DNA from: Candidatus Sphingomonas phytovorans
Lineage (GTDB): Bacteria; Pseudomonadota; Alphaproteobacteria; Sphingomonadales; Sphingomonadaceae
DNA: 64,000 nucleotides
Assembly: GCA_029202385.1 (NCBI GenBank)
Contig: CP119314.1
Coordinates: forward strand, 1,552,501-1,616,500
Reading direction: 5' to 3'
Shown here: positions 1-64,000 of the stretch, piece by piece
Position numbering within the stretch: position 1 is the first letter of the stretch
Layout: every line of letters begins with the position of its first letter
Notes under the pieces: model-generated
Told to the model about the DNA's origin: nothing
The model's database searches: none
Seen by the model: only the letters and a program-made list of their open reading frames with translations
Position numbers and translations under genes: made by a program

Positions 1-1161
1 AAGAGCCTTGGCTTCCAGAATGTCAGGATCGAAACCTATCAGCTTGACACCTGGGTGCGCGGGCTTGAGAGCGCCGAGGTCGTGTCGCCCTACCCCCAGC
101 CCCTGCGCCTGACCGCGCTCGGCAATTCGGGCGCGACGCCGCCCGAGGGGCTTACCCTGCCAATCGTCTTTTTCCCGGGCATCGACGATCTGCGCGCCGC
201 GCCCGACGGCAGCCTGAAGGGAAAGATCGCCTTCGTCTCCAACACCATGCAGCCCACAATGGATGGATCGAGCTATGGCAGCCAGGGCGCGGCCCGCCGC
301 CAGGGTCCGAACATCGCCGCGAAGAAGGGCGCCAGCGCGATCGTCATTCGTTCGATCGGGACCGATCATGGCCGCGGGCCGCACGCGGGCGTCACCAATT
401 TCGAAGCAGGCGTGACGCCGATCCCCGCCGCCGCCCTTTCGGTGGCTGATGCCGCCAATCTCGAACGCATGGTGAAGCGCGGCAAGCCCGTCACGCTCCA
501 CCTGCTACTCACCCCGAAGCGGGTCGGCCTGCGCGAATCCGGCAATGTCGTGGCGGAAGTACCGGGCAGCGACCCTGCGGCGGGCGTCGTCCTGATCGGC
601 GGGCACCTCGACAGCTGGGATCTCGGCACTGGCGCGATCGACGATGCCTCGGGCGTGGGCATCACCACGGCGGCGGCCAAGATGCTATTGGATTCGGGCA
701 AGCCCCGCCGCACGATCCGGGTCGTCTGGTTCGGCGATGAGGAAACCGGCGGTTTCGGCGGCGCGGCCTATGCCAAGGCGCATGCCGGCGAACGCCATGC
801 CATCGCGGCTGAATCCGATTTTGGCGCTGACCGGGTTTGGCGCTTCCAGACCAACCTGCCCGACAGCGCCAGGCCGGTCGTCGATCGGTTGACCGCAGCG
901 CTCACGCCGATCGGTGTCATCCGCGGCGCCGGCATGGCAAACGGCGGGACCGATGTCGAACCAGTACTCGCGACCGGTGTTGCCGGGATCGACCTGAACC
1001 AGGATGGCCTGCGCTATTTCGATTATCATCACACGCCCGAGGACACGATCGACGTGATCGACGTCGAACAGCTCCGCCAGAATGTCGCGGCATGGACGGC
1101 GATGCTTGCCGTGGTTGCGAATGCGCCGGAAGAGATAGGACCGATGCAAATCAAGAAATGA
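1..1161 (+). CDS. M28 family metallopeptidase, 5' end outside window
   Basis: The frame is open from base 1, so the true start lies upstream; 386 residues are visible. It belongs to the M28 di-zinc aminopeptidase/carboxypeptidase family, usually secreted in sphingomonads. A PA-like insert (about residues 65-150) precedes the catalytic domain. The zinc-site motifs are present: GGHLDSWDLGTGAIDD (first His and bridging Asp), DEETGGFGG (general-base Glu followed by the metal Glu), ESDFGADRVW, and a final His in YFDYHHTPEDT. These motifs predict an active enzyme. Family members cleave N-terminal residues or dipeptides from peptides; the exact substrate cannot be read here. The gene ends at TGA 1159-1161 about 130 bp before an unrelated lipoprotein gene. 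The family is certain; the missing N-terminus prevents a call on the signal peptide. Confidence 0.9.
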   Translation, partial: KSLGFQNVRIETYQLDTWVRGLESAEVVSPYPQPLRLTALGNSGATPPEGLTLPIVFFPGIDDLRAAPDGSLKGKIAFVSNTMQPTMDGSSYGSQGAARRQGPNIAAKKGASAIVIRSIGTDHGRGPHAGVTNFEAGVTPIPAAALSVADAANLERMVKRGKPVTLHLLLTPKRVGLRESGNVVAEVPGSDPAAGVVLIGGHLDSWDLGTGAIDDASGVGITTAAAKMLLDSGKPRRTIRVVWFGDEETGGFGGAAYAKAHAGERHAIAAESDFGADRVWRFQTNLPDSARPVVDRLTAALTPIGVIRGAGMANGGTDVEPVLATGVAGIDLNQDGLRYFDYHHTPEDTIDVIDVEQLRQNVAAWTAMLAVVANAPEEIGPMQIKK

Positions 1162-1292
1162 CGGAAAACCGTGACCGAACCTTTCTGCAAGATGAATTGC
1201 GATTGACGCACCTGCGCCGTCCGCTATGAAAAGCGCCTCGTGGTAAGCAATCGGGCTGGCCGCGAATTTTTGCTATGCTTGGGAGCATCCGC

Positions 1293-1526
1293 ATGAAGAA
1301 GATCGCCTTTGTTCTCGTCGCCGCCGGCCTGATGTCGCTTGCCGCCTGCTCGAAGCCCACCCCTGCCGAGAACAACGCTGAAGCAGTGGCCGACAACCTG
1401 GATTCGACTGCCGACAACCTGTCTGCAGTCGCCGACAACACCTCGAACGCCGTTGCAGCAGACGCGCTCGAGAATGCAGCCGACAACCTGCATGCCGCTG
1501 CCGACAACGTCACGGCGAACCAGTAA
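1293..1526 (+). CDS. small lipoprotein with repeated ADN-(L/T/V) motif
   Basis: A 77-residue lipoprotein. I use ATG 1293 (MKKIAFVLVAAG) rather than the in-frame ATG 1275, because GGGAG at 1280-1284 is well spaced for 1293 and the Lys-Lys-hydrophobic start makes a normal signal peptide. The lipobox is SLAAC, so lipidation at Cys is expected. The mature part is an Ala/Asp/Asn-rich series of short heptad-like units (VADNLDS, TADNLSA, VADNTSN, AADNLHA, AADNVTA), with no aromatic residues and little else. It resembles small envelope lipoproteins of sphingomonads with no known function; a helical rod or coiled coil is likely. It is monocistronic and is followed by a strong terminator. Confidence 0.75.
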   Translation: MKKIAFVLVAAGLMSLAACSKPTPAENNAEAVADNLDSTADNLSAVADNTSNAVAADALENAADNLHAAADNVTANQ

Positions 1527-1565
1527 TCAGCTCGGCGGGCTTCGGCCTGCTCAGCTGTTTAGAGA

Positions 1566-1591
1566 GGGCGTCCCTTCGGGGGCGCCCTTTT
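1566..1591 (+). terminator. Rho-independent terminator
   Basis: A 9-bp stem (1566-1574 with 1579-1587, one G-T wobble) encloses a TTCG tetraloop and is followed by TTTT at 1588-1591. It sits 40 bp after the small lipoprotein stop and before the convergent aldo/keto reductase. Confidence 0.85.
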
Positions 1592-1617
1592 CGTTTGGCG
1601 CCCCGTCCGTCCGGACC

Positions 1618-2679
1618 TCAGCTCATGAATTCACTTCCAAGCGTTGACGACACCTTCCACAGATCGATCCCGCCTTCACCGGCATATTGATCGATCTCGC
1701 GCAATTCAGCTTCGTCGAATTCGAGCCGATTGACCGCATCGAGCGAATCATCGAGCTGCTGCACCGTCCGCGCACCGATCAAGGCGGAGGTGACGCGCGG
1801 ATCGCGTAGCACCCAGGCGATCGCCATCTGCGCCAGGGTCTGACCGCGCCTTTCGGCGATCGCGTTGAGTGCACGAATGCGCTCGAGATTCTCATCGGAC
1901 AGCATCCCCTGACCAAGCGATCCGCTTCTGGTCGCCCGGGCGCCTTCGGGCATCCCGCCCAGATATTTGCTTGTCAGCATCCCTTGCGCGAGCGGCGAGA
2001 AGGCGATGCAGCCAGTCCCCAGATCCTGCAGCGTGTCGAGAAGGCCGTGCTCGACCCAGCGATTGAGCATCGAATAGCTGGGCTGATGGATCAGTAGCGG
2101 CACCCGCTCCTCGCGCAGGATCGCTGCGGCCTTGCGAGTCAGCTCGGGTGAATAGGAGGAGATGCCGACATAGAGCGCCTTGCCCTGGCGATGGAGATGG
2201 ACAAGCGCGCCCATCGTCTCCTCCAGCGGCGTCTTCGGATCGACACGGTGCGAATAGAAGATGTCGACATAGTCGAGCCCCATCCGCCTGAGACTCTGGT
2301 CGCAGCTCGCGATCAGATATTTGCGCGATCCGCCGACGTCGCCATAAGGCCCCGGCCACATGTCCCACCCAGCCTTGGTCGAGATGATGAGCTCGTCACG
2401 GTGCCCGGCAAGGTCGGCGGCCAGGACACGTCCGAAATTCTCCTCCGCCGACCCGTAAGGCGGGCCGTAATTGTTCGCGAGGTCGAAATGGGTGACGCCC
2501 CGGTCGAACGCACGGCGCAACATCGCCCTGCCCGTCTCGAACACGTCAGCGCCGCCGAAATTCTGCCACAGGCCAAGCGAGATGGCCGGCAGATCGAGCC
2601 CGCTCCTGCCGCACCGGCGATAGGGCATTCGCCCATCGTAGCGGGAGGGGTCGGCGGTGTAGGGTACGGGATATGGCAC
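1618..2679 (-). CDS. aldo/keto reductase (YghZ/MgrA-like)
   Basis: A 353-residue NADPH-dependent aldo/keto reductase of the AKR14 (E. coli YghZ, L-glyceraldehyde-3-phosphate reductase) type. The catalytic tetrad is visible: Asp in THFDLANNYG, Tyr in NNYGPPYGSAEENFG, Lys in IISTKAG and His in FYSHRVDP. The C-terminal NADPH-binding segment (SALIGARTVQQLDDSL) is also intact. The length matches the family (about 345). The start is GTG 2679 with AGGAG upstream. It follows the terminator of the large TonB receptor gene and is probably transcribed alone. In this group the substrates are small aldehydes such as methylglyoxal or glyceraldehyde phosphate; the physiological substrate here is unknown. 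Confidence 0.9.
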   Translation of the reverse strand: MPYPVPYTADPSRYDGRMPYRRCGRSGLDLPAISLGLWQNFGGADVFETGRAMLRRAFDRGVTHFDLANNYGPPYGSAEENFGRVLAADLAGHRDELIISTKAGWDMWPGPYGDVGGSRKYLIASCDQSLRRMGLDYVDIFYSHRVDPKTPLEETMGALVHLHRQGKALYVGISSYSPELTRKAAAILREERVPLLIHQPSYSMLNRWVEHGLLDTLQDLGTGCIAFSPLAQGMLTSKYLGGMPEGARATRSGSLGQGMLSDENLERIRALNAIAERRGQTLAQMAIAWVLRDPRVTSALIGARTVQQLDDSLDAVNRLEFDEAELREIDQYAGEGGIDLWKVSSTLGSEFMS

Positions 2680-2781
2680 CGGAAAACTCCTGTCGGTGAA
2701 GCGTGGAATTCAGGGCCTGACGGCAACGCGACCGCTATACCATTCAGCCAGCGCATCGAATGCCCCTTTGCGCGATCAATC

Positions 2782-2817
2782 AAAAAAGAGGCTTCAATCC
2801 CGTTGGATTGAAGCCTC
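2782..2817 (-). terminator. Rho-independent terminator of the TonB receptor gene
   Basis: A perfect 13-bp inverted repeat (2788-2800 with 2805-2817) around a 4-nt loop is followed, on the minus strand, by a run of six T (A run at 2782-2787). It lies 60 bp past the stop of the minus-strand TonB-dependent receptor. Confidence 0.92.
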
Positions 2818-2876
2818 CTGGCATTGCCACCGATCGCGACGCTCTCCATGATGGGGAGCATCGCCGAAGGCGCCCC

Positions 2877-5800
2877 CTAGCTGCCGAACTTGGCGCGTAT
2901 CGAAAAGACGATCCGGCGATCGTTCATGAACCAGGATCTTGGCCGGCGCAGAAGATCGTTATTGATCACCTGTGTCGTCCGCAGCGTCGAATTAAGCAGG
3001 TTCACGCCCTGGAAGCCCATCTTGATGTTGGGCGTGACACTGTAGAACGCCGAAGCGTCGAGTTGGCCGGTCGCCTCGTTGAACACTGGCGCGAAAGGCA
3101 CGATCACGTCGCGCACGGTCAGCAGATACCGTGAACGCCACGAATAGGCCGCCCGAAGCTCAAGCCCGCCCGCCTGATAGAAGGGCGCGATGTTCACGGT
3201 GTATTTCGACAAGCCCTGAAGCGGCAGCTTGCTCGTATCCACATTGGCGATGCGGCCGGCCGCGACGTCCGGATCAGTGGCGGAGAGCGTGCTCTGGCTC
3301 ACCCCCTTGGATTCCACATAGGTGAAATTGCCGCTGAACCCGAGGCCACGCAGGAACCCTGGCAGGAAAGTGAACGTCTGCTGGTAACCGACCTCCAGGC
3401 CCTTCACCCGGCCCGTCTCCGGCGAGTTGAACGGCGTGGTGACAATCGCATCGAAGCTCGCACCGTTGTTCGTAAACTTCAGGCGATCCGTGCCATTGGC
3501 GATGACACCGTACAGATCCTTCTTGAACAGGGAGACGGTGAGCTGTCCCACGCTCGAGAAATACCATTCCGCCGTCAGGTCGTAGTTATTGGATCGGATT
3601 GGCTTGAGATACGGATTGCCGACATTGAACAGGGCGACCGGCGCCCCGTTGTTGGTGATGGTCGTGTCGAGCGTATCGAGGACGACATTGTAGAAGGCGC
3701 GCGTCAGGCCGAAATCCGGTGGCGCGATACCCTGATTGAATGCGGCGCGGAACTGAAGCCCGCCGCCTGCCTCAAGCTTGAGGTTCAGGCTGGGGAGGAA
3801 ATAGTGATATTTCAGCGACGTCGAAACCGGGGTCAATGCACCGTTCTGGAACGCATTGGCGTTGGCGACGACGGCCGGGCCGAGCGCACAGAACTTCGTC
3901 TGCGGTTGCTCGTTCTGAGGTGGATCGCAGGTGAAGGTTCGTCTCGGGAACGAGAAATTCCCCTGCGCCTCGCGTGTCGTCGCCGTATAGCGCAGGCCGA
4001 CATTTCCGCTCAGCTTCATCCCACCGTCGCCGATCGGGTTGCCGAAGCGGATCAACCCGTAAAGCGCATTGTTTCGCTCATGCACGGGGTTGATCTCGCC
4101 GGGCAGGAAGGGCGTGCCGGCCACGGTGTCGCAGCGTTGCGCCAGCGGTACCCAGTTCTGCGGACAGGGGGGCGTGTTCGCCAGCCTGGGACGCCACTCA
4201 TCGCCGATCGCAAGCGCCGCATTGCCCGCCGCCTGGTAATTCCGGATCAGGTCCTGGGGGACGAACAACCGCCCGGGACCGCTGGGCAGGTTGACGCTGC
4301 CGCGGAAGAAATTCGGAAAGGAATAGGCTTCGCTCGGCCCCGGCGAGCCACCCGGCGTCGCCGGGTTGCCATTGACGGGATCGTCCATCCACACCGGACC
4401 GCCGCCGCCCCAGATCTCGCTGAGCACACCCCAGTTATAGCTCGAGAAACGCGCATTGTTCTCGCGGTCGGCAAACCGATAACCGGCCCGGATCGAGCTC
4501 AGCCAGCTGTCCTCGGGGAAGGAATAGTCCAGGTCGATCCGCGCGGCATCCTCATTGCCGTCGCTATCCTCGATATGGTCCATCGCCGACCGGTAGAAGC
4601 TGTTATACGGATCGACATAGCTCGGATGCTGGGCGTTCATGTAATTGGTCGCCCCGGCATTGGCGAGCGGCAGGAAATTCACATAGGCCGGCTTGTCGCC
4701 GTTCATCCTGATATCGACGTTCTGGAACGTTGAGGCCCAGATACCGAAATCCGTATTGGTGACGCGGGATTTGGTGTGCTGGTAATCCAGGCTCACCCCA
4801 AGCCGGTCAGTGACCTTCCACTTGAAATTCGCGCCATAATCGTCGGTCAGATATCGCTGGTCCACCGCGCGTACGATATTGTTGCTCTGCAGCCCGTTGA
4901 TCGGCGTGCGAAGATCGCCCCCCTGGTCGGCGCGATAGCCGTTCGGCGCGGTGATGGTGCCGCTGGTGAACACACCCTGGTCATCGAAGGAAAAGCTGGT
5001 GCCGGGAAATGGCTGAGCGTCCCCGTTGCTCGTCACATTGTCCGTGGCGATCTCGATCGCGTGCTCAGTCCATTTCTCCCGCGAATCCGACCGGAGGAAC
5101 TGAAAGGTGGCGGACATGGATTCATCATTGCTGCGCCACTGCGCCGCCGCGGAGTAACCGTAGCGCGTACGCTCGGTTTCGGTGCTGCGCATCGCGGCGC
5201 CGCGCGGGACGAAGACGGTACGGCCCGTATAGGGCTTGTTCGTGGCGGGATTGATGGCGTTAGGCGCATAATAGGTGCCGTCGGAAGCCAGCGTCCGCTG
5301 GCCATAGTTGGAAATCTGCAGGCCGTCGGAACGGGACACAAGCTGCGATCGCACGAAGCTGGCCAGCAGACCCACCTCGCCAATCCCGGTGTTCCAGCGA
5401 TTGCTCGCCAGCAGCGAGACCGTGGGCGCGGATTTGTGGATCAGATCGCCATAGTTCACTTCGACGGCACCGGCGACGACAAGCCCCTTTGAATCGAAGG
5501 GAACGCGCGTACGAAGGTTGACGGTGCCTGCGATGCCGCCCTCGACCATGTCGGCGCTGGGGCTCTTGAAGACATCGACGCCCGCCAGAAGTTCTGATGG
5601 AACGTCGGCGAAGCTGAGGCCGCGGCCGTTATTGGCGGTGAAGGTGTCGCGCCCGTTGAGCTCCGACCGGGTATAGGTCAGCCCGCGCACGACGACGCCG
5701 GAACCCTCGACCGAGAAGTGATCCGGGTCGACGCCCGCGGCAAAGCGACTGATCGCCACGCCCGGCACACGCTGCAGCGCCTCGGTAACGGACCGGTCCG

Positions 5801-6110
5801 GCAGCGCGCCGATATCTTCCGACGAGATGGAGTCGCTGACGATCTCGGCATTCTGCTTCAGTGCCTGCGCGGTCTTGAGGCTCTGCCGGATACCAGTGAC
5901 GACGATATCCGCCTCATCCTGAGTCACCACGTCCGACATTGCCTGGCCTGATGCCGACTGAGCCCCCTCCGCGGCTTTCGGGGCAATCTCCGCCCAGACT
6001 GGCGACGCCATCGAGACGACGCATAGGGCAAGCGTCGAGACGCCCCCCTTCAATGAAAGGCCGATTCGTCCGCGAGTCGCGACTCCACCGTTGTGCGAGT
6101 TATCACTCAT
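2877..6110 (-). CDS. TonB-dependent receptor, carbohydrate type
   Basis: A 1077-residue outer-membrane receptor. The signal peptide ends near ASPVWA (about residue 40). A TonB-box-like segment DIVVTGIRQS (about 68-77) precedes the plug domain, with the typical SISSEDIGALPDRSVTEALQRVPGV stretch split over the plug start (about 92-115). A 22-strand barrel follows and ends in a terminal FSIRAKFGS. Size and plug belong to the large sugar-type receptors (SusC-like in role) of Caulobacter and sphingomonads, which are typically paired with tryptophan-halogenase-family genes, as here. Such receptors import oligosaccharides energised by TonB-ExbBD. There is no STN domain, so it is not a surface-signalling receptor. 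A LacI-type operator lies 20 bp before its ATG and a strong terminator follows it. Xylo-oligosaccharides are a plausible ligand from the shared operator, but this is inference. Confidence 0.93.
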   Translation of the reverse strand: MSDNSHNGGVATRGRIGLSLKGGVSTLALCVVSMASPVWAEIAPKAAEGAQSASGQAMSDVVTQDEADIVVTGIRQSLKTAQALKQNAEIVSDSISSEDIGALPDRSVTEALQRVPGVAISRFAAGVDPDHFSVEGSGVVVRGLTYTRSELNGRDTFTANNGRGLSFADVPSELLAGVDVFKSPSADMVEGGIAGTVNLRTRVPFDSKGLVVAGAVEVNYGDLIHKSAPTVSLLASNRWNTGIGEVGLLASFVRSQLVSRSDGLQISNYGQRTLASDGTYYAPNAINPATNKPYTGRTVFVPRGAAMRSTETERTRYGYSAAAQWRSNDESMSATFQFLRSDSREKWTEHAIEIATDNVTSNGDAQPFPGTSFSFDDQGVFTSGTITAPNGYRADQGGDLRTPINGLQSNNIVRAVDQRYLTDDYGANFKWKVTDRLGVSLDYQHTKSRVTNTDFGIWASTFQNVDIRMNGDKPAYVNFLPLANAGATNYMNAQHPSYVDPYNSFYRSAMDHIEDSDGNEDAARIDLDYSFPEDSWLSSIRAGYRFADRENNARFSSYNWGVLSEIWGGGGPVWMDDPVNGNPATPGGSPGPSEAYSFPNFFRGSVNLPSGPGRLFVPQDLIRNYQAAGNAALAIGDEWRPRLANTPPCPQNWVPLAQRCDTVAGTPFLPGEINPVHERNNALYGLIRFGNPIGDGGMKLSGNVGLRYTATTREAQGNFSFPRRTFTCDPPQNEQPQTKFCALGPAVVANANAFQNGALTPVSTSLKYHYFLPSLNLKLEAGGGLQFRAAFNQGIAPPDFGLTRAFYNVVLDTLDTTITNNGAPVALFNVGNPYLKPIRSNNYDLTAEWYFSSVGQLTVSLFKKDLYGVIANGTDRLKFTNNGASFDAIVTTPFNSPETGRVKGLEVGYQQTFTFLPGFLRGLGFSGNFTYVESKGVSQSTLSATDPDVAAGRIANVDTSKLPLQGLSKYTVNIAPFYQAGGLELRAAYSWRSRYLLTVRDVIVPFAPVFNEATGQLDASAFYSVTPNIKMGFQGVNLLNSTLRTTQVINNDLLRRPRSWFMNDRRIVFSIRAKFGS

Positions 6111-6129
6111 CAGGTCACCCCCTACCCTA

Positions 6130-6143
6130 TGATACCGCTACCA
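6130..6143. promoter_or_regulatory. LacI-family operator upstream of TonB receptor
   Basis: TGATACCGCTACCA is an even-spaced palindrome with central CG, the form bound by LacI-family proteins. It starts 20 bp upstream of the minus-strand ATG at 6110. It differs at a single position from the site before the xylanase gene (22457-22470). Confidence 0.65.
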
Positions 6144-6232
6144 ATTTTTGGTGCGATTTGTTCTTGGCTATCTTTGTAGCTGCGGCCATGATGCAGCAAC
6201 AAAAACAAAATGCAAGAGGCGGACAGCAAAAA

Positions 6233-6246
6233 GTCCCACGTGGGAC
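6233..6246. promoter_or_regulatory. perfect 14-bp palindrome between divergent genes
   Basis: GTCCCACGTGGGAC is a perfect 14-bp palindrome in the divergent region between the TonB receptor (start 6110) and the halogenase operon (start 6321). It does not match the LacI-type sites of this window, so it probably binds another dimeric regulator. The nearby segment 6263-6284 also carries a looser repeat (AATGTG/CACATT). Confidence 0.5.
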
Positions 6247-6320
6247 ATTTGTGATGGACGGCAATGTGATCGGAACCACACATTTGCTGAATTGTCGGCA
6301 GCGGGCACGCAGGAGGGGTG

Positions 6321-7871
6321 ATGATAGAGCTGGAGACGGCAAGAACCGCCGCGGACGGGCGACTTCGTCGTATTGTCGTCGTCGGCGGCGGAACCTCTGG
6401 CTGGATGACCGCGGCGTCGCTGGGCTGGGCGCTTTCAACGCTCCCGATCGAGATCGTGCTGGTCGAGTCGGAAGAGATCGGAACGGTCGGCGTCGGCGAG
6501 GCCACCGTGCCGCACATCCGCTTTTTCAATCAGCGGCTCGGCATCGATGAGGCCGATTTCATGCGGCGCACCAACGCGACCTTCAAGCTCGGTATCGAAT
6601 TCCGCGACTGGGCACGGATCGGCGACAGCTATATCCATCCGTTCGGCGATTTCGGCCGGGACGTTGCCGGTCTCCCGTTCCACCAGCATTGGCTCCGCCT
6701 GGTGCGCGCGGGCCGTATCGTGCCCGCACTGGAGGCATTTTCCCTGCCGATCCTGGCAGCGCGCGCCAACAGGTTCGCTCCACCCTCCCCCGACCCGTCG
6801 GCGATCGAATCCACCTTCTCCTACGCTTATCAATTCGATGCCGGCCTCTACGCCGCCTATCTTCGCAGCTACGCCGAGCAACGCGGCGTCCGGCGGGTCG
6901 AGGGCAAGATAGGGCCTGTCGGCCAGCACGGCGAAACAGGCTTCGTCCACTCGGTGACGCTCGAAAGCGGCGAAGAGGTCACCGGGGATCTGTTCGTCGA
7001 CTGCTCCGGGTTTCGCGGGCTGCTGATCGAAGGGGCGCTCAAGGCCGGCTATGAAAGCTGGTCCCACTGGCTGCCTTGCGACGCAGCGCTCGCCGTACCC
7101 AGCGCGCATGGCGGCCCCCTGACCCCCTATACAAGCGCGACGGCTCGCGATGCCGGCTGGCAATGGCGCATCCCGCTCCAGCACCGCGTCGGCAACGGGC
7201 ATGTCTTCAGTACCGCCTTCACGGATATCGATTCGGCACGCGATATCCTCATGTCCAATCTCGAGGGCGAGGCACTCGCCGAACCAAGGTTGCTGCGGTT
7301 CGCCACTGGCAAGCGCAGGAGCCAGTGGCTCGGCAACGTCGTCGCGATCGGCCTTGCCGCCGGCTTCCTCGAGCCGCTCGAATCTACCAGCATCCACCTG
7401 ATCCAGCTCGCGATCACCAAGCTGATCGACCTGCTGCCGCTCGACGGCTGGGATCCGCTCGACGCCGCCGAGTTCAACCGGTCGATGGCGGTTGAGTATG
7501 AACGCGTCCGCGACTTCCTGATCCTGCACTATTGCGCGACCGAGCGGACTGACACCGCGTTCTGGAACCATTGCCGCACGATGAGCCTGCCTGAGTCACT
7601 CGTCTACAAGATGGCGGCGTTCCGCGAACGCGGTGTCGTGGTCAAATATCGCGAGGGCATGTTCCTCGAACCAAGCTGGCTCGCGGTCTATTACGGCCAG
7701 CGGGTCGAACCTGGGCGGATCAACCCGCTGGTCGAAGCGCTGCCGATCGACGAGGTCGCGTCCCGCGCCGAAGCGATGGCCAGCGCCTTCCGTGCGGCAG
7801 CCGAGGCGATGCCCGATCACGCAGACTATCTCCACAATCTATGCGGTCAGACCGGGGCGGTGCGCGCATGA
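6321..7871 (+). CDS. tryptophan halogenase family flavoprotein 1
   Basis: A 516-residue member of the flavin-dependent tryptophan halogenase family (PF04820). The start is ATG 6321 with AGGAGG at 6311-6316; the in-frame GTG 6318 is too close to that site. The FAD motif is VVGGGTSGWM (residues 20-29) and the second flavin motif is GVGEATVPHI (57-66). The residue equivalent to catalytic Lys79 of PrnA is K89 (NATFKLG), the hallmark WxWxIP is present (WQWRIP), and the catalytic Glu/Ser pair is E354-S355 in EPLESTSI. It therefore looks competent to form the lysine chloramine intermediate. In Caulobacter and sphingomonads these genes accompany TonB receptors for sugars, and their true substrate is not established. 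It is the first gene of a three-gene operon. Confidence 0.92.
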   Translation: MIELETARTAADGRLRRIVVVGGGTSGWMTAASLGWALSTLPIEIVLVESEEIGTVGVGEATVPHIRFFNQRLGIDEADFMRRTNATFKLGIEFRDWARIGDSYIHPFGDFGRDVAGLPFHQHWLRLVRAGRIVPALEAFSLPILAARANRFAPPSPDPSAIESTFSYAYQFDAGLYAAYLRSYAEQRGVRRVEGKIGPVGQHGETGFVHSVTLESGEEVTGDLFVDCSGFRGLLIEGALKAGYESWSHWLPCDAALAVPSAHGGPLTPYTSATARDAGWQWRIPLQHRVGNGHVFSTAFTDIDSARDILMSNLEGEALAEPRLLRFATGKRRSQWLGNVVAIGLAAGFLEPLESTSIHLIQLAITKLIDLLPLDGWDPLDAAEFNRSMAVEYERVRDFLILHYCATERTDTAFWNHCRTMSLPESLVYKMAAFRERGVVVKYREGMFLEPSWLAVYYGQRVEPGRINPLVEALPIDEVASRAEAMASAFRAAAEAMPDHADYLHNLCGQTGAVRA

Positions 7872-9373
7872 GCGGGAACGACATACGCACCGTCGCGATC
7901 CTCGGCGGCACTGTCGCCGGCTGGATGGCAGCCGCGGCGCTCGCCCGGCGGCTGCCGCACCATCGCTACCGGATCATGGTGGTCCAGACCGACCGCGACG
8001 GTGACGGCCTGGGCGATTTCGGCGCGACACTGACGGCACTGCCATCAATCGCGCCCTTTCATGAATCCATCGGCATCGACGAGAACCTGCTGCTACGCGC
8101 GACGCGGGGCAGCTTTGCGTTGGGCGTCGCCTTCTCCGGCTGGGCCGCAAGCGAAACTACCCATTTCCTGCCGTTCGGCGCGGTCGGCGCCCCGCTCGGA
8201 CCGGTTGCCTTCCATCAGTTGCTGACGCGCCTGCGCCGGGAAGGCCGCGCGGTCAGGGCCGCTGACTATTCGATCGCCGCCATCGCCGCCCAGGCAAGCC
8301 GCTTCGCCCGTCCTTCCACCGACGGGCATGGCGTGCTCTCACACTATGCCTATGGCCTGCATCTCGACACGTCGGCCTATCTCAGAGCGATGCGGACGAC
8401 CGCCGAGGCGCATGGCGCCCACGTTGCGGCCGCCCTTTTCCGCCGCGCCATCATGGACGCCTCGGGCGGGATCGCCGCGCTGGAACTCGAGAATGGCGAT
8501 TCCCTTCCGGCCCTGCTGTTCGTCGATGCCACCGGCACCGATGCGCGCCTGTGCGGCGAGGCGCTGGGAGTGGGTTTCCAGAGCTGGCGACAATGGTTGC
8601 CTTGCGACCACGCCACCGCCAGGCGCATCTTCGATCAGTCCGATCCGTCGCCATTCGGTCATGTCGAGGCGCAGTCGGCCGGCTGGCAGAACGGCACCCC
8701 TTTGGTTGGAGAGGCCGGCCGGTTGCTCTGCTGGAGCAGTGCATTCGGCAATGCGCCGTCCTGCGCCGGGAGCAATGAACCGGTCCACGGAATGGCCTTC
8801 GAAAACGGTCGGCGTATCACACCCTGGCACCGCAACTGTGTCGCGATCGGCGCCGCCGCATGCGTGCTTGAGCCCTTGCACCCGGTCGGGCTCCATCTCG
8901 TCCAGAGCGCGCTCGCCCGGCTCGTCGCCCTTTTCCCCGATACAGCCGAGGCACCGGTGGAAGCGGCCGAATATAACCGGATGACCATCAACGAGATGGA
9001 AAGCGCCCGCGACTTCCTGATCGCCCAATATGTCACGAATGGACGCGTCGGCGAGCCCTTCTGGGATGCGGTCCGGTCCATCGCCTCTCCCGATCGCCTG
9101 TTCTACAAGCTCGCCTTGTTCGCGGGCGGAGGGCGCATGCCGATGTACGATGACGAGGTGTTCGAGGAAGCCGACTGGATCGCGTTGCTCGACGCGCAGG
9201 GAGTACGGCCGCGTCGCCACGACGCACTGGCCGGCATCGTGCCGATCGAACGGATCGAGCAGCATCTTACCCGGCTGCGCGAGGCGATCATCGCCGGCGT
9301 GAAGACCATGCCATCGCATGCCGAGTATCTCAGGCGCGCCCATGCGGCGCCCCCGCGCGGTGCCGCCGCATGA
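7868..9373 (+). CDS. degenerate tryptophan halogenase paralogue 2
   Basis: A 501-residue paralogue of its two neighbours, starting at ATG 7868 in a 4-nt overlap with the preceding stop. Fold landmarks align along the whole length, but the catalytic residues are gone. The PrnA Lys79 position is Ala84 (GSFALG, codon GCG at 8117-8119), and the Glu/Ser pair is H338-P339 (EPLHPVGL). The WxWxIP motif has become GWQNGTPL, the third glycine of the dinucleotide motif is Thr (LGGTVAGWM, 12-20), and the GVGEAT flavin motif is lost. The reading frame is intact, without frameshifts, and has ordinary codon use, so the protein is presumably made. It may be a structural partner of the active paralogues, a flavin reductant shuttle or a binding protein. 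Family membership is certain; function is unknown. Confidence 0.88.
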   Translation: MSGNDIRTVAILGGTVAGWMAAAALARRLPHHRYRIMVVQTDRDGDGLGDFGATLTALPSIAPFHESIGIDENLLLRATRGSFALGVAFSGWAASETTHFLPFGAVGAPLGPVAFHQLLTRLRREGRAVRAADYSIAAIAAQASRFARPSTDGHGVLSHYAYGLHLDTSAYLRAMRTTAEAHGAHVAAALFRRAIMDASGGIAALELENGDSLPALLFVDATGTDARLCGEALGVGFQSWRQWLPCDHATARRIFDQSDPSPFGHVEAQSAGWQNGTPLVGEAGRLLCWSSAFGNAPSCAGSNEPVHGMAFENGRRITPWHRNCVAIGAAACVLEPLHPVGLHLVQSALARLVALFPDTAEAPVEAAEYNRMTINEMESARDFLIAQYVTNGRVGEPFWDAVRSIASPDRLFYKLALFAGGGRMPMYDDEVFEEADWIALLDAQGVRPRRHDALAGIVPIERIEQHLTRLREAIIAGVKTMPSHAEYLRRAHAAPPRGAAA

Positions 9374-10905
9374 GCGCGCCGGTGCCGGTCCGCAGTGTTG
9401 TCATCGTCGGCGGTGGCACTGCCGGCTGGATGGCGGCGACGGCCCTCTCCCGCCTCATCCGCACCGGGGTATCGGTGACGCTGGTCGAATCCGACGCAAT
9501 CGCCACGGTTGGGGTCGGCGAGGCGACGATCCCGCCGATCCGCAACTTCAACGGACTGCTCGGGATCGACGAGAATGACTTCCTCGCGAAGACCAGCGGC
9601 TCGATCAAACTCGGCATCGACTTCGTCGACTGGACGCGCGAAGGGCATCGCTACACGCACCCCTTTGGCGAATTCGGCTTCGATATCGAGGGTGTGAAGT
9701 TCCATCATTTCTGGCGCAAGCTCTACACGGCGGGCCAGGCGAGCTGGATCGAGGACTATAATCTCTGCGCCACCGCGCAGAAGCTCGGCCGCTTCACCCT
9801 GCCAGTCGCCGATCCGGCCTCGGTGCTCTCGCGGCTGACCTATGCCTATCATTTCGACGCATCGCTCTATGCCCTTTATCTGCGCGCCTATGCCGAAGCG
9901 CGAGGCGTGGTACGGATCGAGGGCAAGGTCGAGGACGTCATGCTGCGGAGCATCGACGGGCATGTCGAAGCAATCCGGCTTGAAGGCGACCGCCGAATCG
10001 AGGGCGAATTGTTCGTCGACTGCACCGGTTTTCGCGGGTTGCTGATCGAAGGCGTACTGCAGACCGGGTTCGAATCCTGGAAGCAGTGGCTGCAATGCGA
10101 CCGGGCGGTCGCGGTGCCTTCGGCGAGCCCGGGCCGCGCGATCACGCCTTTCACTCAATCGACCGCGCGTCGCGCCGGCTGGCAATGGCGCATCCCGCTT
10201 CAACACCGCGTCGGCAACGGTTATGTCTATTGCAGCACGGATATCAGCGACGACGAGGCAGCCGCCGCTTTGCTCGCCAACCTTGACGGCGAGCCCCTGC
10301 GCGATCCGATGCTGATCCGGTTCGAGGCCGGCCGGCGCAAGCTGGCATGGAATCGCAACGTGGTCGCGCTCGGCCTTGCCTCCGGCTTTGTCGAGCCGCT
10401 GGAATCGACCAGCATCCACATGATCCAGACTGGCGTGTCGAAGCTGATGGCGCTGTTCCCCGACCGCGGCTTCTCGCCCGTCGAGCGTGACGAATATAAT
10501 CGCCAGACCCAGGTCCAGATGGAGCAGATCCGCGACTTCGTGATCCTGCACTACCACGCCAACGAGCGCACCGAGGGCGACCTGTGGCGCCGCGTGCGCG
10601 ACATGGCAGTCCCCGAGACGCTTGCGCGAAAACTCGATCTGTTCCGCAATCGCGGGCGCTTCTTCCGGTACGACGACGAACTGTTCGCGGATTCGAGCTG
10701 GATCGCGGTCCTGCTTGGCCAGAACGTCATGCCCGCCGGCTGGGACCCGCTGGCCGACGCGGTCGCCCCGGCGCTGGTGCGCCAGCGGCTCGACCGGATC
10801 CGCGAAGTATTCCGTCGCGCCGCCGAGGCGATGCCACGCCATGAGGACTGGGTTGCCCGCAACTGTCCTGCGTTGGGGATTCCTGTTGCAAGAAGGACCG
10901 CGTGA
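9370..10905 (+). CDS. tryptophan halogenase family flavoprotein 3
   Basis: A 511-residue flavin-dependent halogenase-family protein, with ATG 9370 overlapping the preceding stop by 4 nt. All hallmarks are present: VGGGTAGWM (13-21), GVGEATIPPI (48-57), catalytic Lys K80 in GSIKLG, WQWRIPLQHRVGNG, and EPLESTSIHMIQ. It is closely similar to the first gene of the operon (shared AGWQWRIPLQHRVGNG and EPLESTSIH segments), pointing to duplication. A separate flavin reductase would be needed and none is seen nearby. It ends 23 bp from the convergent LytTR gene, with no clear terminator between them. Confidence 0.92.
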   Translation: MSAPVPVRSVVIVGGGTAGWMAATALSRLIRTGVSVTLVESDAIATVGVGEATIPPIRNFNGLLGIDENDFLAKTSGSIKLGIDFVDWTREGHRYTHPFGEFGFDIEGVKFHHFWRKLYTAGQASWIEDYNLCATAQKLGRFTLPVADPASVLSRLTYAYHFDASLYALYLRAYAEARGVVRIEGKVEDVMLRSIDGHVEAIRLEGDRRIEGELFVDCTGFRGLLIEGVLQTGFESWKQWLQCDRAVAVPSASPGRAITPFTQSTARRAGWQWRIPLQHRVGNGYVYCSTDISDDEAAAALLANLDGEPLRDPMLIRFEAGRRKLAWNRNVVALGLASGFVEPLESTSIHMIQTGVSKLMALFPDRGFSPVERDEYNRQTQVQMEQIRDFVILHYHANERTEGDLWRRVRDMAVPETLARKLDLFRNRGRFFRYDDELFADSSWIAVLLGQNVMPAGWDPLADAVAPALVRQRLDRIREVFRRAAEAMPRHEDWVARNCPALGIPVARRTA

Positions 10906-10928
10906 TAACGGCCTTGGGCAAGCCGAGG

Positions 10929-12491
10929 TTACCCCGTGGACACCTCGTTCGTCCCTAACAGAGCGACAATGCCCTTCCAGTAGGTACGTCCGATCGGGAG
11001 ACGCGTGCCGCCGGCAAGTTCGATGGTCCGGCCGGTTCTTCCGGCCCGGTGGAGCACCGCGATCTTCTCTTGGTTGACTGCGTGGCTGCGATGGACACGG
11101 AGGAAACTGCCCGGCGCCAGGCGCAGGATCGTCGCGAGATTGATCGTCGCCAGCAACTCCCGCCCATCGACAAGATGGATGACGCTGTAATCGTCGTCCG
11201 CCTGCACATGAAGGATGTCGCGGAGCGCCACGCGTTGCTGCGAGCTCCCATTGGGAATGACGATAAGGTCTTCGCGCTGAGGAGACGCCGGCGCGACGAG
11301 TGTAATGTTTTCGGTGGGGCGCAGCGCCCGGACAGCCAACGGAATCTGCCACGCGAACAGCACGACAAAGATAAGGTAGTAAGTGAAATCGAGGAATTCC
11401 GGGCTTCCCGAAAGGGCCAGTGCGACGATGCAGCCAAGTGCCACCCGACGCGCATGCGCCGCCCCGCGCACCGTACCCGCGGCAGCCGAGACCAGCGCTC
11501 CCGACATGCCGGCGCGAAACGCCCATACCGCTTTTGCATCCCACCATGGCAGGAGCAGGCAGGCGCCCGCCAGCCCCAGCATCACCATCGCGAGGATCGC
11601 GACACGGGTCCGCCACCCGCGCACGAGGGAAAGCGCGGCGGCGGTCACGAGCAGGCCGGCCAGCGTCGCCAATCCGGCCAGCGCAGCCAGCCGCGCGAGT
11701 TGCCAGGGATAGGGATAGGCGAGTGCGAGCTTGCTGGTCTCGATCGCCGCCTGCAGCACTATCGTGCCGGCCAGAATCAGGAAGATCGCCGTGCCGCCGC
11801 CACGCCGGCGCCTGATCAGCCAGAGCAACAGGTTCGCGACAAACGCGAAGAGGAGCAGTCCTATGACGATCAGCGTCGGCAGATAATGGATCACGATGGT
11901 CCTGTCCGCGCCCTCGAACGGCCCGACCGACAGGTGATGGATCGGCCTTGCCACCGGTGCCCAGAGATGCTGCGCGGACAAACGGATCGCGACGATGTTC
12001 GGGCCAGGGCGCACCAGTTCCGGCGGTATCAGGACAACGGCATCGAACTGGCCCGGCGTTTCAAGCGCCCGGCTCTCACCCACCATGCCATTGCGGCCGA
12101 TCAGCACGCCGTTCCAGCGCACCTCGGCACTCGCCATCGCCGTGATGTGGACGGCAAGCGGCATGTCGGATCGTCGGCGAACGCCCGAATAGACGGCCTT
12201 CAGCACGCTCATTTTCCCGGCCAGGGAAAGCGTGGAGACGTCGACCGGCCGGCACCGGTCGGAGGCCGGACAGGAGAACCAGTCGAGCCGCGGCGCCAAC
12301 GCGGCCGGCGCCGGTCCCGGAGTCAGCACTGCTCCCATCAGCGCGGCCAGGCCGGCGACGATGAGGGCGAAGGCAGCGCGATACCCGCGCAGACGTTCAC
12401 CGACTGCGATGGTCGTCCACCGAAAGTTGCTTGGTGCGTCGCGCGGTCCGGCGTCAGGCCCGGGGCTCGCTGATGAAGGGGTCCGCGTCAT
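10929..12491 (-). CDS. membrane-bound LytTR transcriptional regulator
   Basis: A 520-residue protein starting at ATG 12491 with GGAGGAAG upstream. A first transmembrane helix (about 38-58) is followed by a periplasmic beta-rich region (about 70-195; it includes RWNGVLIGRNG and PGPNIVAIRLS, resembling a jelly-roll ligand-binding module). About seven more membrane helices (about 205-395) then lead to a C-terminal LytTR DNA-binding domain (about 415-515) with HVQADDDYSVIHL and SFLRVHRSHAVN. The architecture predicts a one-component sensor that binds DNA directly from the membrane. The ligand is unknown. Its neighbours, the halogenase operon and the serine hydrolase divergent by 59 bp, are candidates for control. 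Confidence 0.85.
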   Translation of the reverse strand: MTRTPSSASPGPDAGPRDAPSNFRWTTIAVGERLRGYRAAFALIVAGLAALMGAVLTPGPAPAALAPRLDWFSCPASDRCRPVDVSTLSLAGKMSVLKAVYSGVRRRSDMPLAVHITAMASAEVRWNGVLIGRNGMVGESRALETPGQFDAVVLIPPELVRPGPNIVAIRLSAQHLWAPVARPIHHLSVGPFEGADRTIVIHYLPTLIVIGLLLFAFVANLLLWLIRRRRGGGTAIFLILAGTIVLQAAIETSKLALAYPYPWQLARLAALAGLATLAGLLVTAAALSLVRGWRTRVAILAMVMLGLAGACLLLPWWDAKAVWAFRAGMSGALVSAAAGTVRGAAHARRVALGCIVALALSGSPEFLDFTYYLIFVVLFAWQIPLAVRALRPTENITLVAPASPQREDLIVIPNGSSQQRVALRDILHVQADDDYSVIHLVDGRELLATINLATILRLAPGSFLRVHRSHAVNQEKIAVLHRAGRTGRTIELAGGTRLPIGRTYWKGIVALLGTNEVSTG

Positions 12492-12550
12492 GGCGCTTCC
12501 TCCTCAGGCAAGCGGCATGATCTTGGCAAGGGACCGAAAGAGGCTCGACG

Positions 12551-13663
12551 ATGAATTTACGAAGGACGAAAATGGGCGTGACGTCAGGATTCACCCGCCG
12601 GACCATGCTTGCCGGCGGGAGCGCCCTGCTGGCGAGCCGGGCGATGGCCGGATTCGCCCCGCGAGCCCTCGACATGCCGGAACCGGCGAGATCGATCATC
12701 GACGCAATGGTTCGCGATCACGGCTTTCAGGGTGTCGTCCTGCTAGGCCGGGGCGGAACTCCACGATTCTCCCACGCGGTCGGATCGGCCGATATCGCTC
12801 GCGGCACGACGATGACGGTCGCCACGCCGTTTCGGATCGCCTCCGTCTCCAAACGGCTGACGTCCGTGGCGGTCATGCGGCTCATCGAACGCAACCAGCT
12901 GGCTCTCGATGCACCAATCACCAGCTATCTGCCCGATTACCGCGCCGACACCGGTGCACGCGTGACCTTGCGCCGCCTCCTCTGCAACAGCAGCGGCGTG
13001 CCGAACCTCTTCCTTCCGGCGCTCCGCGCGGACTCGTTACTCGTGGCGGCCGAGATGCCAGTCTCCGAGGCAATCCGACGCTTCTCCTCAGGAGACCTTG
13101 CTTTCGAACCAGGGGCTCGGTTCGACTATGCAATGACCAACTGGTTCATCGTGCTCGGCATCATCGAAGCAGTGACCGGCATGACCTATGACGCCGCAAT
13201 GCGTGTTCTCGTGACGGGGCCGCTTGGACTGACGGCAACCACGCTGGATCAGTCGCCCCGCACTGCCAGATCCTATCGCAGTGTTTCGCCTACCGTCGAA
13301 TGGATCGACAGTTGCCCCGCCTACCGGGCGGCAGGCGGCGGCTATTTCAGCACGGCGCTCGACCTGCTCCATTTCGCCCACCGGGTCTATGATACAGGCT
13401 TCCTCTCGCCCGCATCCCGCTCGGCGCTGACCAGGGTGGAAATCGCCAGCGATTCCTACGCACTCGGCGGCCGCATCCGCCAGGTGCCGATCGACGGCAA
13501 AACTGTCGTCGCCGCATGGGAAACCGGCAATATCGCCGGGTATCGGTCAGTTCTCGGGCACCGGCTCGATGGACAGGGTTCAGTTGTGATCCTCAACAAC
13601 ACGGCGATATCGCAAAGGGCGATGGACGAATTCGCCGAAGCCCTGTTGCGGCTCCGGGTCTAA
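12551..13663 (+). CDS. serine hydrolase, beta-lactamase class C fold, Tat-exported
   Basis: A 370-residue protein with a twin-arginine signal (TRRTMLAGGSALLASRAMA, about 15-33), so it is probably exported folded. The beta-lactamase (PF00144) domain has the nucleophile motif SVSK (IASVSKRLTSV) and the lid segment RRLLCNSSGVPN. The second motif, usually Tyr-x-Asn, reads YAMTN: the Tyr is kept and the Asn is replaced by Met. This family includes D-aminopeptidases, esterases and penicillin-binding-like hydrolases; the altered motif argues against a true beta-lactamase. The start ATG 12551 has AGAGG upstream. It is divergent from the LytTR regulator, which may control it. Confidence 0.85.
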   Translation: MNLRRTKMGVTSGFTRRTMLAGGSALLASRAMAGFAPRALDMPEPARSIIDAMVRDHGFQGVVLLGRGGTPRFSHAVGSADIARGTTMTVATPFRIASVSKRLTSVAVMRLIERNQLALDAPITSYLPDYRADTGARVTLRRLLCNSSGVPNLFLPALRADSLLVAAEMPVSEAIRRFSSGDLAFEPGARFDYAMTNWFIVLGIIEAVTGMTYDAAMRVLVTGPLGLTATTLDQSPRTARSYRSVSPTVEWIDSCPAYRAAGGGYFSTALDLLHFAHRVYDTGFLSPASRSALTRVEIASDSYALGGRIRQVPIDGKTVVAAWETGNIAGYRSVLGHRLDGQGSVVILNNTAISQRAMDEFAEALLRLRV

Positions 13664-13700
13664 TCAGACCCGGCCCGGTCCGTGGGTACCGGCCTACCGC

Positions 13701-14438
13701 CTATCGCATGAAGAATTCCACGGGCACGACCAGTTCGATCGAAGCGCCCGGCTTGTCAGCCGGTGGCTTGGGCAAGGGCTGTGCCCGTTTCGGCAGGGTG
13801 ACCGCTTCCCGGTCGAGGGCATCGAAACCGGAACTGCGCTCCAGGCGTGACGACAGGACCCTGCCCTCCCTGTCCATCACGAAGCGGACATAGGGCACTC
13901 CCTGCTGGCGACGCGCCATCGCCGAGACCGGATATCGACGATTCTTGTTGAGATGGGCAAGCATCCGCCCCTCCCAGCTATCCGGTGCATTGCTCGACAC
14001 CTGCGGTGCCGGCTGGGCCGGAATCGATCGGGGCGCCGCTGTCTCCGGCTCCTTGGGGCCGGGGTCTACTGGCTTCGGGACCGGGATGGGCACCGGCACA
14101 CTCACATCTGCGGACGCCATCGTACGTTCCACCGGCTCGGCTCTCGGAGGCTCTGGCCGCTGCGCCTTCTTTTCGACCAGCTTCGGATTCTCCTTCGGCG
14201 GCGTTTCAGGCTGCGAGGCGAGCGGCAGCAGGGTCACAACCAATGGTGCGGACGGTGCAGGCAGCGATCGACGATGGTTGAACGTCAGGAAGATGCCTGC
14301 GAGAAATGCTGCACAGATCAGCGCCGTTCCAGCAAGCGCGAAGGCTCGCCGCGAGGCAGGCGGCGCATAGCCGTGACGGTGCGCCAAAGCCTCGCCATCC
14401 GGCATCGCAACCGCTGGGACCCGTTCACCCGGAAACAT
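13701..14438 (-). CDS. tonB: TonB energy transducer
   Basis: A 245-residue TonB protein: a cytoplasmic N-terminus, one transmembrane helix (about 31-52), a Pro/Lys/Glu-rich periplasmic spacer (about 60-150, with PVPIPVPKPVDPGP), and a C-terminal TonB domain (about 155-245) with NRRYPVSAMARRQQG and YVRFVMDREGRVL. It transfers proton-motive force from ExbB-ExbD to receptors. No exbB or exbD is found in the window. The start overlaps the end of the PepSY gene by 14 nt, so it is translationally coupled and is the last gene of the siderophore-uptake operon. It probably serves that receptor specifically. Confidence 0.92.
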   Translation of the reverse strand: MFPGERVPAVAMPDGEALAHRHGYAPPASRRAFALAGTALICAAFLAGIFLTFNHRRSLPAPSAPLVVTLLPLASQPETPPKENPKLVEKKAQRPEPPRAEPVERTMASADVSVPVPIPVPKPVDPGPKEPETAAPRSIPAQPAPQVSSNAPDSWEGRMLAHLNKNRRYPVSAMARRQQGVPYVRFVMDREGRVLSSRLERSSGFDALDREAVTLPKRAQPLPKPPADKPGASIELVVPVEFFMR

Positions 14439-15684
14439 GAACTTCTTTCATCGTGCCGGGCTTGCGTCGTGCCATTCCAGGCGCCCGAGTGCGCGCGCCC
14501 TGCGCGATACGTTTCTTCCACCAGATCGTTATGCCGGTGATCGACAACAACGCCACGACGATGCCGGCGATGCAGATCAGGATGCGCCCCGCAATCCCTG
14601 CGACCTGGCCCGTATGTATCGGGAACATCAGGTCAGCGACCACATCGCCCGCCTTGCCCCCGCCGGCTCGCTCGACGAACAGGATGCGGCCATTCGTGCC
14701 GGAAACGAAAATACTCGAATCGCCGAAGCCGGGTTGATGCTTGCGACCGAAACGAACCATGTAGAGGCCTTGGTCACGCGCGGCATAGACTAGGCTGACC
14801 GGATCGAACCAGCCACGGCGCCTGGCCTCAGCTTGGGCCCTCGCGACAGCGACATCCCAATCTATAATCACAGAGGGCGTTACTGATGGCGCAGGCCTGT
14901 CCCAAATGCTCGGACTGGTTGGCAACAGCGCGGAGAGCGCCGGCCGGAACACCTCGGCGTTGAGGTTCAGGGCGACGCTCGACAATGCAATCAGGAACAG
15001 CACCGGCCATAGCCACAGGCCGGATGCGCGATGAAGATCAAGGTTGAGACGATAGCCGCCCGCGCCGCGCTTGATGCGCCATATCGGCCGCCATTTGGTC
15101 CAGAACGGTCCCCCGCGGGGCAAGGTGAGATAAAAGCCGAGGAAGCAATCCAGCATCCACGCGAGCGCTACGCCGCCCATCAGCCAGCTTCCCCAGATAC
15201 CCGGCAGGTGCAGCGAATAATGGAGCGTGTAGAGAAATGGCATCAGGTGAGCGCGATCCAGCCGTGCCGCACCGCGCAACCGACGCCCGAGGATCGCACC
15301 ATCCGCAGGGTCAACGAATATCTGGTTGTAGGCGGGTGCCTTCTGCGCTCCCGGTCGCTGACCGACATATAGGCTGACGCTCTCGCCCGGTGCGGCAGGG
15401 AGAACGATACTCGATACCGCCACGGTCGGATCAGCCCGCTCGATCCGCTCGACGATCCGTGACGGGGAAAAGGCCGGTCCCGAGACCTGCTCGACATGGA
15501 ACAGGCTCGGGTTGAGCCAGGCGTCCAGTTCGGACTGGAATGCAAGCAGACTGCCGGTCAACCCGGCGATGATGAGGAAACCGGCCATCGCCAGCCCCAC
15601 ATAACGATGCAATGCCACCAGCAACGGCCGGGCACGTGCTGCACCGCCGCTGCTGCGGGCCCGATGAACGGCGGACGTTGCCAC
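14425..15684 (-). CDS. PepSY-associated membrane protein (siderophore reduction)
   Basis: A 419-residue inner-membrane protein of the PepSY_TM family with four transmembrane segments (about 25-50, 150-180, 210-235, 365-390). Conserved histidines near the membrane (LHRYVGLAMAG, LHYSLHLPG, DLHRASGLWL, FPIHTGQVAG) resemble haem-binding positions of FoxB/PiuB-type proteins. Relatives reduce ferric siderophores in the periplasm to release iron. It lies 12 bp after the siderophore receptor and overlaps tonB by 14 nt, which fits that role. The biochemical step is inferred from family and context. Confidence 0.88.
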   Translation of the reverse strand: MATSAVHRARSSGGAARARPLLVALHRYVGLAMAGFLIIAGLTGSLLAFQSELDAWLNPSLFHVEQVSGPAFSPSRIVERIERADPTVAVSSIVLPAAPGESVSLYVGQRPGAQKAPAYNQIFVDPADGAILGRRLRGAARLDRAHLMPFLYTLHYSLHLPGIWGSWLMGGVALAWMLDCFLGFYLTLPRGGPFWTKWRPIWRIKRGAGGYRLNLDLHRASGLWLWPVLFLIALSSVALNLNAEVFRPALSALLPTSPSIWDRPAPSVTPSVIIDWDVAVARAQAEARRRGWFDPVSLVYAARDQGLYMVRFGRKHQPGFGDSSIFVSGTNGRILFVERAGGGKAGDVVADLMFPIHTGQVAGIAGRILICIAGIVVALLSITGITIWWKKRIAQGARTRAPGMARRKPGTMKEVHVSG

Positions 15685-15696
15685 GAAACGGATCGA

Positions 15697-18243
15697 TCAG
15701 AACCGGTAACGCAGGCGGGCCCATGCGTTGCGCGGGTCGCCGTAAGTGAAGCCGTTGTAGGCGCCCAGACCGGAGTAATAACTCTTGTCAGTCACGTTAT
15801 CGACGTTGACGGACACACTCCACTGCTCGCTTATCCGATAGCTGGCGTTGAGATCGATCAGCACGAACCCGCCTTGGCGCACCCGGCCCAAGCCGTAGAG
15901 TTCATCATAATAGATGCCGCTCTGGTACCGGACGCTGCCACCCACAGTGATCGCGCTGAGCGGTCCCGGAAGAGCATAGCTGCTGTTGGCGCGGAAAAGA
16001 TGGCGAGGATATTGGGTGTTCAGCAGCGCACCGTCCTGATCGCGCTTCTCGCTATAGGTATAGCCTGCCGAGACATTCCAGCCCGCCACAACCTCGCCCG
16101 CGACAGTGACCTCCACGCCCTTGCTCCGCGCGCCTTCTACCGCACGATAGGGCTGGCTGCCGTCGGGCAACAAGACGCCGCTGTCGTCAAGCACCGGGAG
16201 ATTGTCTTCGACAATGCGGAACAGAGCGATCGACGTGTTGAGACGGCCGCCGAAATGCTCTCCCTTCAGCCCGATCTCGATATTACCGCCCCGGCGTGGC
16301 GCAATAATGCTGTTGCGACTGTCTCGCTCGCTGTTGGGCTGGAAGATGCTGGTATAGCTGGCGTAAGCGGAAATCTGGCTGGAAAGGTCGAAAATCGCGC
16401 CGGCATAGGGCGTGAAAACGCCATCCTCTCTCACGCCGCCGATATCGACATATTCAAGGCTTCCGCCGGCGCCGGCCGATCCGCTCCAGCTATTGTTCCT
16501 GTAGCGGGTGAGGCGACCGCCAAGCAGGATCGACAAGCGCGCCACCGGTTTCACGCGCAGCGACCCATAAATGGCCGTCTCTTGTATTTCGCCCCGCAAT
16601 CCGCTGATCGGATAGATGAAGTCTCGCGGTGCTATCGTCCGCATGTCGAATATATCGTGCTTCGGGATGAAATCGTAAAAGCCGGGTCTCAGGAAAATGC
16701 CGCCTTCATTTCCGCGAAGTGACGACAATCGTGTCAGGTTGAAGTCGTAACGATTCACATTGGCCCCGATCACGATCCGATCATCGGCGCTGAAAATGCC
16801 AAGCGGTCCGGTCGCGTGGATATCGAAGGATTTGTTCGTACTCCGCGCCGGGTTCCCGAAAAGCGTTATCAGGCTCAGATTGTCGGTGGCCTCGATGTCG
16901 CTCGGATAGGAAGACACGTCCGCACCGGCCCGCTCGCGCTCATTGCGGACATAGCCGGCGTCAGCCTTCACCTGCCAGTCGTTGGCGAACCGATGTTCCA
17001 GCGTGACGAACGCCCGCTTCGTGGTCATGTCCCAAAACGACCAGGGCGCCGACAAATTGTAGGAGCGCGGAATAGGAATACGGGTACCATCATTGTAGAA
17101 GAGCGGATTCTGACCGAAATTGGCGCCCTTGATCGCTGTCTTCTGATATTCACCGCCAATCGACAGGACCGTCTCGGGCGTGATGTCGGCTTCGACGATG
17201 CCGTAGAGGACATCCTCCCGCTGGCTCCTGTCGTCGATGAAGCTGTCGCCGGCACGGTGCTGGCCCGACAGCCGAACCCGCAACGCGCCGTTCGCCGCGA
17301 CCGGCCCGCCGATATCCCCTTCGATCGTGTAGCGACTCCATGAGCCGACCCCGACATTGAGATAGCCGGCAACAGTATCGCCCGGTCGCTTGCGGATGAG
17401 ATTGATCGAACCGCCGGGTGACCCGACGCCGTTGAGCAACCCGGCCGCGCCGCGAAGTACTTCGACCCGATCATAGATCACCGTGCTGATCATGCTGACC
17501 TCGCCCGCCACCGACTGAAAGGCCAGGGTCGGTACGCCGTCGATCATCGGGCTCAGGTCAAAACCGCGTGAGGTGAAATAAACGCGCTCGTCGCTCCGAT
17601 CGACGACGATACCGGGTGTCTGTTCCAGGACATCGTTGAGTGTGAGGAGATTCAGATCCTCGATCTGCTGGCGGGTGACCACGCTCACAGATTGCGGCGT
17701 CTCGCGCAGGGAGAGTGGCATTCGAGTGGCGGTGCTGGTCGAGCGCGTCGTGTAGGAGCCGGTGCCTTCCGTCTTCCCCGGATCGCGCCAGGTGGCATTG
17801 ACCGCGTAGGGACCTGCATTCCCGCTTTCTCCCTCGACCCGCACCGGACCCAGTTGGATCGCGCCATCCGATGTCTGCGGAGCTTTCTCCAGCGCCACCG
17901 TCCGACTGTTGATCGACCGCCAGGTCAAACCCGTTCCAGCCAGGAGTCGGCCAAGCGCCTCATGCGGCGCGAAGGCCCCTAGGACAGGCTGCGACTGCAA
18001 CCCGGCCAGCAACGCCGTGTCGACCGTCACCTGCATGTCGCCTTGATCGCCGAACGCCGTAAGCGCTGACGCAAGCGGTTGGGCCGGAATGTCGAAGCTG
18101 CGCGTCCCTGCCCTGTTCGAACGCTCCGGTTGCTGCGCATCTGCGGCCGTCAGACCGACAAAAGCGGTGATCACGGCCGATGCCATTAGCAGCGCACCCG
18201 TCGAACGGCGCGCACGCCTCCCCAAATCCCCCGAATTCCTCAC
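15697..18243 (-). CDS. TonB-dependent siderophore receptor with STN signalling domain
   Basis: An 848-residue FpvA/FecA-type receptor. The signal peptide is about residues 1-36. An STN domain (about 48-113; SFDIPAQPLASALTAFGDQ, LLAGTGLTWRS) lets the receptor signal to FecR. The plug (about 165-285) has SLRETPQSVSVVTRQQIED and VYFTSRGFDLSPMIDG, typical of ferric-siderophore receptors, and the barrel ends in WARLRYRF. ECF sigma and FecR genes upstream complete a cell-surface signalling system. The siderophore itself cannot be named. An inverted repeat lies in its upstream region (18272-18298). Confidence 0.94.
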   Translation of the reverse strand: MRNSGDLGRRARRSTGALLMASAVITAFVGLTAADAQQPERSNRAGTRSFDIPAQPLASALTAFGDQGDMQVTVDTALLAGLQSQPVLGAFAPHEALGRLLAGTGLTWRSINSRTVALEKAPQTSDGAIQLGPVRVEGESGNAGPYAVNATWRDPGKTEGTGSYTTRSTSTATRMPLSLRETPQSVSVVTRQQIEDLNLLTLNDVLEQTPGIVVDRSDERVYFTSRGFDLSPMIDGVPTLAFQSVAGEVSMISTVIYDRVEVLRGAAGLLNGVGSPGGSINLIRKRPGDTVAGYLNVGVGSWSRYTIEGDIGGPVAANGALRVRLSGQHRAGDSFIDDRSQREDVLYGIVEADITPETVLSIGGEYQKTAIKGANFGQNPLFYNDGTRIPIPRSYNLSAPWSFWDMTTKRAFVTLEHRFANDWQVKADAGYVRNERERAGADVSSYPSDIEATDNLSLITLFGNPARSTNKSFDIHATGPLGIFSADDRIVIGANVNRYDFNLTRLSSLRGNEGGIFLRPGFYDFIPKHDIFDMRTIAPRDFIYPISGLRGEIQETAIYGSLRVKPVARLSILLGGRLTRYRNNSWSGSAGAGGSLEYVDIGGVREDGVFTPYAGAIFDLSSQISAYASYTSIFQPNSERDSRNSIIAPRRGGNIEIGLKGEHFGGRLNTSIALFRIVEDNLPVLDDSGVLLPDGSQPYRAVEGARSKGVEVTVAGEVVAGWNVSAGYTYSEKRDQDGALLNTQYPRHLFRANSSYALPGPLSAITVGGSVRYQSGIYYDELYGLGRVRQGGFVLIDLNASYRISEQWSVSVNVDNVTDKSYYSGLGAYNGFTYGDPRNAWARLRYRF

Positions 18244-18271
18244 TTGTCAGCCCTTCCGTCATCACGACATT

Positions 18272-18298
18272 TCTTGCTAGCGGTTTGCATTAGCAAGA
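18272..18298. promoter_or_regulatory. 8-bp inverted repeat upstream of siderophore receptor
   Basis: TCTTGCTA (18272-18279) and TAGCAAGA (18291-18298) form a perfect 8-bp inverted repeat with 11-bp spacing, 29 bp before the receptor ATG in the gap between fecR and the receptor gene. The enclosed sequence includes TTTGCATTAGC, which has some resemblance to alphaproteobacterial iron-regulatory sites. It may be an operator or the ECF-sigma promoter region. Confidence 0.45.
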
Positions 18299-18371
18299 GA
18301 TCAGAGAGGAGACGGATGGGCGCGGCAAATCTTCAACGCCGTGCAAAAAAACTTTGAACGCGATGCGACCT

Positions 18372-19382
18372 TCAGGATGCGGAGACGAATATCAGCCATG
18401 GCGACACGCTGCGGACCCTGCCCGCGTGCGGCGCGACGACCGTCCGTAACGCCTCGACCGGATCGCGGACATCAAAGGCACCGGTCACACGACGATTGGC
18501 CAGTTCGCCGTCCGTGACGACGATCAAGCCGGCATAATAGGGTCGGAGTTGATCGACGATATCTGCTATCGTCGCGCCTTCAGTCAGCAGCTTGCCCCGC
18601 CGCCAGGGCGCGATGCTGCCGATCGCTACCACGCTGGAACTGGCCCGCCGTGCGCGACGATCGAACTGAAAATGATCGCCCGGGCGCATGACGCTCTCGC
18701 CCCGCACGTCGCCATGTGGATAAGTGGTCCGCACCGCCCCCTCGGCCAGCATTACGTCGACGACGCGATCCGTCATGCCGACGTCGAACTGCGTGCCCGT
18801 GACCGTCACTGTCACGTCCTCCGCCGTGACGTGGAAAGGTCTGGCCGGATCGTGCGCGACCTGGAAATAGGCACGACCTGCGAGCAATTTGACGCCGCGT
18901 CTGTTTGCACCGCCGTCGAGGGCGATGGCAGTACCGGTGTCGAGTTGCACCCTCGAACCGTCCGCCAGCGTCACCGTCCGGCTTTCGCCCGTCGCAGTCC
19001 GATAGTCCGCCTGCATTCTCAATTGGACCGACGGCGCGACGACGAGGGCGAGGCAAGCAGCCGCGGCGAGCGCCACGATACCCCACCGCCGGGCGGCGCG
19101 CGCAGGCCTGCCCCGGGTATGGCGTCTCACGTCCCTTGAACGAAAAACGGCTTGCTCTGCACCGAGCAGGCCCGTCAGCAACCAGACCTTTTCAGCAGCG
19201 GCCCAGGCCCGGGCGTGGTGCTCGCTACGATTCTTCCAGGCCACGACGTCCGTTGCCAGCGCCCTGTCGTCCGGCGTGGCTTTCAATCGAAGCAGCAGCT
19301 CCGCTGCCTCATCGAGCAGCGGATCGCGCGATGACGCCAACGGTGTGGCATCGCCGGATTGCGATGGTGGTTTGTGCGGCAC
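18372..19382 (-). CDS. fecR: FecR-type anti-sigma/sigma regulator
   Basis: A 336-residue FecR protein. A DUF4880-type cytoplasmic N-terminus (ATDVVAWKNRSEHHARAWAA) contacts the sigma factor, one transmembrane helix (about residues 98-118) follows, then the periplasmic FecR domain (YRTATGESRTVTLADGSRVQLDTGTAI) and a C-terminal STN-like segment. I place the start at GTG 19382, which has GGAGCAGG upstream; an earlier TTG at 19457 adds 25 residues without family character. It senses ligand-loaded receptor through the STN domain of the 15.7-18.2 kb gene and controls the adjacent ECF sigma factor. Confidence 0.88.
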   Translation of the reverse strand: MPHKPPSQSGDATPLASSRDPLLDEAAELLLRLKATPDDRALATDVVAWKNRSEHHARAWAAAEKVWLLTGLLGAEQAVFRSRDVRRHTRGRPARAARRWGIVALAAAACLALVVAPSVQLRMQADYRTATGESRTVTLADGSRVQLDTGTAIALDGGANRRGVKLLAGRAYFQVAHDPARPFHVTAEDVTVTVTGTQFDVGMTDRVVDVMLAEGAVRTTYPHGDVRGESVMRPGDHFQFDRRARRASSSVVAIGSIAPWRRGKLLTEGATIADIVDQLRPYYAGLIVVTDGELANRRVTGAFDVRDPVEALRTVVAPHAGRVRSVSPWLIFVSAS

Positions 19383-19482
19383 TGGTTCGCCTGCTCCCCG
19401 ATCCCCCTGATTCAACGGTGCCACCGCCTGCAGGAGTAAGACGTTCGAGCAGTGCAAATCTTCAAACGCGGCATGATGCCAG

Positions 19483-19998
19483 TCACGATCCGCTGTCCAT
19501 CAGACGCTGCATGCAATGGGCTACCGCGTTACTGACAAGATTGTGCGCCGTCCCCTGCGAGATACCGAGCGAGCGTGCGATCTCACTATAAGTCTTGTCG
19601 TGGAACCGGTGCATCTCGAACGCGCGGCGCGCGCGTTCCGGCAACTCCTCCAGCGCCTTGAGCACCACGTTCAATTCATCGCGCTGTACAGCACAGGCTT
19701 CGGGATCGGCGCTCGCCGCTGGGGCAAGCGAGAGAATGGCGTCGGCCTCCTCGCCGCGCATCTCCGGCGCCAGGCGCCGCGAGACGTCGATCGCGAGGTT
19801 ACGCACGACGCGATAGAGATAGGAGACTGGTTGAGCGATACCGCTCCGCTGTTCGATCGAAGCGCCCGTGAAGCGAAGCCATGCCTCCTGGACCACATCC
19901 TCCGCGCGCTCCCGATCGCCAACAATCGGCGCGGCATAGTCGATAAGGGCGTTGCGGTGGCTGAGATAGAGATCGAGCTGGTGGCGTGCTTCTTTCAC
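19483..19998 (-). CDS. fecI: ECF RNA polymerase sigma factor, FecI-like
   Basis: A 171-residue ECF sigma factor with region 2 (YAAPIVGDRERAEDVVQEAWLRF), typical of FecI, and region 4 (ALEELPERARRAFEMHRFHDKTYSEIARSLGIS). The GTG 19998 start has GAGGGAG upstream and gives the usual FecI N-terminus; a TTG at 20046 is in frame but has no ribosome site. It is the first gene of the iron-uptake operon and is followed by fecR. It should transcribe the receptor gene when the receptor-FecR relay is triggered. A Fur-box-like palindrome lies upstream, indicating iron repression. Confidence 0.9.
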   Translation of the reverse strand: MKEARHQLDLYLSHRNALIDYAAPIVGDRERAEDVVQEAWLRFTGASIEQRSGIAQPVSYLYRVVRNLAIDVSRRLAPEMRGEEADAILSLAPAASADPEACAVQRDELNVVLKALEELPERARRAFEMHRFHDKTYSEIARSLGISQGTAHNLVSNAVAHCMQRLMDSGS

Positions 19999-20061
19999 TG
20001 CTCCCTCGATCCATTCGAGCCACGACGCGGCAGGCCCTGTGGCCAAACCGGCGCCGCCCTA

Positions 20062-20083
20062 TGATAATTGCGAACGGTTATCA
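20062..20083. promoter_or_regulatory. candidate Fur box upstream of fecI
   Basis: An AT-rich 22-bp element with outer inverted repeat TGATAA (20062-20067) and TTATCA (20078-20083) enclosing TTGCGAACGG. It resembles alphaproteobacterial Fur boxes and lies 63 bp before the sigma-factor GTG start, in a region otherwise rich in GC. Confidence 0.6.
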
Positions 20084-20112
20084 ATTTAATCGCGAGATCA
20101 TTCCTTCATGGC

Positions 20113-21150
20113 CTAGCCGCGCGAGGACAGCATCCCAAGGAGATAGGCACGAATCCGTTCGCTCCTTTCCTTGCTCGGCCCGCCCAGCACGCCGCGAACG
20201 GCTTCGGGCAGATGGTCGCCGGCATGGACCGCGCCCTCGCCGAAGACGAGATGGTCGAACCAGGCCCGCCATGCCTGCTTCTCCGCCAGCGGGAGATCGC
20301 GCACGCTCATCAGCGCGTGGATCATCGCCACGAAGGGGGTCGCTGACGTGTCATAGGCCCACCAGTAATTGACCAGCACGTTCAGCCGGTCGAACGCGCG
20401 GACATGGTGCCACCAGATCGCCGGGATGAAGAGCATGTCGCCCGGCCCAAGCTCGGCGACCTGGGCATGCCACAGCGCTTCGGCGAAGCGGGGGTAGCGC
20501 TCCAGATCGGGTTCGTCGGGGTCGACCATGCTGGCAGGAGGTCCCGCGAGCGTACGGTCGAGCGGCCCCACATAGAGGTTCGCGACCTGCTCCGGGGGAA
20601 ACAGCGTGAAGCGCCGCCTGCCGGCCACGACCGCCGCGAGGTTCGGGGAGGCATCATAATGCGTCGCAACCCGCGTCGCGTTGCCGATCCATACGCGCGG
20701 CGTCGCCCCCGTCGCGGGCAGGTCCAGCGGATTCGCCTCGCTCCAGCCGGGCAGATGGTCAGGCGCCGCGGCGGCATTGGCATAGATTGCGGGCGGATTG
20801 GCCACGCCCTCCTCGGCGAGGCGAAGCAACTGCCCCATCAGCGCCCCGAGCGGCACCTGCTGGCGGACGAAGTTGAAGCCAGCCATATCGTCGCGGTAGA
20901 AGAAGCGGCCCCTGATCTCCGGCTGTCCGACCAGCACTTCCAGCGGCTTGCCGCCCGCGAAGCCCGCGACATATTCCGCCAGCGCCCGTTCTCCGCTCCT
21001 GCCCGCCTCGACCGCCGGCCAATGCGCCACCTGGCCGCGCAGCACGACCGGGGCATAGCTCGACGCGATCTCGCGAGCGAAGGTTTCGGCATCGACAGCC
21101 GCGCGTTCTGCGACGCGGGTCTCGGTGGCGGCTTTGACATCGACGGACAT
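20113..21150 (-). CDS. cupin_8 / JmjC-like Fe(II) dioxygenase-fold protein
   Basis: A 345-residue cupin-like protein (PF13621) related to 2-oxoglutarate/Fe(II) hydroxylases. The iron ligands are visible as H164-x-D166 (THYDASPN) and a distal His in WWHHVRAF (248/249); the core includes VVAGRRRFTLFPPEQ and LGPGDMLFIPAIWWHH. The start is ATG 21150, chosen over an in-frame ATG 21201 because the LacI-type operator and the ribosome site lie between them. In sphingomonads and Caulobacter, cupin_8 genes sit with SapC, tryptophan-halogenase and sugar TonB-receptor genes, which links this gene to the 2.9-10.9 kb locus. Its substrate is unknown. Confidence 0.86.
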   Translation of the reverse strand: MSVDVKAATETRVAERAAVDAETFAREIASSYAPVVLRGQVAHWPAVEAGRSGERALAEYVAGFAGGKPLEVLVGQPEIRGRFFYRDDMAGFNFVRQQVPLGALMGQLLRLAEEGVANPPAIYANAAAAPDHLPGWSEANPLDLPATGATPRVWIGNATRVATHYDASPNLAAVVAGRRRFTLFPPEQVANLYVGPLDRTLAGPPASMVDPDEPDLERYPRFAEALWHAQVAELGPGDMLFIPAIWWHHVRAFDRLNVLVNYWWAYDTSATPFVAMIHALMSVRDLPLAEKQAWRAWFDHLVFGEGAVHAGDHLPEAVRGVLGGPSKERSERIRAYLLGMLSSRG

Positions 21151-21203
21151 GTCGGCCTTGCTAGCTCCAACCGATGCTGCGCGCCACCGCGCAAAGGGCA
21201 CCC

Positions 21204-21217
21204 TGTTACCGTTACCG
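21204..21217. promoter_or_regulatory. LacI-family operator upstream of cupin gene
   Basis: TGTTACCGTTACCG matches the palindromic form TGNTANCGNTANCA at all defined positions except the last. It lies 54 bp before the cupin ATG and between that gene and the end of the lacI-family gene. Confidence 0.55.
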
Positions 21218-21222
21218 GAAGT

Positions 21223-22299
21223 TCAGGCGGTATGCGCCGACCTTGAGGGCGGGCGGCGGCGCGGCGCGGCATCCGACTGGCGCCGGACCAGCGTGAAATC
21301 GAGCACGATGTGCTGCTGCCTGTCGTCGTTCGCCCGCGGGCGGCGAATCGTCGAGACGAGCATCTCCACGGCCGCGCGCGACATATCGGCGATCGGCTGA
21401 TGAATCGTGGTCAGTTCAGGCCAGATCGCGGTGGCGAGCGTGGTATCGTCGAAGCCGCACACGGTCAGGTCGCCCGGCACATCAAGGCCGCGACGGTGCG
21501 CCACCGCGACGCAGGCCGCCGCCATGTCGTCATTGCTGGCAAAGATCGCCGTCGGCGGGTTCGGCACGTCGAGCAGCTTCTCCGCCGCATCAAGCCCTGA
21601 CCGGTAGGTAAACAGGCCCTGCACGATCAGCGCGTCGTCGACGGGGATGCCCGCCTTTACCAGCGCATCGCGATAGCCGCGCAGGCGCTCGTCGCTGGCG
21701 GTCTGCTCCGGATTGCCGATGACGAAGCCGATGCGGTGATGACCAAGCGAGAGAATGTGGCCGGTCATCGCATGAGCCGCCGAATATTCGTCGATGCTGA
21801 CCGCGTTCAGGTCCCCGGCCGGACGACCGCTGCCGACCAGGACGGCGGGTACGCCCTCCCCGGCGATGGTCTTGATCAGCTTGAGGGAATCGCACAGGGG
21901 CGAGGGCAGGATGAGCCCGTCGATCCCGCTGTCGATCAGATGCCTGGCGACTTCGATCTCATGGTCGCCCAGTTCGCATTTCTCGATGATCACCTGAACG
22001 TCGCTTCGGCTCGCCTGATCGAGGCTGCCGACCAGGAACTCGCTGAGATAGGCGGCGCTGGGGTTGCTGTAGAGCAGCCCGATCCGCACCGGCGCCGCGC
22101 CGGCCAGGCTGCGCGCGGCCGGATTGGGGGAATAGCTGAGCGCAGCGATCGCCGCGTTGACCGCGTCGCGGGTCGTCGGGCGGACATTGGCTTCGCCATT
22201 GATGACGCGCGATACGGTCATCGAAGAAACCGAGGCCATGCGGGCAACGTCTCTGATCGTGGGTGCCGTTCTGCGACGGCGGGAGTTCTTCTCGTTCAC
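21223..22299 (-). CDS. LacI-family transcriptional regulator, probable xylan-regulon repressor
   Basis: A 358-residue LacI/GalR regulator. The N-terminal HTH (TIRDVARMASVSSMTVSRVING, about 14-35, split here as the usual helix-turn-helix plus hinge to residue 67, with SYSPNPAARSLAG) is followed by a periplasmic-binding-protein-like effector domain (about 70-340; RIGLLYSNPSAAYLSEF, TAIFASNDDMAAACVAVAHRRG, VCGFDDTTLA). It lies between the cupin gene and the divergent xylanase gene, both preceded by LacI-type palindromes. The most economical model is repression of these and of the TonB receptor and MFS-GH43 genes, relieved by a xylose-derived sugar. That assignment is inferred from context. Confidence 0.9.
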   Translation of the reverse strand: MNEKNSRRRRTAPTIRDVARMASVSSMTVSRVINGEANVRPTTRDAVNAAIAALSYSPNPAARSLAGAAPVRIGLLYSNPSAAYLSEFLVGSLDQASRSDVQVIIEKCELGDHEIEVARHLIDSGIDGLILPSPLCDSLKLIKTIAGEGVPAVLVGSGRPAGDLNAVSIDEYSAAHAMTGHILSLGHHRIGFVIGNPEQTASDERLRGYRDALVKAGIPVDDALIVQGLFTYRSGLDAAEKLLDVPNPPTAIFASNDDMAAACVAVAHRRGLDVPGDLTVCGFDDTTLATAIWPELTTIHQPIADMSRAAVEMLVSTIRRPRANDDRQQHIVLDFTLVRRQSDAAPRRRPPSRSAHTA

Positions 22300-22456
22300 G
22301 GTACCGTCGGTCTCCTTCCGGTCGCTAATAGCTTATTATTTCAGTTTCGCACCATGTCCGCATGGCCACCGGACTTGCGGGTCGGAAGACGCTCCGCAAC
22401 CGAGCGCCCGCAGACACTTCCCGGCCCTATTGACAAGGTTGGCCAAACGGCGATCA

Positions 22457-22470
22457 TGATACCGCTATCA
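22457..22470. promoter_or_regulatory. LacI-family operator upstream of xylanase
   Basis: TGATACCGCTATCA is the best-conserved copy of the palindrome found repeatedly in this window (TGATA-x-CG-x-TATCA). It ends 35 bp before the ATG of the GH10 xylanase gene. Confidence 0.72.
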
Positions 22471-22505
22471 GGACCGAAGAGCCTGAAGCAGGAATGGAGG
22501 GGACG

Positions 22506-23705
22506 ATGACTCGCATTTCGCGCCGCGAGGGCCTGATGATGGCAGCCGGAATGGTGCTCACGGCCTGCTGCGGCAGTGGCCCCTCTTCCGCCACCGATGC
22601 ACCCGCCGGGCCGACACCCGCGCCCTCGCCAAGCCCGACAGCGCCTGCCGCATCGCTGAATGCCAGCGCCCGCGCCAGGGGCATGCGGTTCGGTTCGGCC
22701 TATGCCTGGAGCACGCCCGGCGCCGATCGCGGATCCTTCGCCAACCCGTCCTATGCGGCACTGCTCGAAAGCGACTGCGGTATCCTCGTTCCGGAGAACG
22801 AGCTGAAATGGCAATTCATCCGCCCAAGCGCGACAGCGTTCGACTTCACCCGCTTCGACGCGATGATGGCCTATGCCGAGAGCAAGGGGCTGGCGGTGCG
22901 CGGCCATAATCTGCTGTGGCACCAGCCAAAATGGATGCCGGCCTGGGCGGAAAGCCACGATTACGGCCCCAATCCCGCGATCGAGGCAGACCGGATCCTG
23001 ACCGATCATATCCGTACCGTCTGCACCCGCTACGGCACGAAGATCGGCAGCTACGACGTGGTCAACGAAGCGGTGAATCCGGCCGACGCCAGCCTCTACG
23101 AAACCGCGCTGTCGCGCGGGCTGGGCGGCGCGACAGCCACGCTCGACCTCGCCTTCCATACGGCCCGCGCCGCCGCGCCGCACGCTCAGCTCGTCTACAA
23201 CGACTATATGAGCTGGGAGCCGGGCAACGCAAACCACCGGGCCGGGGTGCTTCGCCTGCTGGAGGGGTTCAGGACGCGCGGCACGCCGGTCGACGCGCTC
23301 GGCGTGCAATCGCATCTCATCACGCAAGGGACCGACACCGGCACCAGCGTCTCCGCGCAGCAGACGGAATGGCGCCGCTTCCTCGATCAGGTGGTGGCGA
23401 TGGGCTACAAGCTGCTGATCACCGAATTCGACGTGCGCGACAACAACCTGCCCGCCGACATCACCGCGCGGGACCGGGCGGTGGCCGAGTATAGCCGCGC
23501 CTATCTCGACGTAATGTTCGCCTATCCGCAACTGTCCGATGTTCTCGTCTGGGGCATGTGCGACCGGTATAGCTGGATCGAGGGGTTCGAACCGCGCAGC
23601 GACGGGGCGAAGCGCCGCCCCTGCCCCTATGACGGCGATTTCAAGCCAAAACCGATGCGCGCCGCCTTCGCCGAGGCATTTGCGGCGGCACCGGCACGAC
23701 CCTGA
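22506..23705 (+). CDS. GH10 endo-1,4-beta-xylanase, lipoprotein
   Basis: A 399-residue GH10 xylanase. The start is ATG 22506, with GGAGG five bases before it, rather than ATG 22494. The N-terminus carries a twin-Arg signal and lipobox LTAC (Cys21), so the enzyme is probably a lipoprotein anchored in the envelope. A Pro/Ser linker (about 24-50) precedes the catalytic domain. Catalytic residues are the acid/base E188 in DVVNEAV and the nucleophile E307 in LLITEFDVRD; the substrate-contact motif RGHNLLWHQPKW (132-143) is intact. It cleaves internal xylan linkages. It is the first gene after a LacI-type operator and is followed by a secreted accessory protein. Confidence 0.94.
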   Translation: MTRISRREGLMMAAGMVLTACCGSGPSSATDAPAGPTPAPSPSPTAPAASLNASARARGMRFGSAYAWSTPGADRGSFANPSYAALLESDCGILVPENELKWQFIRPSATAFDFTRFDAMMAYAESKGLAVRGHNLLWHQPKWMPAWAESHDYGPNPAIEADRILTDHIRTVCTRYGTKIGSYDVVNEAVNPADASLYETALSRGLGGATATLDLAFHTARAAAPHAQLVYNDYMSWEPGNANHRAGVLRLLEGFRTRGTPVDALGVQSHLITQGTDTGTSVSAQQTEWRRFLDQVVAMGYKLLITEFDVRDNNLPADITARDRAVAEYSRAYLDVMFAYPQLSDVLVWGMCDRYSWIEGFEPRSDGAKRRPCPYDGDFKPKPMRAAFAEAFAAAPARP

Positions 23706-23744
23706 CGCGAGCCGCGTAAGGCGGCCTTTGGAGGAGCGGAGGAC

Positions 23745-24350
23745 ATGCGACACACATTGACGATCTTTCTGGCGGCCGGCGCGACCATTTTGGCGATGCC
23801 CGCCCCGGCACAACAGGCGGGGGCTCCGGCGACGAAGAGCGCCTCTTCCGAGGACATCATGAAGAAGGCAGTCAACCAGCCCGGCACCAACTGGCAGGTC
23901 TATGGCCCGAACCAGAAGGTGAAGGCGCTGAACGACACCGGCGTACCCGGCGGCCAAGTGATCCGCGTGACGGTGTCGACCAAGGGCATCAATGCCTGGG
24001 ATGTCGGCTCCAGTTCCCCGATCCAGAAACCGATCGCCGCCGGCGACACGATCCTGGTCGCGATGTATCTGCGCGCGCCCGAGCTGAAGGACGGCGAGAC
24101 CGCCTCCATCCCGTATATCGGCGCGAACGGCGTTGCGGCGCCCTATGAAAATCTCCTCGGCAATGGCGTGACGATCACCAGGGACTGGAAGCTCTATTAC
24201 GCCTCCGGCAAGGCGACGAAGGACCTTCCCGGCGGGAGCATGCGCGCCACCGCGCACCTCGCGGCGAACAAGCAGGTAATCGATCTCGGGCCCGTGTTCG
24301 TGCTCGATTTCGGCCAGAACTACGATCCAGCGAAACTCCCCAGGAACTGA
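23745..24350 (+). CDS. secreted carbohydrate-binding-like protein
   Basis: A 201-residue exported protein with a signal peptide ending near AMPAPAQ. The mature part is a single beta-sandwich-like domain (INAWDVGSSSPI, DTILVAMYLRAPE, TITRDWKLYYASGKA), of the kind seen in CBM4/9/22-type xylan-binding modules and in accessory domains of GH10 enzymes. There are no catalytic motifs. The ribosome site GGAGGAC lies just before ATG 23745, 39 bp after the xylanase stop. Co-transcription with the xylanase suggests help in substrate binding. The fold is inferred from composition and context. Confidence 0.72.
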   Translation: MRHTLTIFLAAGATILAMPAPAQQAGAPATKSASSEDIMKKAVNQPGTNWQVYGPNQKVKALNDTGVPGGQVIRVTVSTKGINAWDVGSSSPIQKPIAAGDTILVAMYLRAPELKDGETASIPYIGANGVAAPYENLLGNGVTITRDWKLYYASGKATKDLPGGSMRATAHLAANKQVIDLGPVFVLDFGQNYDPAKLPRN

Positions 24351-24362
24351 GAAAATGAGACG

Positions 24363-24635
24363 ATGAAGCGTGCCGGTGGAACGGCCGTCATGGTCACATT
24401 GTTGACGAGCGCGGCCACGCCGATCGTCACCGCGCCCAAGGTCGCGCTGGCGCCGGGCGCCTTGAAGCAGATGGCCGTGCAGGTCGATCCGCGCCTGCCG
24501 GCGACCTGGGACGAGGCCGGGCACCAGTGGCGGATGGTAGCGGGACGTTACGACGTTATACTTGGCGGCTCCTCGCGCGATATTGCGCAAAAGGTACGGA
24601 TTCGGCTCTCCGAGGGCGTGTTGCCGGTACGGTGA
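24363..24635 (+). pseudogene. remnant or stand-alone Fn3-like C-terminal domain of a GH3 enzyme
   Basis: A 90-residue frame beginning MKRAGGTAVMVTLLTS. The first 25 residues look like a signal peptide. The rest (KVALAPGALKQMAVQVDPR, WDEAGHQWRMVAGRYDVILG, SSRDIAQKVRIRL) matches the fibronectin-III-like C-terminal domain of GH3 beta-glucosidases/xylosidases, which is normally preceded by about 600 catalytic residues. Those are absent, so an internal deletion probably joined a signal peptide to the terminal domain. It follows the accessory protein by 12 bp and is a likely vestige of a GH3 gene once in this operon. A functional short secreted domain is possible. Confidence 0.65.
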
Positions 24636-25062
24636 GCTCCAAATCGAGGCGGATGACCGAGTATAGGTCATGTATCCGCCATCATTCCTGAAATCATCTT
24701 CAAGATGGATTTTGCCCGAAGCCGATTTACGCGACCCATCCGCGAAGGGGGCGGAATCGCGCCCAACAAATAGTGCCTGAGTAAAAAACGCAGGCCCGTC
24801 CCGTGGCAATTTCCCATGCCCGTGCCAGTCGCGACAGCGACGTGGCCAGCCGGGCCCTGACAAGAATTCGAAAGTATTGAATTTCGCGAGGGTCATGATG
24901 AGGACTGTTCCTGCCTCCGGCGGAGGAAATCCGCCAATGGTGGTAGGGCAGCGCCGTTCCAGGTTGAATCGGCCCCATCCGGCGGCGCGATCGAACCGGC
25001 AACCGGCGCCCTTTGGGCATCCGGGGGTTACGCAGAGGACGTCAGTTGATTAACCGGGGACG
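24636..25062 (+). other. intergenic region
   Basis: No convincing gene. A hairpin with arms at 24648-24658 and 24666-24680 (with a 3' bulge) lies just after the GH3 remnant but has no T-tract. The rest shows no recognised RNA or repeat. Confidence 0.5.
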
Positions 25063-25803
25063 ATGAGGATCGCCGTCATCTCCGACATTCACGGCAATAT
25101 CGCCGCGCTCGATGCCGTGCTTGCCGATATCGCTATGCGCGATGCCGACCTGATCGTGAACCTTGGCGATATCTGTTCGGGCAGCCTGTTTCCGAGCGAA
25201 ACGGCGGATCGGCTGATGCCGCTGGCGCTGCCCACCATCCGGGGCAATCACGAGCGGCAGCTGGTGACACTGCCGCGGGACCGCATGGGCCAGTCCGATC
25301 TCTATACGGTGGAACGGCTGCGGCCCGATCAGCTCGCATGGCTGGGCGGCCTGCCGACCAGCCTCCGTATCGCGGACGACGTGCTGCTGGTCCATGGAAC
25401 ACCTGATAGCGACCTGACCTATTTCCTCGAGACCGTCACTGAAGACGGGTTGCAGGAGGCGACCCTGTCGGAGGTGGAACAGCGCGCAGGCGACACGGAT
25501 GCTGCGGTGATCCTGTGCGGCCACACCCATCTGGCCCGCAGTGTCCGCCTCGCCGACGGACGCCTGATCGTGAACCCGGGGAGCGTCGGGCTTCCGGCCT
25601 ATGACGACGACCGGCCCTTTCCCCATGTTGTCGAGAGCGAATCGCCCCATGCGCGGTACGCCGTGATCACCCGGGCTGAAGGGCGATGGTCGGCCGAGTT
25701 GATCATGGTCGATTATGATTGGGAAGGCGCGGCACAGGATGCCGAGACGCATGGCCGCCCCGATTGGGCGTGGGCGCTGAGGACGGGGCGGGTGCGGGCG
25801 TGA
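25063..25803 (+). CDS. metallophosphoesterase, YfcE/phosphodiesterase type
   Basis: A 246-residue calcineurin-like phosphoesterase. All metal-binding motifs are visible in order: DIHGN (8-12), LGDICSG (about 35-40), GNHE (about 61-64), LLVHGTP, CGHTHLARS and NPGSVGLPAYDDD. It is a cytoplasmic dimetal phosphodiesterase or phosphatase of unknown substrate. Start ATG 25063 follows GGGGAC. It appears to be a single-gene unit at the left border of the AT-richer island. The family is certain. Confidence 0.9.
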   Translation: MRIAVISDIHGNIAALDAVLADIAMRDADLIVNLGDICSGSLFPSETADRLMPLALPTIRGNHERQLVTLPRDRMGQSDLYTVERLRPDQLAWLGGLPTSLRIADDVLLVHGTPDSDLTYFLETVTEDGLQEATLSEVEQRAGDTDAAVILCGHTHLARSVRLADGRLIVNPGSVGLPAYDDDRPFPHVVESESPHARYAVITRAEGRWSAELIMVDYDWEGAAQDAETHGRPDWAWALRTGRVRA

Positions 25804-26100
25804 CTGCGTAAAACGGTGAGGGTCGGGATTGGGTGGAACCGAGGGGAAGTTGCCCGGCAGGAGGCTTCCCTGACGCGGTCGTTCTTGGCCGATTTCGGAT
25901 TCCTAAAACCAGTCGCTCACCGGCTAGGCACGTCGGGCAGCAAAGCGACCTAATCCCGGCCATTCACGTCAACTCACTCCCTCCCGAAACCGGGAGCGGC
26001 AATCTGCTGGTTAAAATCCTACAGTCTCTGAACGCCCGAACAACTCCCACAACACCTTTGCCTTCCCCCATCTGCGCATGCCCCACCGAGCGCGGCCCTT

Positions 26101-27093
26101 CTAGTCGCTCACGATCTGGATCTGCGGGCCAGCTTCACCCTGCCAGGTCATTCTGGTACCCATCGTCTGGATGGCCGCTGTGTCCACGATCGCGCCCGTG
26201 CCGTCATAATAGGTGAGATTCGAAGCGCCCTGCCAGAACAAGGTCAGGTTCGATTTGGGATATACCACATCGATCGCGGTGGTAGTTTGCGAGCTGTGCG
26301 TTTCGTTGTGGATCACGGTCATCGACATCTCGTTCGACATGTCCTCGTCCACCCCGAAGTCGAGCATCTTGGCGATGACGCCGACATCGACACTCACCGT
26401 GATTTTGCGATCATTGTAGAAGCGCTGATAGTCGTCAGTCGAGCAGCCGACCGACAGCGTGACGGATTCACTGCCGCCCTCCGGCGTCGAATTTGTGCTC
26501 GTGCACACCCAATAGGCCTCGTTGACGAGGAAGCGGAACGATCCGTTCCAGTTCCAGGGGCCATCGGCTGTCGCCGATCCATCGAAGAGGATGCTGACTT
26601 TCTGGATCCCGGGGGCTGTTTCCTGCCCAACGCTGAAACTGGGATCGAAGGTTGGTGCGGCAACAGGAAATCCGGGAACGTCGAGGAAGTTCTTTTTCAG
26701 CAGCAATGCATAGGACGGGTTTGCGTCCGGCATGGTGGGGTTGATGAGGAAACAGTCGTTCGGCGGCGTGCTGCCGGGCGGCATCAGATAGCGCTTGTGG
26801 ATCTGCCAGCATGGACTCCCAAGGGGAGAGAGTGTGACGTATTCCTCGTTAGGAACCCCGTTGGGAATGACGGCGTCTTCGTATCCCGGCAGCGGCGTTA
26901 CCCACAAAAAATGCCACCCACCGCCAGGTTCAGAGCCTGATGGAATGTATAACCGCTGGGCTGGGGCTGGGGCAAAACCCGTAGGGCCAAAGTAAAACCG
27001 AAATGGAGGGAAATCGACCGTCCCCTGGCCAAGGAAGCTGGTGATGGCATTCAACATCGCAGTCGGAATATCTATGGGAGCATTGTTCTGCAT
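26101..27093 (-). CDS. unknown beta-rich protein, island-encoded
   Basis: A 330-residue protein not recognised as a member of any family. There is no signal peptide or membrane helix. The first half is rich in Pro, Gly and aromatic residues (FPPFRFYFGPTGF, GGGWHFLWVTPLPGYE), and the second half is Ser/Thr-rich with alternating polar/non-polar residues (KITVSVDVGVIAKML, ETHSSQTTTAIDVVYP, NLTLFWQGASNLTYYDGTG). That pattern predicts many beta strands and superficially resembles aerolysin/MTX-type pore-forming proteins, but no signature proves it. AGGAAT precedes ATG 27093. Base composition is visibly less GC-rich than the neighbouring core genes, consistent with transfer. Confidence 0.7.
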   Translation of the reverse strand: MQNNAPIDIPTAMLNAITSFLGQGTVDFPPFRFYFGPTGFAPAPAQRLYIPSGSEPGGGWHFLWVTPLPGYEDAVIPNGVPNEEYVTLSPLGSPCWQIHKRYLMPPGSTPPNDCFLINPTMPDANPSYALLLKKNFLDVPGFPVAAPTFDPSFSVGQETAPGIQKVSILFDGSATADGPWNWNGSFRFLVNEAYWVCTSTNSTPEGGSESVTLSVGCSTDDYQRFYNDRKITVSVDVGVIAKMLDFGVDEDMSNEMSMTVIHNETHSSQTTTAIDVVYPKSNLTLFWQGASNLTYYDGTGAIVDTAAIQTMGTRMTWQGEAGPQIQIVSD

Positions 27094-27757
27094 TGTTGAT
27101 TCCTGTTTGGTGGAGGATCGCCACTTAATCGGGTCCGGATGGTAGCGGTCGGTGAACTGGGCAGATGCGACCCCGCATTGATACCGATTCTGTTCGCCGG
27201 CGATAGCTGCCGCGAAAGTTATTGGCTGTTCGATCGCGATGCCGCCCCTGATAGGTGGCCGGCACCGTTTTGCGGCCGGTGGACGGATGGCTTAAACTGG
27301 GACGGAACTGCCGTTCGCAAGCCACATGACCTCGGCAGCTCATGCCAAAAGCGGAAGATCAACTTTCGCCCGGTTGGCAAACCAGAAGAACAGCAACTGG
27401 GGCGGTTGCCGTCAGGCCTCTATACAGGTCGTGACGCGGGAACAGGCATCGTGGAGTGACCAATAGAACGACATGGACGCGGCGAATTCTGACCACCAGC
27501 TGGGCAGCTGCTAGCAATCTAGGGTGCGCTGAGGTGCTCGTCGACACGTAGCTATCCAGCGGGGCACCGTGTAAAATGTCATAGGTCGAGCTGAGCGAAG
27601 CGCGGTGGTATCAGCATTTCTGATGCTCGCGTATCCCGCCGCAGTCATTCTTCGATCAAGGGGAAGCACTGCTAAATCCTTCTCAACCGCGATGGCGCTT
27701 TAAGCCGTTGGCGTCGTCTGCTCCTGATCCTATAATTCCGGTGGAAGGGGCACCGAC
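27094..27757 (+). other. non-coding, AT-richer region before the ATPase gene
   Basis: A stretch of about 660 bp with no convincing gene; short open frames on both strands have no ribosome site or recognisable product. It may include gene debris from island formation. The right end holds the promoter of the ATPase gene (27708-27736). Confidence 0.5.
27708..27736 (+). promoter_or_regulatory. sigma70-type promoter of ATPase-TOPRIM gene
   Basis: TTGGCG (27708-27713) and a perfect TATAAT (27731-27736) are separated by 17 bp. The predicted start is near 27743, so the leader before TTG 27758 would be very short, with GGAAGGGG (27743-27750) at its 5' end. A consensus -10 box is rare in this GC-rich genome. 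Confidence 0.6.
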
Positions 27758-29716
27758 TTGAACGACGACGAGCTTGCTGAAACTGCGATTGAACCCGCCG
27801 TCGCCGAGGTCGAAACGATGCAGCACCCGGACACCGCTCCGATTGAGGAGTCCGGTGAAGCAGTGCAGATTCTGAAGGACGCGGGCGATCTAACGAGCGC
27901 GGCGGCTTTCGTGAGCGACATACCGGAGCCGACCTATGAAGTCGCTATCGGCGATGGGCAGCCGGTTATCGGCGTTGCGGACACGCGCTCCATCCGCGCC
28001 CGACGCTGGACACGACTCGAATCGATCACTGTCCGCAACTTCAAGGCGACGCAGGAAGCCGTCATTCCGCTGGGACAGGTCACGATCCTCGTCGGCCCGA
28101 ACGGCTCGGGCAAGTCGTCTGTCCTCCAGGCGGTCCATTGGGCCGCGCGTTCCGCCAGCTACATCGCCCCCAAGAATACCACGGAGATGATCTCGTTCGA
28201 GCGGCTCGACTACGTGCCGTCGAGCGAACCCCTACGCACGGCCCATAAGAGCGAACTGAAGACGGATAAGACGTCCACGCCCGTTGAGGTTATCTTCGGT
28301 CACGTCCCGATCGGCGAAGAGCGCTCCCAGGCAACGATCAAGATCCGGGCGGCCCGCAACCGCGGCGGCATCACCGCGTACATGGATGGCGGCGCGGCGG
28401 TAACGCCGTACAAGCAGCGCTTCCAGTTCATCACCGCCTACATCCCCGGACTCGCGGGACTGTCGGAGCGCGAGAGCATCCTCGCTCAGCCGTCTCTACG
28501 CCGGCAGGCAGCGAGCGGCGATGCTGGCGGCGTACTGAGAAACGTATTGCTGAGCTTGCGCAGCCGCCGCGTTAACGAAACCGATGAGAGCGGAGGGGTA
28601 GCGCGTCTGGCGCAGCTGAACGTCTACATCGGGACCGTTCATCCGGGCATCAAGGTCGATGTGTCCTTCGACGAGCGCGAGGACTACCACATCTCGGCTA
28701 CCTACACCTCGCCAGGCCTGGGCAACCAAGACCGCCCCCTGGAGACGGCGGCGACCGGACTGCTTCAGGTCATTCAGATTTTCGCTTACCTGATCCTCTT
28801 CGAACCGAAGATCATGCTCATCGACGAGCCCGACGCCCACTTGCATCCAGACAAGCAGGAGCGGCTTATCGAGGCACTCGAACTCGCCGCTGCGGAAACC
28901 GACACCCAAATCGTCCTGACCACGCACAGCCCGCACATCGCACGAAGCGCCAGCCCTGCGGTTAAGCTCGTCTGGATGAACGACGGAAGGATCGAAACGG
29001 ATGATGGCGAAGCGATCCGTCGCCTTCTCGGGTGGGGTGGTCTCGATAAGTCGGCGCTTTTCTTCGTCGAGGACGAGGACGACACCGCGCTTCGCGCGAT
29101 CCTTCGTCAGTGGCCTGAATTGTCCCGGCAACTTGCCGTGTGCCGCTGCTTCGGCATCGAGAACCTGCCGAAGGACAAGCTGCTGAGCGGCCTGCTCGTG
29201 GACGGACAGCTCAAGATCAAGGCAATCATCCACCGGGACGGCGACTTCATGTCGGCCGACGAGGCGGTCACGTGGGCCGACCGCTTCAAAACTGACGGCG
29301 CATTCCCATGGGTGACGACCGGGTGCGACGTCGAGGCGTACTTCTGCTCGGCCGCCCATCTCGCTGCCATTTATAGCGTCGACCCGGATGTCGCCGAGGG
29401 CTGGCGCGTAGCCGCGGCGGCCAAGGTTGGGCAGGCTAAGGATACGTTCTTCGCTAAGCGCAAGCTGGTAAACCGCGAACTCTTTCCCGACGGAGGCTCG
29501 CCAAGCTCGGATGACCTGTGGAACGCCGCCGGCGGCGCACAGCCCGAGACGGTCAAGGGCAAGAAGCTGCTGGCAGCGCTGAAGGTGGTCGTGAAGGCCG
29601 ATGGCTATGACGACAAGCTGCTGAATGCGTACCGCATCTCGTCCAATAACGAGGTCGCGCCGGATCTTAGGCAACTGCTGGAAGCGTGCCTCGCCCCGCC
29701 GCCGGCCGTGGCCTGA
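27758..29716 (+). CDS. AAA ATPase fused to TOPRIM/DUF4435-like domain (OLD/PARIS-like), candidate anti-phage effector
   Basis: A 652-residue protein starting at TTG 27758 behind GGAAGGGG. An acidic, probably disordered N-terminus (1-85) is followed by an SMC/ABC-type ATPase. Its motifs are Walker A GPNGSGKSS (113-121), a degenerate signature ETAATGLLQ (329-337), Walker B IMLIDEPDAHLHP (352-364) and the H-loop THSPH (389-393). The C-terminal third looks like a TOPRIM nuclease-type fold: FFVEDEDD (435-442), HRDGDF (492-497) and CDVEAYF (523-529), an arrangement seen in OLD proteins and in the DUF4435 partner of PARIS systems. No helicase or second defence gene is adjacent. A role in phage defence is inferred from domains and the island setting. 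Confidence 0.82.
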   Translation: MNDDELAETAIEPAVAEVETMQHPDTAPIEESGEAVQILKDAGDLTSAAAFVSDIPEPTYEVAIGDGQPVIGVADTRSIRARRWTRLESITVRNFKATQEAVIPLGQVTILVGPNGSGKSSVLQAVHWAARSASYIAPKNTTEMISFERLDYVPSSEPLRTAHKSELKTDKTSTPVEVIFGHVPIGEERSQATIKIRAARNRGGITAYMDGGAAVTPYKQRFQFITAYIPGLAGLSERESILAQPSLRRQAASGDAGGVLRNVLLSLRSRRVNETDESGGVARLAQLNVYIGTVHPGIKVDVSFDEREDYHISATYTSPGLGNQDRPLETAATGLLQVIQIFAYLILFEPKIMLIDEPDAHLHPDKQERLIEALELAAAETDTQIVLTTHSPHIARSASPAVKLVWMNDGRIETDDGEAIRRLLGWGGLDKSALFFVEDEDDTALRAILRQWPELSRQLAVCRCFGIENLPKDKLLSGLLVDGQLKIKAIIHRDGDFMSADEAVTWADRFKTDGAFPWVTTGCDVEAYFCSAAHLAAIYSVDPDVAEGWRVAAAAKVGQAKDTFFAKRKLVNRELFPDGGSPSSDDLWNAAGGAQPETVKGKKLLAALKVVVKADGYDDKLLNAYRISSNNEVAPDLRQLLEACLAPPPAVA

Positions 29717-30071
29717 TCGACGTCAGCTGATCAGCGCGGGCCTGGCGCGCGAACGCGATTTGCGATGGCTCGCCCAAAGCGTCCAGGTGGGTGACTGAAA
29801 CGCAGTGCGGGTGACCTTCGCTTTGGAGCATCCTATCGGCAGGTTCTGTCAGGAGCAGACTTTCGCAGTAACCGTTCTGAACGACTGAGTCTGGTCGAAA
29901 GCTGCCGCAACGTTTCGTGTGAATGAAAGACAGCTATCCTCACTTCGTTGACCTGAACCTATCAGTCGGCAATCGGCCAGGCGCCGCCAAAAAAAGGGGA
30001 ATGGCAGCGTCATATCTGTCACCCAAGGACAGTCAGGCCGCCATCAATCCGCTAAAGATTCACACCCCGGA
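29717..30071 (+). other. intergenic region at right end of island
   Basis: About 350 bp with no supported gene. An open frame from 29923 on the plus strand runs into the end of the Gfo/Idh gene and is not convincing. No integrase, tRNA or direct repeat was recognised. Confidence 0.45.
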
Positions 30072-31103
30072 TCAAACGGTCAGCCTGCGCCCCTCAGCAG
30101 CACTCCGCCGCGCCAGCGCGATCAGCTTGAGCCCGGTCAGCGCATCGGCAGGATCGACCGGCACCGGCGCGCCGTCGAGGATCGCGTCGGCCACGCCCTC
30201 ATAATAACGCCGCCAGTCGCCGCGGATCGAGGGTACCAGCTCGGGCTGGCCATCCGCGACGGTCAGCGTGCCGAAGGCTTCCGGCGCTTCCTCGCCGAAG
30301 CCGGCGTCATTGGCGCTCGCGCCGGCGCGCAGCATCGCTTCCTGCGGATCGAGGCCGTGTTTCACGAAACTGCCATTGCTGCCGTGCAGGGCGAAGCGCG
30401 GCCGTGCCGAGACGACCAGAGTGGAGGCCGACACGATCACGCGGCGCTCGCCATAGTGCAGCGTGAGCTCGAAATAATCGTCGACCACCACGTCCGGGCG
30501 TTGCGCGGCGATATCGGCGGTGATCGCCTCGGGCGTGCCGAACAATTGCAGCGCCTGATCGAGCAGGTGCGGCCCGAGATCGGCGACCATGCCGCCGCCC
30601 TGCTCCACCGTCGCTTCGCGCCAGCCCGGCTTGATCGCCGGGCGGAACCGGTCCCAGCGCAGTTCGGCCAGCATCACCTCGCCCAGCGCACCGCCGCCCA
30701 GCACATTGAGCACGGTCAGGAAATCCGCGTCCCAGCGCCGGTTGTGGAACACCGAGAGCACCAGCCCGCGTGCCGCCGCCAGTTCGATCAGCGCGGCGCC
30801 GTCGACCGGGTCGACCGCGAAGGGCTTGTCGATCACGACATGCTTGCCCGCCTCAAGCGCCGCCCTGGCCAGCGGCGCGTGCAGTTCGTTGGGCGTTGCG
30901 ATCACGACCAGGCCGATCGAGGGGTCGGCGATCAGCGCCTCGGCCGTCGGCACCACCGCCACGCCGGGGAAGGCCTCCGCAACCTCATCCTTGCGGGAGG
31001 TGACGACGCCCGCGAGCTTCAGCCGGTCGACCGCATCGACCAGCGGCGCGTGGAAGCTCTTGCCGGCCAGCCCGAACCCGATCACCCCGACATTGATCAT
31101 CAT
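30072..31103 (-). CDS. Gfo/Idh/MocA family NAD(P) oxidoreductase
   Basis: A 343-residue sugar/polyol dehydrogenase. The N-terminal Rossmann fold has VGVIGFGLAGKSFHAP (about 4-19), the usual EKP motif appears as VVIDKPF (Asp for Glu), and the C-terminal substrate domain has GGGMVADLGPHLLDQ with the catalytic His. It is closest in pattern to YdgJ/IolX-like enzymes that act on inositols or sugars. Start ATG 31103 (or 31100) has GAGGAAG upstream. It follows the secreted-protein gene by 12 bp and is in its operon, divergent from MFS-GH43. Sugar oxidation connected with the xylan regulon is plausible. Confidence 0.9.
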   Translation of the reverse strand: MMINVGVIGFGLAGKSFHAPLVDAVDRLKLAGVVTSRKDEVAEAFPGVAVVPTAEALIADPSIGLVVIATPNELHAPLARAALEAGKHVVIDKPFAVDPVDGAALIELAAARGLVLSVFHNRRWDADFLTVLNVLGGGALGEVMLAELRWDRFRPAIKPGWREATVEQGGGMVADLGPHLLDQALQLFGTPEAITADIAAQRPDVVVDDYFELTLHYGERRVIVSASTLVVSARPRFALHGSNGSFVKHGLDPQEAMLRAGASANDAGFGEEAPEAFGTLTVADGQPELVPSIRGDWRRYYEGVADAILDGAPVPVDPADALTGLKLIALARRSAAEGRRLTV

Positions 31104-31115
31104 TCTTCCTCTCGA

Positions 31116-31619
31116 TCAGCCACGTTGCGTCGACAGGATTTTCGGGTCGCTGGCAAGGGAGTGGAAATAGGCATGGCGTTCGGGCGTGCCACCGCGCAGC
31201 TTCGACAGATGGCCGCGCTGCTCCTTGGTCAGGCGGAACCGGACATAGCCTAGCGAGGTCAGGCATTTCTCCAGCGTCGATTTCTGCAATGCGGCGATTT
31301 CGCGGAAGCGCTGTTCCGGCCGCGCGCCCTGCACCGCCATGGCGATCGCCTCAGCCCCCGAGACAGGTTGAGACGCCGTCTCGTTGATGTTCGACGGCAG
31401 GTTCTCGATCAGACTGGATGCCCTTACCAGCGCCTTTGCGGCGGGAGTGTCCGACACGTCGAGATAATAGGCCTCGCGCCCGCACAGCACCGCATCCTCG
31501 CGATACTGGACGAGCGAGACCCCAGCCTTGCCCCAGCTCTCTCGCGGTGCGCTCGCGGCGAGGGCGGCCGGGGAAAAGAGGATGGTGCCGAGGACAAACG
31601 GCACAAGGGCACGAGGCAT
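31116..31619 (-). CDS. exported protein of unknown function
   Basis: A 167-residue protein with a signal peptide (MPRALVPFVLGTILFSPAALA). ATG 31619 is chosen because GGAGAG precedes it by six bases; an upstream GTG at 31655 overlaps the operator. The mature part is helical, with two isolated Cys (VLCGREAYYLD and EKCLTSLGYVRFRLT) and a C-terminal KEQRGHLSKLRGGTPERHAYFHSLA. It resembles small sphingomonad-specific periplasmic proteins with no assigned role. A LacI-type operator ends 35 bp upstream, which suggests membership of the xylan regulon together with the downstream Gfo/Idh gene. Confidence 0.72.
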   Translation of the reverse strand: MPRALVPFVLGTILFSPAALAASAPRESWGKAGVSLVQYREDAVLCGREAYYLDVSDTPAAKALVRASSLIENLPSNINETASQPVSGAEAIAMAVQGARPEQRFREIAALQKSTLEKCLTSLGYVRFRLTKEQRGHLSKLRGGTPERHAYFHSLASDPKILSTQRG

Positions 31620-31640
31620 TTCCGCTCTCCCGAACTGGCC

Positions 31641-31654
31641 TGCTACCGGTATCA
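31641..31654. promoter_or_regulatory. LacI-family operator (left of two)
   Basis: TGCTACCGGTATCA matches TGNTANCGNTANCA fully. It lies 22 bp upstream of the minus-strand ATG 31619, the same placement as the site before the TonB receptor (20 bp), so it probably controls the minus-strand operon. Confidence 0.65.
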
Positions 31655-31718
31655 CTTCGTTACCTTCCTCGCAAACCGGCCTGCGTCGCCCCTGTGATCT
31701 TGCCAGTACCGGTCAGAT

Positions 31719-31732
31719 CGTTATCGCTACCA
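31719..31732. promoter_or_regulatory. LacI-family operator (right of two)
   Basis: CGTTATCGCTACCA matches the palindrome except at its first base. It ends 51 bp before the MFS gene start at 31784. With the left site it brackets the divergent promoter region, and 78 bp separate the two sites, a distance compatible with DNA looping. Confidence 0.55.
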
Positions 31733-31783
31733 TAGAGCGATCGGGCCCGGACCACAGGGCATGACGCGCGGGAGAGACGGGCG

Positions 31784-33055
31784 ATGCGGCTGGGAAGGAT
31801 GATGAAGATCCGGTGGTGGATCATCGGGCTGGTGATGATCGGCACGATCCTGAATTATCTGACGCGCAGCATCATGGGCGTGGCTGCGCCGACCGCGATG
31901 GCCGAGCTTCATATCAGCACGGAGCAATATTCCTGGATCACCGGCGGTTTTCAGCTCGGCATCATGCTGCAACCGATCGCGGGCTATATCCTCGACATGA
32001 TCGGGCTGAAGACGGGTCTTGCCCTGTTCGCCGCGGCCTGGGGAATCATCACCATGGCGCATGCGCTGGCGACAGGCTGGGTCAGCCTTGCCGGCCTGCG
32101 CGCGCTGCTCGGTTTCGCCGAGGGCACCGCGCATCCCGGCGCGCTGAAGGTCATTTCCGAATGGTTCCCGGCGCGCGAGCGCGGCTTTGCCGGCGGCGTC
32201 TACAATATCGGCGCCTCGCTTGGATCAGTGCTGGCGCCGCTGCTGGTGGCGGGCGCAGTGATGGTGTGGGACTGGCGCGGCGCCTTCATCGTGGCGGGGA
32301 TATTCGCGCTGATCTGGGCCGCCTCCTGGCGCCGTTTCTATCATTCGCCCGAAAACCACCCGACGGTCCCGCCAGGGGAAAGGGCGGAAATCCTTGAAGG
32401 CCAGGAATCCTATCTCCGCGCGGACACAGTCAAGCCGCCGCTCGGCCGGCTGCTGCGCCAGCGCAATCTGTGGGGCATCGCCCTGCCCCGGTTCCTCGCC
32501 GATCCGACCTGGGGCACGCTGACCCTGTGGATGCCGCTCTATCTGACCACGGTGCGGCATTTCGACCTTGGCCAGATCGCGATGTTCGCCGGCCTGCCCT
32601 TCATCGCCGCCGATCTCGGCTGCCTGTTCGGGCCAGCCGTGGTGCTGTGGCTGCAGCGGCGCGGGATCAGCCTGATCAACGCACGGCGCGGCGCCTATAC
32701 GCTCGGCGCGGTGCTGATGACGGGCATGATGTTCGTCGGCCAAGTGGAAAGCGCCGCCGCGGCGGTCGCGCTGCTCTGCCTTGGCGGCTTCGCGCACCAG
32801 ACGCTGTCGGTCACCTGCATCACCATGGCGTCCGACCTGTTCCCGCGCAACGAGGTCGGCACCGCCGCCGGCATCGCTGGCACCATGGCCAATCTCGGCG
32901 TCCTCCTCTTCTCGCTGGCGATGGGGCATTTTGTCGAAACCATCGGCTATGGCCCGTTCTTCATCGCGCTCGGCGTGCTCGACCTGTTCGCCGCCGCCAC
33001 CCTGTGGATTCTCGTCCGCGCCCCCGAACCCCAGAAGGACCCGACGACCGCATGA
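31784..33055 (+). CDS. MFS sugar (hexuronate/oligosaccharide-type) transporter
   Basis: A 423-residue major facilitator of the anion:cation symporter group (ExuT-like), with 12 predicted helices. It shows the family motifs LNYLTRSIMGVAAP in the first helix, RALLGFAEGTAHPGALKVISEWFPARERGFA after helix 4 (cited here in parts: the WFPARERG loop is diagnostic), and a large central loop. Start ATG 31784 has GGGAGAG upstream; 31799 is an alternative. The stop overlaps the GH43 start by 4 nt, so the pair is coupled. Its probable substrates are xylose or xylo-oligosaccharides, possibly glucuronate side-chain sugars; the family alone favours uronates. Confidence 0.9.
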   Translation: MRLGRMMKIRWWIIGLVMIGTILNYLTRSIMGVAAPTAMAELHISTEQYSWITGGFQLGIMLQPIAGYILDMIGLKTGLALFAAAWGIITMAHALATGWVSLAGLRALLGFAEGTAHPGALKVISEWFPARERGFAGGVYNIGASLGSVLAPLLVAGAVMVWDWRGAFIVAGIFALIWAASWRRFYHSPENHPTVPPGERAEILEGQESYLRADTVKPPLGRLLRQRNLWGIALPRFLADPTWGTLTLWMPLYLTTVRHFDLGQIAMFAGLPFIAADLGCLFGPAVVLWLQRRGISLINARRGAYTLGAVLMTGMMFVGQVESAAAAVALLCLGGFAHQTLSVTCITMASDLFPRNEVGTAAGIAGTMANLGVLLFSLAMGHFVETIGYGPFFIALGVLDLFAAATLWILVRAPEPQKDPTTA

Positions 33056-34692
33056 TCCGCAATCCCATCCTCCGCGGCTTCAACCCCGACCCGTCGATCG
33101 TCCGCGTCGGCGAGGATTATTATATCGCGACGTCGACCTTCGAATGGTTTCCGGGGGTTCAGATCCACCATTCGCGCGATCTGGCGACCTGGACGCTTGT
33201 CGCCCGGCCCCTCGTCCGCGCGAGCCAGCTCGACATGCGCGGCGACCCGGACAGTTGCGGCGTGTGGGCGCCCTGCCTCACGCATGACGGCGATCGTTTC
33301 CACCTGATCTACACCGATGTGAAACGCTATGGCCGGACCACCACCGGCGGCGCCTCGGGTGCGTCGCTGCGCGATTTCCACAATTATCTGGTGACGAGCG
33401 AGACGATCGAGGGCGACTGGTCCGATCCCGTCCATCTCAACAGCAGCGGCTTCGATCCGTCGCTGTTTCACGATGATGACGGGCGCAAATATCTGACCAA
33501 CATGCGGTGGGATCACCGGCCCGGGCGAAACCGCTTTGCCGGGATCGTGCTGCAGGAATATTGCGCAGCAAAACAGATGCTGATCGGTGAACCGCGCCTG
33601 ATCTTCGAGGGCACCCCGCTCGGCCTGACCGAGGCGCCGCACCTCTACAAGCGGAACGGCTGGTATTATCTCATCACGGCGGAGGGTGGCACCGCCTGGA
33701 ACCATGCAGTGACGATGGCCCGCTCGCGCGACCTGACCGGGCCGTATGAACTCCATCCCGATACTTACATCCTCAGCGCGCGGGACCGGCCCGATGCGCC
33801 GCTGCAGCGCGCTGGCCATGCCGACCTGGTCGAGACTCCATCGGGCGAGCCCTGGATGGTGTATCTCTGCGGTCGCGCCCTGCCCAATCGCGGCCGCTGC
33901 GTGCTCGGCCGCGAAACCGCGATCCAGCCGATGCGCTGGGCTGAGGATGGCTGGCTCTACACCGCGAGCGGCGACAGCATCCCGCAGCTAGACATCCCCG
34001 GGCCGACGCTCGACGCCCCGCTGCCGGCCGCCCCGGAACGCGCGGATTTCGACGGCGGCCTATTGCCGATCGACTTCCAGTGGCTCCGCTCGCCCGACCC
34101 CGACGGACTGTTCAGCCTCACCGCCCGCCCCGGCCATCTGCGCCTGCACGGCCGGGAATCGCTTGGCAGCCTGTTCGAACAGGCGCTCGTCGCGCGGCGG
34201 CAACAGGCCTTCTGCTATTCAACGGGCACGGTGGTTGAGTTCGACCCGCAAAGCTACCAGCAGGCGGCGGGCCTGATCTGCTATTATAACAGTTCGAAAT
34301 TCCACTATCTGTTCGTCACCGCGGGCGAGCATGGCGGGCGGCAGGTCCAGGTCATGTCGGCGCTGCCTGACTCGCCGCAGGCCGACGCCTTCTCGCAGAT
34401 CCACGACATCGCGGCTCAGGGCCGAATCCATCTCCGCGCCGAGGTCGACTATGAGCGGCTGCGCTTCGCCTTTCGCGTGGAGGGCGACACCGAATGGACC
34501 TGGCTGCGCGAACAGTTCGACGCCAGCATCCTTTCCGACGAGGCGAGCGCGCCGGGGCTGCCCAACTTCACCGGCGCGTTCGTGGGCATGGCGTGCCAGG
34601 ACGGATCGGGCCGGCGCCTGCCGGCGGATTTCGACTGGTTCGACTATCGCGAGCGGGAATATCTCCCGGACCCCATGCGTGCCAGCACATGA
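33052..34692 (+). CDS. GH43 beta-xylosidase (XynB-like)
   Basis: A 546-residue GH43 enzyme of the XynB (subfamily 11) layout. The N-terminal five-bladed propeller (about 1-320) starts NPILRGFNPDPSIVRVG with the general-base Asp, has FDPSLFHDDDGRKYL with the pKa-modulating Asp, and GLTEAPHLYKRNGWYYL with the acid Glu. A C-terminal GH43_C2 beta-sandwich (about 340-540; GTVVEFDPQSYQQAAGL, FTGAFVGMACQDGSGR) follows. ATG 33052 overlaps the transporter stop. There is no signal peptide, so it is cytoplasmic and hydrolyses imported xylo-oligosaccharides to xylose. The length matches the subfamily. It ends 13 bp from a convergent gene. Confidence 0.94.
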   Translation: MIRNPILRGFNPDPSIVRVGEDYYIATSTFEWFPGVQIHHSRDLATWTLVARPLVRASQLDMRGDPDSCGVWAPCLTHDGDRFHLIYTDVKRYGRTTTGGASGASLRDFHNYLVTSETIEGDWSDPVHLNSSGFDPSLFHDDDGRKYLTNMRWDHRPGRNRFAGIVLQEYCAAKQMLIGEPRLIFEGTPLGLTEAPHLYKRNGWYYLITAEGGTAWNHAVTMARSRDLTGPYELHPDTYILSARDRPDAPLQRAGHADLVETPSGEPWMVYLCGRALPNRGRCVLGRETAIQPMRWAEDGWLYTASGDSIPQLDIPGPTLDAPLPAAPERADFDGGLLPIDFQWLRSPDPDGLFSLTARPGHLRLHGRESLGSLFEQALVARRQQAFCYSTGTVVEFDPQSYQQAAGLICYYNSSKFHYLFVTAGEHGGRQVQVMSALPDSPQADAFSQIHDIAAQGRIHLRAEVDYERLRFAFRVEGDTEWTWLREQFDASILSDEASAPGLPNFTGAFVGMACQDGSGRRLPADFDWFDYREREYLPDPMRAST

Positions 34693-34705
34693 ACAACCCG
34701 CGAGG

Positions 34706-34924
34706 CTAGGACGTCTTTCCCTTGAGAAGCGCCACGATCGCCATGGCGTGTCCATGACCCAGCCCGAAATCCGCCTTGAGCCACTGAATGACGTCGCCCG
34801 CCTTGACGCCCGCGCTCAGCGCGCCGTCCGCAGCATAGCCCTTCTGCTCGGCCATTGCCTTGAAGTCCTCCGGGCTCTTGCCCGTCTTCGTCTCGATATT
34901 GTCGAGATATGCTTGAAAGGACAT
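34706..34924 (-). CDS. DUF4287 domain protein
   Basis: A 72-residue protein beginning MSFQAYLDNIETKTGKSP, the diagnostic start of the DUF4287 family. It contains the KAGDVIQWLKADFGLGHGHA segment that these short helical proteins share. The open frame extends further upstream, but ATG 34924 is the family start. The biochemical role is unknown; relatives occur alone or fused to DUF5655. It lies 7 bp after the DoxX-like gene in one operon, opposite the MarR regulator. Confidence 0.85.
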   Translation of the reverse strand: MSFQAYLDNIETKTGKSPEDFKAMAEQKGYAADGALSAGVKAGDVIQWLKADFGLGHGHAMAIVALLKGKTS

Positions 34925-34931
34925 GGCGCCT

Positions 34932-35333
34932 TCACGCCGCCGGACGGTCGAGACGGATCGGGAAAAGGGCACGCACCGCGGCGTCCCGCAGCCAAAGGCC
35001 GCCCCACATGAACAGCCCCAGATAGACGCTGAAGAGCGTGTGGCTGAACAAGGGGCTTCCCACCCGCAACTGCGTGGCCAGGGATCCGCCAAGCAACGCG
35101 GTCATCAGCACCGCCCCCAATATGTTCGTTCGCGGCAGGAGATAGAGGACCAGGCAACTGAGTTCGATCAGCCCGATCAGCAACGTATAGCTGCCCGGCC
35201 AGCCCAGGGCGACGAGCGTATCGGTGGCCACGGCGGCCCCCACCAGCTTCGGCGCGATCGACGCGCCCAGCATGAACAGCCCGAACAGGCCAGTCAGGGT
35301 CCAGCCGGCACGCCGCAGTGCTGTCGAACTCAT
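34932..35333 (-). CDS. DoxX-like four-helix membrane protein
   Basis: A 133-residue inner-membrane protein with four predicted helices (about 10-30, 45-66, 72-90, 98-118) and the DoxX-like elements GLFMLGASIAPKL and LIGLIELSCLVLYLLPRT. AAGGAAG lies before ATG 35333. DoxX relatives are linked with stress and redox functions, but the activity is unsettled. It is divergent from the MarR gene with two operator repeats in between, so MarR control is likely. Confidence 0.82.
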   Translation of the reverse strand: MSSTALRRAGWTLTGLFGLFMLGASIAPKLVGAAVATDTLVALGWPGSYTLLIGLIELSCLVLYLLPRTNILGAVLMTALLGGSLATQLRVGSPLFSHTLFSVYLGLFMWGGLWLRDAAVRALFPIRLDRPAA

Positions 35334-35382
35334 CGCTCTACTTCCTTTCGTATCAAATCCGTTGATTTCCGTCAGTGACAGG

Positions 35383-35432
35383 TTATCTCGTCGTCAAGAT
35401 AATTGACGGATAATATCTCGGTGTCAAGATAT
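35383..35432. promoter_or_regulatory. two tandem MarR-type operators
   Basis: Two 20-bp quasi-palindromes, TTATCTCGTCGTCAAGATAA (35383-35402) and ATATCTCGGTGTCAAGATAT (35413-35432), share TATCTCGnnGTCAAGATA and have centres 30 bp apart (about three helical turns). They fill the region between the divergent DoxX-like and marR genes, and the second covers the start of marR. Confidence 0.78.
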
Positions 35433-35945
35433 AAACAAGACATACCCCCCGACCGCATCGACCATGTCGAGGAACGCAGACGCCAATGGGCTATCGAATT
35501 GCCTGACGTCGACACGATCGGCATGGCCATTCTGGGACGCGCCAGATGGATCACCCTGCGCGTGCGGCCTTCGATCGAGCAGGTCTTCGCGCGTCACGAT
35601 CTCGATTCTGGCGAGTTCGACGTCCTCTCCACGCTGTTGCGTTTCGGGCCGCCCTATCGCCTCAGGCCGACGGAGTTGTTCAAATCGCTGATGATCTCGT
35701 CCGGCGGCCTGACCGACCGTCTTGCGCGGCTGGAAAAGGCCGGCCTGGTGGAACGCCTGCCCAGCGACACCGACGCGCGCAGCTTGCTCGTCCAGTTGAC
35801 GGCCGCCGGCCGACACCTGGCCGAAACGGCATTCCGCGAGGACATGCTGGTCGAGGCCGAACTGCTGGCCACCCTGACCGCCGAGGAACGCGGGCAACTG
35901 GGCAATTTGCTCGCCAAGCTGGCCAGCGGCCTCCCGGGCAATTGA
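35403..35945 (+). CDS. MarR-family transcriptional regulator
   Basis: A protein of up to 180 residues with the winged-helix core of MarR proteins: FDVLSTLLRFGPPYRLRPTE, LMISSGGLTDRLARLEKAGLV with recognition helix, and LPSDTDARSLLVQLTAAGR wing. The start is uncertain. TTG 35403 and GTG 35421 are both in frame, no ATG occurs until 35523, and family homology extends back to about 35463, so a weak start within the operator region is expected. It probably represses itself and the divergent DoxX-DUF4287 operon through the two repeats. The inducer is unknown. Confidence 0.87.
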   Translation: MTDNISVSRYKQDIPPDRIDHVEERRRQWAIELPDVDTIGMAILGRARWITLRVRPSIEQVFARHDLDSGEFDVLSTLLRFGPPYRLRPTELFKSLMISSGGLTDRLARLEKAGLVERLPSDTDARSLLVQLTAAGRHLAETAFREDMLVEAELLATLTAEERGQLGNLLAKLASGLPGN

Positions 35946-35969
35946 GCGCCGCTAGCGTCTTGAGCCGGT

Positions 35970-38468
35970 CTAGAAGGCAGCGTCGAACCCGAGCCTGACG
36001 CTGCGTGGCTGAAGCGGCGTGATCTGGTTGCGGTCGCGAACCAGAAACGGTGATCCAAGCGCGAAGCGATTGCCGCGCGCGTCGAGAAGATTGGTCAGCG
36101 AGAGGGTGACGGCGCGGCGCTTGGTGCCGACCCTGAATTCAAGGCCCGTATCGAGATAGTCGCCCTGCAACTGGCCGAGGATGGGGCCGATGCCCAGGGT
36201 CGACTTTCCGACATAGCGGCCAAAGCCGTTTACTTCGAAGTCGACGGACGATGACAGCGAGGTGGCATAGGCAAAGCCGAGCCTGCCGGTCGCGTCCGCC
36301 ACATTGGGGAGACGCTCCAGATTTGCCCTGGCCAGGTCGGACGGCAACGTCGCGAAGGCAGGAGCGGTGACCTTGCTGTCGTTGACATAGACGGCGGCAT
36401 CGAACGACAGGCCCCGAACTGGCTGCCAGCGCCCCGCCAGCCCCACCGACAGAACCCGCCCGTCCCCCACATTGGCCGTGGTCGGGAAACCGAATCCGTC
36501 GATCAGATCCGCCTGGATATCGCTCCATCGCGACCAGGACGCGTTCAGCGACAGGCTGAAGTCCCTGCCGCTGTAGCGCGCGCCCGCTTCAGTCGTCGCG
36601 ACCCGATCGCCCTTGTAGCGCTGGACGAAATCCTGCCGGACCGCGATTCCACCTGGCCGGAAGCCTTCCTGATAGCGCGCGAAAAGCGTCAATTGGTCAA
36701 ACGGGCGATATGCCAGGGCGGCTGAAGGCAGCAGGCGCGTTTCCGAGCGCGCGGCGCTCGCGCCCGGATCGACCCGAAAGGCGAACATCTTCAGCACGTC
36801 CTCGGAATCGCCCGAGAGTCGGGAATGGGTAAGTCGTCCGCCAAAGGTCAGTGTCAGCCGGTCGAGCGGCTTTACCGATGTCTCGCCATACAGCGTCTGC
36901 TCGTCCACCTGGTTGCGCACGCCAGTCAATGTCAGCGTATCCGCCGGCTGGATCGATATCATGCCGGGAAAAGTCTGCCCCGTCGTCGAGCCGCCCGAAC
37001 CGGCTGACGCCAGGTAGAACTCGTCCATCTGGCGGTTAACGCGCGCGACATTGTGGAGCAGGCTGACGCCGACCACCCAGCCGGTCCCTTCCGGACCGCG
37101 CCGGGCCAGCCGCGTTTCGGCCGTGATCATCGAGATATGGTCGGTCTGGACATAGGCGGCGGGCGCGGCACTTGCGGATGGCGCGACCGTGAGATCGGTC
37201 GAATCGGCAAGCGCCACGCCTTCGAACTGCTCGAAGACATATTGATTGGCATAGCCGAAGGAGGAGGTCAGCTCGAGCTGGCCCCATTGCTTGCGGACGA
37301 CCAGGTCGCCAAGCCAGTAATCGTTGCGATAGGGCTGGGCTATGCTGCTCGCGCGGCTCAGGCCGTCGCCGCCGCGCTCCGCATATTGGCTGTCCAGGCC
37401 GTCGATGCGCTGACCGACGCCGCTGAGGTCGATCGTCCAGTCGTCCGCCGGTACGAAGCGAAGAGCCGCCCGGCCGCCAATGGTGCGGACTTCGTTCACG
37501 TCCTTCAGCTTGCGTTTCGTGTCGTCGATATAGCCCCCGTCGATCGACCCGAAGGCAAGCGCGCGGAAGGCAAGCCGATCGTCGACGATCGGCACGTTGA
37601 AGATGGCGCCGCCATCGACCCCGGGCTGGCCGTGCTGCACGGCCTGGGTCCCGCCCCAGATCGTGCCGCCGGTCATGCTCAGATCGGGCGCATGCGGAAT
37701 GACGCGGACCACCCCGCCGAGCGAACCGGCACCGTAGAGCGTACCCTGCGGCCCCTCCAGCACCTCGATGCTGCGGATATCGTAGAGCCGCAGGCTCGGG
37801 TCCGGCGCGCTGTAGGTGATCCGGCTGTTGCCCCAATATTGGCCGACGGTCGCCTGTGTCGGACCAACGAAGCTGGAATCGGCGATGCCGCGGATGAACA
37901 GCTTGTTCCGCCCCGGACCGAGGTGAGTGGATACGACGCTGGCCACCCGGGCTCCGATCGCGTCGGTGCCGCGCGCACCCTCCGCCATCGACAGCGTGTC
38001 TCCCTCGATCACCTGCACCCCGCCCGGATAGACGCTGAGCGGCACATTGCGCTTGCTTCCCGTCACGATGACCTCATCGGCCACGCTATCATGCGGTACT
38101 GGCGCCGGCGGTTGCGGAGTGGGGCGCGTTACGGGTCGAGGGACCGGCGGCAAAACGACCCGCTCGATGAGATAGGTGTTCGTCGCGACACGCCTGACTT
38201 CGAGGCGGGTACCGCTTAACATCCGCTCAAGCGCCTGGGCCGCGGTCAGCTTCCCGCGCACTGACTTCACCGCGAGCTTCGCGATCGCTGAATCGCGAAA
38301 CCCGATGCTCGTCCCGCTTTGGCGGCTGAGAAGCCTGATCGCGTGATCCAGGCGAGCGGCAGGGATGTCGACATCCGCCACCCGTTCCTGGGCATGTGCA
38401 GGCGCGCCGATCAGCAGGGCTGCGGCGATCAACGGTATTGCAAGAGCGGTATCAGCGCCGCCGGGCAT
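35970..38468 (-). CDS. TonB-dependent receptor with STN signalling domain
   Basis: An 832-residue receptor: signal peptide (about 1-27, GAPAHAQ), STN domain (about 30-100; LDHAIRLLSRQSGTSIGF, ALERMLSGTRLEV), Pro-rich linker (105-130), TonB-box-like DEVIVTGSKRN, plug (about 140-265; KLFIRGIADSSF, YDIRSIEVLEGPQGTLYG), barrel, and terminal RSVRLGFDAAF. The plug is of the general (not siderophore-specific) type. The upstream ECF sigma and FecR genes make it a signalling receptor that controls its own expression. The ligand is unknown; it overlaps fecR by 17 nt. Confidence 0.92.
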   Translation of the reverse strand: MPGGADTALAIPLIAAALLIGAPAHAQERVADVDIPAARLDHAIRLLSRQSGTSIGFRDSAIAKLAVKSVRGKLTAAQALERMLSGTRLEVRRVATNTYLIERVVLPPVPRPVTRPTPQPPAPVPHDSVADEVIVTGSKRNVPLSVYPGGVQVIEGDTLSMAEGARGTDAIGARVASVVSTHLGPGRNKLFIRGIADSSFVGPTQATVGQYWGNSRITYSAPDPSLRLYDIRSIEVLEGPQGTLYGAGSLGGVVRVIPHAPDLSMTGGTIWGGTQAVQHGQPGVDGGAIFNVPIVDDRLAFRALAFGSIDGGYIDDTKRKLKDVNEVRTIGGRAALRFVPADDWTIDLSGVGQRIDGLDSQYAERGGDGLSRASSIAQPYRNDYWLGDLVVRKQWGQLELTSSFGYANQYVFEQFEGVALADSTDLTVAPSASAAPAAYVQTDHISMITAETRLARRGPEGTGWVVGVSLLHNVARVNRQMDEFYLASAGSGGSTTGQTFPGMISIQPADTLTLTGVRNQVDEQTLYGETSVKPLDRLTLTFGGRLTHSRLSGDSEDVLKMFAFRVDPGASAARSETRLLPSAALAYRPFDQLTLFARYQEGFRPGGIAVRQDFVQRYKGDRVATTEAGARYSGRDFSLSLNASWSRWSDIQADLIDGFGFPTTANVGDGRVLSVGLAGRWQPVRGLSFDAAVYVNDSKVTAPAFATLPSDLARANLERLPNVADATGRLGFAYATSLSSSVDFEVNGFGRYVGKSTLGIGPILGQLQGDYLDTGLEFRVGTKRRAVTLSLTNLLDARGNRFALGSPFLVRDRNQITPLQPRSVRLGFDAAF

Positions 38469-39411
38469 TGGCAGGAGTCATCGTCCATGTATCGCCTTGT
38501 TCAGCGAAATTCACACCCAGCAGCGGGCCTGCCCGTGCAAGAACCTCGCGAGGCGGCCCCTCAAGGACAAGCGTCCCCGTAAACCGCATCCGCGCGGCGC
38601 CGTCCACCACCCGGATCGAACGGCCGGTGTTGCGGGACAGGTCACGCGCAACCTGGTCGAGCGTCGCATCATCATAATGGAGCTGGCCGGATTGCCAGCC
38701 GCCTATCCCTTCAGGACTGGTCTTGCGCACCGCAGGCGCGGCATCTCGGTCGGGCCGGGACAGTGCGTCTCCCTGGTTGAGCCGTATCCGCTGCGCTCCC
38801 GCTTCATAGTCAACGGCGCCGTCAGCGACCGCGACATCGATGGCGCCGCCGTCACGCACCACGTTGAAGACGGTGCCGACATCGACCAGCCGAGTGCCGT
38901 CGGCAACGACGACGAACGGATGGCGCGCGTCATGCCGCACCTCGAACAGCGCCTCACCCTCGGCAAGCGTGATTTCTCTCGGCTTGTCAGGATCGAGCAC
39001 GATCCGGGTGTCGCCGTTCAGCACGATCCGCGACCCGTCGGCCAGATCGACTGTCCGGTGCTCGCCCGGCGCGGTCGCCACTTCGCGCCGGGGCGCATCC
39101 CGGGTCACCACCGTCCAGCTCACCACCCCGACAAGCGCCGCGGCGATCGCGCCGCCTGTGGCAAACCAGCGCCCGCGCGGGGGGTAGTGCGCGGGCGCTG
39201 TCGCCGCCGCGACAGGGGTATGTGCGGCGAAGAGCTGGCCTGCCCAGGCGTCATCCTCCAGGGCGACCTCATAAGCGGGCAAATGCCGGGGATCGCTCTC
39301 GAGCCAATCGGTGAGACCTTCCCAATCGGCGAAAGACGCATCCTGGGCGCGGATCGCCCACAGGCGCGCCGCCTCTCCGATATTGTCGAACTCGTGTGCC
39401 ATCATGCCCAT
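38452..39411 (-). CDS. FecR-type anti-sigma/sigma regulator
   Basis: A 319-residue FecR protein. The DUF4880 N-terminus (EAARLWAIRAQD, DWEGLTDWLESDPRHLPAYEVA), a transmembrane helix (about 85-103), the FecR domain (VATAPGEHRTVDLADGSRIVLNGDT split across 110-135) and a C-terminal STN-like segment are all present. ATG 39411 is followed by another ATG two codons later. It is placed between the ECF sigma (27 bp upstream) and the STN receptor (17-nt overlap), completing a second surface-signalling system distinct from the siderophore locus. Confidence 0.92.
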   Translation of the reverse strand: MGMMAHEFDNIGEAARLWAIRAQDASFADWEGLTDWLESDPRHLPAYEVALEDDAWAGQLFAAHTPVAAATAPAHYPPRGRWFATGGAIAAALVGVVSWTVVTRDAPRREVATAPGEHRTVDLADGSRIVLNGDTRIVLDPDKPREITLAEGEALFEVRHDARHPFVVVADGTRLVDVGTVFNVVRDGGAIDVAVADGAVDYEAGAQRIRLNQGDALSRPDRDAAPAVRKTSPEGIGGWQSGQLHYDDATLDQVARDLSRNTGRSIRVVDGAARMRFTGTLVLEGPPREVLARAGPLLGVNFAEQGDTWTMTPANARRR

Positions 39412-39438
39412 ATCCCTGACATGACGGAGCCGTTCCCG

Positions 39439-39954
39439 CTATTCCGCATCGAACTGCGCCTTCAGTTCGGCAAGGGCGCGATAGGCCTTTTGCAGATCCT
39501 TTTCGACTGAGCTGAGACTGACACCCAGGTCGCGGGCGATGGCGGCCTGTCCCATGCCTTCGAGACGGTAAAGGCGGAATACGCGGTCGACGCGCTGGCC
39601 AAGCCCGGCCAGCATCGCTTCGGCCTGGCGCATGCGCTCGCGGGCGATCAGCACTCTCTCGCCCAACGGTTCTTCCTCGGCCGTGACGCTGGTCTCATGC
39701 CAGTCCATCTGCCGCCGCTCGCGACTGAAGGTCGAGCGCCGCCGGTCGCGCATCAGATTTTCGGCCGCGCGAAACAGATAGGCGACCGGGTCGGCCACGG
39801 GCTGGCTCGGGGCAACCGCGAGGCGCTGCCACAGGTCATGCAGCACGTCCTCCGCCTCATCGCCCGCGCCGCGCGCGGCAAGGAAACGGAGCAGCCGGGC
39901 GCGCTCGTTCAGGATAACGCGCTGCAACCCGTCGATATGCTCACTCCCGGCCAT
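39439..39954 (-). CDS. ECF RNA polymerase sigma factor
   Basis: A 171-residue ECF sigma factor. Region 2 contains GDEAEDVLHDLWQRLA and PVAYLFRAAENLMRDRRR; region 4 contains RVDRVFRLYRLEGMGQAAIARDLGVSLSSVEKDL (cited in parts, with the helix-turn-helix at IARDLGVSLSSVE). I use ATG 39954 (MAGSEHIDGLQ); the frame stays open to 40053, where it meets the M23 peptidase stop. No Fur-like box is seen upstream. It is the first gene of the sigma-FecR-receptor operon. Confidence 0.88.
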   Translation of the reverse strand: MAGSEHIDGLQRVILNERARLLRFLAARGAGDEAEDVLHDLWQRLAVAPSQPVADPVAYLFRAAENLMRDRRRSTFSRERRQMDWHETSVTAEEEPLGERVLIARERMRQAEAMLAGLGQRVDRVFRLYRLEGMGQAAIARDLGVSLSSVEKDLQKAYRALAELKAQFDAE

Positions 39955-40052
39955 GGCACCACGCAAAGCACTCGCCGGCTGGCTTGCCAAGTCCGGCCGT
40001 CTCCCGGCAGCGGCAACCTGTCGCTGCGGCCGGACGGGTTCCTGGAGAAGCA

Positions 40053-40712
40053 TCAGAACCCTGCCTCAACTGTCGACTCCGGCGCTGACTCTGTACGTGC
40101 CCGCGCAAAAGCGGAGACATGGGGCTCGGCCGGCTGCCGGGGCGCCCGCCCAAGCAGACGCCGGCCCGAGAAATAGGCAAGTGGGCCCGTTGCCTGGCCA
40201 TTCACGCGTACCTCGAAATGGAGATGACTGCCGGTCGAGCGGCCGGTCGAGCCCATCATGGCGATGGTCTCGCCCTGCTCCACGCGTACGCCGGGACGTA
40301 CCAGCGACCGGGAAAGATGCGCGTAGCGCGTGACAAGGCCATTGCCATGATCGATCTCGATCATGTTTCCATAACCGCCCGCGCTGCCCGAATAGTCGAC
40401 GACACCGCCGGCCGCGGCCATCACCGGGGAATGGAGTGGTCCCGGTATGTCGATGCCGCTGTGCATGGCCCAACCGCCGCGGATCGGATCGTGGCGATAC
40501 CCAAAACCCGATGAGAGGCGCGGCATGGCCGCCGGGACCAGATCCTCCGGCACCTGGCCTGCGGAGGCCGGTGTCGACCAGGCCATCATGCGCTGGCGGA
40601 ATGCGGCACCTTCGCCACCCGGCAGCCTGTCGACGCCGTCATCCGCGGCAGGCCCATAGCCGCCAAGAAGCAGCAGCGCAGCGGTGAGCGGCAGGGCGGG
40701 AATCACTGGCAT
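40053..40712 (-). CDS. M23 family metallopeptidase (LytM type)
   Basis: A 219-residue exported peptidase. ATG 40712 gives a clean signal peptide (PVIPALPLTAALLLLGG); an upstream frame extension to 40760 is not needed. The peptidase M23 domain (about 85-190) keeps the zinc ligands in HSGIDIPG and HLHFEV and the catalytic His of RYAHLSR. Such enzymes cut peptidoglycan cross-bridges, and all residues for activity are present. The C-terminal tail is Arg-rich. It precedes the ECF sigma gene on the same strand, but a functional link is uncertain. Confidence 0.9.
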   Translation of the reverse strand: MPVIPALPLTAALLLLGGYGPAADDGVDRLPGGEGAAFRQRMMAWSTPASAGQVPEDLVPAAMPRLSSGFGYRHDPIRGGWAMHSGIDIPGPLHSPVMAAAGGVVDYSGSAGGYGNMIEIDHGNGLVTRYAHLSRSLVRPGVRVEQGETIAMMGSTGRSTGSHLHFEVRVNGQATGPLAYFSGRRLLGRAPRQPAEPHVSAFARARTESAPESTVEAGF

Positions 40713-40848
40713 TATGCTTGAGGACGGAGACCTCGCGCCGGTCCCGTAAGCCCCGGGCAATTATTTTTTACGCCGCCGTTCGCTTGCGGGAATGCCCGAG
40801 CAGCTCCGTCCCCTCGTTCGTCAGTAACGCTTTAACCAGGAGGCGAGG

Positions 40849-41658
40849 ATGAATTCCACAGAACGCCGCATGCTCGACATGCTCAAAAAGGGCCGCGATC
40901 GCTTCGGGGTCGTCGCCGTGAAGGCTGAGTTCGAAGCTGAGGGCACGCGTCCGGACGAGTTGCTGCGCCTGCTCGAGCTCGCCTATCGCGCCGACCTCAA
41001 GGTCGCGCTCAAGATTGGCGGTTGCGAGGCGGTGTCGGATCTTCACGCCTCGAAGCTCTACGGTGCGAACTATATCATCGCGCCCATGGTCGAGACGCCT
41101 TACGCGCTGTCGAAGTTCGTCGAGGCCAAAACAAAGGTCTATGGCGACGACACGGACACGCAGTTCCTGTTCAACCTCGAGACCGAATCGACGCTGCGCA
41201 ATCTCGACTCGATGATCCCGCTCGCCAAGGCGGCGCTTGACGGCATCGTGTTCGGCCGTGTCGATTTCACGCTCTCCCGCGGGCTGCCGCGCGGTGCGAT
41301 CAACCAGCGCGAGATCACCGATGCGGTCCTCACCGCCGCACGCGCCTGTGCCGACCATGGCCTTGAGCTGGTGGTCGGTGGATCAGTCGCGGGCGAGTCC
41401 GGGCCGGCGCTGCGCGAAATGCGCCGCATTCGCCTCGACCGGTTCGAGACGCGCAAGGTCATCTTCGACGGCAGCGCGGCCGACATGCCCGGCTTCGAAG
41501 CGGGGATCGCGAACGCCGTGGCGTTCGAACTCGCCTGGCTCGAGAACAAGCGCGATTATTATCGCACCATCGCCGACGAGGATCTGGCGCGCATCCGGAT
41601 GATCCAGGAGCGCAGCGCCGTCGCCCCGCGCGGACGGCTGGCAAGCGTCGCTGCCTGA
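40849..41658 (+). CDS. HpcH/HpaI aldolase family protein in polysaccharide cluster
   Basis: A 269-residue TIM-barrel aldolase/citrate-lyase-family protein. AGGAGG lies directly before ATG 40849. The family elements KIGGCEAVSDLHASKLYGA, IIAPMVETPYALSKFV, NLETESTL and VFGRVDFTLSRG (metal and pyruvate-binding region) are visible. Classical members add or remove pyruvate, or a related oxo-acid, on aldehydes. Its place as first gene of a sugar-nucleotide/export operon suggests it builds or cleaves a pyruvate-derived unit of an unusual sugar. It is followed at 6 bp by the IMPase-like gene. Confidence 0.86.
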   Translation: MNSTERRMLDMLKKGRDRFGVVAVKAEFEAEGTRPDELLRLLELAYRADLKVALKIGGCEAVSDLHASKLYGANYIIAPMVETPYALSKFVEAKTKVYGDDTDTQFLFNLETESTLRNLDSMIPLAKAALDGIVFGRVDFTLSRGLPRGAINQREITDAVLTAARACADHGLELVVGGSVAGESGPALREMRRIRLDRFETRKVIFDGSAADMPGFEAGIANAVAFELAWLENKRDYYRTIADEDLARIRMIQERSAVAPRGRLASVAA

Positions 41659-41664
41659 CCCGCC

Positions 41665-42504
41665 ATGTCGTTGAGGGATGAAGTCGCGGCCATGATGCGA
41701 GGCGTTGCCGCGACAGCGGTAACGCCGCGTTTCCGCATGCTTGCCGATCATGAGATCGCCGAGAAGAGTCCGGGCGAGATCGTCACCAGTGTCGATCGCG
41801 ACGCCGAACGTCGCTTGCACGACCAGCTGGAGACGCTGGGAATCGGGGCGCGTATCGTCGGCGAGGAAGCGGCGGCGCACGAGCCGGGACTCCTCGACGA
41901 CATCGGCCAGGGCCTGGTCTGGCTGATCGACCCGCTCGACGGCACCGCCAATTTCGCTGCCGGCCGCGCGCCCTTCGGCATGATGGTGGCGCTCGTCGAA
42001 GACGGCGTGCCTCGCGCCGGCTGGATACTGGATCCCCTGAGCGGACGGCTCTGCCATGCCGAATGGGGTGCCGGCGCCACCTGCGACGGCGTTGCCGTGC
42101 GGACCCGCCCGACGGAAGGCCCGATGCCAATCGCAGCATTGGGAACGCATTTCATGACGCCCGAGCGCCGTGACCGGGTCAACGCCCATGCTGCGCAGCA
42201 TTTCGAGCTGGTGCCAGTCCCGCGTTGTGCCGCCGAGAGCTATCCGCGTCTGGTGCTCGGCCAGAATGATCTCGCGGCGTTCCAGCGCACCCTGCCCTGG
42301 GATCACGCCGCGGGCGCCCTGTTCCTGACCGAAGCAGGCGGCGTGGTGACAGACTGGAATCGAGCCCCCTACCGGGTCGGCTCCGGCCGCGGCCTGCTCG
42401 CCGCGGCCAATGAACGCCTCTGGGAAACGGCCGCCGACATCCTGCTTGGTTCGGCAGCCGGCCTGACCGCGAGCCTGATCGAAAAAGAAGATTGCACCAC
42501 ATGA
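41665..42504 (+). CDS. inositol monophosphatase family phosphatase
   Basis: A 279-residue Mg-dependent phosphatase of the IMPase/CysQ/HisN superfamily. The metal ligands are present: VGEEA (Glu of motif GEE, about 71-74), WLIDPLDGTANFAAG (about 91-105) and LPWDHAAGALFLTEAGG (about 212-228). The substrate may be a sugar-phosphate of the cluster rather than inositol phosphate. The start ATG 41665 is weakly preceded; the stop overlaps the next ATG by 4 nt, starting a chain of such overlaps. Confidence 0.9.
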   Translation: MSLRDEVAAMMRGVAATAVTPRFRMLADHEIAEKSPGEIVTSVDRDAERRLHDQLETLGIGARIVGEEAAAHEPGLLDDIGQGLVWLIDPLDGTANFAAGRAPFGMMVALVEDGVPRAGWILDPLSGRLCHAEWGAGATCDGVAVRTRPTEGPMPIAALGTHFMTPERRDRVNAHAAQHFELVPVPRCAAESYPRLVLGQNDLAAFQRTLPWDHAAGALFLTEAGGVVTDWNRAPYRVGSGRGLLAAANERLWETAADILLGSAAGLTASLIEKEDCTT

Positions 42505-44387
42505 CGACCCCCTGGAAGCAATTGCTGGCCGGCTGCGTGTTCGCGCTACCGCTGATCCCGGCACAGGCATCAGCGCAGTTCTCCCCACCAGTGTCGCCAA
42601 CGGAGCAGTCCGGCGGAGGGGCGAGCGCGATCTCACGGGGTGCCGCGGCGGCGCAGGTCGCTGTCCCGCCCGCCGAGGTGCGTTCCTACCAGCCAACCGT
42701 GATCGATGGCTCGCCCGCTTCACCAGAGGCCAATGGCACCGACCAGCCGGCGCCCCGTGCCGCGCGGACAAAGCCGGTATCGCCTGTCGCCAACGAGTTC
42801 GAGACATTTGTCTCGAACGCGGCCGGCAAGCCGCTGCGCCGCTTCGGTGCCGAATTGCTGACACCGGGCGGGCGCGATTTCACCGCGCCCTCCACCACCA
42901 TCGTGCCGCCGGACTATCGCCTCAACCCCGGGGACGAAGTGCTGCTCGGCCTGACCGGATCGGTACAAGCGGCGGATCTGCGGCTGACCGTCGACAAGGA
43001 AGGGCGAATCTTCGTGCCCCGCGTCGGCGCCATCACTGTCGGCGGGGTTCGTTATGGCGACCTGCGCGACGTCATCGCCCGCCAGGTGGCGCGCCAGTAT
43101 CGTGCGTTCGACCTGCAGGTGACCGCAGGACGGCTGCACGGCATCACCGTCTATGTCACCGGTTTCGCGGCGACCCCTGGCTCCTACACCGTCAGCAGCC
43201 TTTCGACATTGGTCAACGCCGTGCTCGCGGCCGGCGGCCCCGCCCCCGGCGGAAGCTTCAGGTCGATCCAGCTCCGCCGGAACGGCCAGTTGATCTCCGA
43301 CTTCGATCTCTACGACCTGCTGCTCAAGGGCGACAAGAGCGGCGACGCCGCATTGCAGAATGGCGACGTCATCTACCTCGCGCCGGCCGGAGAGCAGGTG
43401 GCGGTGATCGGCAGCGTCAATCGCGAGGCCATTTTCGAGATCGCCCCCAACGAGACACTCAACGACGCGATCCTCTATGCTGGCGGCATCAACACCGTGG
43501 CCGATGACAGCCGCCTGATGGTGCTCGACTCTCTCGGCAAGACCGAGTCCGGCTGGCGGCAGGTCACCGCCGCCGAGGCACGCACGCAAAAGGCCCGGCG
43601 CGGCGACATCATCCGCATCCTCTCCAATGTCGGCATCGCCCGCCCGCTCGATCAGCAACCGGTGCTGGTGACGATCAGCGGCGAGGTGGCCCGGCCCGGC
43701 CGCTATTATTTCCGTCCCGGCACGAAAATGGAGGACGTGGTAGCACAGGCGGGCGGGCTCACCGCCCTCGCCTTTCCCTATGCGAGCGTGATCACGCGCG
43801 AGAGCGTGAAGGCGCAGCAGAAGCTGAGCTTCGACCGTGCGATCCAGGACATGGAATTTCAGCTCACCGCCCAGCCGGTCGTCTCCGCCAATCGCGCTCA
43901 GCTCGCCCAGCCGGGCAATCTCGCCTTGGTTCGTTCGATCGTCGAGCAATTGCGCGCGCGCGAGCCGAGCGGCCGGCTGGTGTTCGACCTGCCGGTCGCC
44001 GCAGCCGCCTTGCCCGGCGACGTGATCGTCGAGAACAACGACACCATCTATATTCCGTCCCGCCCGGTGACCGTCGGCGTCTTCGGCGCGGTGCCGAGCC
44101 CCGCCTCCTTCGCCTATCGCGAGGGCGCCACGATCGGCGACTTCATCCAGTCTGCTGGCGGCGTGCAGCAACTGGGCGACAAGGCCGAGATCTTCGTGGT
44201 GCGGGCCAACGGCACGGTGGTCGCGAACGGCAAGCGGGTGCTGCGGGCACCGGCGCTGCCGGGCGATCTCGTCTATGTGCCGGTCGATGCCAATCGCGGC
44301 GAGTTCTGGGCACGTCTTCGCGACATCACCGGCAGCCTGTTCGGCGGGCTGGTCGGTGCCGCCTCGATCAAGTCGCTCGCGCAATGA
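42501..44387 (+). CDS. Wza-like polysaccharide export outer-membrane protein
   Basis: A 628-residue export protein with a signal peptide (ending PAQASAQ). The Poly_export (PES) domain (about 130-215; PPDYRLNPGDEVLLGLTGSV, VDKEGRIFVPRVGAITVGG) is followed by several SLBB domains (VYVTGFAATPGSYTVSS, VLVTISGEVARPGRYYF, TVGVFGAVPSPASFAYREG). There is no lipobox, unlike E. coli Wza, as often found in sphingomonads. It forms the outer-membrane pore for capsule or exopolysaccharide. ATG 42501 overlaps the phosphatase stop. The longer size reflects an extra SLBB domain. Confidence 0.92.
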   Translation: MTTPWKQLLAGCVFALPLIPAQASAQFSPPVSPTEQSGGGASAISRGAAAAQVAVPPAEVRSYQPTVIDGSPASPEANGTDQPAPRAARTKPVSPVANEFETFVSNAAGKPLRRFGAELLTPGGRDFTAPSTTIVPPDYRLNPGDEVLLGLTGSVQAADLRLTVDKEGRIFVPRVGAITVGGVRYGDLRDVIARQVARQYRAFDLQVTAGRLHGITVYVTGFAATPGSYTVSSLSTLVNAVLAAGGPAPGGSFRSIQLRRNGQLISDFDLYDLLLKGDKSGDAALQNGDVIYLAPAGEQVAVIGSVNREAIFEIAPNETLNDAILYAGGINTVADDSRLMVLDSLGKTESGWRQVTAAEARTQKARRGDIIRILSNVGIARPLDQQPVLVTISGEVARPGRYYFRPGTKMEDVVAQAGGLTALAFPYASVITRESVKAQQKLSFDRAIQDMEFQLTAQPVVSANRAQLAQPGNLALVRSIVEQLRAREPSGRLVFDLPVAAAALPGDVIVENNDTIYIPSRPVTVGVFGAVPSPASFAYREGATIGDFIQSAGGVQQLGDKAEIFVVRANGTVVANGKRVLRAPALPGDLVYVPVDANRGEFWARLRDITGSLFGGLVGAASIKSLAQ

Positions 44388-45499
44388 GCGTCATGGCTCG
44401 CGCCGTCGGCATCGTCCGCAATCAGCGCTCGCGCCGCATGACCTATGCCGTGCTTGCCTTGCTGCTGGCCATATTCTGCCTGATCCCACGCCCTTATGTG
44501 GCCCGGGCGAAGATGGTCCCGCAAGACAGCAACAGCGTCGGGCTCGGCTCGATGATGAACGCGCTCGGCGGGCAGCTCCAGGGTTTCGCAGCATTGCTCG
44601 GCGGCGCCAAGCAACCGGTCGACATGTATCTCGCCATCTCGCGCGGCACAGAGGTGACCGACGACGTGATCCGCCGGCTGCGGCTGGTCGGACCGCAGGG
44701 CTATGCCAGCATCGACCAGGCGCGTGTCGCCCTGGCGCAGAAGGTTGACGTGCATTCCCTGACCGGCGGCATCGTCGAGGTGGAAGTCCGCATGCACGAT
44801 GCGGTCCGGGCACAGGCGCTGACCGAGGCCTATGTCCGCGCGATCAGCGACCGGATCATCGCGCTGGGGCGCGACCGGGTTCGCCGCAAGCGCCAGGTGG
44901 TGCAGGATCGCTTCAAGGAAGCCGCGGCCCGGGTGGCGACGGCGGAAACCGCCCTCGACGGTTTCCGCCGGCGCAACAACCTCGCCGAGCCCGAGGCACA
45001 GCTGGGGTCGGCACTGTCGCTGCGGACCGGGCTAGAGGCGCAGCTTCAGGCCAAGCTCGTCGAGCTTGAGACGCTGCAACGCTTCCAGGGGCCGGACAAT
45101 CCACAGCTCCAGTCGGTCCAGTCGGAAGTCGCCTCGATCCGCGCCCAGATCGCGCGCACCGCACAGGCCCGGCTTGGCGTCACGGGGCCCAACGTCACCG
45201 GCCTTTCGCAAGTCTCCGGCGAATATCTCAACCTCTATCGCGACTATCGCTTCGCCCAGGCGCTCTACGAGGTCTATGCCCGCTCGTCCGAGGAAGTGGC
45301 GGTCGAAACGCTCGCGTCGGAAACGGCGTCGGACGTGCAGATCATCGAGGCGCCGCGCCTCGATGCCGACCGGAAGTACAATATCTCCGCTGTCGCGCTG
45401 CTTGCGCTGGTAATCCTGACTGCATTGTTCACGGAGATCTATGCACCGGCGACCGGCATCGACCTCGGCCTGCGGCGGCGCGAGGATGACGAACGATGA
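44384..45499 (+). CDS. Wzz/KpsE-like chain-length/capsule export protein
   Basis: A 371-residue inner-membrane protein of the polysaccharide co-polymerase type: N-terminal helix (about 20-38), periplasmic region with Wzz-like start (VARAKMVPQDS), a long coiled-coil (about 165-265; RFKEAAARVATAETALDGFRR), and a second helix near the C-terminus (about 335-355). There is no cytoplasmic tyrosine-kinase domain. It partners the Wza-like protein just upstream (4-nt overlap) to span the envelope. KpsE-type rather than Wzc-type is favoured by the missing kinase. Confidence 0.88.
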   Translation: MSVMARAVGIVRNQRSRRMTYAVLALLLAIFCLIPRPYVARAKMVPQDSNSVGLGSMMNALGGQLQGFAALLGGAKQPVDMYLAISRGTEVTDDVIRRLRLVGPQGYASIDQARVALAQKVDVHSLTGGIVEVEVRMHDAVRAQALTEAYVRAISDRIIALGRDRVRRKRQVVQDRFKEAAARVATAETALDGFRRRNNLAEPEAQLGSALSLRTGLEAQLQAKLVELETLQRFQGPDNPQLQSVQSEVASIRAQIARTAQARLGVTGPNVTGLSQVSGEYLNLYRDYRFAQALYEVYARSSEEVAVETLASETASDVQIIEAPRLDADRKYNISAVALLALVILTALFTEIYAPATGIDLGLRRREDDER

Positions 45500-46479
45500 C
45501 ACCCCGCGACGGGGCAATCGAGCTGTCGTTCGTCATCCCCTGCTACAATGAGGAAGAAAATGTCAGGGCGATCTGCACGGCGGTAACGGCGGAAGGCGAG
45601 CGCCATGCGCGCTCGCACGAGATCATCCTGATCGACAATGATTCGACCGACCGCACCCGTGCCCTGATGCGCGAGCTGTGCGCCGGGGACCCGCGCATCC
45701 GTGCGATCTTCAACAACCGCAACTATGGCCAGATGCGCTCGCCGACCTACGGCATCTACCAGGCCGAGGGTGCCGCGGTGATCGGCATGGGCGCCGATTT
45801 CCAGGATCCACCCGCGATGATCGGCGCGCTCGTCGAGCAATGGCGCGCTGGTGCCCAGGTGGTGCTGGGACAGCGCCGGTCCGAACGCGCATCACCATTG
45901 CTGAGCCTCGCCCGCGGACTGGGCTATGGTTTCCTGCGCCGCTATGGCGACTATCCGGTTATCCCCGGCGCGACCGGTTTCGGCCTGTTCGATCGCGCAG
46001 TGGTCGACACGCTCGCCGCATGGAACGAGCCCGAACCCTTTTTCCGCGGCATGGTGGTCGAAAGCGGCTTCCGCATCGCCGTCGTGCCGTTCGACCGGCC
46101 GGAGCGTGCGGCCGGCGAGACCAAGAACGGTTTCGCGACCCTCTTCTCCTTCGCCCTCTCCGGACTGGCCGGATCGGCCAAGTCGCTGCTGCGGCTGCCC
46201 ATTCCCCTCGCCTTCCTCGCAGCCGCCGCAGTCATTCCGCTTTCCGCCGGGACGATCGTGACCGCGATCGGCGGCGGCAGCGCCTGGCCCCTGTTCGGGG
46301 TGACGCTGGCCACGGCGATGTTCGCGGTGCTCCTGCTCTTCCTCGGCCTGATCGGCGAGCAGGTACGCATGCTTGCCGAACGCAGCCGCAACGTGCCGCT
46401 GGTGATCGAGCGTGAACGGCTCAACTTCCCCCGGGACCGCGCCCGGCCCGCCGAACGGACGCTGGTCCGCAGGCCATGA
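45496..46479 (+). CDS. GT2 glycosyltransferase, GtrB/DPM-like
   Basis: A 327-residue family-2 glycosyltransferase. FVIPCYNEEENV (12-23), LIDNDSTDRT (45-54) and GADFQDPP (99-106) are the nucleotide-sugar and metal motifs of bactoprenol/dolichol-phosphate sugar transferases. Two C-terminal transmembrane helices (about 235-295) are also typical of GtrB/ArnC. It should transfer a sugar to undecaprenyl phosphate on the cytoplasmic face. With GtrA (50598) and a GT-C protein (46476 or 53792) it would form a three-part Gtr system. It is coupled by 4-nt overlaps on both sides. Confidence 0.9.
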   Translation: MTPRDGAIELSFVIPCYNEEENVRAICTAVTAEGERHARSHEIILIDNDSTDRTRALMRELCAGDPRIRAIFNNRNYGQMRSPTYGIYQAEGAAVIGMGADFQDPPAMIGALVEQWRAGAQVVLGQRRSERASPLLSLARGLGYGFLRRYGDYPVIPGATGFGLFDRAVVDTLAAWNEPEPFFRGMVVESGFRIAVVPFDRPERAAGETKNGFATLFSFALSGLAGSAKSLLRLPIPLAFLAAAAVIPLSAGTIVTAIGGGSAWPLFGVTLATAMFAVLLLFLGLIGEQVRMLAERSRNVPLVIERERLNFPRDRARPAERTLVRRP

Positions 46480-47774
46480 ACCGGCGAGCACTGCCGTCCC
46501 TGCTGCCCGAGATCGCGCTGATGCTTGCCGTGGTGGCGAGCGTCGCGTGGACGGCATGGCGTTTCCACGACCTCGGCTATCTGCCCCAGCCCTTCGTGTT
46601 CGATACCAACGACACCTTCATGGACTGGTTCAACACCGCCTATTGGGCGAACCATCCCGGTGCCTTCTCGGTGTGGCGCACGGTGTACCCGCCCTTGTCC
46701 TTCGTCTTCCTCGACCTGTTCAGCCTGCCGGGCTGCTATCTGCAGTCGCCTTTCCATGCCCGGGACTGCGACTGGGTGGCGCGCACCACGATCCTGGCGC
46801 TTTATGGGCTGAACGTCGCGCTCGTCTGGTGGAGCTTCCATCGCACCGACCCGCGCACCGCGCCTATGCGAGCGATTGCCTTCGGACTGGGCCTGCCGCT
46901 GCTGTTCACGCTTGAGCGCGGCAACCTCATCCTGGCCGCCCTGCCCTGCTTCATCCTCGCCCATGGTCCGCTCGTCCGCTCCGTGGCGTGGCGATCCTTC
47001 GCCGCTGCCGCGACGATCAATTTCAAGCCCTATCTGCTGCTGCCGGTACTGGCGCATGCGGTCAAACGCGACTGGCGCCCGCTCGAACTGGCGGGGATCG
47101 CCACCATCGCGCTCTATCTGGTGACGCTCGCGATCATCGGCAGCGGCTCGCCGATGGAAATCGCGGCGAACACCGCCAACTGGGTGGTCTTCCAGGGCGG
47201 GCAGGTATGGAACGAGATCCATTATTCGACCAGCTATGCTCCGCTGCTCCAGGTCCGCAACTCGCAGATCCCGGTGCTCGAGTTCGTACCGTCGCGCACG
47301 GTCGAGATGATCGAATGGCTGGTGCCGGTGGTGATCCATGCAAGCCAAGGCATCGCGGTGCTGGCGCTGGCCGCCGCCTGGCTTCAGCCGCGCGCGCAGC
47401 CGTCCTATCGCATCTCGACGATCCTGCTCGGCATGTTCCTCGTCACCCAGTCGCCGGGCGGCTACACCCAGGCTTTCCTGCTGTTCCTCGTCCTGCTCGA
47501 ACCGTGGCGCGGCATCGGGCCGGTCGTGGCGATCGTCTGCGCCTATCTGCTGTGCCTCGTGACCGACTGGCCGCTCTCGACGGTGCTCGATCTTTCGCTC
47601 GAAAGCTGGCTCGGCGGGCGGCCGGTGAGCCCCAGCTTCGGCCTCGCCATCGGGCATTTCATACGACCGGGTCTGGTCGCGCTGATCCTCTGGGCGCTGG
47701 CGCTCGACAGCGTGGCTCGCGTGGTTCGCGCGCACCGGGAGCATCGCCCGTCGCTCGGGCTGGTACCCGCATGA
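46476..47774 (+). CDS. GT87-like polytopic GT-C glycosyltransferase (DUF2029)
   Basis: A 432-residue membrane protein with about 9-10 helices. It has an early periplasmic acidic loop (FDTNDTFMDWFNTAYWA, about 42-58) after the first helix, where GT-C enzymes place their catalytic Asp, and the GT87-like segments LLFTLERGNLILAALP and TINFKPYLLLPVL. It probably uses a lipid-linked sugar made by the preceding GT2. Family membership is judged from topology and these motifs; the acceptor is unknown. Confidence 0.78.
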   Translation: MNRRALPSLLPEIALMLAVVASVAWTAWRFHDLGYLPQPFVFDTNDTFMDWFNTAYWANHPGAFSVWRTVYPPLSFVFLDLFSLPGCYLQSPFHARDCDWVARTTILALYGLNVALVWWSFHRTDPRTAPMRAIAFGLGLPLLFTLERGNLILAALPCFILAHGPLVRSVAWRSFAAAATINFKPYLLLPVLAHAVKRDWRPLELAGIATIALYLVTLAIIGSGSPMEIAANTANWVVFQGGQVWNEIHYSTSYAPLLQVRNSQIPVLEFVPSRTVEMIEWLVPVVIHASQGIAVLALAAAWLQPRAQPSYRISTILLGMFLVTQSPGGYTQAFLLFLVLLEPWRGIGPVVAIVCAYLLCLVTDWPLSTVLDLSLESWLGGRPVSPSFGLAIGHFIRPGLVALILWALALDSVARVVRAHREHRPSLGLVPA

Positions 47775-48784
47775 TCCTCGACGAGGATCTCGATGCGGTG
47801 CAAACCGCGCTCGCGCCGCTCTGGCCGCGGCTGGACGGCGCGCGCATCTTCATGACCGGCGGCACGGGCTTCATCGGCCGCTGGATGCTCGAAGCGCTGG
47901 CCCGCGCCGAGGTCGACATCGACGTCACGATCCTGAGCCGCGATCCGGGCGCCTTCGCCAGCAGGGTACCGCATCTCGCCCGGCGCTTTCGGTTCGTGGC
48001 GGGCGACGTCCTCAGCTGCCTGCCGCCGGAACGCCGGTTCACTCATGTGATCCACGCCGCGACCGATGCCAGCGCCGCGCTCAATGCCAACGATCCGCGT
48101 CTCATGTTCGACACGATCGTCACCGGCACGCGCCGGGCGCTCGATCTCGCCGTCGAATGCGGCGCCAGGCGCTTCTTCTTCCTCAGTTCAGGTGCCGTCT
48201 ATGGCGCGCAGCCCTGGCATGTCGCGCATGTCCCCGAGGAGTGGGCGGGCGGCCCCGATCAACGCGATCCGCGCTCGGCCTATGGCGAGGGCAAGCGCGC
48301 GGCCGAGATGCTCTGCGCCATCTATGGCAAGCAGTTCGGGCTCGACGTGGTCAATGCGCGCATCTTCGCGCTGCTCGGGCCGCTTCTCTCGCTCGATATC
48401 CATTTCGCCGCGGGCAACTTCATCCGCGACGCCATTGCCGGGCGCACGATCCGGGTCGACGGCGCGGGAACGGCGGTACGCTCCTATCTCTATGCCGCCG
48501 ACCTGACCGTCTGGCTCTGGACGTTGCTGATCAGCGGGGACGCGGGCGCGGTCTTCAATGTCGGATCCGAGGAAGCGGTGTCGATCGCCGACCTGGCGCA
48601 CCGGACCGCCGCCCTGCTTGGCGGGCCCGGCGTCGAGATTCTCGGCCGGCCCGATCCCGGCTGGAACCCGGGCCGCTACGTACCGTCGACCGAAGCGATC
48701 CGCTGGGCGCACGGCCTCTCTCCCACGATCGCCCTCGACGAGGCGATCCGGCGCACCGCGCTTTCGAACGGATGGACACGATGA
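47771..48784 (+). CDS. NAD-dependent sugar epimerase/dehydratase
   Basis: A 337-residue extended short-chain dehydrogenase. The NAD motif is GGTGFIG (30-36), the active-site Ser is in FFLSSGAVYG, and YxxxK appears as SAYGEGKRAAE. Resemblance is to dTDP/CDP-hexose 4-reductases, epimerases and 4,6-dehydratases. ATG 47771 overlaps the upstream stop. It probably reduces or epimerises the CDP-linked sugar made by RfbF-RfbG together with the TPP enzyme; the exact reaction cannot be chosen. Confidence 0.88.
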   Translation: MILDEDLDAVQTALAPLWPRLDGARIFMTGGTGFIGRWMLEALARAEVDIDVTILSRDPGAFASRVPHLARRFRFVAGDVLSCLPPERRFTHVIHAATDASAALNANDPRLMFDTIVTGTRRALDLAVECGARRFFFLSSGAVYGAQPWHVAHVPEEWAGGPDQRDPRSAYGEGKRAAEMLCAIYGKQFGLDVVNARIFALLGPLLSLDIHFAAGNFIRDAIAGRTIRVDGAGTAVRSYLYAADLTVWLWTLLISGDAGAVFNVGSEEAVSIADLAHRTAALLGGPGVEILGRPDPGWNPGRYVPSTEAIRWAHGLSPTIALDEAIRRTALSNGWTR

Positions 48785-50601
48785 CCCTGATAAAACTCTC
48801 CGACTGGGTGGCGAAGCAGCTCGTCAGGCACGGTATCGAGCATGTCTTCATGCTCACCGGCGGCGGTGCGATGCACCTCAACCACTCGCTCGGCACGCAT
48901 CCACGCCTCGCGACGACCTTCACTCATCACGAGCAGGCGCTGTCGATGGCGGCGGAGGCCTATTACCGGCTCACCAACAAGCTGGCGGTGGTGAACGTGA
49001 CGTCCGGGCCGGGCGGGACCAATGCGATCACCGGCGTCTATGGCGCGTGGGTCGATTCGATCGGCATGCTGGTGCTCTCCGGCCAGGTGAAGCGCGAGAC
49101 AACGGTGCGCGCCACCGGCCTGCCGCTGCGCCAATATGGCGACCAGGAACTCGACATCGAGGAACTGGTCCGCCCGATCACCAAATATGCGACGATGGTG
49201 ACTGATCCGCGATCGATCCGCTACCATCTCGAAAAGGCGATCTACCTGGCGACCAGCGGGCGTCCCGGGCCGGTATGGCTCGATATCCCGCTCGACGTGC
49301 AAGCGATGAAGATCGATCCGGATACGCTGGCGGGCTTCGATCCGGCCGAGCTCGACGAACCCTGGACTCATACCGATCTGCCGTCCACCGCCGCGGCAAT
49401 TCTCGATCGCCTCCGCAAGGCAGCGCGGCCGGTGGTGTTCGCTGGCGGTGGCGTGCGGCTTTCCGGCGCCTATGCCGGTTTCCTGCGCCTGATCGACCGG
49501 CTCGGCGTTCCCGTCGTCACCGGCTGGAACGCGCACGACGTGCTGTGGAACGATCATCCGCTCTATGCCGGTCGCCCCGGCACGGTGGGCGACCGCGCCG
49601 GCAATATGGTAACCCAGAGCGCCGACCTGCTGCTGGTGCTGGGCAGCCGCCTCAACATCCGCCAGGTAAGCTATAACTGGCAGAGCTTCGCGCGCGAGGC
49701 GTTCAAGATCTGGGTCGATATCGATCCGGTCGAGTTACGCAAGCCGAACGTGGTGCCGGACATGCCGGTGGTGGCTGACCTCGGCACGCTGATACCGGCG
49801 CTGCTCGACCAGCCCTATGAAGGGCCGACAGCCGGGCATCGCGAATGGATGAACTGGGCGAGCCAGCGGGTCAGCCGCTTCCCCGTGGTGCTGCCCGAAT
49901 ATCACGACCACGGACCGCAACTTCACCCCTATGTCGCGATGGATGCCCTGTTCCGGCAGCTCGGCGAGGATGATGTCGTCGTCACCGGCAATGGCAGCGC
50001 CTGTGTCGTCAGCTTCCAGGCAGCCGAGATCAAGCGCGGCCAGCGGCTCTGGACCAATTCCGGCTGCGCGACGATGGGCTACGACCTGCCCGCCGCGATC
50101 GGCGTGTGTGCAGCGACCGGCGGCAAGCAGCGGGTGATCGCGATCGCCGGCGACGGCAGCATCATGATGAACCTGCAGGAGATGCAGACGATCGCCGGCT
50201 ACGGCATGCCGGTGAAGGTCTTCCTGATCAACAACAGCGGTTATGTCTCGATCTTCCAGACTCACCGCAACTTCTTCAACGGCGTCGAAGTCGGCGGTGG
50301 CCCAAAGAGCAACGTGACCTTCCCCGATTTCGGCAAGGTCGCCGCCGCCTTCGGCTTCGCCTATTTCCGGGCGGAAACTCACGACGAGCTGCCCGGCACC
50401 ATTGCCGAAGCCCTTGCCGCGCCGGGGCCGGTGCTGTGCGAGCTGATCGTCGACGAAAATGTCTCCTTCGCGCCCAAGCTCGGCGCCAAGGCGCATCCCG
50501 ACGGACGGATCACCTCGCCCGCGCTCGAGGACCTGTCCCCCTTCCTCCCGCGCGAGGTGCTGCGCGAGAATATGCGGATTCCGCTATGGGAAGAATCGTG
50601 A
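48781..50601 (+). CDS. thiamine-diphosphate enzyme, acetolactate-synthase-like (YerE-like role)
   Basis: A 606-residue three-domain ThDP enzyme: Pyr domain with catalytic Glu E51 (HHEQALSMAAEAY), a central domain (about 190-330), and PP domain with the GDGSIMMNLQEMQT...NN motif and GYVSIF. Acetolactate-synthase relatives in CDP-sugar clusters (YerE of yersiniose biosynthesis) attach a two-carbon unit from pyruvate to a 4-keto sugar. No small regulatory subunit or amino-acid genes are present, so a biosynthetic ALS role is unlikely. ATG 48781 overlaps the epimerase stop; 48772 is an alternative. The role is inferred from context. Confidence 0.86.
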   Translation: MTLIKLSDWVAKQLVRHGIEHVFMLTGGGAMHLNHSLGTHPRLATTFTHHEQALSMAAEAYYRLTNKLAVVNVTSGPGGTNAITGVYGAWVDSIGMLVLSGQVKRETTVRATGLPLRQYGDQELDIEELVRPITKYATMVTDPRSIRYHLEKAIYLATSGRPGPVWLDIPLDVQAMKIDPDTLAGFDPAELDEPWTHTDLPSTAAAILDRLRKAARPVVFAGGGVRLSGAYAGFLRLIDRLGVPVVTGWNAHDVLWNDHPLYAGRPGTVGDRAGNMVTQSADLLLVLGSRLNIRQVSYNWQSFAREAFKIWVDIDPVELRKPNVVPDMPVVADLGTLIPALLDQPYEGPTAGHREWMNWASQRVSRFPVVLPEYHDHGPQLHPYVAMDALFRQLGEDDVVVTGNGSACVVSFQAAEIKRGQRLWTNSGCATMGYDLPAAIGVCAATGGKQRVIAIAGDGSIMMNLQEMQTIAGYGMPVKVFLINNSGYVSIFQTHRNFFNGVEVGGGPKSNVTFPDFGKVAAAFGFAYFRAETHDELPGTIAEALAAPGPVLCELIVDENVSFAPKLGAKAHPDGRITSPALEDLSPFLPREVLRENMRIPLWEES

Positions 50602-51014
50602 AGGCCGGGGTAGCCGGCAACGGACGACGCCCATTGCGTTTCCTGGTGGCGGGGGCGGCGAACACCGTCTTCGGCCTGGGTATCTACCCGCTGCTGCTGT
50701 GGAGTTTCGCCGCGCTCCAGCATCACTATATGCTGGCGCTGGCCATCGCCCAGGCGGTGAGCCTGTGTTTCGCCTTTGCGACCTACAAGCTCGGCGTGTT
50801 CAGGACCCGCGGCAATCTGGCCCGCGAGTTCGGCGCTTTTTCCAGCTTCTACCTGTTCAACTATGCCGCCAACTGGGCCGCGTTGCCATTGCTGGTCGAG
50901 GTCGCCGGCCTGCCGCCGATACTGGCCCAGCTGGGTTTCACCGCGATCCTGATCGTCGGCAGCTACTTCTGGCACAGCCACGTTACCTTCCGGCCGGCTG
51001 GAAAGGAGACATGA
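50598..51014 (+). CDS. gtrA: GtrA-family membrane protein
   Basis: A 138-residue GtrA/DPMS-accessory protein with four helices. It starts with RFLVAGAANTVFGLGIYPLLL, diagnostic of the family, and shows FAFATYKLGVF and GSYFWHSHVTF (the usual N-x-x-W/R-x-x-VF position). I chose GTG 50598 because it makes the same 4-nt overlap as its neighbours and has GGGAAG upstream; ATG 50586 is an alternative. GtrA is thought to flip undecaprenyl-phosphate sugars, matching the GT2 gene at 45496. Confidence 0.9.
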   Translation: MKAGVAGNGRRPLRFLVAGAANTVFGLGIYPLLLWSFAALQHHYMLALAIAQAVSLCFAFATYKLGVFRTRGNLAREFGAFSSFYLFNYAANWAALPLLVEVAGLPPILAQLGFTAILIVGSYFWHSHVTFRPAGKET

Positions 51015-51967
51015 TGGACCATGAATTCCTGCGGCGCCCATGCCCGCTATGCGGCACCGATGACGCTCGGGAGGAAGTCCGCAGCGCGCAGCGTGCCGAA
51101 GCGAAGACCCTTGAATCGCTTCGCCCGTTCTGGTCCGGGCTTTTCAAGGAAAAGCTGTTCTTCTCCTATCATCGCTGCCTCGCCTGCGGGCTGCTCTACA
51201 ATCCGATCTTCTTCGACGGCCCGCAGCTCGCCAATCTCTATTCGAGCATGGCACCGAATATGGATCTCGTGACCAGCGACGCGATCGCCGCCACGCAGCG
51301 CGGCTATTTCGAGGCGGCAGCGGCGCGCGCCATGCTCGATGGCGACTATCTCGAGATCGGGCCCGACATCGGCTATATCGTCGGGGAAGCGGCGCAGCGC
51401 GGCGATTTCGGGCATTTCTGGCTGTTCGAACCCAATCGCGCCATCCATGATCAGCTGCGCAGGGCAACGGGCGGGCGCCCCGCGACGGTGCTTTCCGACA
51501 TGGACGATCTGTCCGCCGTGCCGGACGGTTCAGTCAGCCTGGCGGTGATGGTGCACGTGCTCGACCATCTGCTCGATCCGCTTGCTGCCCTTGCGCAGAT
51601 TCGCAGCAAATTGCGCGCTGACGGCACGCTGATGATCGTGACCCATGACGAGCGTTCGCTGCTCCGCCACGTGATGGGCGTGCGCTGGCCGCCCTTCTGC
51701 CTCCAGCATCCGGAGCTCTACAATCCGACGACGATCAACAATCTCCTGATCCGCGCCGGCTATGGCGAAGTGGCGGTAGACCGCAGCTACAACCATTTCC
51801 CAATCGACTTCCTTGCCCGACAGGCGGCCTGGACCGTCGGCTTGAAGCTCGACCGGGTGCCGCTACCGGCCTTTTCGATCGCACTGCGCCTGGGCAACAT
51901 GCTGACGCTCGCGAGCGCGACGGCTCAGGCGGCCGAACGCTCGTCCAGCCGGCTGGTAACGGTTTGA
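51011..51967 (+). CDS. SAM-dependent methyltransferase with zinc-ribbon N-terminus
   Basis: A 318-residue class I methyltransferase. The N-terminus has two CxxC pairs (CPLCGTDD and CLACGLLYNP), a putative zinc ribbon seen in sugar C-methyltransferases. The SAM region includes YLEIGPDIGYIVGEAAQRG and LAVMVHVLDHLLDPLAAL. The C-terminal C-MT2 domain of full-length NDP-sugar C-methyltransferases (about 410 residues) is missing. GGAG before ATG 51011, in a 4-nt overlap. The 3' end overlaps the convergent rfbG by 43 bp. It probably methylates a cluster sugar. Confidence 0.87.
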   Translation: MMDHEFLRRPCPLCGTDDAREEVRSAQRAEAKTLESLRPFWSGLFKEKLFFSYHRCLACGLLYNPIFFDGPQLANLYSSMAPNMDLVTSDAIAATQRGYFEAAAARAMLDGDYLEIGPDIGYIVGEAAQRGDFGHFWLFEPNRAIHDQLRRATGGRPATVLSDMDDLSAVPDGSVSLAVMVHVLDHLLDPLAALAQIRSKLRADGTLMIVTHDERSLLRHVMGVRWPPFCLQHPELYNPTTINNLLIRAGYGEVAVDRSYNHFPIDFLARQAAWTVGLKLDRVPLPAFSIALRLGNMLTLASATAQAAERSSSRLVTV

Positions 51968-53019
51968 TAATCGGCGATCTGCGCGCGCGTGACAGTCAGC
52001 GCGTCAGCGCCGGACGCCACGGCCTTGTGCCACGCAACGATCCAGTCGAGCGCCTGATCGAGCCCAAGAGCAGGGCGCCAGCCCAGCGCCGCCCGCGCCT
52101 TGGAGCAATCGAGCCGAAGCAATCCGGCCTCGTGCGGGCGTGGGCCGCTATCGGGCATCGCGTCGGCCGCACCGCCGCCCCAGCCAGCCCGCATCCTCTC
52201 CACGATCCACGACACCGGGCGGGCATCCTCGTCGGCGGGCCCGAAGTTCCAGGAATCGGCGAACTGTCTTTCGCCGGCCAGCAACCGCTCCGCGATCATC
52301 ATGTAGCCGCCGAGCGCTTCAAGCACATGCTGCCACGGCCGTACCGCATCGGGCGCGCGGATCAGCGGCGCCGCACCGGCCTCGAACGCGCGGACCAGGT
52401 CGGGCAGCAACCGGTCCGCCGCCCAGTCGCCGCCGCCGATGACGTTGCCGGCACGGACCGACGCGAGCAACGGGCCGCCTTCGGCGAAGAAGGAACGGCG
52501 CCAGGCCGATACGACCAGTTCGGCCGCGCCCTTGCTGCTGCTATAGGGGTCGTGCCCACCCATCGGGTCGCTTTCGCGATAGGGCCAGATCCATTCGCGA
52601 TTCTCGTAGCATTTGTCGCTGGTGACACAGACGATCGCCTTCACGCCGGGCGCGCGCCGTGCCGCCTCGAGCAGATGAACCGTGCCCATCACATTGGTTG
52701 CGTAGGTCTCGACCGGCTCGACATAGGACAGGCGGACGAGCGGCTGCGCGGCGAGATGGAAGATCACCTCGGGCCGGCTCGCCTCCACCACCGCCCGGAC
52801 GGCCGCCAGGTCGCGTACGTCGCCTTCCACATGCCTGACCAGCCCGGCGACCCGAGCCGTCTCGAACAAACTCGGCTCGGTCGGCGGCGGGAGGGCAAAA
52901 CCAGTGACGTCAGCCCCCATCGCGTCCAGCCACAGGCTGAGCCAGCTCCCCTTGAAGCCGGTATGCCCCGTCACGAGCACCCGGCGGCGGGACCAGGTGC
53001 CGCTCACCAGCGCTTCCAT
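51925..53019 (-). CDS. rfbG: CDP-glucose 4,6-dehydratase
   Basis: A 364-residue extended SDR. TGHTGFKGSW (17-26) is the RfbG-specific NAD motif, VTSDKCYENREW holds the active-site Thr/Asp and DPYSSSKGAAE the catalytic Tyr-Lys. It converts CDP-glucose to CDP-4-keto-6-deoxyglucose. ATG 53019 is preferred to GTG 53040. It overlaps rfbF by 16 nt, forming a two-gene minus-strand operon facing the plus-strand export operon. Its last 43 bp overlap the methyltransferase end. Confidence 0.94.
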   Translation of the reverse strand: MEALVSGTWSRRRVLVTGHTGFKGSWLSLWLDAMGADVTGFALPPPTEPSLFETARVAGLVRHVEGDVRDLAAVRAVVEASRPEVIFHLAAQPLVRLSYVEPVETYATNVMGTVHLLEAARRAPGVKAIVCVTSDKCYENREWIWPYRESDPMGGHDPYSSSKGAAELVVSAWRRSFFAEGGPLLASVRAGNVIGGGDWAADRLLPDLVRAFEAGAAPLIRAPDAVRPWQHVLEALGGYMMIAERLLAGERQFADSWNFGPADEDARPVSWIVERMRAGWGGGAADAMPDSGPRPHEAGLLRLDCSKARAALGWRPALGLDQALDWIVAWHKAVASGADALTVTRAQIADYQTVTSRLDERSAA

Positions 53020-53777
53020 GGCGCGCTGCCGGTGTTCCACAGTTCGTCGAGCTGCATCTTGTCGCGCAGCGTATCCATCGGCTGCCAGAACCCGTCATGC
53101 TGATAGCTCATCAGTTCTCCGCACCGTGCCAGCTGCTCGAGCGGGCCTGCCTCCCAGACGCTCTCGGGCCCGTCGACCAGATCGAGCACCGACGGATCGG
53201 CAACGAAGAACCCGCCATTGATGCGCCCTCCGTCGCCAGCGGGCTTTTCGCGGAAATCGGTGACGCGGTTACCATCGAACTCGAGCGCGCCGAAGCGGCC
53301 CGGCGGCGAGACCGAGGTGATCGTCGCGCGGAGCCCATGCGCCTTGTGGAAGCGCACCAGCTCCGCGACATCGATATCGGCGACGCCGTCGCCATAGGTG
53401 AAGCAGAAGGGCTCGTCTGGATCGAGATAATGACGGATCGCCGCCAGCCGCCCGCCGGTCATCGTCGCAGGGCCGGTCTCGACCAGGGTGATGCGCCACG
53501 GCTCGCTGCGGGCATAATGCACCTCCATGCCATTGCCGCCGCGCAGGTCGATCGTGACGTCCGATGTGTGCAGGAAATAATTCGCGAAATATTCCTTGAT
53601 CAGATAGCCCTTGTACCCGAGGCAAATGACGAAGTCATTGAATCCGGCCGAAGAATAGATCTTCATGATGTGCCAGAGGATCGGCATTCCGCCGATCTCG
53701 ACCATCGGTTTTGGCCGAACGCTGGTTTCTTCGCCGAGCCGGGTGCCCAATCCGCCGGCCAGGATTACGGTTCGCAT
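53004..53777 (-). CDS. rfbF: glucose-1-phosphate cytidylyltransferase
   Basis: A 257-residue nucleotidyltransferase. The start LAGGLGTRLGEET and RPKPMVEIGGMPILWHIM are diagnostic of RfbF/DdhA, as are CLGYKGYLIKEYFANYF and FTYGDGVADID. It makes CDP-glucose from CTP and glucose-1-phosphate, the first step before RfbG. The ATG 53777 is only 14 bp from the divergent PMT-like gene start, so one promoter at least must lie inside the neighbouring gene. Length matches the family. Confidence 0.95.
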   Translation of the reverse strand: MRTVILAGGLGTRLGEETSVRPKPMVEIGGMPILWHIMKIYSSAGFNDFVICLGYKGYLIKEYFANYFLHTSDVTIDLRGGNGMEVHYARSEPWRITLVETGPATMTGGRLAAIRHYLDPDEPFCFTYGDGVADIDVAELVRFHKAHGLRATITSVSPPGRFGALEFDGNRVTDFREKPAGDGGRINGGFFVADPSVLDLVDGPESVWEAGPLEQLARCGELMSYQHDGFWQPMDTLRDKMQLDELWNTGSAPWKRW

Positions 53778-53791
53778 CGTCGCTCCACGTC

Positions 53792-55462
53792 ATGTCTTTC
53801 GATACCATGACGAAACCGATCGCTCCGGCCCGTAACCGGCTGCTCGTCCAATGGACGGAAGCTGGAATATTGATGCTCATCCTGGCGATCGCGGCGGGAT
53901 TGCGGATTCATGGCGTCGGCTTCGGCCTGCCCGCGTTGAACGATCCGGACGAGCCGCTGTTCGTGATGAAGTCGCTCGACATGCTGCGAAACCACAGCCT
54001 CAATCCGGGCTGGTTCGGTCACCCCGGCACCACGACCCTCTATTGCCTCGCCCTGGTCAGTCTGGGCGTGGGTGGCCTCGGCATTGCCACAGGCCGCTTC
54101 GCCGACAGCCAGGCGCTCATGGCAGCCGTCTACGCCGATCCCGGCATCCTGTTCCTGCCAGCGCGGCTGTTCATCGTCGCCTGCGGCGTCGCCTGCGTCT
54201 GGCTCACCTGGTCGCTCGGCAAAAAGCTTGGCGGCCCGAGGCTCGGGCTGATCGCCGCGGCGTTCCTCGCGGTGAACTCGGTCCATATCGAATATTCGCA
54301 GATCATCCGGACCGACGTGCAGGCGACGGTCTTCATGCTGCTGAGCACCCGGTCGGCGGTGGCGATCGCGCGCGAGGGACGGCCGCGCGATTATCTGATG
54401 GCCGGCGTCTGGGCAGGCCTTGCCTGCGCGACCAAATGGCCGGCGGCGATCATCGTCCTCAATCCGCTATGCGCCGGCCTCTATCGGGGCTGGCATGATC
54501 GCCATGAACTGCGCCGCGTCGCGCTGCTGCCCGTCATGGCGCTTGCCACCCTGCTGCTCGTCTCGCCCTATCTGCTGCTCGATTATCCCACGGTAGTGCA
54601 AAATCTCGCCGGTGAAGCGCGGACGGCACATCCCGGTGCGACGGGCGGCGGTTTCCTGGCCAATCTCGCCTGGTATGCGGGCCATCCGCTATTGGCATCG
54701 TTTGGCGGGGCAGGCCTCGCCCTGGTCCTGCTCGGCGCGATCGGCGCATTGAGTCGCCTGCGGGTTGCAACCGTCGCAGTTCTGCCCGGCGCCCTCGCAT
54801 TCCTGTTGGTCATCGGCGCTCAGGCCCTGCTCTGGGAACGCTGGATCGTGCCGCTGTTGCCTTTCGCGGCGATCGCGGCAGCGGCGGCGCTGTGCTGGCT
54901 GGCCGACTGGTTGCGCGCCCGGGTGAATCGCCGCCTCCCCCTGCTCGAAGCCATGGCAGCGCTGTTGCTGGCGCTCCCGATGCTCCAGGCCGCGAAGGTC
55001 AGAGCAACGGAGCGCGCGCACGACACGCGCCAGGCGGCCAGCGCCTGGATCAGGGAAAACGCTCCACCCGGCAGCCGGATCGTAGTGGAACATGCCGCGT
55101 TCGATCTGCTTCAGATGGGCGCCTGGCGCTTCCTGTTTCCCCTCGGCTCCGCCGGCTGCGTCGATGTCGAGGATATCCTCGCCAAGCGAATCCGCTATTC
55201 GGAGGTAGAGACCCTGCGATCGGGACGGGCCGTCGTCGATCTTGCCCATGTGGATGCCCCGCTGCTTCCCACCTGCCGCGCCGACTTCGTCATCCTGAGC
55301 CATTATGACGGCTATCGTGCCGACCCGGCACATTTCCCGGACGAACTCGCCCGATATGCCCAATTGCTGCGCGGTGGCAGGCAGGTCGCCGTGATCCGTC
55401 CCAAACCCGGTATCCGGACCGGGCCCGTGGTCCGGATCATCAGCCTGTCGCCGGCACGATAG
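53792..55462 (+). CDS. PMT/ArnT-like GT-C glycosyltransferase
   Basis: A 556-residue membrane protein with 10-12 helices. The first periplasmic loop has GLPALNDPDEPLFV, with the Asp/Glu pair of the GT39/GT83 (PMT_2) family, and the C-terminal periplasmic domain includes ASAWIRENAPPGSRIVVEH. It would transfer a sugar from undecaprenyl phosphate to a glycan or protein. I use ATG 53792 (MSFDTMTKP); 53807 is possible and no clear ribosome site is seen. It is a second GT-C candidate partner for GtrB-GtrA. It ends 15 bp from convergent tamB. Confidence 0.84.
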   Translation: MSFDTMTKPIAPARNRLLVQWTEAGILMLILAIAAGLRIHGVGFGLPALNDPDEPLFVMKSLDMLRNHSLNPGWFGHPGTTTLYCLALVSLGVGGLGIATGRFADSQALMAAVYADPGILFLPARLFIVACGVACVWLTWSLGKKLGGPRLGLIAAAFLAVNSVHIEYSQIIRTDVQATVFMLLSTRSAVAIAREGRPRDYLMAGVWAGLACATKWPAAIIVLNPLCAGLYRGWHDRHELRRVALLPVMALATLLLVSPYLLLDYPTVVQNLAGEARTAHPGATGGGFLANLAWYAGHPLLASFGGAGLALVLLGAIGALSRLRVATVAVLPGALAFLLVIGAQALLWERWIVPLLPFAAIAAAAALCWLADWLRARVNRRLPLLEAMAALLLALPMLQAAKVRATERAHDTRQAASAWIRENAPPGSRIVVEHAAFDLLQMGAWRFLFPLGSAGCVDVEDILAKRIRYSEVETLRSGRAVVDLAHVDAPLLPTCRADFVILSHYDGYRADPAHFPDELARYAQLLRGGRQVAVIRPKPGIRTGPVVRIISLSPAR

Positions 55463-55477
55463 CCTCTGGCTCTATCG

Positions 55478-58400
55478 TCAATAATCCTTGGAATAGCGCA
55501 GGTTGATCGCGGTGCCGTTGGAGCCGCCGGTTTGGCTCAGGATGCTCAGCGCCTTCGACAGGGCGATCTCGATCTGGGTTGCGGTGAAGCCCCGGGTATC
55601 GGTGACGATCTCCACATAGATATCGTTCGAGATATATTTGCCCGCGGCGACCGACGTTCCGCGTCCGGTCGCTTCGTCCGCGCCGAGAACCCGCAGGCGA
55701 TCGATACCGGAAGCCGAACGCAGCTTGCCGAGCGGATTGAGCCCGCCGCCCGAGCCGCGCAACGAATTGAGCGCGGCGGCAAGCTGGATCGCCTGCATCG
55801 GCGACAATTCGGTCACCGAATTGCCGAACAGGATTCGCGAGAGCAACTCGTCCTGTGGCAGGCTGGGCGAGGAGCTGAAGGTGATCTGCGGGTTCTGCGC
55901 CCGGCCGGCGATATTGATCGTGACGGCGGTGCCGGAAATGGTCGCCGTCGCCTTCATCGACAGCAACGGGTTCGTCACCGCGCCGCCCTCGAAACGGATC
56001 ACGCTCTCCTGATCGAGATCGAAGCGCTTGCCCGCGAAATTGTAGGTGCCCCGGACCAGATCGACATTGCCGATGACTTCCGGCGTGGCGGAGGTGCCGC
56101 CGACCCGCAAATCCGCGCTCCATTCGCTCTCCAGGCCCATGCCGGAAACGAACAGGCGATTGTCGGCATGGATTCGCAGGTCGAGCTTGAATAGGCTGGG
56201 CACGCCTGCCGCCGCCGCGGCGGCATCGCTCGCTGCCTGGGCGCGGCTGGTGCCCTTACGCCGCACGCCCTGTAGCTCGGCGACTTCGGCCGCGCCCTGG
56301 CGGATGATCTCATACCGTACCTCGGGCAAGTTCAGCGTGCCGGAGACCAGACCGCCATTCGCCTTGCTGTTGGTGACGGCGATATCCCCCGAGACGGTCG
56401 CGCCAAGCGCATCGCTGCGGGCAAGCTGCGCGTTGCTCAATGTAGCCCTTATATCGATCGGGAAGCCCGCATCGGCCCCGAAGCCGACACTACCCTTCGC
56501 CGAAACGCTGCCCTTCCCGGCACGTCCGCTGAATTCGGTGATCTCAAGCCGGTCGCTGGTGAAGCGGCCGTTCAGCCTGATAGCGCTGATGCGCGTGCCG
56601 TAGGTCTCATTGTCATAAGCGAGCGCGTTAGCCCGGATCAGGCCGGTCAGTTGCGGGCTGGACAGGCGTCCGGAGAAATCGGCGGCGATGCCGATCTGCC
56701 CGGTAAGCGTCTGGTTCGCGAGGCCCGCCAGGCTCCACAGCACGTCGGCCGGGCCATTATAGCGAATTCCGCCGCCCAGCGGCGCATTCATCAGGGCGGT
56801 CGTCCAGTCGCCCTCGCCGACGGGCTGCAACCGCACCTGCGCCCGGCCGATCGCCGCCCCACCGCGCTTGATGAGCGCACCCAGCGTGCCGCCTTCGGGA
56901 CGGAGCGTGCCAAGCGCGGAGATGTCGACCGGCGTCGACACGACCGCGGCCCCCGAACGCGTGAAACCGCGAACGTCGAGGTGCAGATCGGCGCGTGGCA
57001 TGCCCGCCCCGGCCTGGACGAAGTCGAGGCTGCCGGTCGCGCGTCCGCCAATGCCCGCACCGGCAGCGAACGCATTGAGGATCGCGAGATCGAAATTGTC
57101 GAACCGCGACTGAAGCTCAAGCGTCTTGCCATAGCGCCCGGCAACCCGGACCTGTCCTTGCGGCACGACGATCGCGACCGGCGCAAGCACATAGGTGCCA
57201 TGATCGTTCCTGATCATCGCCGGCTGGGCCAGATAGAATGCCACGGTGCCGACCTGGCCCTGTGCCGCGACCCGGTACAGGTCAGGCGAAAGCTGCGCGT
57301 TGGCGGCGACGCGAAAGCTCACGCCGCTCTCGCCGTTGGCGACGACTTGCGCGGTGCCGTGGCCACCCTGATAATTCACCTTGGCGCGCGCGGTCTGGAG
57401 GTAGAAGCTTCCCTGGCGGACGCCGGCAAGCTGCATATCGGCGACGATTTCCGGCGCCTTGGCATAGAGCGTGATCGTCGCCTCGACGATCGCGCGTTCG
57501 ATCACGAGCTTCGCCTCGCCGGGGATATGCGCGCCGTTTGCGCGGGCCGAAACCTGGGCGCGCTGCACGGCGCCGACCGCCGACAGGGTGACGGTGCCGT
57601 TGATCCCCGACCCGTTGGCGGTGAGCCGGCCCAGGAACGGACCCGCGGGCGCCTGACGAACCGTACCGGCAAAGTCGACCCCGGCGAAACGCGCACGGTG
57701 GATGTCGATCGTCAGCGGCCCACCGCCGGTGCGGATCAGCACGTCAGCGTTGAACGGCCCGTAGGGCGATCCGCCGGTCGCGACCACGGCATAGCCGGTG
57801 CCGGTGCCCCGGATCGTCGCCTCGACATCGCTGAGCTGCACGCCGACATTCGGTCGGCTCGCGCGCAGCCTGATCAGCGGGCGCTCGGCGGTGCCCGACA
57901 CGGCAAGCGCGAGCGGACCATATTGCGTCGAACTGCCCTGCGCGGTGAAGGCGATTCGGCCGTCTGGCAGATAGCTGCCCTGGCCTCCGGTGAGGCGGAA
58001 GCTTGGTGCCGCGACGCGCAGATTCTCCACGCGGAACACGCCCTTCGGATCGAAGCTGATGTTGCCGACAATCACGGCGCGGCCGCCGAGGAAATTCTCG
58101 ACGCCCGCATTGTCGAGCTTCACCGTGGTGACCCCGAACCGCCCCTTCAACCCGAAACCACCCGACGCGACGGTAACCAGTTTCATGTCGGTCGTCGCGT
58201 TGATGATGCCGACTCCGTCGATGCGGTAATCGTTGATCCGGCCCTTCAGGCCAGCACGATATATACCGGTCGACAGGTCGGCGACCACGATTGCGGTCGC
58301 ATCGATCTGCGGCGAACGGATGCGCAGATTGTCCGACAGGATGGTATCCCCGGAAATCGCGAACTCGCCGTTCACGGTCACCTTGGTGAGCAATCCGCCA

Positions 58401-59683
58401 GCCGCCGCGTTCAACCCGGTGACTCGCGCGATGCGCGCGGAGACGGGCACGATGATCCGGTCGGCATCAACCCGGCTGCGTCCCTCGGCATAAAGGCCCT
58501 GCACCACGGTCTTGTCGAAGCCGATCGCCGCCGCGCTGATCTTGTAGTCGACCAGCGGCCGGACAAAGGCACCGTCGAGGCGAAGCGAGGCGCGGACATC
58601 GCGACCGTTGAGATTCGGTGCGATCGATCCCGGGGTAAGCAGCCCTGCCTCGACCTGCATGCCCTCGAAACGGCTCTTCGCCAGATCCACCACGCCATTC
58701 GCCGTCACCGCCAGCGCATTGGAGCGCAGCGACAGCCTTGTGGTCGCGCGGCGCGCAGCGAGCGTGGTGGTGAAGTCGACCAGCAACGCCGGTGCTGTCA
58801 GCCGCTCGACCGGCCCAGCCAGGATCAACCCGGGATGAAGCGGCCCGCGCACCGTGAAGGTGCCGTTGCGCGCGGTGACATCCAGCGCGGCAAGCGTCTT
58901 GCCGCCGAGCGCTGCCTCCGCCTTGCCCTGCCAGGACGACCAGCTTCCGCGCCCGTTGATCTGCGCGGCCAGCGGCCGCTTCAGCCCGGCCATCCCTGCG
59001 ACGATCCCGCCGGCCGGAGCATTGAGTCGCGCGTCGACGATCAGGCGATCCTGGTCCGGCACCGCATCGAGCACGAGCGCAAGCCGATCGCCCCCGTCGA
59101 GCGCGGCGGCGTTGCCGGTGATCTGCGCGCGACCATCGGCGATATGCGCCACCGCATCGAGCGTCATCGCCCGCCGCGTGCCCGTGATCGGCGCGCCGAG
59201 GACGAGGCGTCCGACCTTCAGGCGCCCGATATCGATGTCGATATCAGGCAGGGTAGGCGCATTGGGATCGCTCGGCACCGGCTTCAGTTCGGGCAACCGG
59301 GCGAGCGTGATCAGGGGCGCGGCGGCGGAGCGTATGTCAGCGTGGTTGCGGATGAAGGCGAAGGGCCGCCAGTCGAGATCGATCCGCGGCGCGGTCGCGA
59401 AGACTCCCTTCGGGTCGCTGATCCTCAGGTCGCGGATGGTGAGCTTGCCGTAGAGCGAGCCGTCCAGGCGCCCGAGCTCGACCTTGAGGCCGGATGCCGT
59501 TTCATAGCCTGAAAGCTTGCCGACCAGGAAACGCCGGCCGGGGTCGGTGTTCAGCGCGAAGACCGCGACGATCGCCAGGGCGAGCAGACCGGCGACCGCG
59601 ATGGCCAGCCAGGCCGCGATGCGCCCGATCGGGAAACGGCGGCGCGGTGCCGGTGCGGCGGTCTCGACGTCGGTTTCCGGCAT
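55478..59683 (-). CDS. tamB: TamB, translocation and assembly module inner-membrane subunit
   Basis: A 1401-residue AsmA-like protein: N-terminal membrane anchor (about 20-43), a very long periplasmic beta-helical (taco-like) body built of repeated strands, and the C-terminal TamB (DUF490) domain (about 1050-1401) with PQDELLSRILFGNSVTELSP and terminal INLRYSKDY. TamB with TamA supports outer-membrane protein insertion and, in newer work on AsmA-like proteins, phospholipid transport. The start overlaps the tamA stop by one base (TGATG), so it is coupled. Length is typical. Confidence 0.93.
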   Translation of the reverse strand: MPETDVETAAPAPRRRFPIGRIAAWLAIAVAGLLALAIVAVFALNTDPGRRFLVGKLSGYETASGLKVELGRLDGSLYGKLTIRDLRISDPKGVFATAPRIDLDWRPFAFIRNHADIRSAAAPLITLARLPELKPVPSDPNAPTLPDIDIDIGRLKVGRLVLGAPITGTRRAMTLDAVAHIADGRAQITGNAAALDGGDRLALVLDAVPDQDRLIVDARLNAPAGGIVAGMAGLKRPLAAQINGRGSWSSWQGKAEAALGGKTLAALDVTARNGTFTVRGPLHPGLILAGPVERLTAPALLVDFTTTLAARRATTRLSLRSNALAVTANGVVDLAKSRFEGMQVEAGLLTPGSIAPNLNGRDVRASLRLDGAFVRPLVDYKISAAAIGFDKTVVQGLYAEGRSRVDADRIIVPVSARIARVTGLNAAAGGLLTKVTVNGEFAISGDTILSDNLRIRSPQIDATAIVVADLSTGIYRAGLKGRINDYRIDGVGIINATTDMKLVTVASGGFGLKGRFGVTTVKLDNAGVENFLGGRAVIVGNISFDPKGVFRVENLRVAAPSFRLTGGQGSYLPDGRIAFTAQGSSTQYGPLALAVSGTAERPLIRLRASRPNVGVQLSDVEATIRGTGTGYAVVATGGSPYGPFNADVLIRTGGGPLTIDIHRARFAGVDFAGTVRQAPAGPFLGRLTANGSGINGTVTLSAVGAVQRAQVSARANGAHIPGEAKLVIERAIVEATITLYAKAPEIVADMQLAGVRQGSFYLQTARAKVNYQGGHGTAQVVANGESGVSFRVAANAQLSPDLYRVAAQGQVGTVAFYLAQPAMIRNDHGTYVLAPVAIVVPQGQVRVAGRYGKTLELQSRFDNFDLAILNAFAAGAGIGGRATGSLDFVQAGAGMPRADLHLDVRGFTRSGAAVVSTPVDISALGTLRPEGGTLGALIKRGGAAIGRAQVRLQPVGEGDWTTALMNAPLGGGIRYNGPADVLWSLAGLANQTLTGQIGIAADFSGRLSSPQLTGLIRANALAYDNETYGTRISAIRLNGRFTSDRLEITEFSGRAGKGSVSAKGSVGFGADAGFPIDIRATLSNAQLARSDALGATVSGDIAVTNSKANGGLVSGTLNLPEVRYEIIRQGAAEVAELQGVRRKGTSRAQAASDAAAAAAGVPSLFKLDLRIHADNRLFVSGMGLESEWSADLRVGGTSATPEVIGNVDLVRGTYNFAGKRFDLDQESVIRFEGGAVTNPLLSMKATATISGTAVTINIAGRAQNPQITFSSSPSLPQDELLSRILFGNSVTELSPMQAIQLAAALNSLRGSGGGLNPLGKLRSASGIDRLRVLGADEATGRGTSVAAGKYISNDIYVEIVTDTRGFTATQIEIALSKALSILSQTGGSNGTAINLRYSKDY

Positions 59684-61833
59684 CAGAAGGCCTGTCCGAT
59701 CGAGATATAGATCGCGACCTTGGATTCACCCTTGCGCCGGCCAAGCGGAGTGGCGACGTCAAAGCGAACCGGGCCGAAATTGGTATAATAGCGCGCGCCG
59801 ATTCCGGCGCCGTAGCGCAGGTCGGTGAACTTGGGCTGGGTCGAGGCATAGGCCTGGCCGACATCGAAGAAGGGCACGATCCCGAAATTGCCGAACCGGT
59901 ACCGCGCCTCGATCGCGCCCTCGACAAGGCTGCGCCCGCCCACCGGATCATTGTTGCTGTCGCGCGGGCCGAGTTGCTGATAGCCGAAACCCCGCACCGA
60001 GCCGCCACCGCCCGCATAAAGCCGACGCGAGGGCGCGATCGCATCGCGCGGTGCGCCGGCGATCGAGGCAACGCGGATTCGACCCGCCATCACCAGGCTG
60101 TCCGTGACCGGGTAATAGGTGCTGCCGTCCACCTGGGCGCGGATATAACGATAGTTGCTGCCTTCGGTCTGTGACGTTTCGGGGCTGATGCGGACCATCG
60201 CGCGGAAGCCCTTGGTCGGATCGAGCAGGCTGTTGGTGCTGTCGAAACCGACCTGGCCGTTTATCCCGGCAATGCCGTAATTCTGATAGGCGCGCTTGCC
60301 CGTCGCCGCCTGGAACGTGTCTTCGCGCGATCCGAGCAGTTCGAAGCCATAGGCCCAGGTCCAGCGCTTCTGCCAGATCGGCGTTGAATCAAGCGAGATC
60401 CGGCCGTTGATACCCAGGGTCAGCGCCTTGTACGCGTCGAAATTCTGGCGGTTGGCGGTGACCGAAAGCAGCACCGTCTTGTCGCGCCGTCCCGCATTGG
60501 CCCGGCGGAACGTCGCGGCCGCGCCCTGCTCCTGGGTTCCTGCCGTGCCGCTGAAGGCAAGCGACCCTTCCGGGCCGAACAGATTGCGGTGTGTCCAGCT
60601 CGCATCGAGCCGCAGGCCCTGCCCGGTCGAATAGCCGGCAGTCGCGGCCAGCCGTCGGGGCTTGCCCGCATTCTGGGTAACGAGCAGGTCGACCACCTCA
60701 GTCCCGTCGGGCGCGATCTGGCCCGTACGCCGCGGCTCGACCGCGACGCTGTCGAACAGCCCGGTCGCGACCAGCGCCTCGCGCAGATCGTTGACCCGGC
60801 GATCGTCATAGAGCTCGCCAGGCTTGAACCGCGCGAGGACGCCGACATGTGCCGCGTTGAACGCGAGCTTCCCGGTCGTCGAGTAGGTGCCGAAGGAGGA
60901 ACGCGGTCCGGGATCGACCGGCAGCGTATAGGCGCCGAGATGAGTCGCATCGTCCAGTTCGATGTCGCGTTCCCCGACCTTGACGAAGGGATAGCCCTGT
61001 TGCGGCAATTGCAGCGCCACGCCGCCCTCCGCCGCCTCGATCGCGCTGGCGACGATCGGATCGCCGGTCCGCAGCGCAAGCGCGCTCCTGACAAGGCCCG
61101 GCGGCACTGTCTCTGGCCCCTCGATCACGATGGCGCCGAGCGTATAGCGCGAACCGGGCGAGGCATTGATCGTCGCGGTGACTCGACCGGGCTGGTTCTG
61201 CACCGGCTCGACCAGCGAGGAGACCACACCGTCATAATATCCCTCGGCGCGCAGCATGCGCAGCGCCAGGCCCTCATCCTCCCTGGCACGGGCTGAAATC
61301 ACCGCGCCGTTGGCACCCTTGCCGTCCCCCTTGTCGAGCGAGGAGAGTGCGCGGAAGGGATGTTCCAGGCCGACCGCTTCCAGCCCCTCTACCTTGACCG
61401 AGTACCGAAGCTCGGGTGGTGCATCGGAAGCCTCCTTGCCGGTGGCCGCGGCAGGCGGCTCGACATCGAAACCGGCGAGCGGCGGCAGCGGTTCGGCGAG
61501 TGCCGGGTCGACCGTCGCGGGCGCGGTGACGGGCTGCTGCGCGGGTTGCGCACCGGCAGGAGTGGCCGGCTGCACCACCGGCATCAGATCGATGCTTTCG
61601 ATCGGCGCGAGCGGCTGGTTCAGGGCGGGGTCGATCGCTGGCAATGCCTGCTCGAACTGCGAATCCGGGATGATCGGCGCGTCGGCACCCTGTCCTGCGG
61701 GATCAGTCGCCTTGGCGGATTCCTTCTGGCTGTCCCGCGCCTGCTCAAGCGGATCTGGACGCCGTTGCGCTGCGGCAGGTTGCGCCATCGCGCATGCGCT
61801 GGCCAACAGGATGACGCTCGACCGTGAATGCAA
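59683..61833 (-). CDS. tamA: TamA, Omp85-family outer-membrane protein
   Basis: A 716-residue Omp85 protein. The signal peptide ends near AAAQRR. An unusual Pro/Ala-rich low-complexity region (about 25-140) precedes the POTRA domains (about 140-400; LRYSVKVEGLEAVG, YTLGAIVIEGPETV). The 16-strand barrel has the hallmark GGGGSVRGFGYQQLGPRD (the lid-lock VRGF motif) and ends in YISIGQAF with terminal Phe. It works with TamB, which follows directly. The Pro-rich extension is longer than in enterobacterial TamA and occurs in sphingomonads. Confidence 0.93.
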   Translation of the reverse strand: MHSRSSVILLASACAMAQPAAAQRRPDPLEQARDSQKESAKATDPAGQGADAPIIPDSQFEQALPAIDPALNQPLAPIESIDLMPVVQPATPAGAQPAQQPVTAPATVDPALAEPLPPLAGFDVEPPAAATGKEASDAPPELRYSVKVEGLEAVGLEHPFRALSSLDKGDGKGANGAVISARAREDEGLALRMLRAEGYYDGVVSSLVEPVQNQPGRVTATINASPGSRYTLGAIVIEGPETVPPGLVRSALALRTGDPIVASAIEAAEGGVALQLPQQGYPFVKVGERDIELDDATHLGAYTLPVDPGPRSSFGTYSTTGKLAFNAAHVGVLARFKPGELYDDRRVNDLREALVATGLFDSVAVEPRRTGQIAPDGTEVVDLLVTQNAGKPRRLAATAGYSTGQGLRLDASWTHRNLFGPEGSLAFSGTAGTQEQGAAATFRRANAGRRDKTVLLSVTANRQNFDAYKALTLGINGRISLDSTPIWQKRWTWAYGFELLGSREDTFQAATGKRAYQNYGIAGINGQVGFDSTNSLLDPTKGFRAMVRISPETSQTEGSNYRYIRAQVDGSTYYPVTDSLVMAGRIRVASIAGAPRDAIAPSRRLYAGGGGSVRGFGYQQLGPRDSNNDPVGGRSLVEGAIEARYRFGNFGIVPFFDVGQAYASTQPKFTDLRYGAGIGARYYTNFGPVRFDVATPLGRRKGESKVAIYISIGQAF

Positions 61834-62069
61834 AACCGCTTGCCCGCCCCCAGCTAGAATAATCGGCTACTCTCGCAAAGCCTTACGGTTCACGAGCATA
61901 GCGGTCCATATGCATTGGAACCGCCCCGGCCCTTCCTTATAACCAGCCGATCGCCTTCATGTTCCAGCCGCGTCCAACAAAATCCGCTTGAGCAGCGATT
62001 GGCGCAGGCGATCCCATAGGCGCTAGCGTAGCATTCGAGGCGTTTAGACGTGGAGCTATGCCAGCCCGC

Positions 62070-62753
62070 TCAGCTTTCGCGTACGGCCACGAGTGTTCCG
62101 CTTCTGAAAGGCAACATGCTGGTCCGCCAGGTCGGGCTCGACAGACGTTCGACCACCGGCTTCAATTCCGTGCGGAACTGCGCGACATTATCCACGAACA
62201 CGATCGCCCCATTCGATAGCGACGGCTCGACAGCTCGAAGAACATCGAGCGCAAGTTGCGGCCAACCATCAAGCAAGAGAAAGTCCACCTGCTCATCGAC
62301 GCACGCTAGCGTTTCGCGTGCGTCACCCTCGCGGATCTCCACCAGATTGGCGAGACCGGCCGCCGCGAGATTCGCTTGCGCTGCCGCCGCCTTCGCCGGC
62401 ACCAGTTCGGTGCCTATCACGCGCCCGCCGCAGCCCGCATCCCGGATCGCCGCGGCGAGATAGATGGTCGAGACGCCGAAGGACGTGCCGAATTCGACGG
62501 CGCAACGCGGTCTCCGCGCCCGGGCAAGCAGGTAGAGGAGATCGCCTTGCGCAAGATTGAGCGGCAGGAGTTTGTCGTCGAAGAAGCCAATGTCCCTGGG
62601 CGGCCTGACCGGGCGCCCGAGCAGCATGGAAGGCAAGCGGGGCAAATAGTGGCGAAAGAGCGTTGGTAGCTGTTTGCTCGCTTTTCTCTGCAGCCGATCG
62701 ACGACAGTTCGCGCGGTCGGATCCAGAACGGAAGGATGAAAAACGTCAGTCAT
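62070..62753 (-). CDS. class I SAM methyltransferase (O-methyltransferase type)
   Basis: A 227-residue methyltransferase. The start ATG 62753 (MTDVFHPSVLDP) is chosen; the frame continues upstream across the divergent regulator gene but is not coding there. Motif I is AVEFGTSFGVSTIYLAAAI, an acidic motif follows as REGDARETL, and VDFLLLDGWPQLALDVL carries motif II of catechol-O-methyltransferase-like enzymes. Substrate unknown. The AraC regulator starts 83 bp away on the other strand and may control it. Confidence 0.88.
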   Translation of the reverse strand: MTDVFHPSVLDPTARTVVDRLQRKASKQLPTLFRHYLPRLPSMLLGRPVRPPRDIGFFDDKLLPLNLAQGDLLYLLARARRPRCAVEFGTSFGVSTIYLAAAIRDAGCGGRVIGTELVPAKAAAAQANLAAAGLANLVEIREGDARETLACVDEQVDFLLLDGWPQLALDVLRAVEPSLSNGAIVFVDNVAQFRTELKPVVERLSSPTWRTSMLPFRSGTLVAVRES

Positions 62754-62836
62754 AGATCGATACCTCAGACTGTACCTTACTGTCTGCGGCGCGACGGCTA
62801 TAAAGCATTGCAGCCATGATATAGCATGGAGCCGCC

Positions 62837-63631
62837 ATGATCGCATATGGACCCACCGCCGTTCCGCTGCCCGTCGGCGAGATCCTGGTCGCCGCGCGCG
62901 GCCGCGATCCGGCGGGTCACGGCTCGCTTCCGCACCGGCATCCGGAGGGCCAGCTCCTGGGATCGCTGAGAGGCCTGATCTCGGTCGGCACCGAAAAGGG
63001 CGTGTGGGTGGTGCCGGCAACTCATGCAGTATGGTTGCCGCCACATGAGCCGCACTGGGCACGCTCGCATGGGGCCATGGATGGGTGGACCGTCTATGTG
63101 GCGGAAGATGCCTGTGCGGGCCTGCCGCGCGAGGCCTCCACGATCCGTACCTCCAGCCTCCTGCGCGCGGCGGTGCTGCGGGCCGCGGGGTGGACACCTG
63201 GTCCGAGGGGCCCCGCCGCCGAGCGGGTTGCGGCCGTAATCCTCGACGAGATCGGCGGCCTGCCGGTGGAGACGTTCGGACTGTCGCTACCACGCGATCC
63301 ACGAATGCTGCGGGTTGCTCAAGCGCTGATCGACGACCCCGCCGATGATCGCGCAATCGGCGCCTGGGCGGCGCTGGCGTGCGTGAGCGAGCGCACGCTC
63401 AGCCGCCGGTTCGTTGAGGAGACGGGCTTCAGCTTCAGGGTCTGGCGCCAGCGCTCGAAACTCATGCGGGCCCTGGAGATGCTGGCTGAGGGACAGGCGG
63501 TTACCACGATCGCGCTCGACCTTGGGTACGCCACGGCAAGCGGTTTTATCGCCCTGTTTCGCCGGACGTTCGGCGAACCGCCTGCCGCCTATCGCGCCGA
63601 GATGATCGATGCGGATCGCGCCGACCCTTAG
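62837..63631 (+). CDS. AraC-family transcriptional regulator
   Basis: A 264-residue regulator with an N-terminal cupin sensor domain (about 10-110; HGSLPHRHPEGQLLGSL, VWLPPHEPHWARSHG) and a C-terminal pair of HTH motifs (about 165-258; ALACVSERTLSRRFVEETG, ALDLGYATASGFIALFRRTFG). The layout is like NimR/YdeO-type AraC proteins with a His-rich pocket that may bind a metal or small ligand. It is divergent from the O-methyltransferase gene, its most likely target. Start ATG 62837 lies after GGAGCC. Confidence 0.9.
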   Translation: MIAYGPTAVPLPVGEILVAARGRDPAGHGSLPHRHPEGQLLGSLRGLISVGTEKGVWVVPATHAVWLPPHEPHWARSHGAMDGWTVYVAEDACAGLPREASTIRTSSLLRAAVLRAAGWTPGPRGPAAERVAAVILDEIGGLPVETFGLSLPRDPRMLRVAQALIDDPADDRAIGAWAALACVSERTLSRRFVEETGFSFRVWRQRSKLMRALEMLAEGQAVTTIALDLGYATASGFIALFRRTFGEPPAAYRAEMIDADRADP

Positions 63632-63768
63632 GTTGCAACGATTCTCGAAACATCCCTTCCCAATCCGCTCAATAGCTAAGCGTTACGGTCAACCGAGCCC
63701 CGCACCGTCTTCCTCGCATGAGCTGGAGCTGTCCCGGCCGGAACATTCGGGGGTCGGATCATTACCAT

Positions 63769-63859
63769 TCCGTGACGATCTGCTGACGACTTTGTCACGG
63801 ACACTTGGGCTCAGTCGAACGTTCCACAACTGACGGCCGCTGCGGCACGCTTTGCCGCA
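63769..63859. promoter_or_regulatory. inverted repeats upstream of lipoprotein gene
   Basis: TCCGTGAC (63769-63776) and GTCACGGA (63794-63801) form a perfect 8-bp inverted repeat with 17-bp spacing. Further down, TGCGGCA (63841-63847) and TGCCGCA (63853-63859) make a tight hairpin in the probable leader, 24 bp before the ATG. Both may regulate the lipoprotein gene. Confidence 0.45.
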
Positions 63860-63882
63860 TCGGTCCGTGCCTGGAGGAAGAG

Positions 63883-64000
63883 ATGAAGACGACGAGAACT
63901 TCGCGGGCCACACTGTTTGCAGCGCTGGGTGCCGCAACCCTGATGACCGCCGGCTGCGCCACCGAAACGACCTATCGGCCAGCGACCGGCACCGGCTTCG
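63883..64000 (+). CDS. lipoprotein, 3' end outside window
   Basis: The first 39 residues are visible. A signal peptide (MKTTRTSRATLFAALGAAT) leads to lipobox MTAGC, and mature residues ATETTYRPATG follow. GGAGGAAG lies before ATG 63883. The mature start resembles the CC0125/CC1285-type lipoproteins of Caulobacter and sphingomonads (a Tyr-x-Pro-Ala-Thr segment after the Cys), but too little is seen to be sure. Confidence 0.7.
   Translation, partial: MKTTRTSRATLFAALGAATLMTAGCATETTYRPATGTGF

Follow-up and report, generated by a model that had tools for sequence, protein, structure and literature searches.

A halogenase paralogue without catalytic residues, probably a non-catalytic partner of the intact halogenase encoded directly upstream

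In the 64,000-nucleotide stretch of Candidatus Sphingomonas phytovorans DNA analysed here (the window), three genes of the halogenase family PF04820 lie in tandem on the forward strand. The first, H1 (6318..7871 (+)), encodes an intact halogenase of the partner type (622.7 bits to PF04820); its start is listed as GTG at 6318, with an ATG next at 6321. The third, H3 (9370..10905 (+)), encodes an intact, BrvH-like halogenase (637.1 bits to PF04820 and 530.9 bits to 6frl). Both retain all of the motifs GGGT, GVGEAT, KLGI, WQWRIP, and EPLESTS. Between them lies the degenerate paralogue psi (7868..9373 (+)), an intact frame of 501 amino acids that scores 343.3 bits to PF04820 over residues 9-457 against a gathering score of 21, a likeness which, judged by this score, is beyond chance. 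As the preliminary description had claimed, psi stands between two intact halogenases and is coupled to both by 4-nt overlaps; the sequence reads ATGA at each, at 7868..7871 (+) and 9370..9373 (+). Antisense open reading frames over psi are taken as chance frames in GC-rich DNA. Divergent from this operon is a gene for a TonB-dependent receptor of the TonB-Xanth-Caul type (TIGR01782; 2877..6110 (-)), with 703.4 bits in NCBIfam against a cut-off of 310 and with Pfam barrel and plug domains.

Several other genes surround the operon. A LytTR DNA-binding protein with a long hydrophobic part recognised by eye (10929-12491 (-)) is encoded convergently with it, and farther on (13701-20046 (-)) lie genes for a TonB-like protein (by eye), a PepSY_TM protein, and a TonB-dependent siderophore receptor with an STN domain (TIGR01783, above cut-off), followed by FecR-like and sigma-factor-like frames (by eye); this set looks like an iron uptake system. 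The genome contains 11 PF04820 genes, and a second degenerate halogenase is found at C1:743310-744674 (= L064:8194-9693(-)), with an intact one directly upstream and a TonB receptor beside it.

Flavin-dependent halogenases use Lys, Glu, and Ser as catalytic residues. We located the corresponding positions in psi through its alignment to BrvH (6frl) and through the motif positions of the intact neighbours rather than letter by letter against PrnA; the Lys position is the one which we take to be Lys79 in PrnA numbering. The Lys is replaced by Ala84, with TCKLGI of BrvH aligned to SFALGV, and the Glu-Ser pair by His338-Pro339, with EPLESTS of BrvH aligned to EPLHPVG. The motif GWQWGIPL of BrvH, GWQWRIPL in the neighbours, reads GWQNGTPL in psi, so that the second Trp and the Ile are lost while the first Trp and the Pro are retained. 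The first flavin motif is GGTVAGW instead of the GGGTAGW of the intact proteins, with Thr in place of the central Gly of GxGxxG and the first and last Gly retained; no GVGEAT was found in psi by comparison of motif positions, and the Glu after strand 2, which we count as an FAD-binding residue, is Gln (VVQTD). The loss of the catalytic residues and the alteration of the flavin motifs in a full-length paralogue, both noted in the preliminary description, are thus borne out: psi lacks the catalytic Lys, the Glu-Ser pair, and the intact FAD motifs GxGxxG and GVGEAT of a flavin-dependent halogenase enzyme. A Lys hidden by misalignment is ruled out since the only lysines of psi are residues 414 and 479, which no realignment can bring into the active site.

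Despite these losses, psi is confidently predicted to retain the halogenase fold. The AlphaFold2 model, made from 38 aligned sequences, has a pLDDT of 92.9 and a pTM of 0.92, and its closest PDB structure by Foldseek is BrvH (6frl; TM 0.91). Even a short psi of 371 amino acids (L121), from whose sequence the WxWxIP sheet is missing, is modelled with a pLDDT of 91.4 and has BrvH as its top match (TM 0.84 by query). A set of 46 intact proteins has 124 near-invariant positions; at least 80% of 23 psi proteins retain 46 of these, and the other 78, among which are the FAD and catalytic motifs, are not retained to that extent. The same comparison gives 22 residues with psi-specific conservation. Across 88 psi-H1 pairs, the region that has diverged most relative to H1 is that of the WxWxIP sheet (ratio 0.23), which presumably adjoins the substrate site, and identity within psi is highest at residues 421-460 (0.31).

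The distribution of psi was followed in genome searches with psi as query (61 genomes) and with H1 as query (61 genomes of the genus), and 76 stretches (L042-L117) were taken from among the matches listed, including six that belong to the genome of the window itself. H1 was also used at the level of the order (147 genomes) and the phylum (299 genomes), and two H1 relatives were searched against two families from other classes, with 79 and 81 genomes; these gave L120-L139 and L148-L187, of which L148-L181 (34 stretches) represent the two other-class families. A typing of 194 family members in L042-L119, two fragments in L043 being omitted, gave 152 with K-E-S or K-E-A and 42 without, none of the 42 keeping the Lys; an intact gene immediately precedes 41 of them, and 36 have one on either side. 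The full census covered 138 stretches (L042-L139 and L148-L187; seven fragments omitted and the window triplet excluded) and counted a protein as intact when Lys, Glu, Ser or Ala, and GE were all present. It comprises 356 family members, 268 intact and 88 degenerate, and 61 of the 88 have none of the four marks. An intact halogenase lies directly upstream of 87 of the 88 degenerate genes, and 74 are flanked by two. The lone exception (L119:610-2088(-)), which reads TMRLGA and EPIEAGEL, stands beside a DUF6445 gene. The gap between H1 and psi is at most 30 nt in 85 of the 87 pairs and exactly -4 in 45. In 13 of the 87 pairs (e.g. L064, L095, L102, L137, and L187) psi has no intact gene directly downstream, L043 being counted here owing to its dropped fragment.

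These counts carry a selection bias in that L042-L077 were chosen mostly through the psi query. Stretches added later were retrieved with H1 as query, which allowed H1-like genes lacking psi to turn up; in L078-L117, psi is present in 18 of 40 stretches, and in the other 22 the H1 clade is not represented. For L120-L139 and the final six stretches, sites with a gap between hits were preferred, so that these are not a random sample. H1, psi, and in most cases H3 are found again in L120-L139 and L148-L187, and the range of the H1-psi pair covers two families of the order to which the window belongs as well as Niveispirillum and other classes. In three genera (L120-L122) psi is only 337-371 amino acids long, and in some stretches it is barely recognisable; the scores of psi in L121 (105.7 bits) and L129 (46.4 bits) still exceed the Pfam cut-off of 21. 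Among named relatives, the corresponding position is occupied in Sphingomonas sp. QA11 (NZ_CP098774.1; 93%) and in the metagenome-assembled genome RYN_525 (NZ_JAQGLC010000047.1; 76%). Outside the census, the arrangement occurs on plasmids of Sphingomonas parapaucimobilis (NZ_CP155753.1) and Niveispirillum cyanobacteriorum (NZ_CP025614.1; Rhodospirillales). Judged by annotation, plasmid stretches from Novosphingobium (one) and Catenovulum (two) carry one or two halogenases each and no triplet. In S. parapaucimobilis H3 is annotated in two pieces. The loci at which H3 appears in pieces are L043:7982-10043, L164:7221-10261, and L188:6977-8721, and at L164 so is psi, through either a real break or an assembly error.

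The preliminary description had suggested looking in other sphingomonads for the same triplet with the same Lys-to-Ala change. The triplet does recur, but the change to Ala is one among several: among 89 degenerate proteins the Lys position holds Arg in 31, Ser in 16, Ala in 12, and Lys in 6, so that Ala is ruled out as a fixed signature. The six that keep Lys lack both Glu and Ser and all belong to the two other-class families. Some replacements are shared within sublineages, such as Arg for Lys, and HP, EW, or DF for ES, as would be expected of a rebuilt active site that catalyses a different reaction; since the replacements vary between lineages and one lineage has lost the whole WxWxIP sheet, we consider such a reaction very unlikely. 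Another reading is that psi binds reduced flavin and acts as its carrier or reserve for H1 and H3. Of the 89 psi proteins, 86 keep the first Gly of GxGxxG, 65 the middle one, 38 the last, and 16 the Glu after strand 2, and because of this Glu and the first two Gly, FAD binding may persist in some lineages. However, the Glu is missing in the other 73, and the psi of the window has Thr for the middle Gly, Gln for the Glu, and no GVGEAT, which makes a flavin carrier quite unlikely.

The concern that psi might be unique to this strain does not hold, since QA11, RYN_525, and 85 further H1-type genes have it, and the recurrence of a similar dead gene after the same kind of intact halogenase in the related bacteria examined points to a non-catalytic partner kept over a long time, not to a copy in decay. 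Under the MGK+F3X4 codon model with 16 species, omega is 0.105 for H1, 0.163 for psi, and 0.104 for H3. Fixing omega of psi at 1 under the MG model lowers the log likelihood from -15077.6 to -16027.0, at a cost of 949 log units. Pairwise omega against QA11 is 0.099 (H1), 0.463 (psi), and 0.180 (H3), and against RYN_525 0.100 (H1), 0.163 (psi; 0.162 in the bootstrap run), and 0.143 (H3). Bootstrap values for psi range from 0.27 to 0.80 against QA11 and from 0.12 to 0.21 against RYN_525, and none of 199 replicates reaches 1 in either pair. Thus psi is under purifying selection, and the relaxed selection (dN/dS near 1) that would have spoken against its retention is absent. A functionless decaying duplicate would be consistent with the fact that psi evolves fastest of the three (at 21 loci its mean protein distance is about twice that of H1), with the omega of 0.46 in the closest pair, and with the split psi of L164. 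Against it stand the omega over 16 species, the bootstraps of both pairs, and the long reading frames that persist in other members of the order and in other classes, and we regard it as extremely unlikely; a decaying copy unique to this strain is ruled out by synteny, omega, and breadth. With strain-uniqueness, relaxed selection, and an alignable Lys all absent, the retention of psi as a non-catalytic protein is well supported.

The linkage of psi is to H1 above all. In a tree of 256 intact proteins, from which 12 EG-type rows and two L053 rows were left out, the 87 psi-followed genes and H1 of the window, together with two more, form one clade of 90 (local support 98), and none of the 166 proteins outside it has psi downstream. 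The two additional members are no real exceptions to this constant association, since the psi of L156 is cut by the contig end and that of L164 is in two pieces. An IQ-TREE mixture tree of 179 rows likewise has psi with 51 of 51 rows inside the H1 group and with 0 of 128 outside (SH-aLRT 82); 14 rows had been dropped from it, as had the 14 from the larger tree, because FastTree gave a less clean result when the long-branched EG-type halogenases were included, with 13 rows that lack psi placed among the 51 of the H1 group. These EG-type proteins (GVGEG, KQG, WDIGL, and EPLEATG) occur in a tandem of their own, composed of a TonB receptor, the EG-type halogenase, and an H3-like one, without a degenerate copy (L096, L100, L103, L104, L109, L111, L113, and L115). 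An array at L173:2666-10195(+) has the order H1-psi-H1-psi-H3, each psi following its own H1. The single clade, this double pair, and the 13 pairs in which no intact gene comes next all assign psi to H1. In mirror-tree comparisons of 21 loci, the partial correlation of psi with H1 given H3 is 0.77 and that with H3 given H1 is -0.04; the preference for H1 is smaller in 75 triplets (0.47 vs 0.13) and nearly gone among close relatives (0.49 vs 0.44). An equal tie of psi to H1 and H3 is therefore disfavoured by linkage, although the mirror-tree signal is clear only in the 21 loci and unclear in the larger set. We do not claim a single origin of psi, since long branches meet in the quick tree (92 rows; psi clade 22/22).

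Of the 87 H1-psi pairs, 72 have a TonB receptor gene no more than 1 kb upstream of H1, 38 of them divergently and 34 on the same strand, and none was found within this distance in the other 15. At 51 H1-psi loci the recurrent neighbour clusters, each named from one example, include cupin_8 (20 loci), GH9 (11), GH3 (11), LacI (7), GH10 (5), DUF6445 (4), ROK (4), and GMC oxidoreductase (4); four more, at 21, 14, 4, and 4 loci, may be antisense frames. This setting points to polysaccharide use, and no glycoside hydrolase was found by Pfam among the ten window proteins scanned. The presence of glycoside hydrolases at related loci, the purifying selection on a protein whose active site is gone, and the psi-specific conservation near the C-terminus (P425, E430, R449, and R450) would also fit a neofunctionalised protein that acts on its own, binding a glycan, a peptide, or the halogenated product with neither FAD nor any lasting association with H1. 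Yet the WxWxIP sheet, which presumably lies by the substrate site, is lost in the shortest psi proteins and most diverged overall, and psi is strictly adjacent to one H1 clade; we consider this reading unlikely.

The reading that we favour, as somewhat more probable than its alternatives taken together, is that psi is a dedicated non-catalytic partner of the upstream H1, a pseudo-halogenase which in a hetero-oligomer aids stability or the handling of a large substrate. In this view psi, which by prediction keeps the fold with the Lys, the Glu, the Ser, and much of the grip on FAD lost, may take the place of one copy of a halogenase homodimer to give a hetero-oligomer with H1. Coupled translation would yield H1 and psi in proportion, and psi could stabilise H1 or assist it with the binding or positioning of a large substrate. 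This substrate would probably be a glycan, or else a protein that handles glycans at the TonB-receptor locus, the chemistry being left to H1 (and H3). Operon linkage is in itself no proof of contact, and the physical complex is something that we infer; psi would be a subunit, probably FAD-free, for the H1 of a TonB-receptor operon. More tentatively, the whole clade of TonB-receptor-linked halogenases may work only as a heteromer with FAD-free psi, across several proteobacterial classes and in polysaccharide settings, psi enabling the halogenation or oxidation of large glycan or protein substrates. However, psi is so diverged in remote lineages that a single common binding surface is hard to discern; at least 75% of 88 psi proteins agree at 31 positions, with many Gly, Pro, Trp, and Asn among them. 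If H1-type enzymes should seem inactive or unspecific when produced without psi, a fixed pseudo-subunit for their clade would offer a possible reason. Names may mislead as well, since the record 'tryptophan 7-halogenase' (WP_102115330.1, Niveispirillum) stands for a protein without catalytic residues.

Among known proteins, psi most resembles in fold the intact PF04820 halogenases BrvH of Brevundimonas (6frl) and Xcc4156 (6y1w), with a TM of 0.91 and 34% and 33% identity, respectively (Foldseek), and the alignment with BrvH spans nearly the full length. Unlike psi, both retain the Lys, the Glu-Ser of EPxES, VGEAT, and the Trp motif. At many of the loci examined, halogenases of their type have a TonB receptor as a neighbour; to our knowledge their natural substrate is not known. 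PrnA, RebH, and PyrH share family and fold with psi (TM by query 0.84-0.88), but the catalytic Lys and Glu are missing in psi, and the settings differ: PrnA and RebH are set in antibiotic clusters, whereas psi is found with a TonB receptor and, at related loci, glycoside hydrolases. In enzyme-pseudoenzyme pairs a gene has been duplicated, the active site of one copy has been lost, and both copies are retained side by side. We know of no such pair among flavin-dependent halogenases; H1 and psi, as adjacent copies of which one lacks the active site, resemble one.
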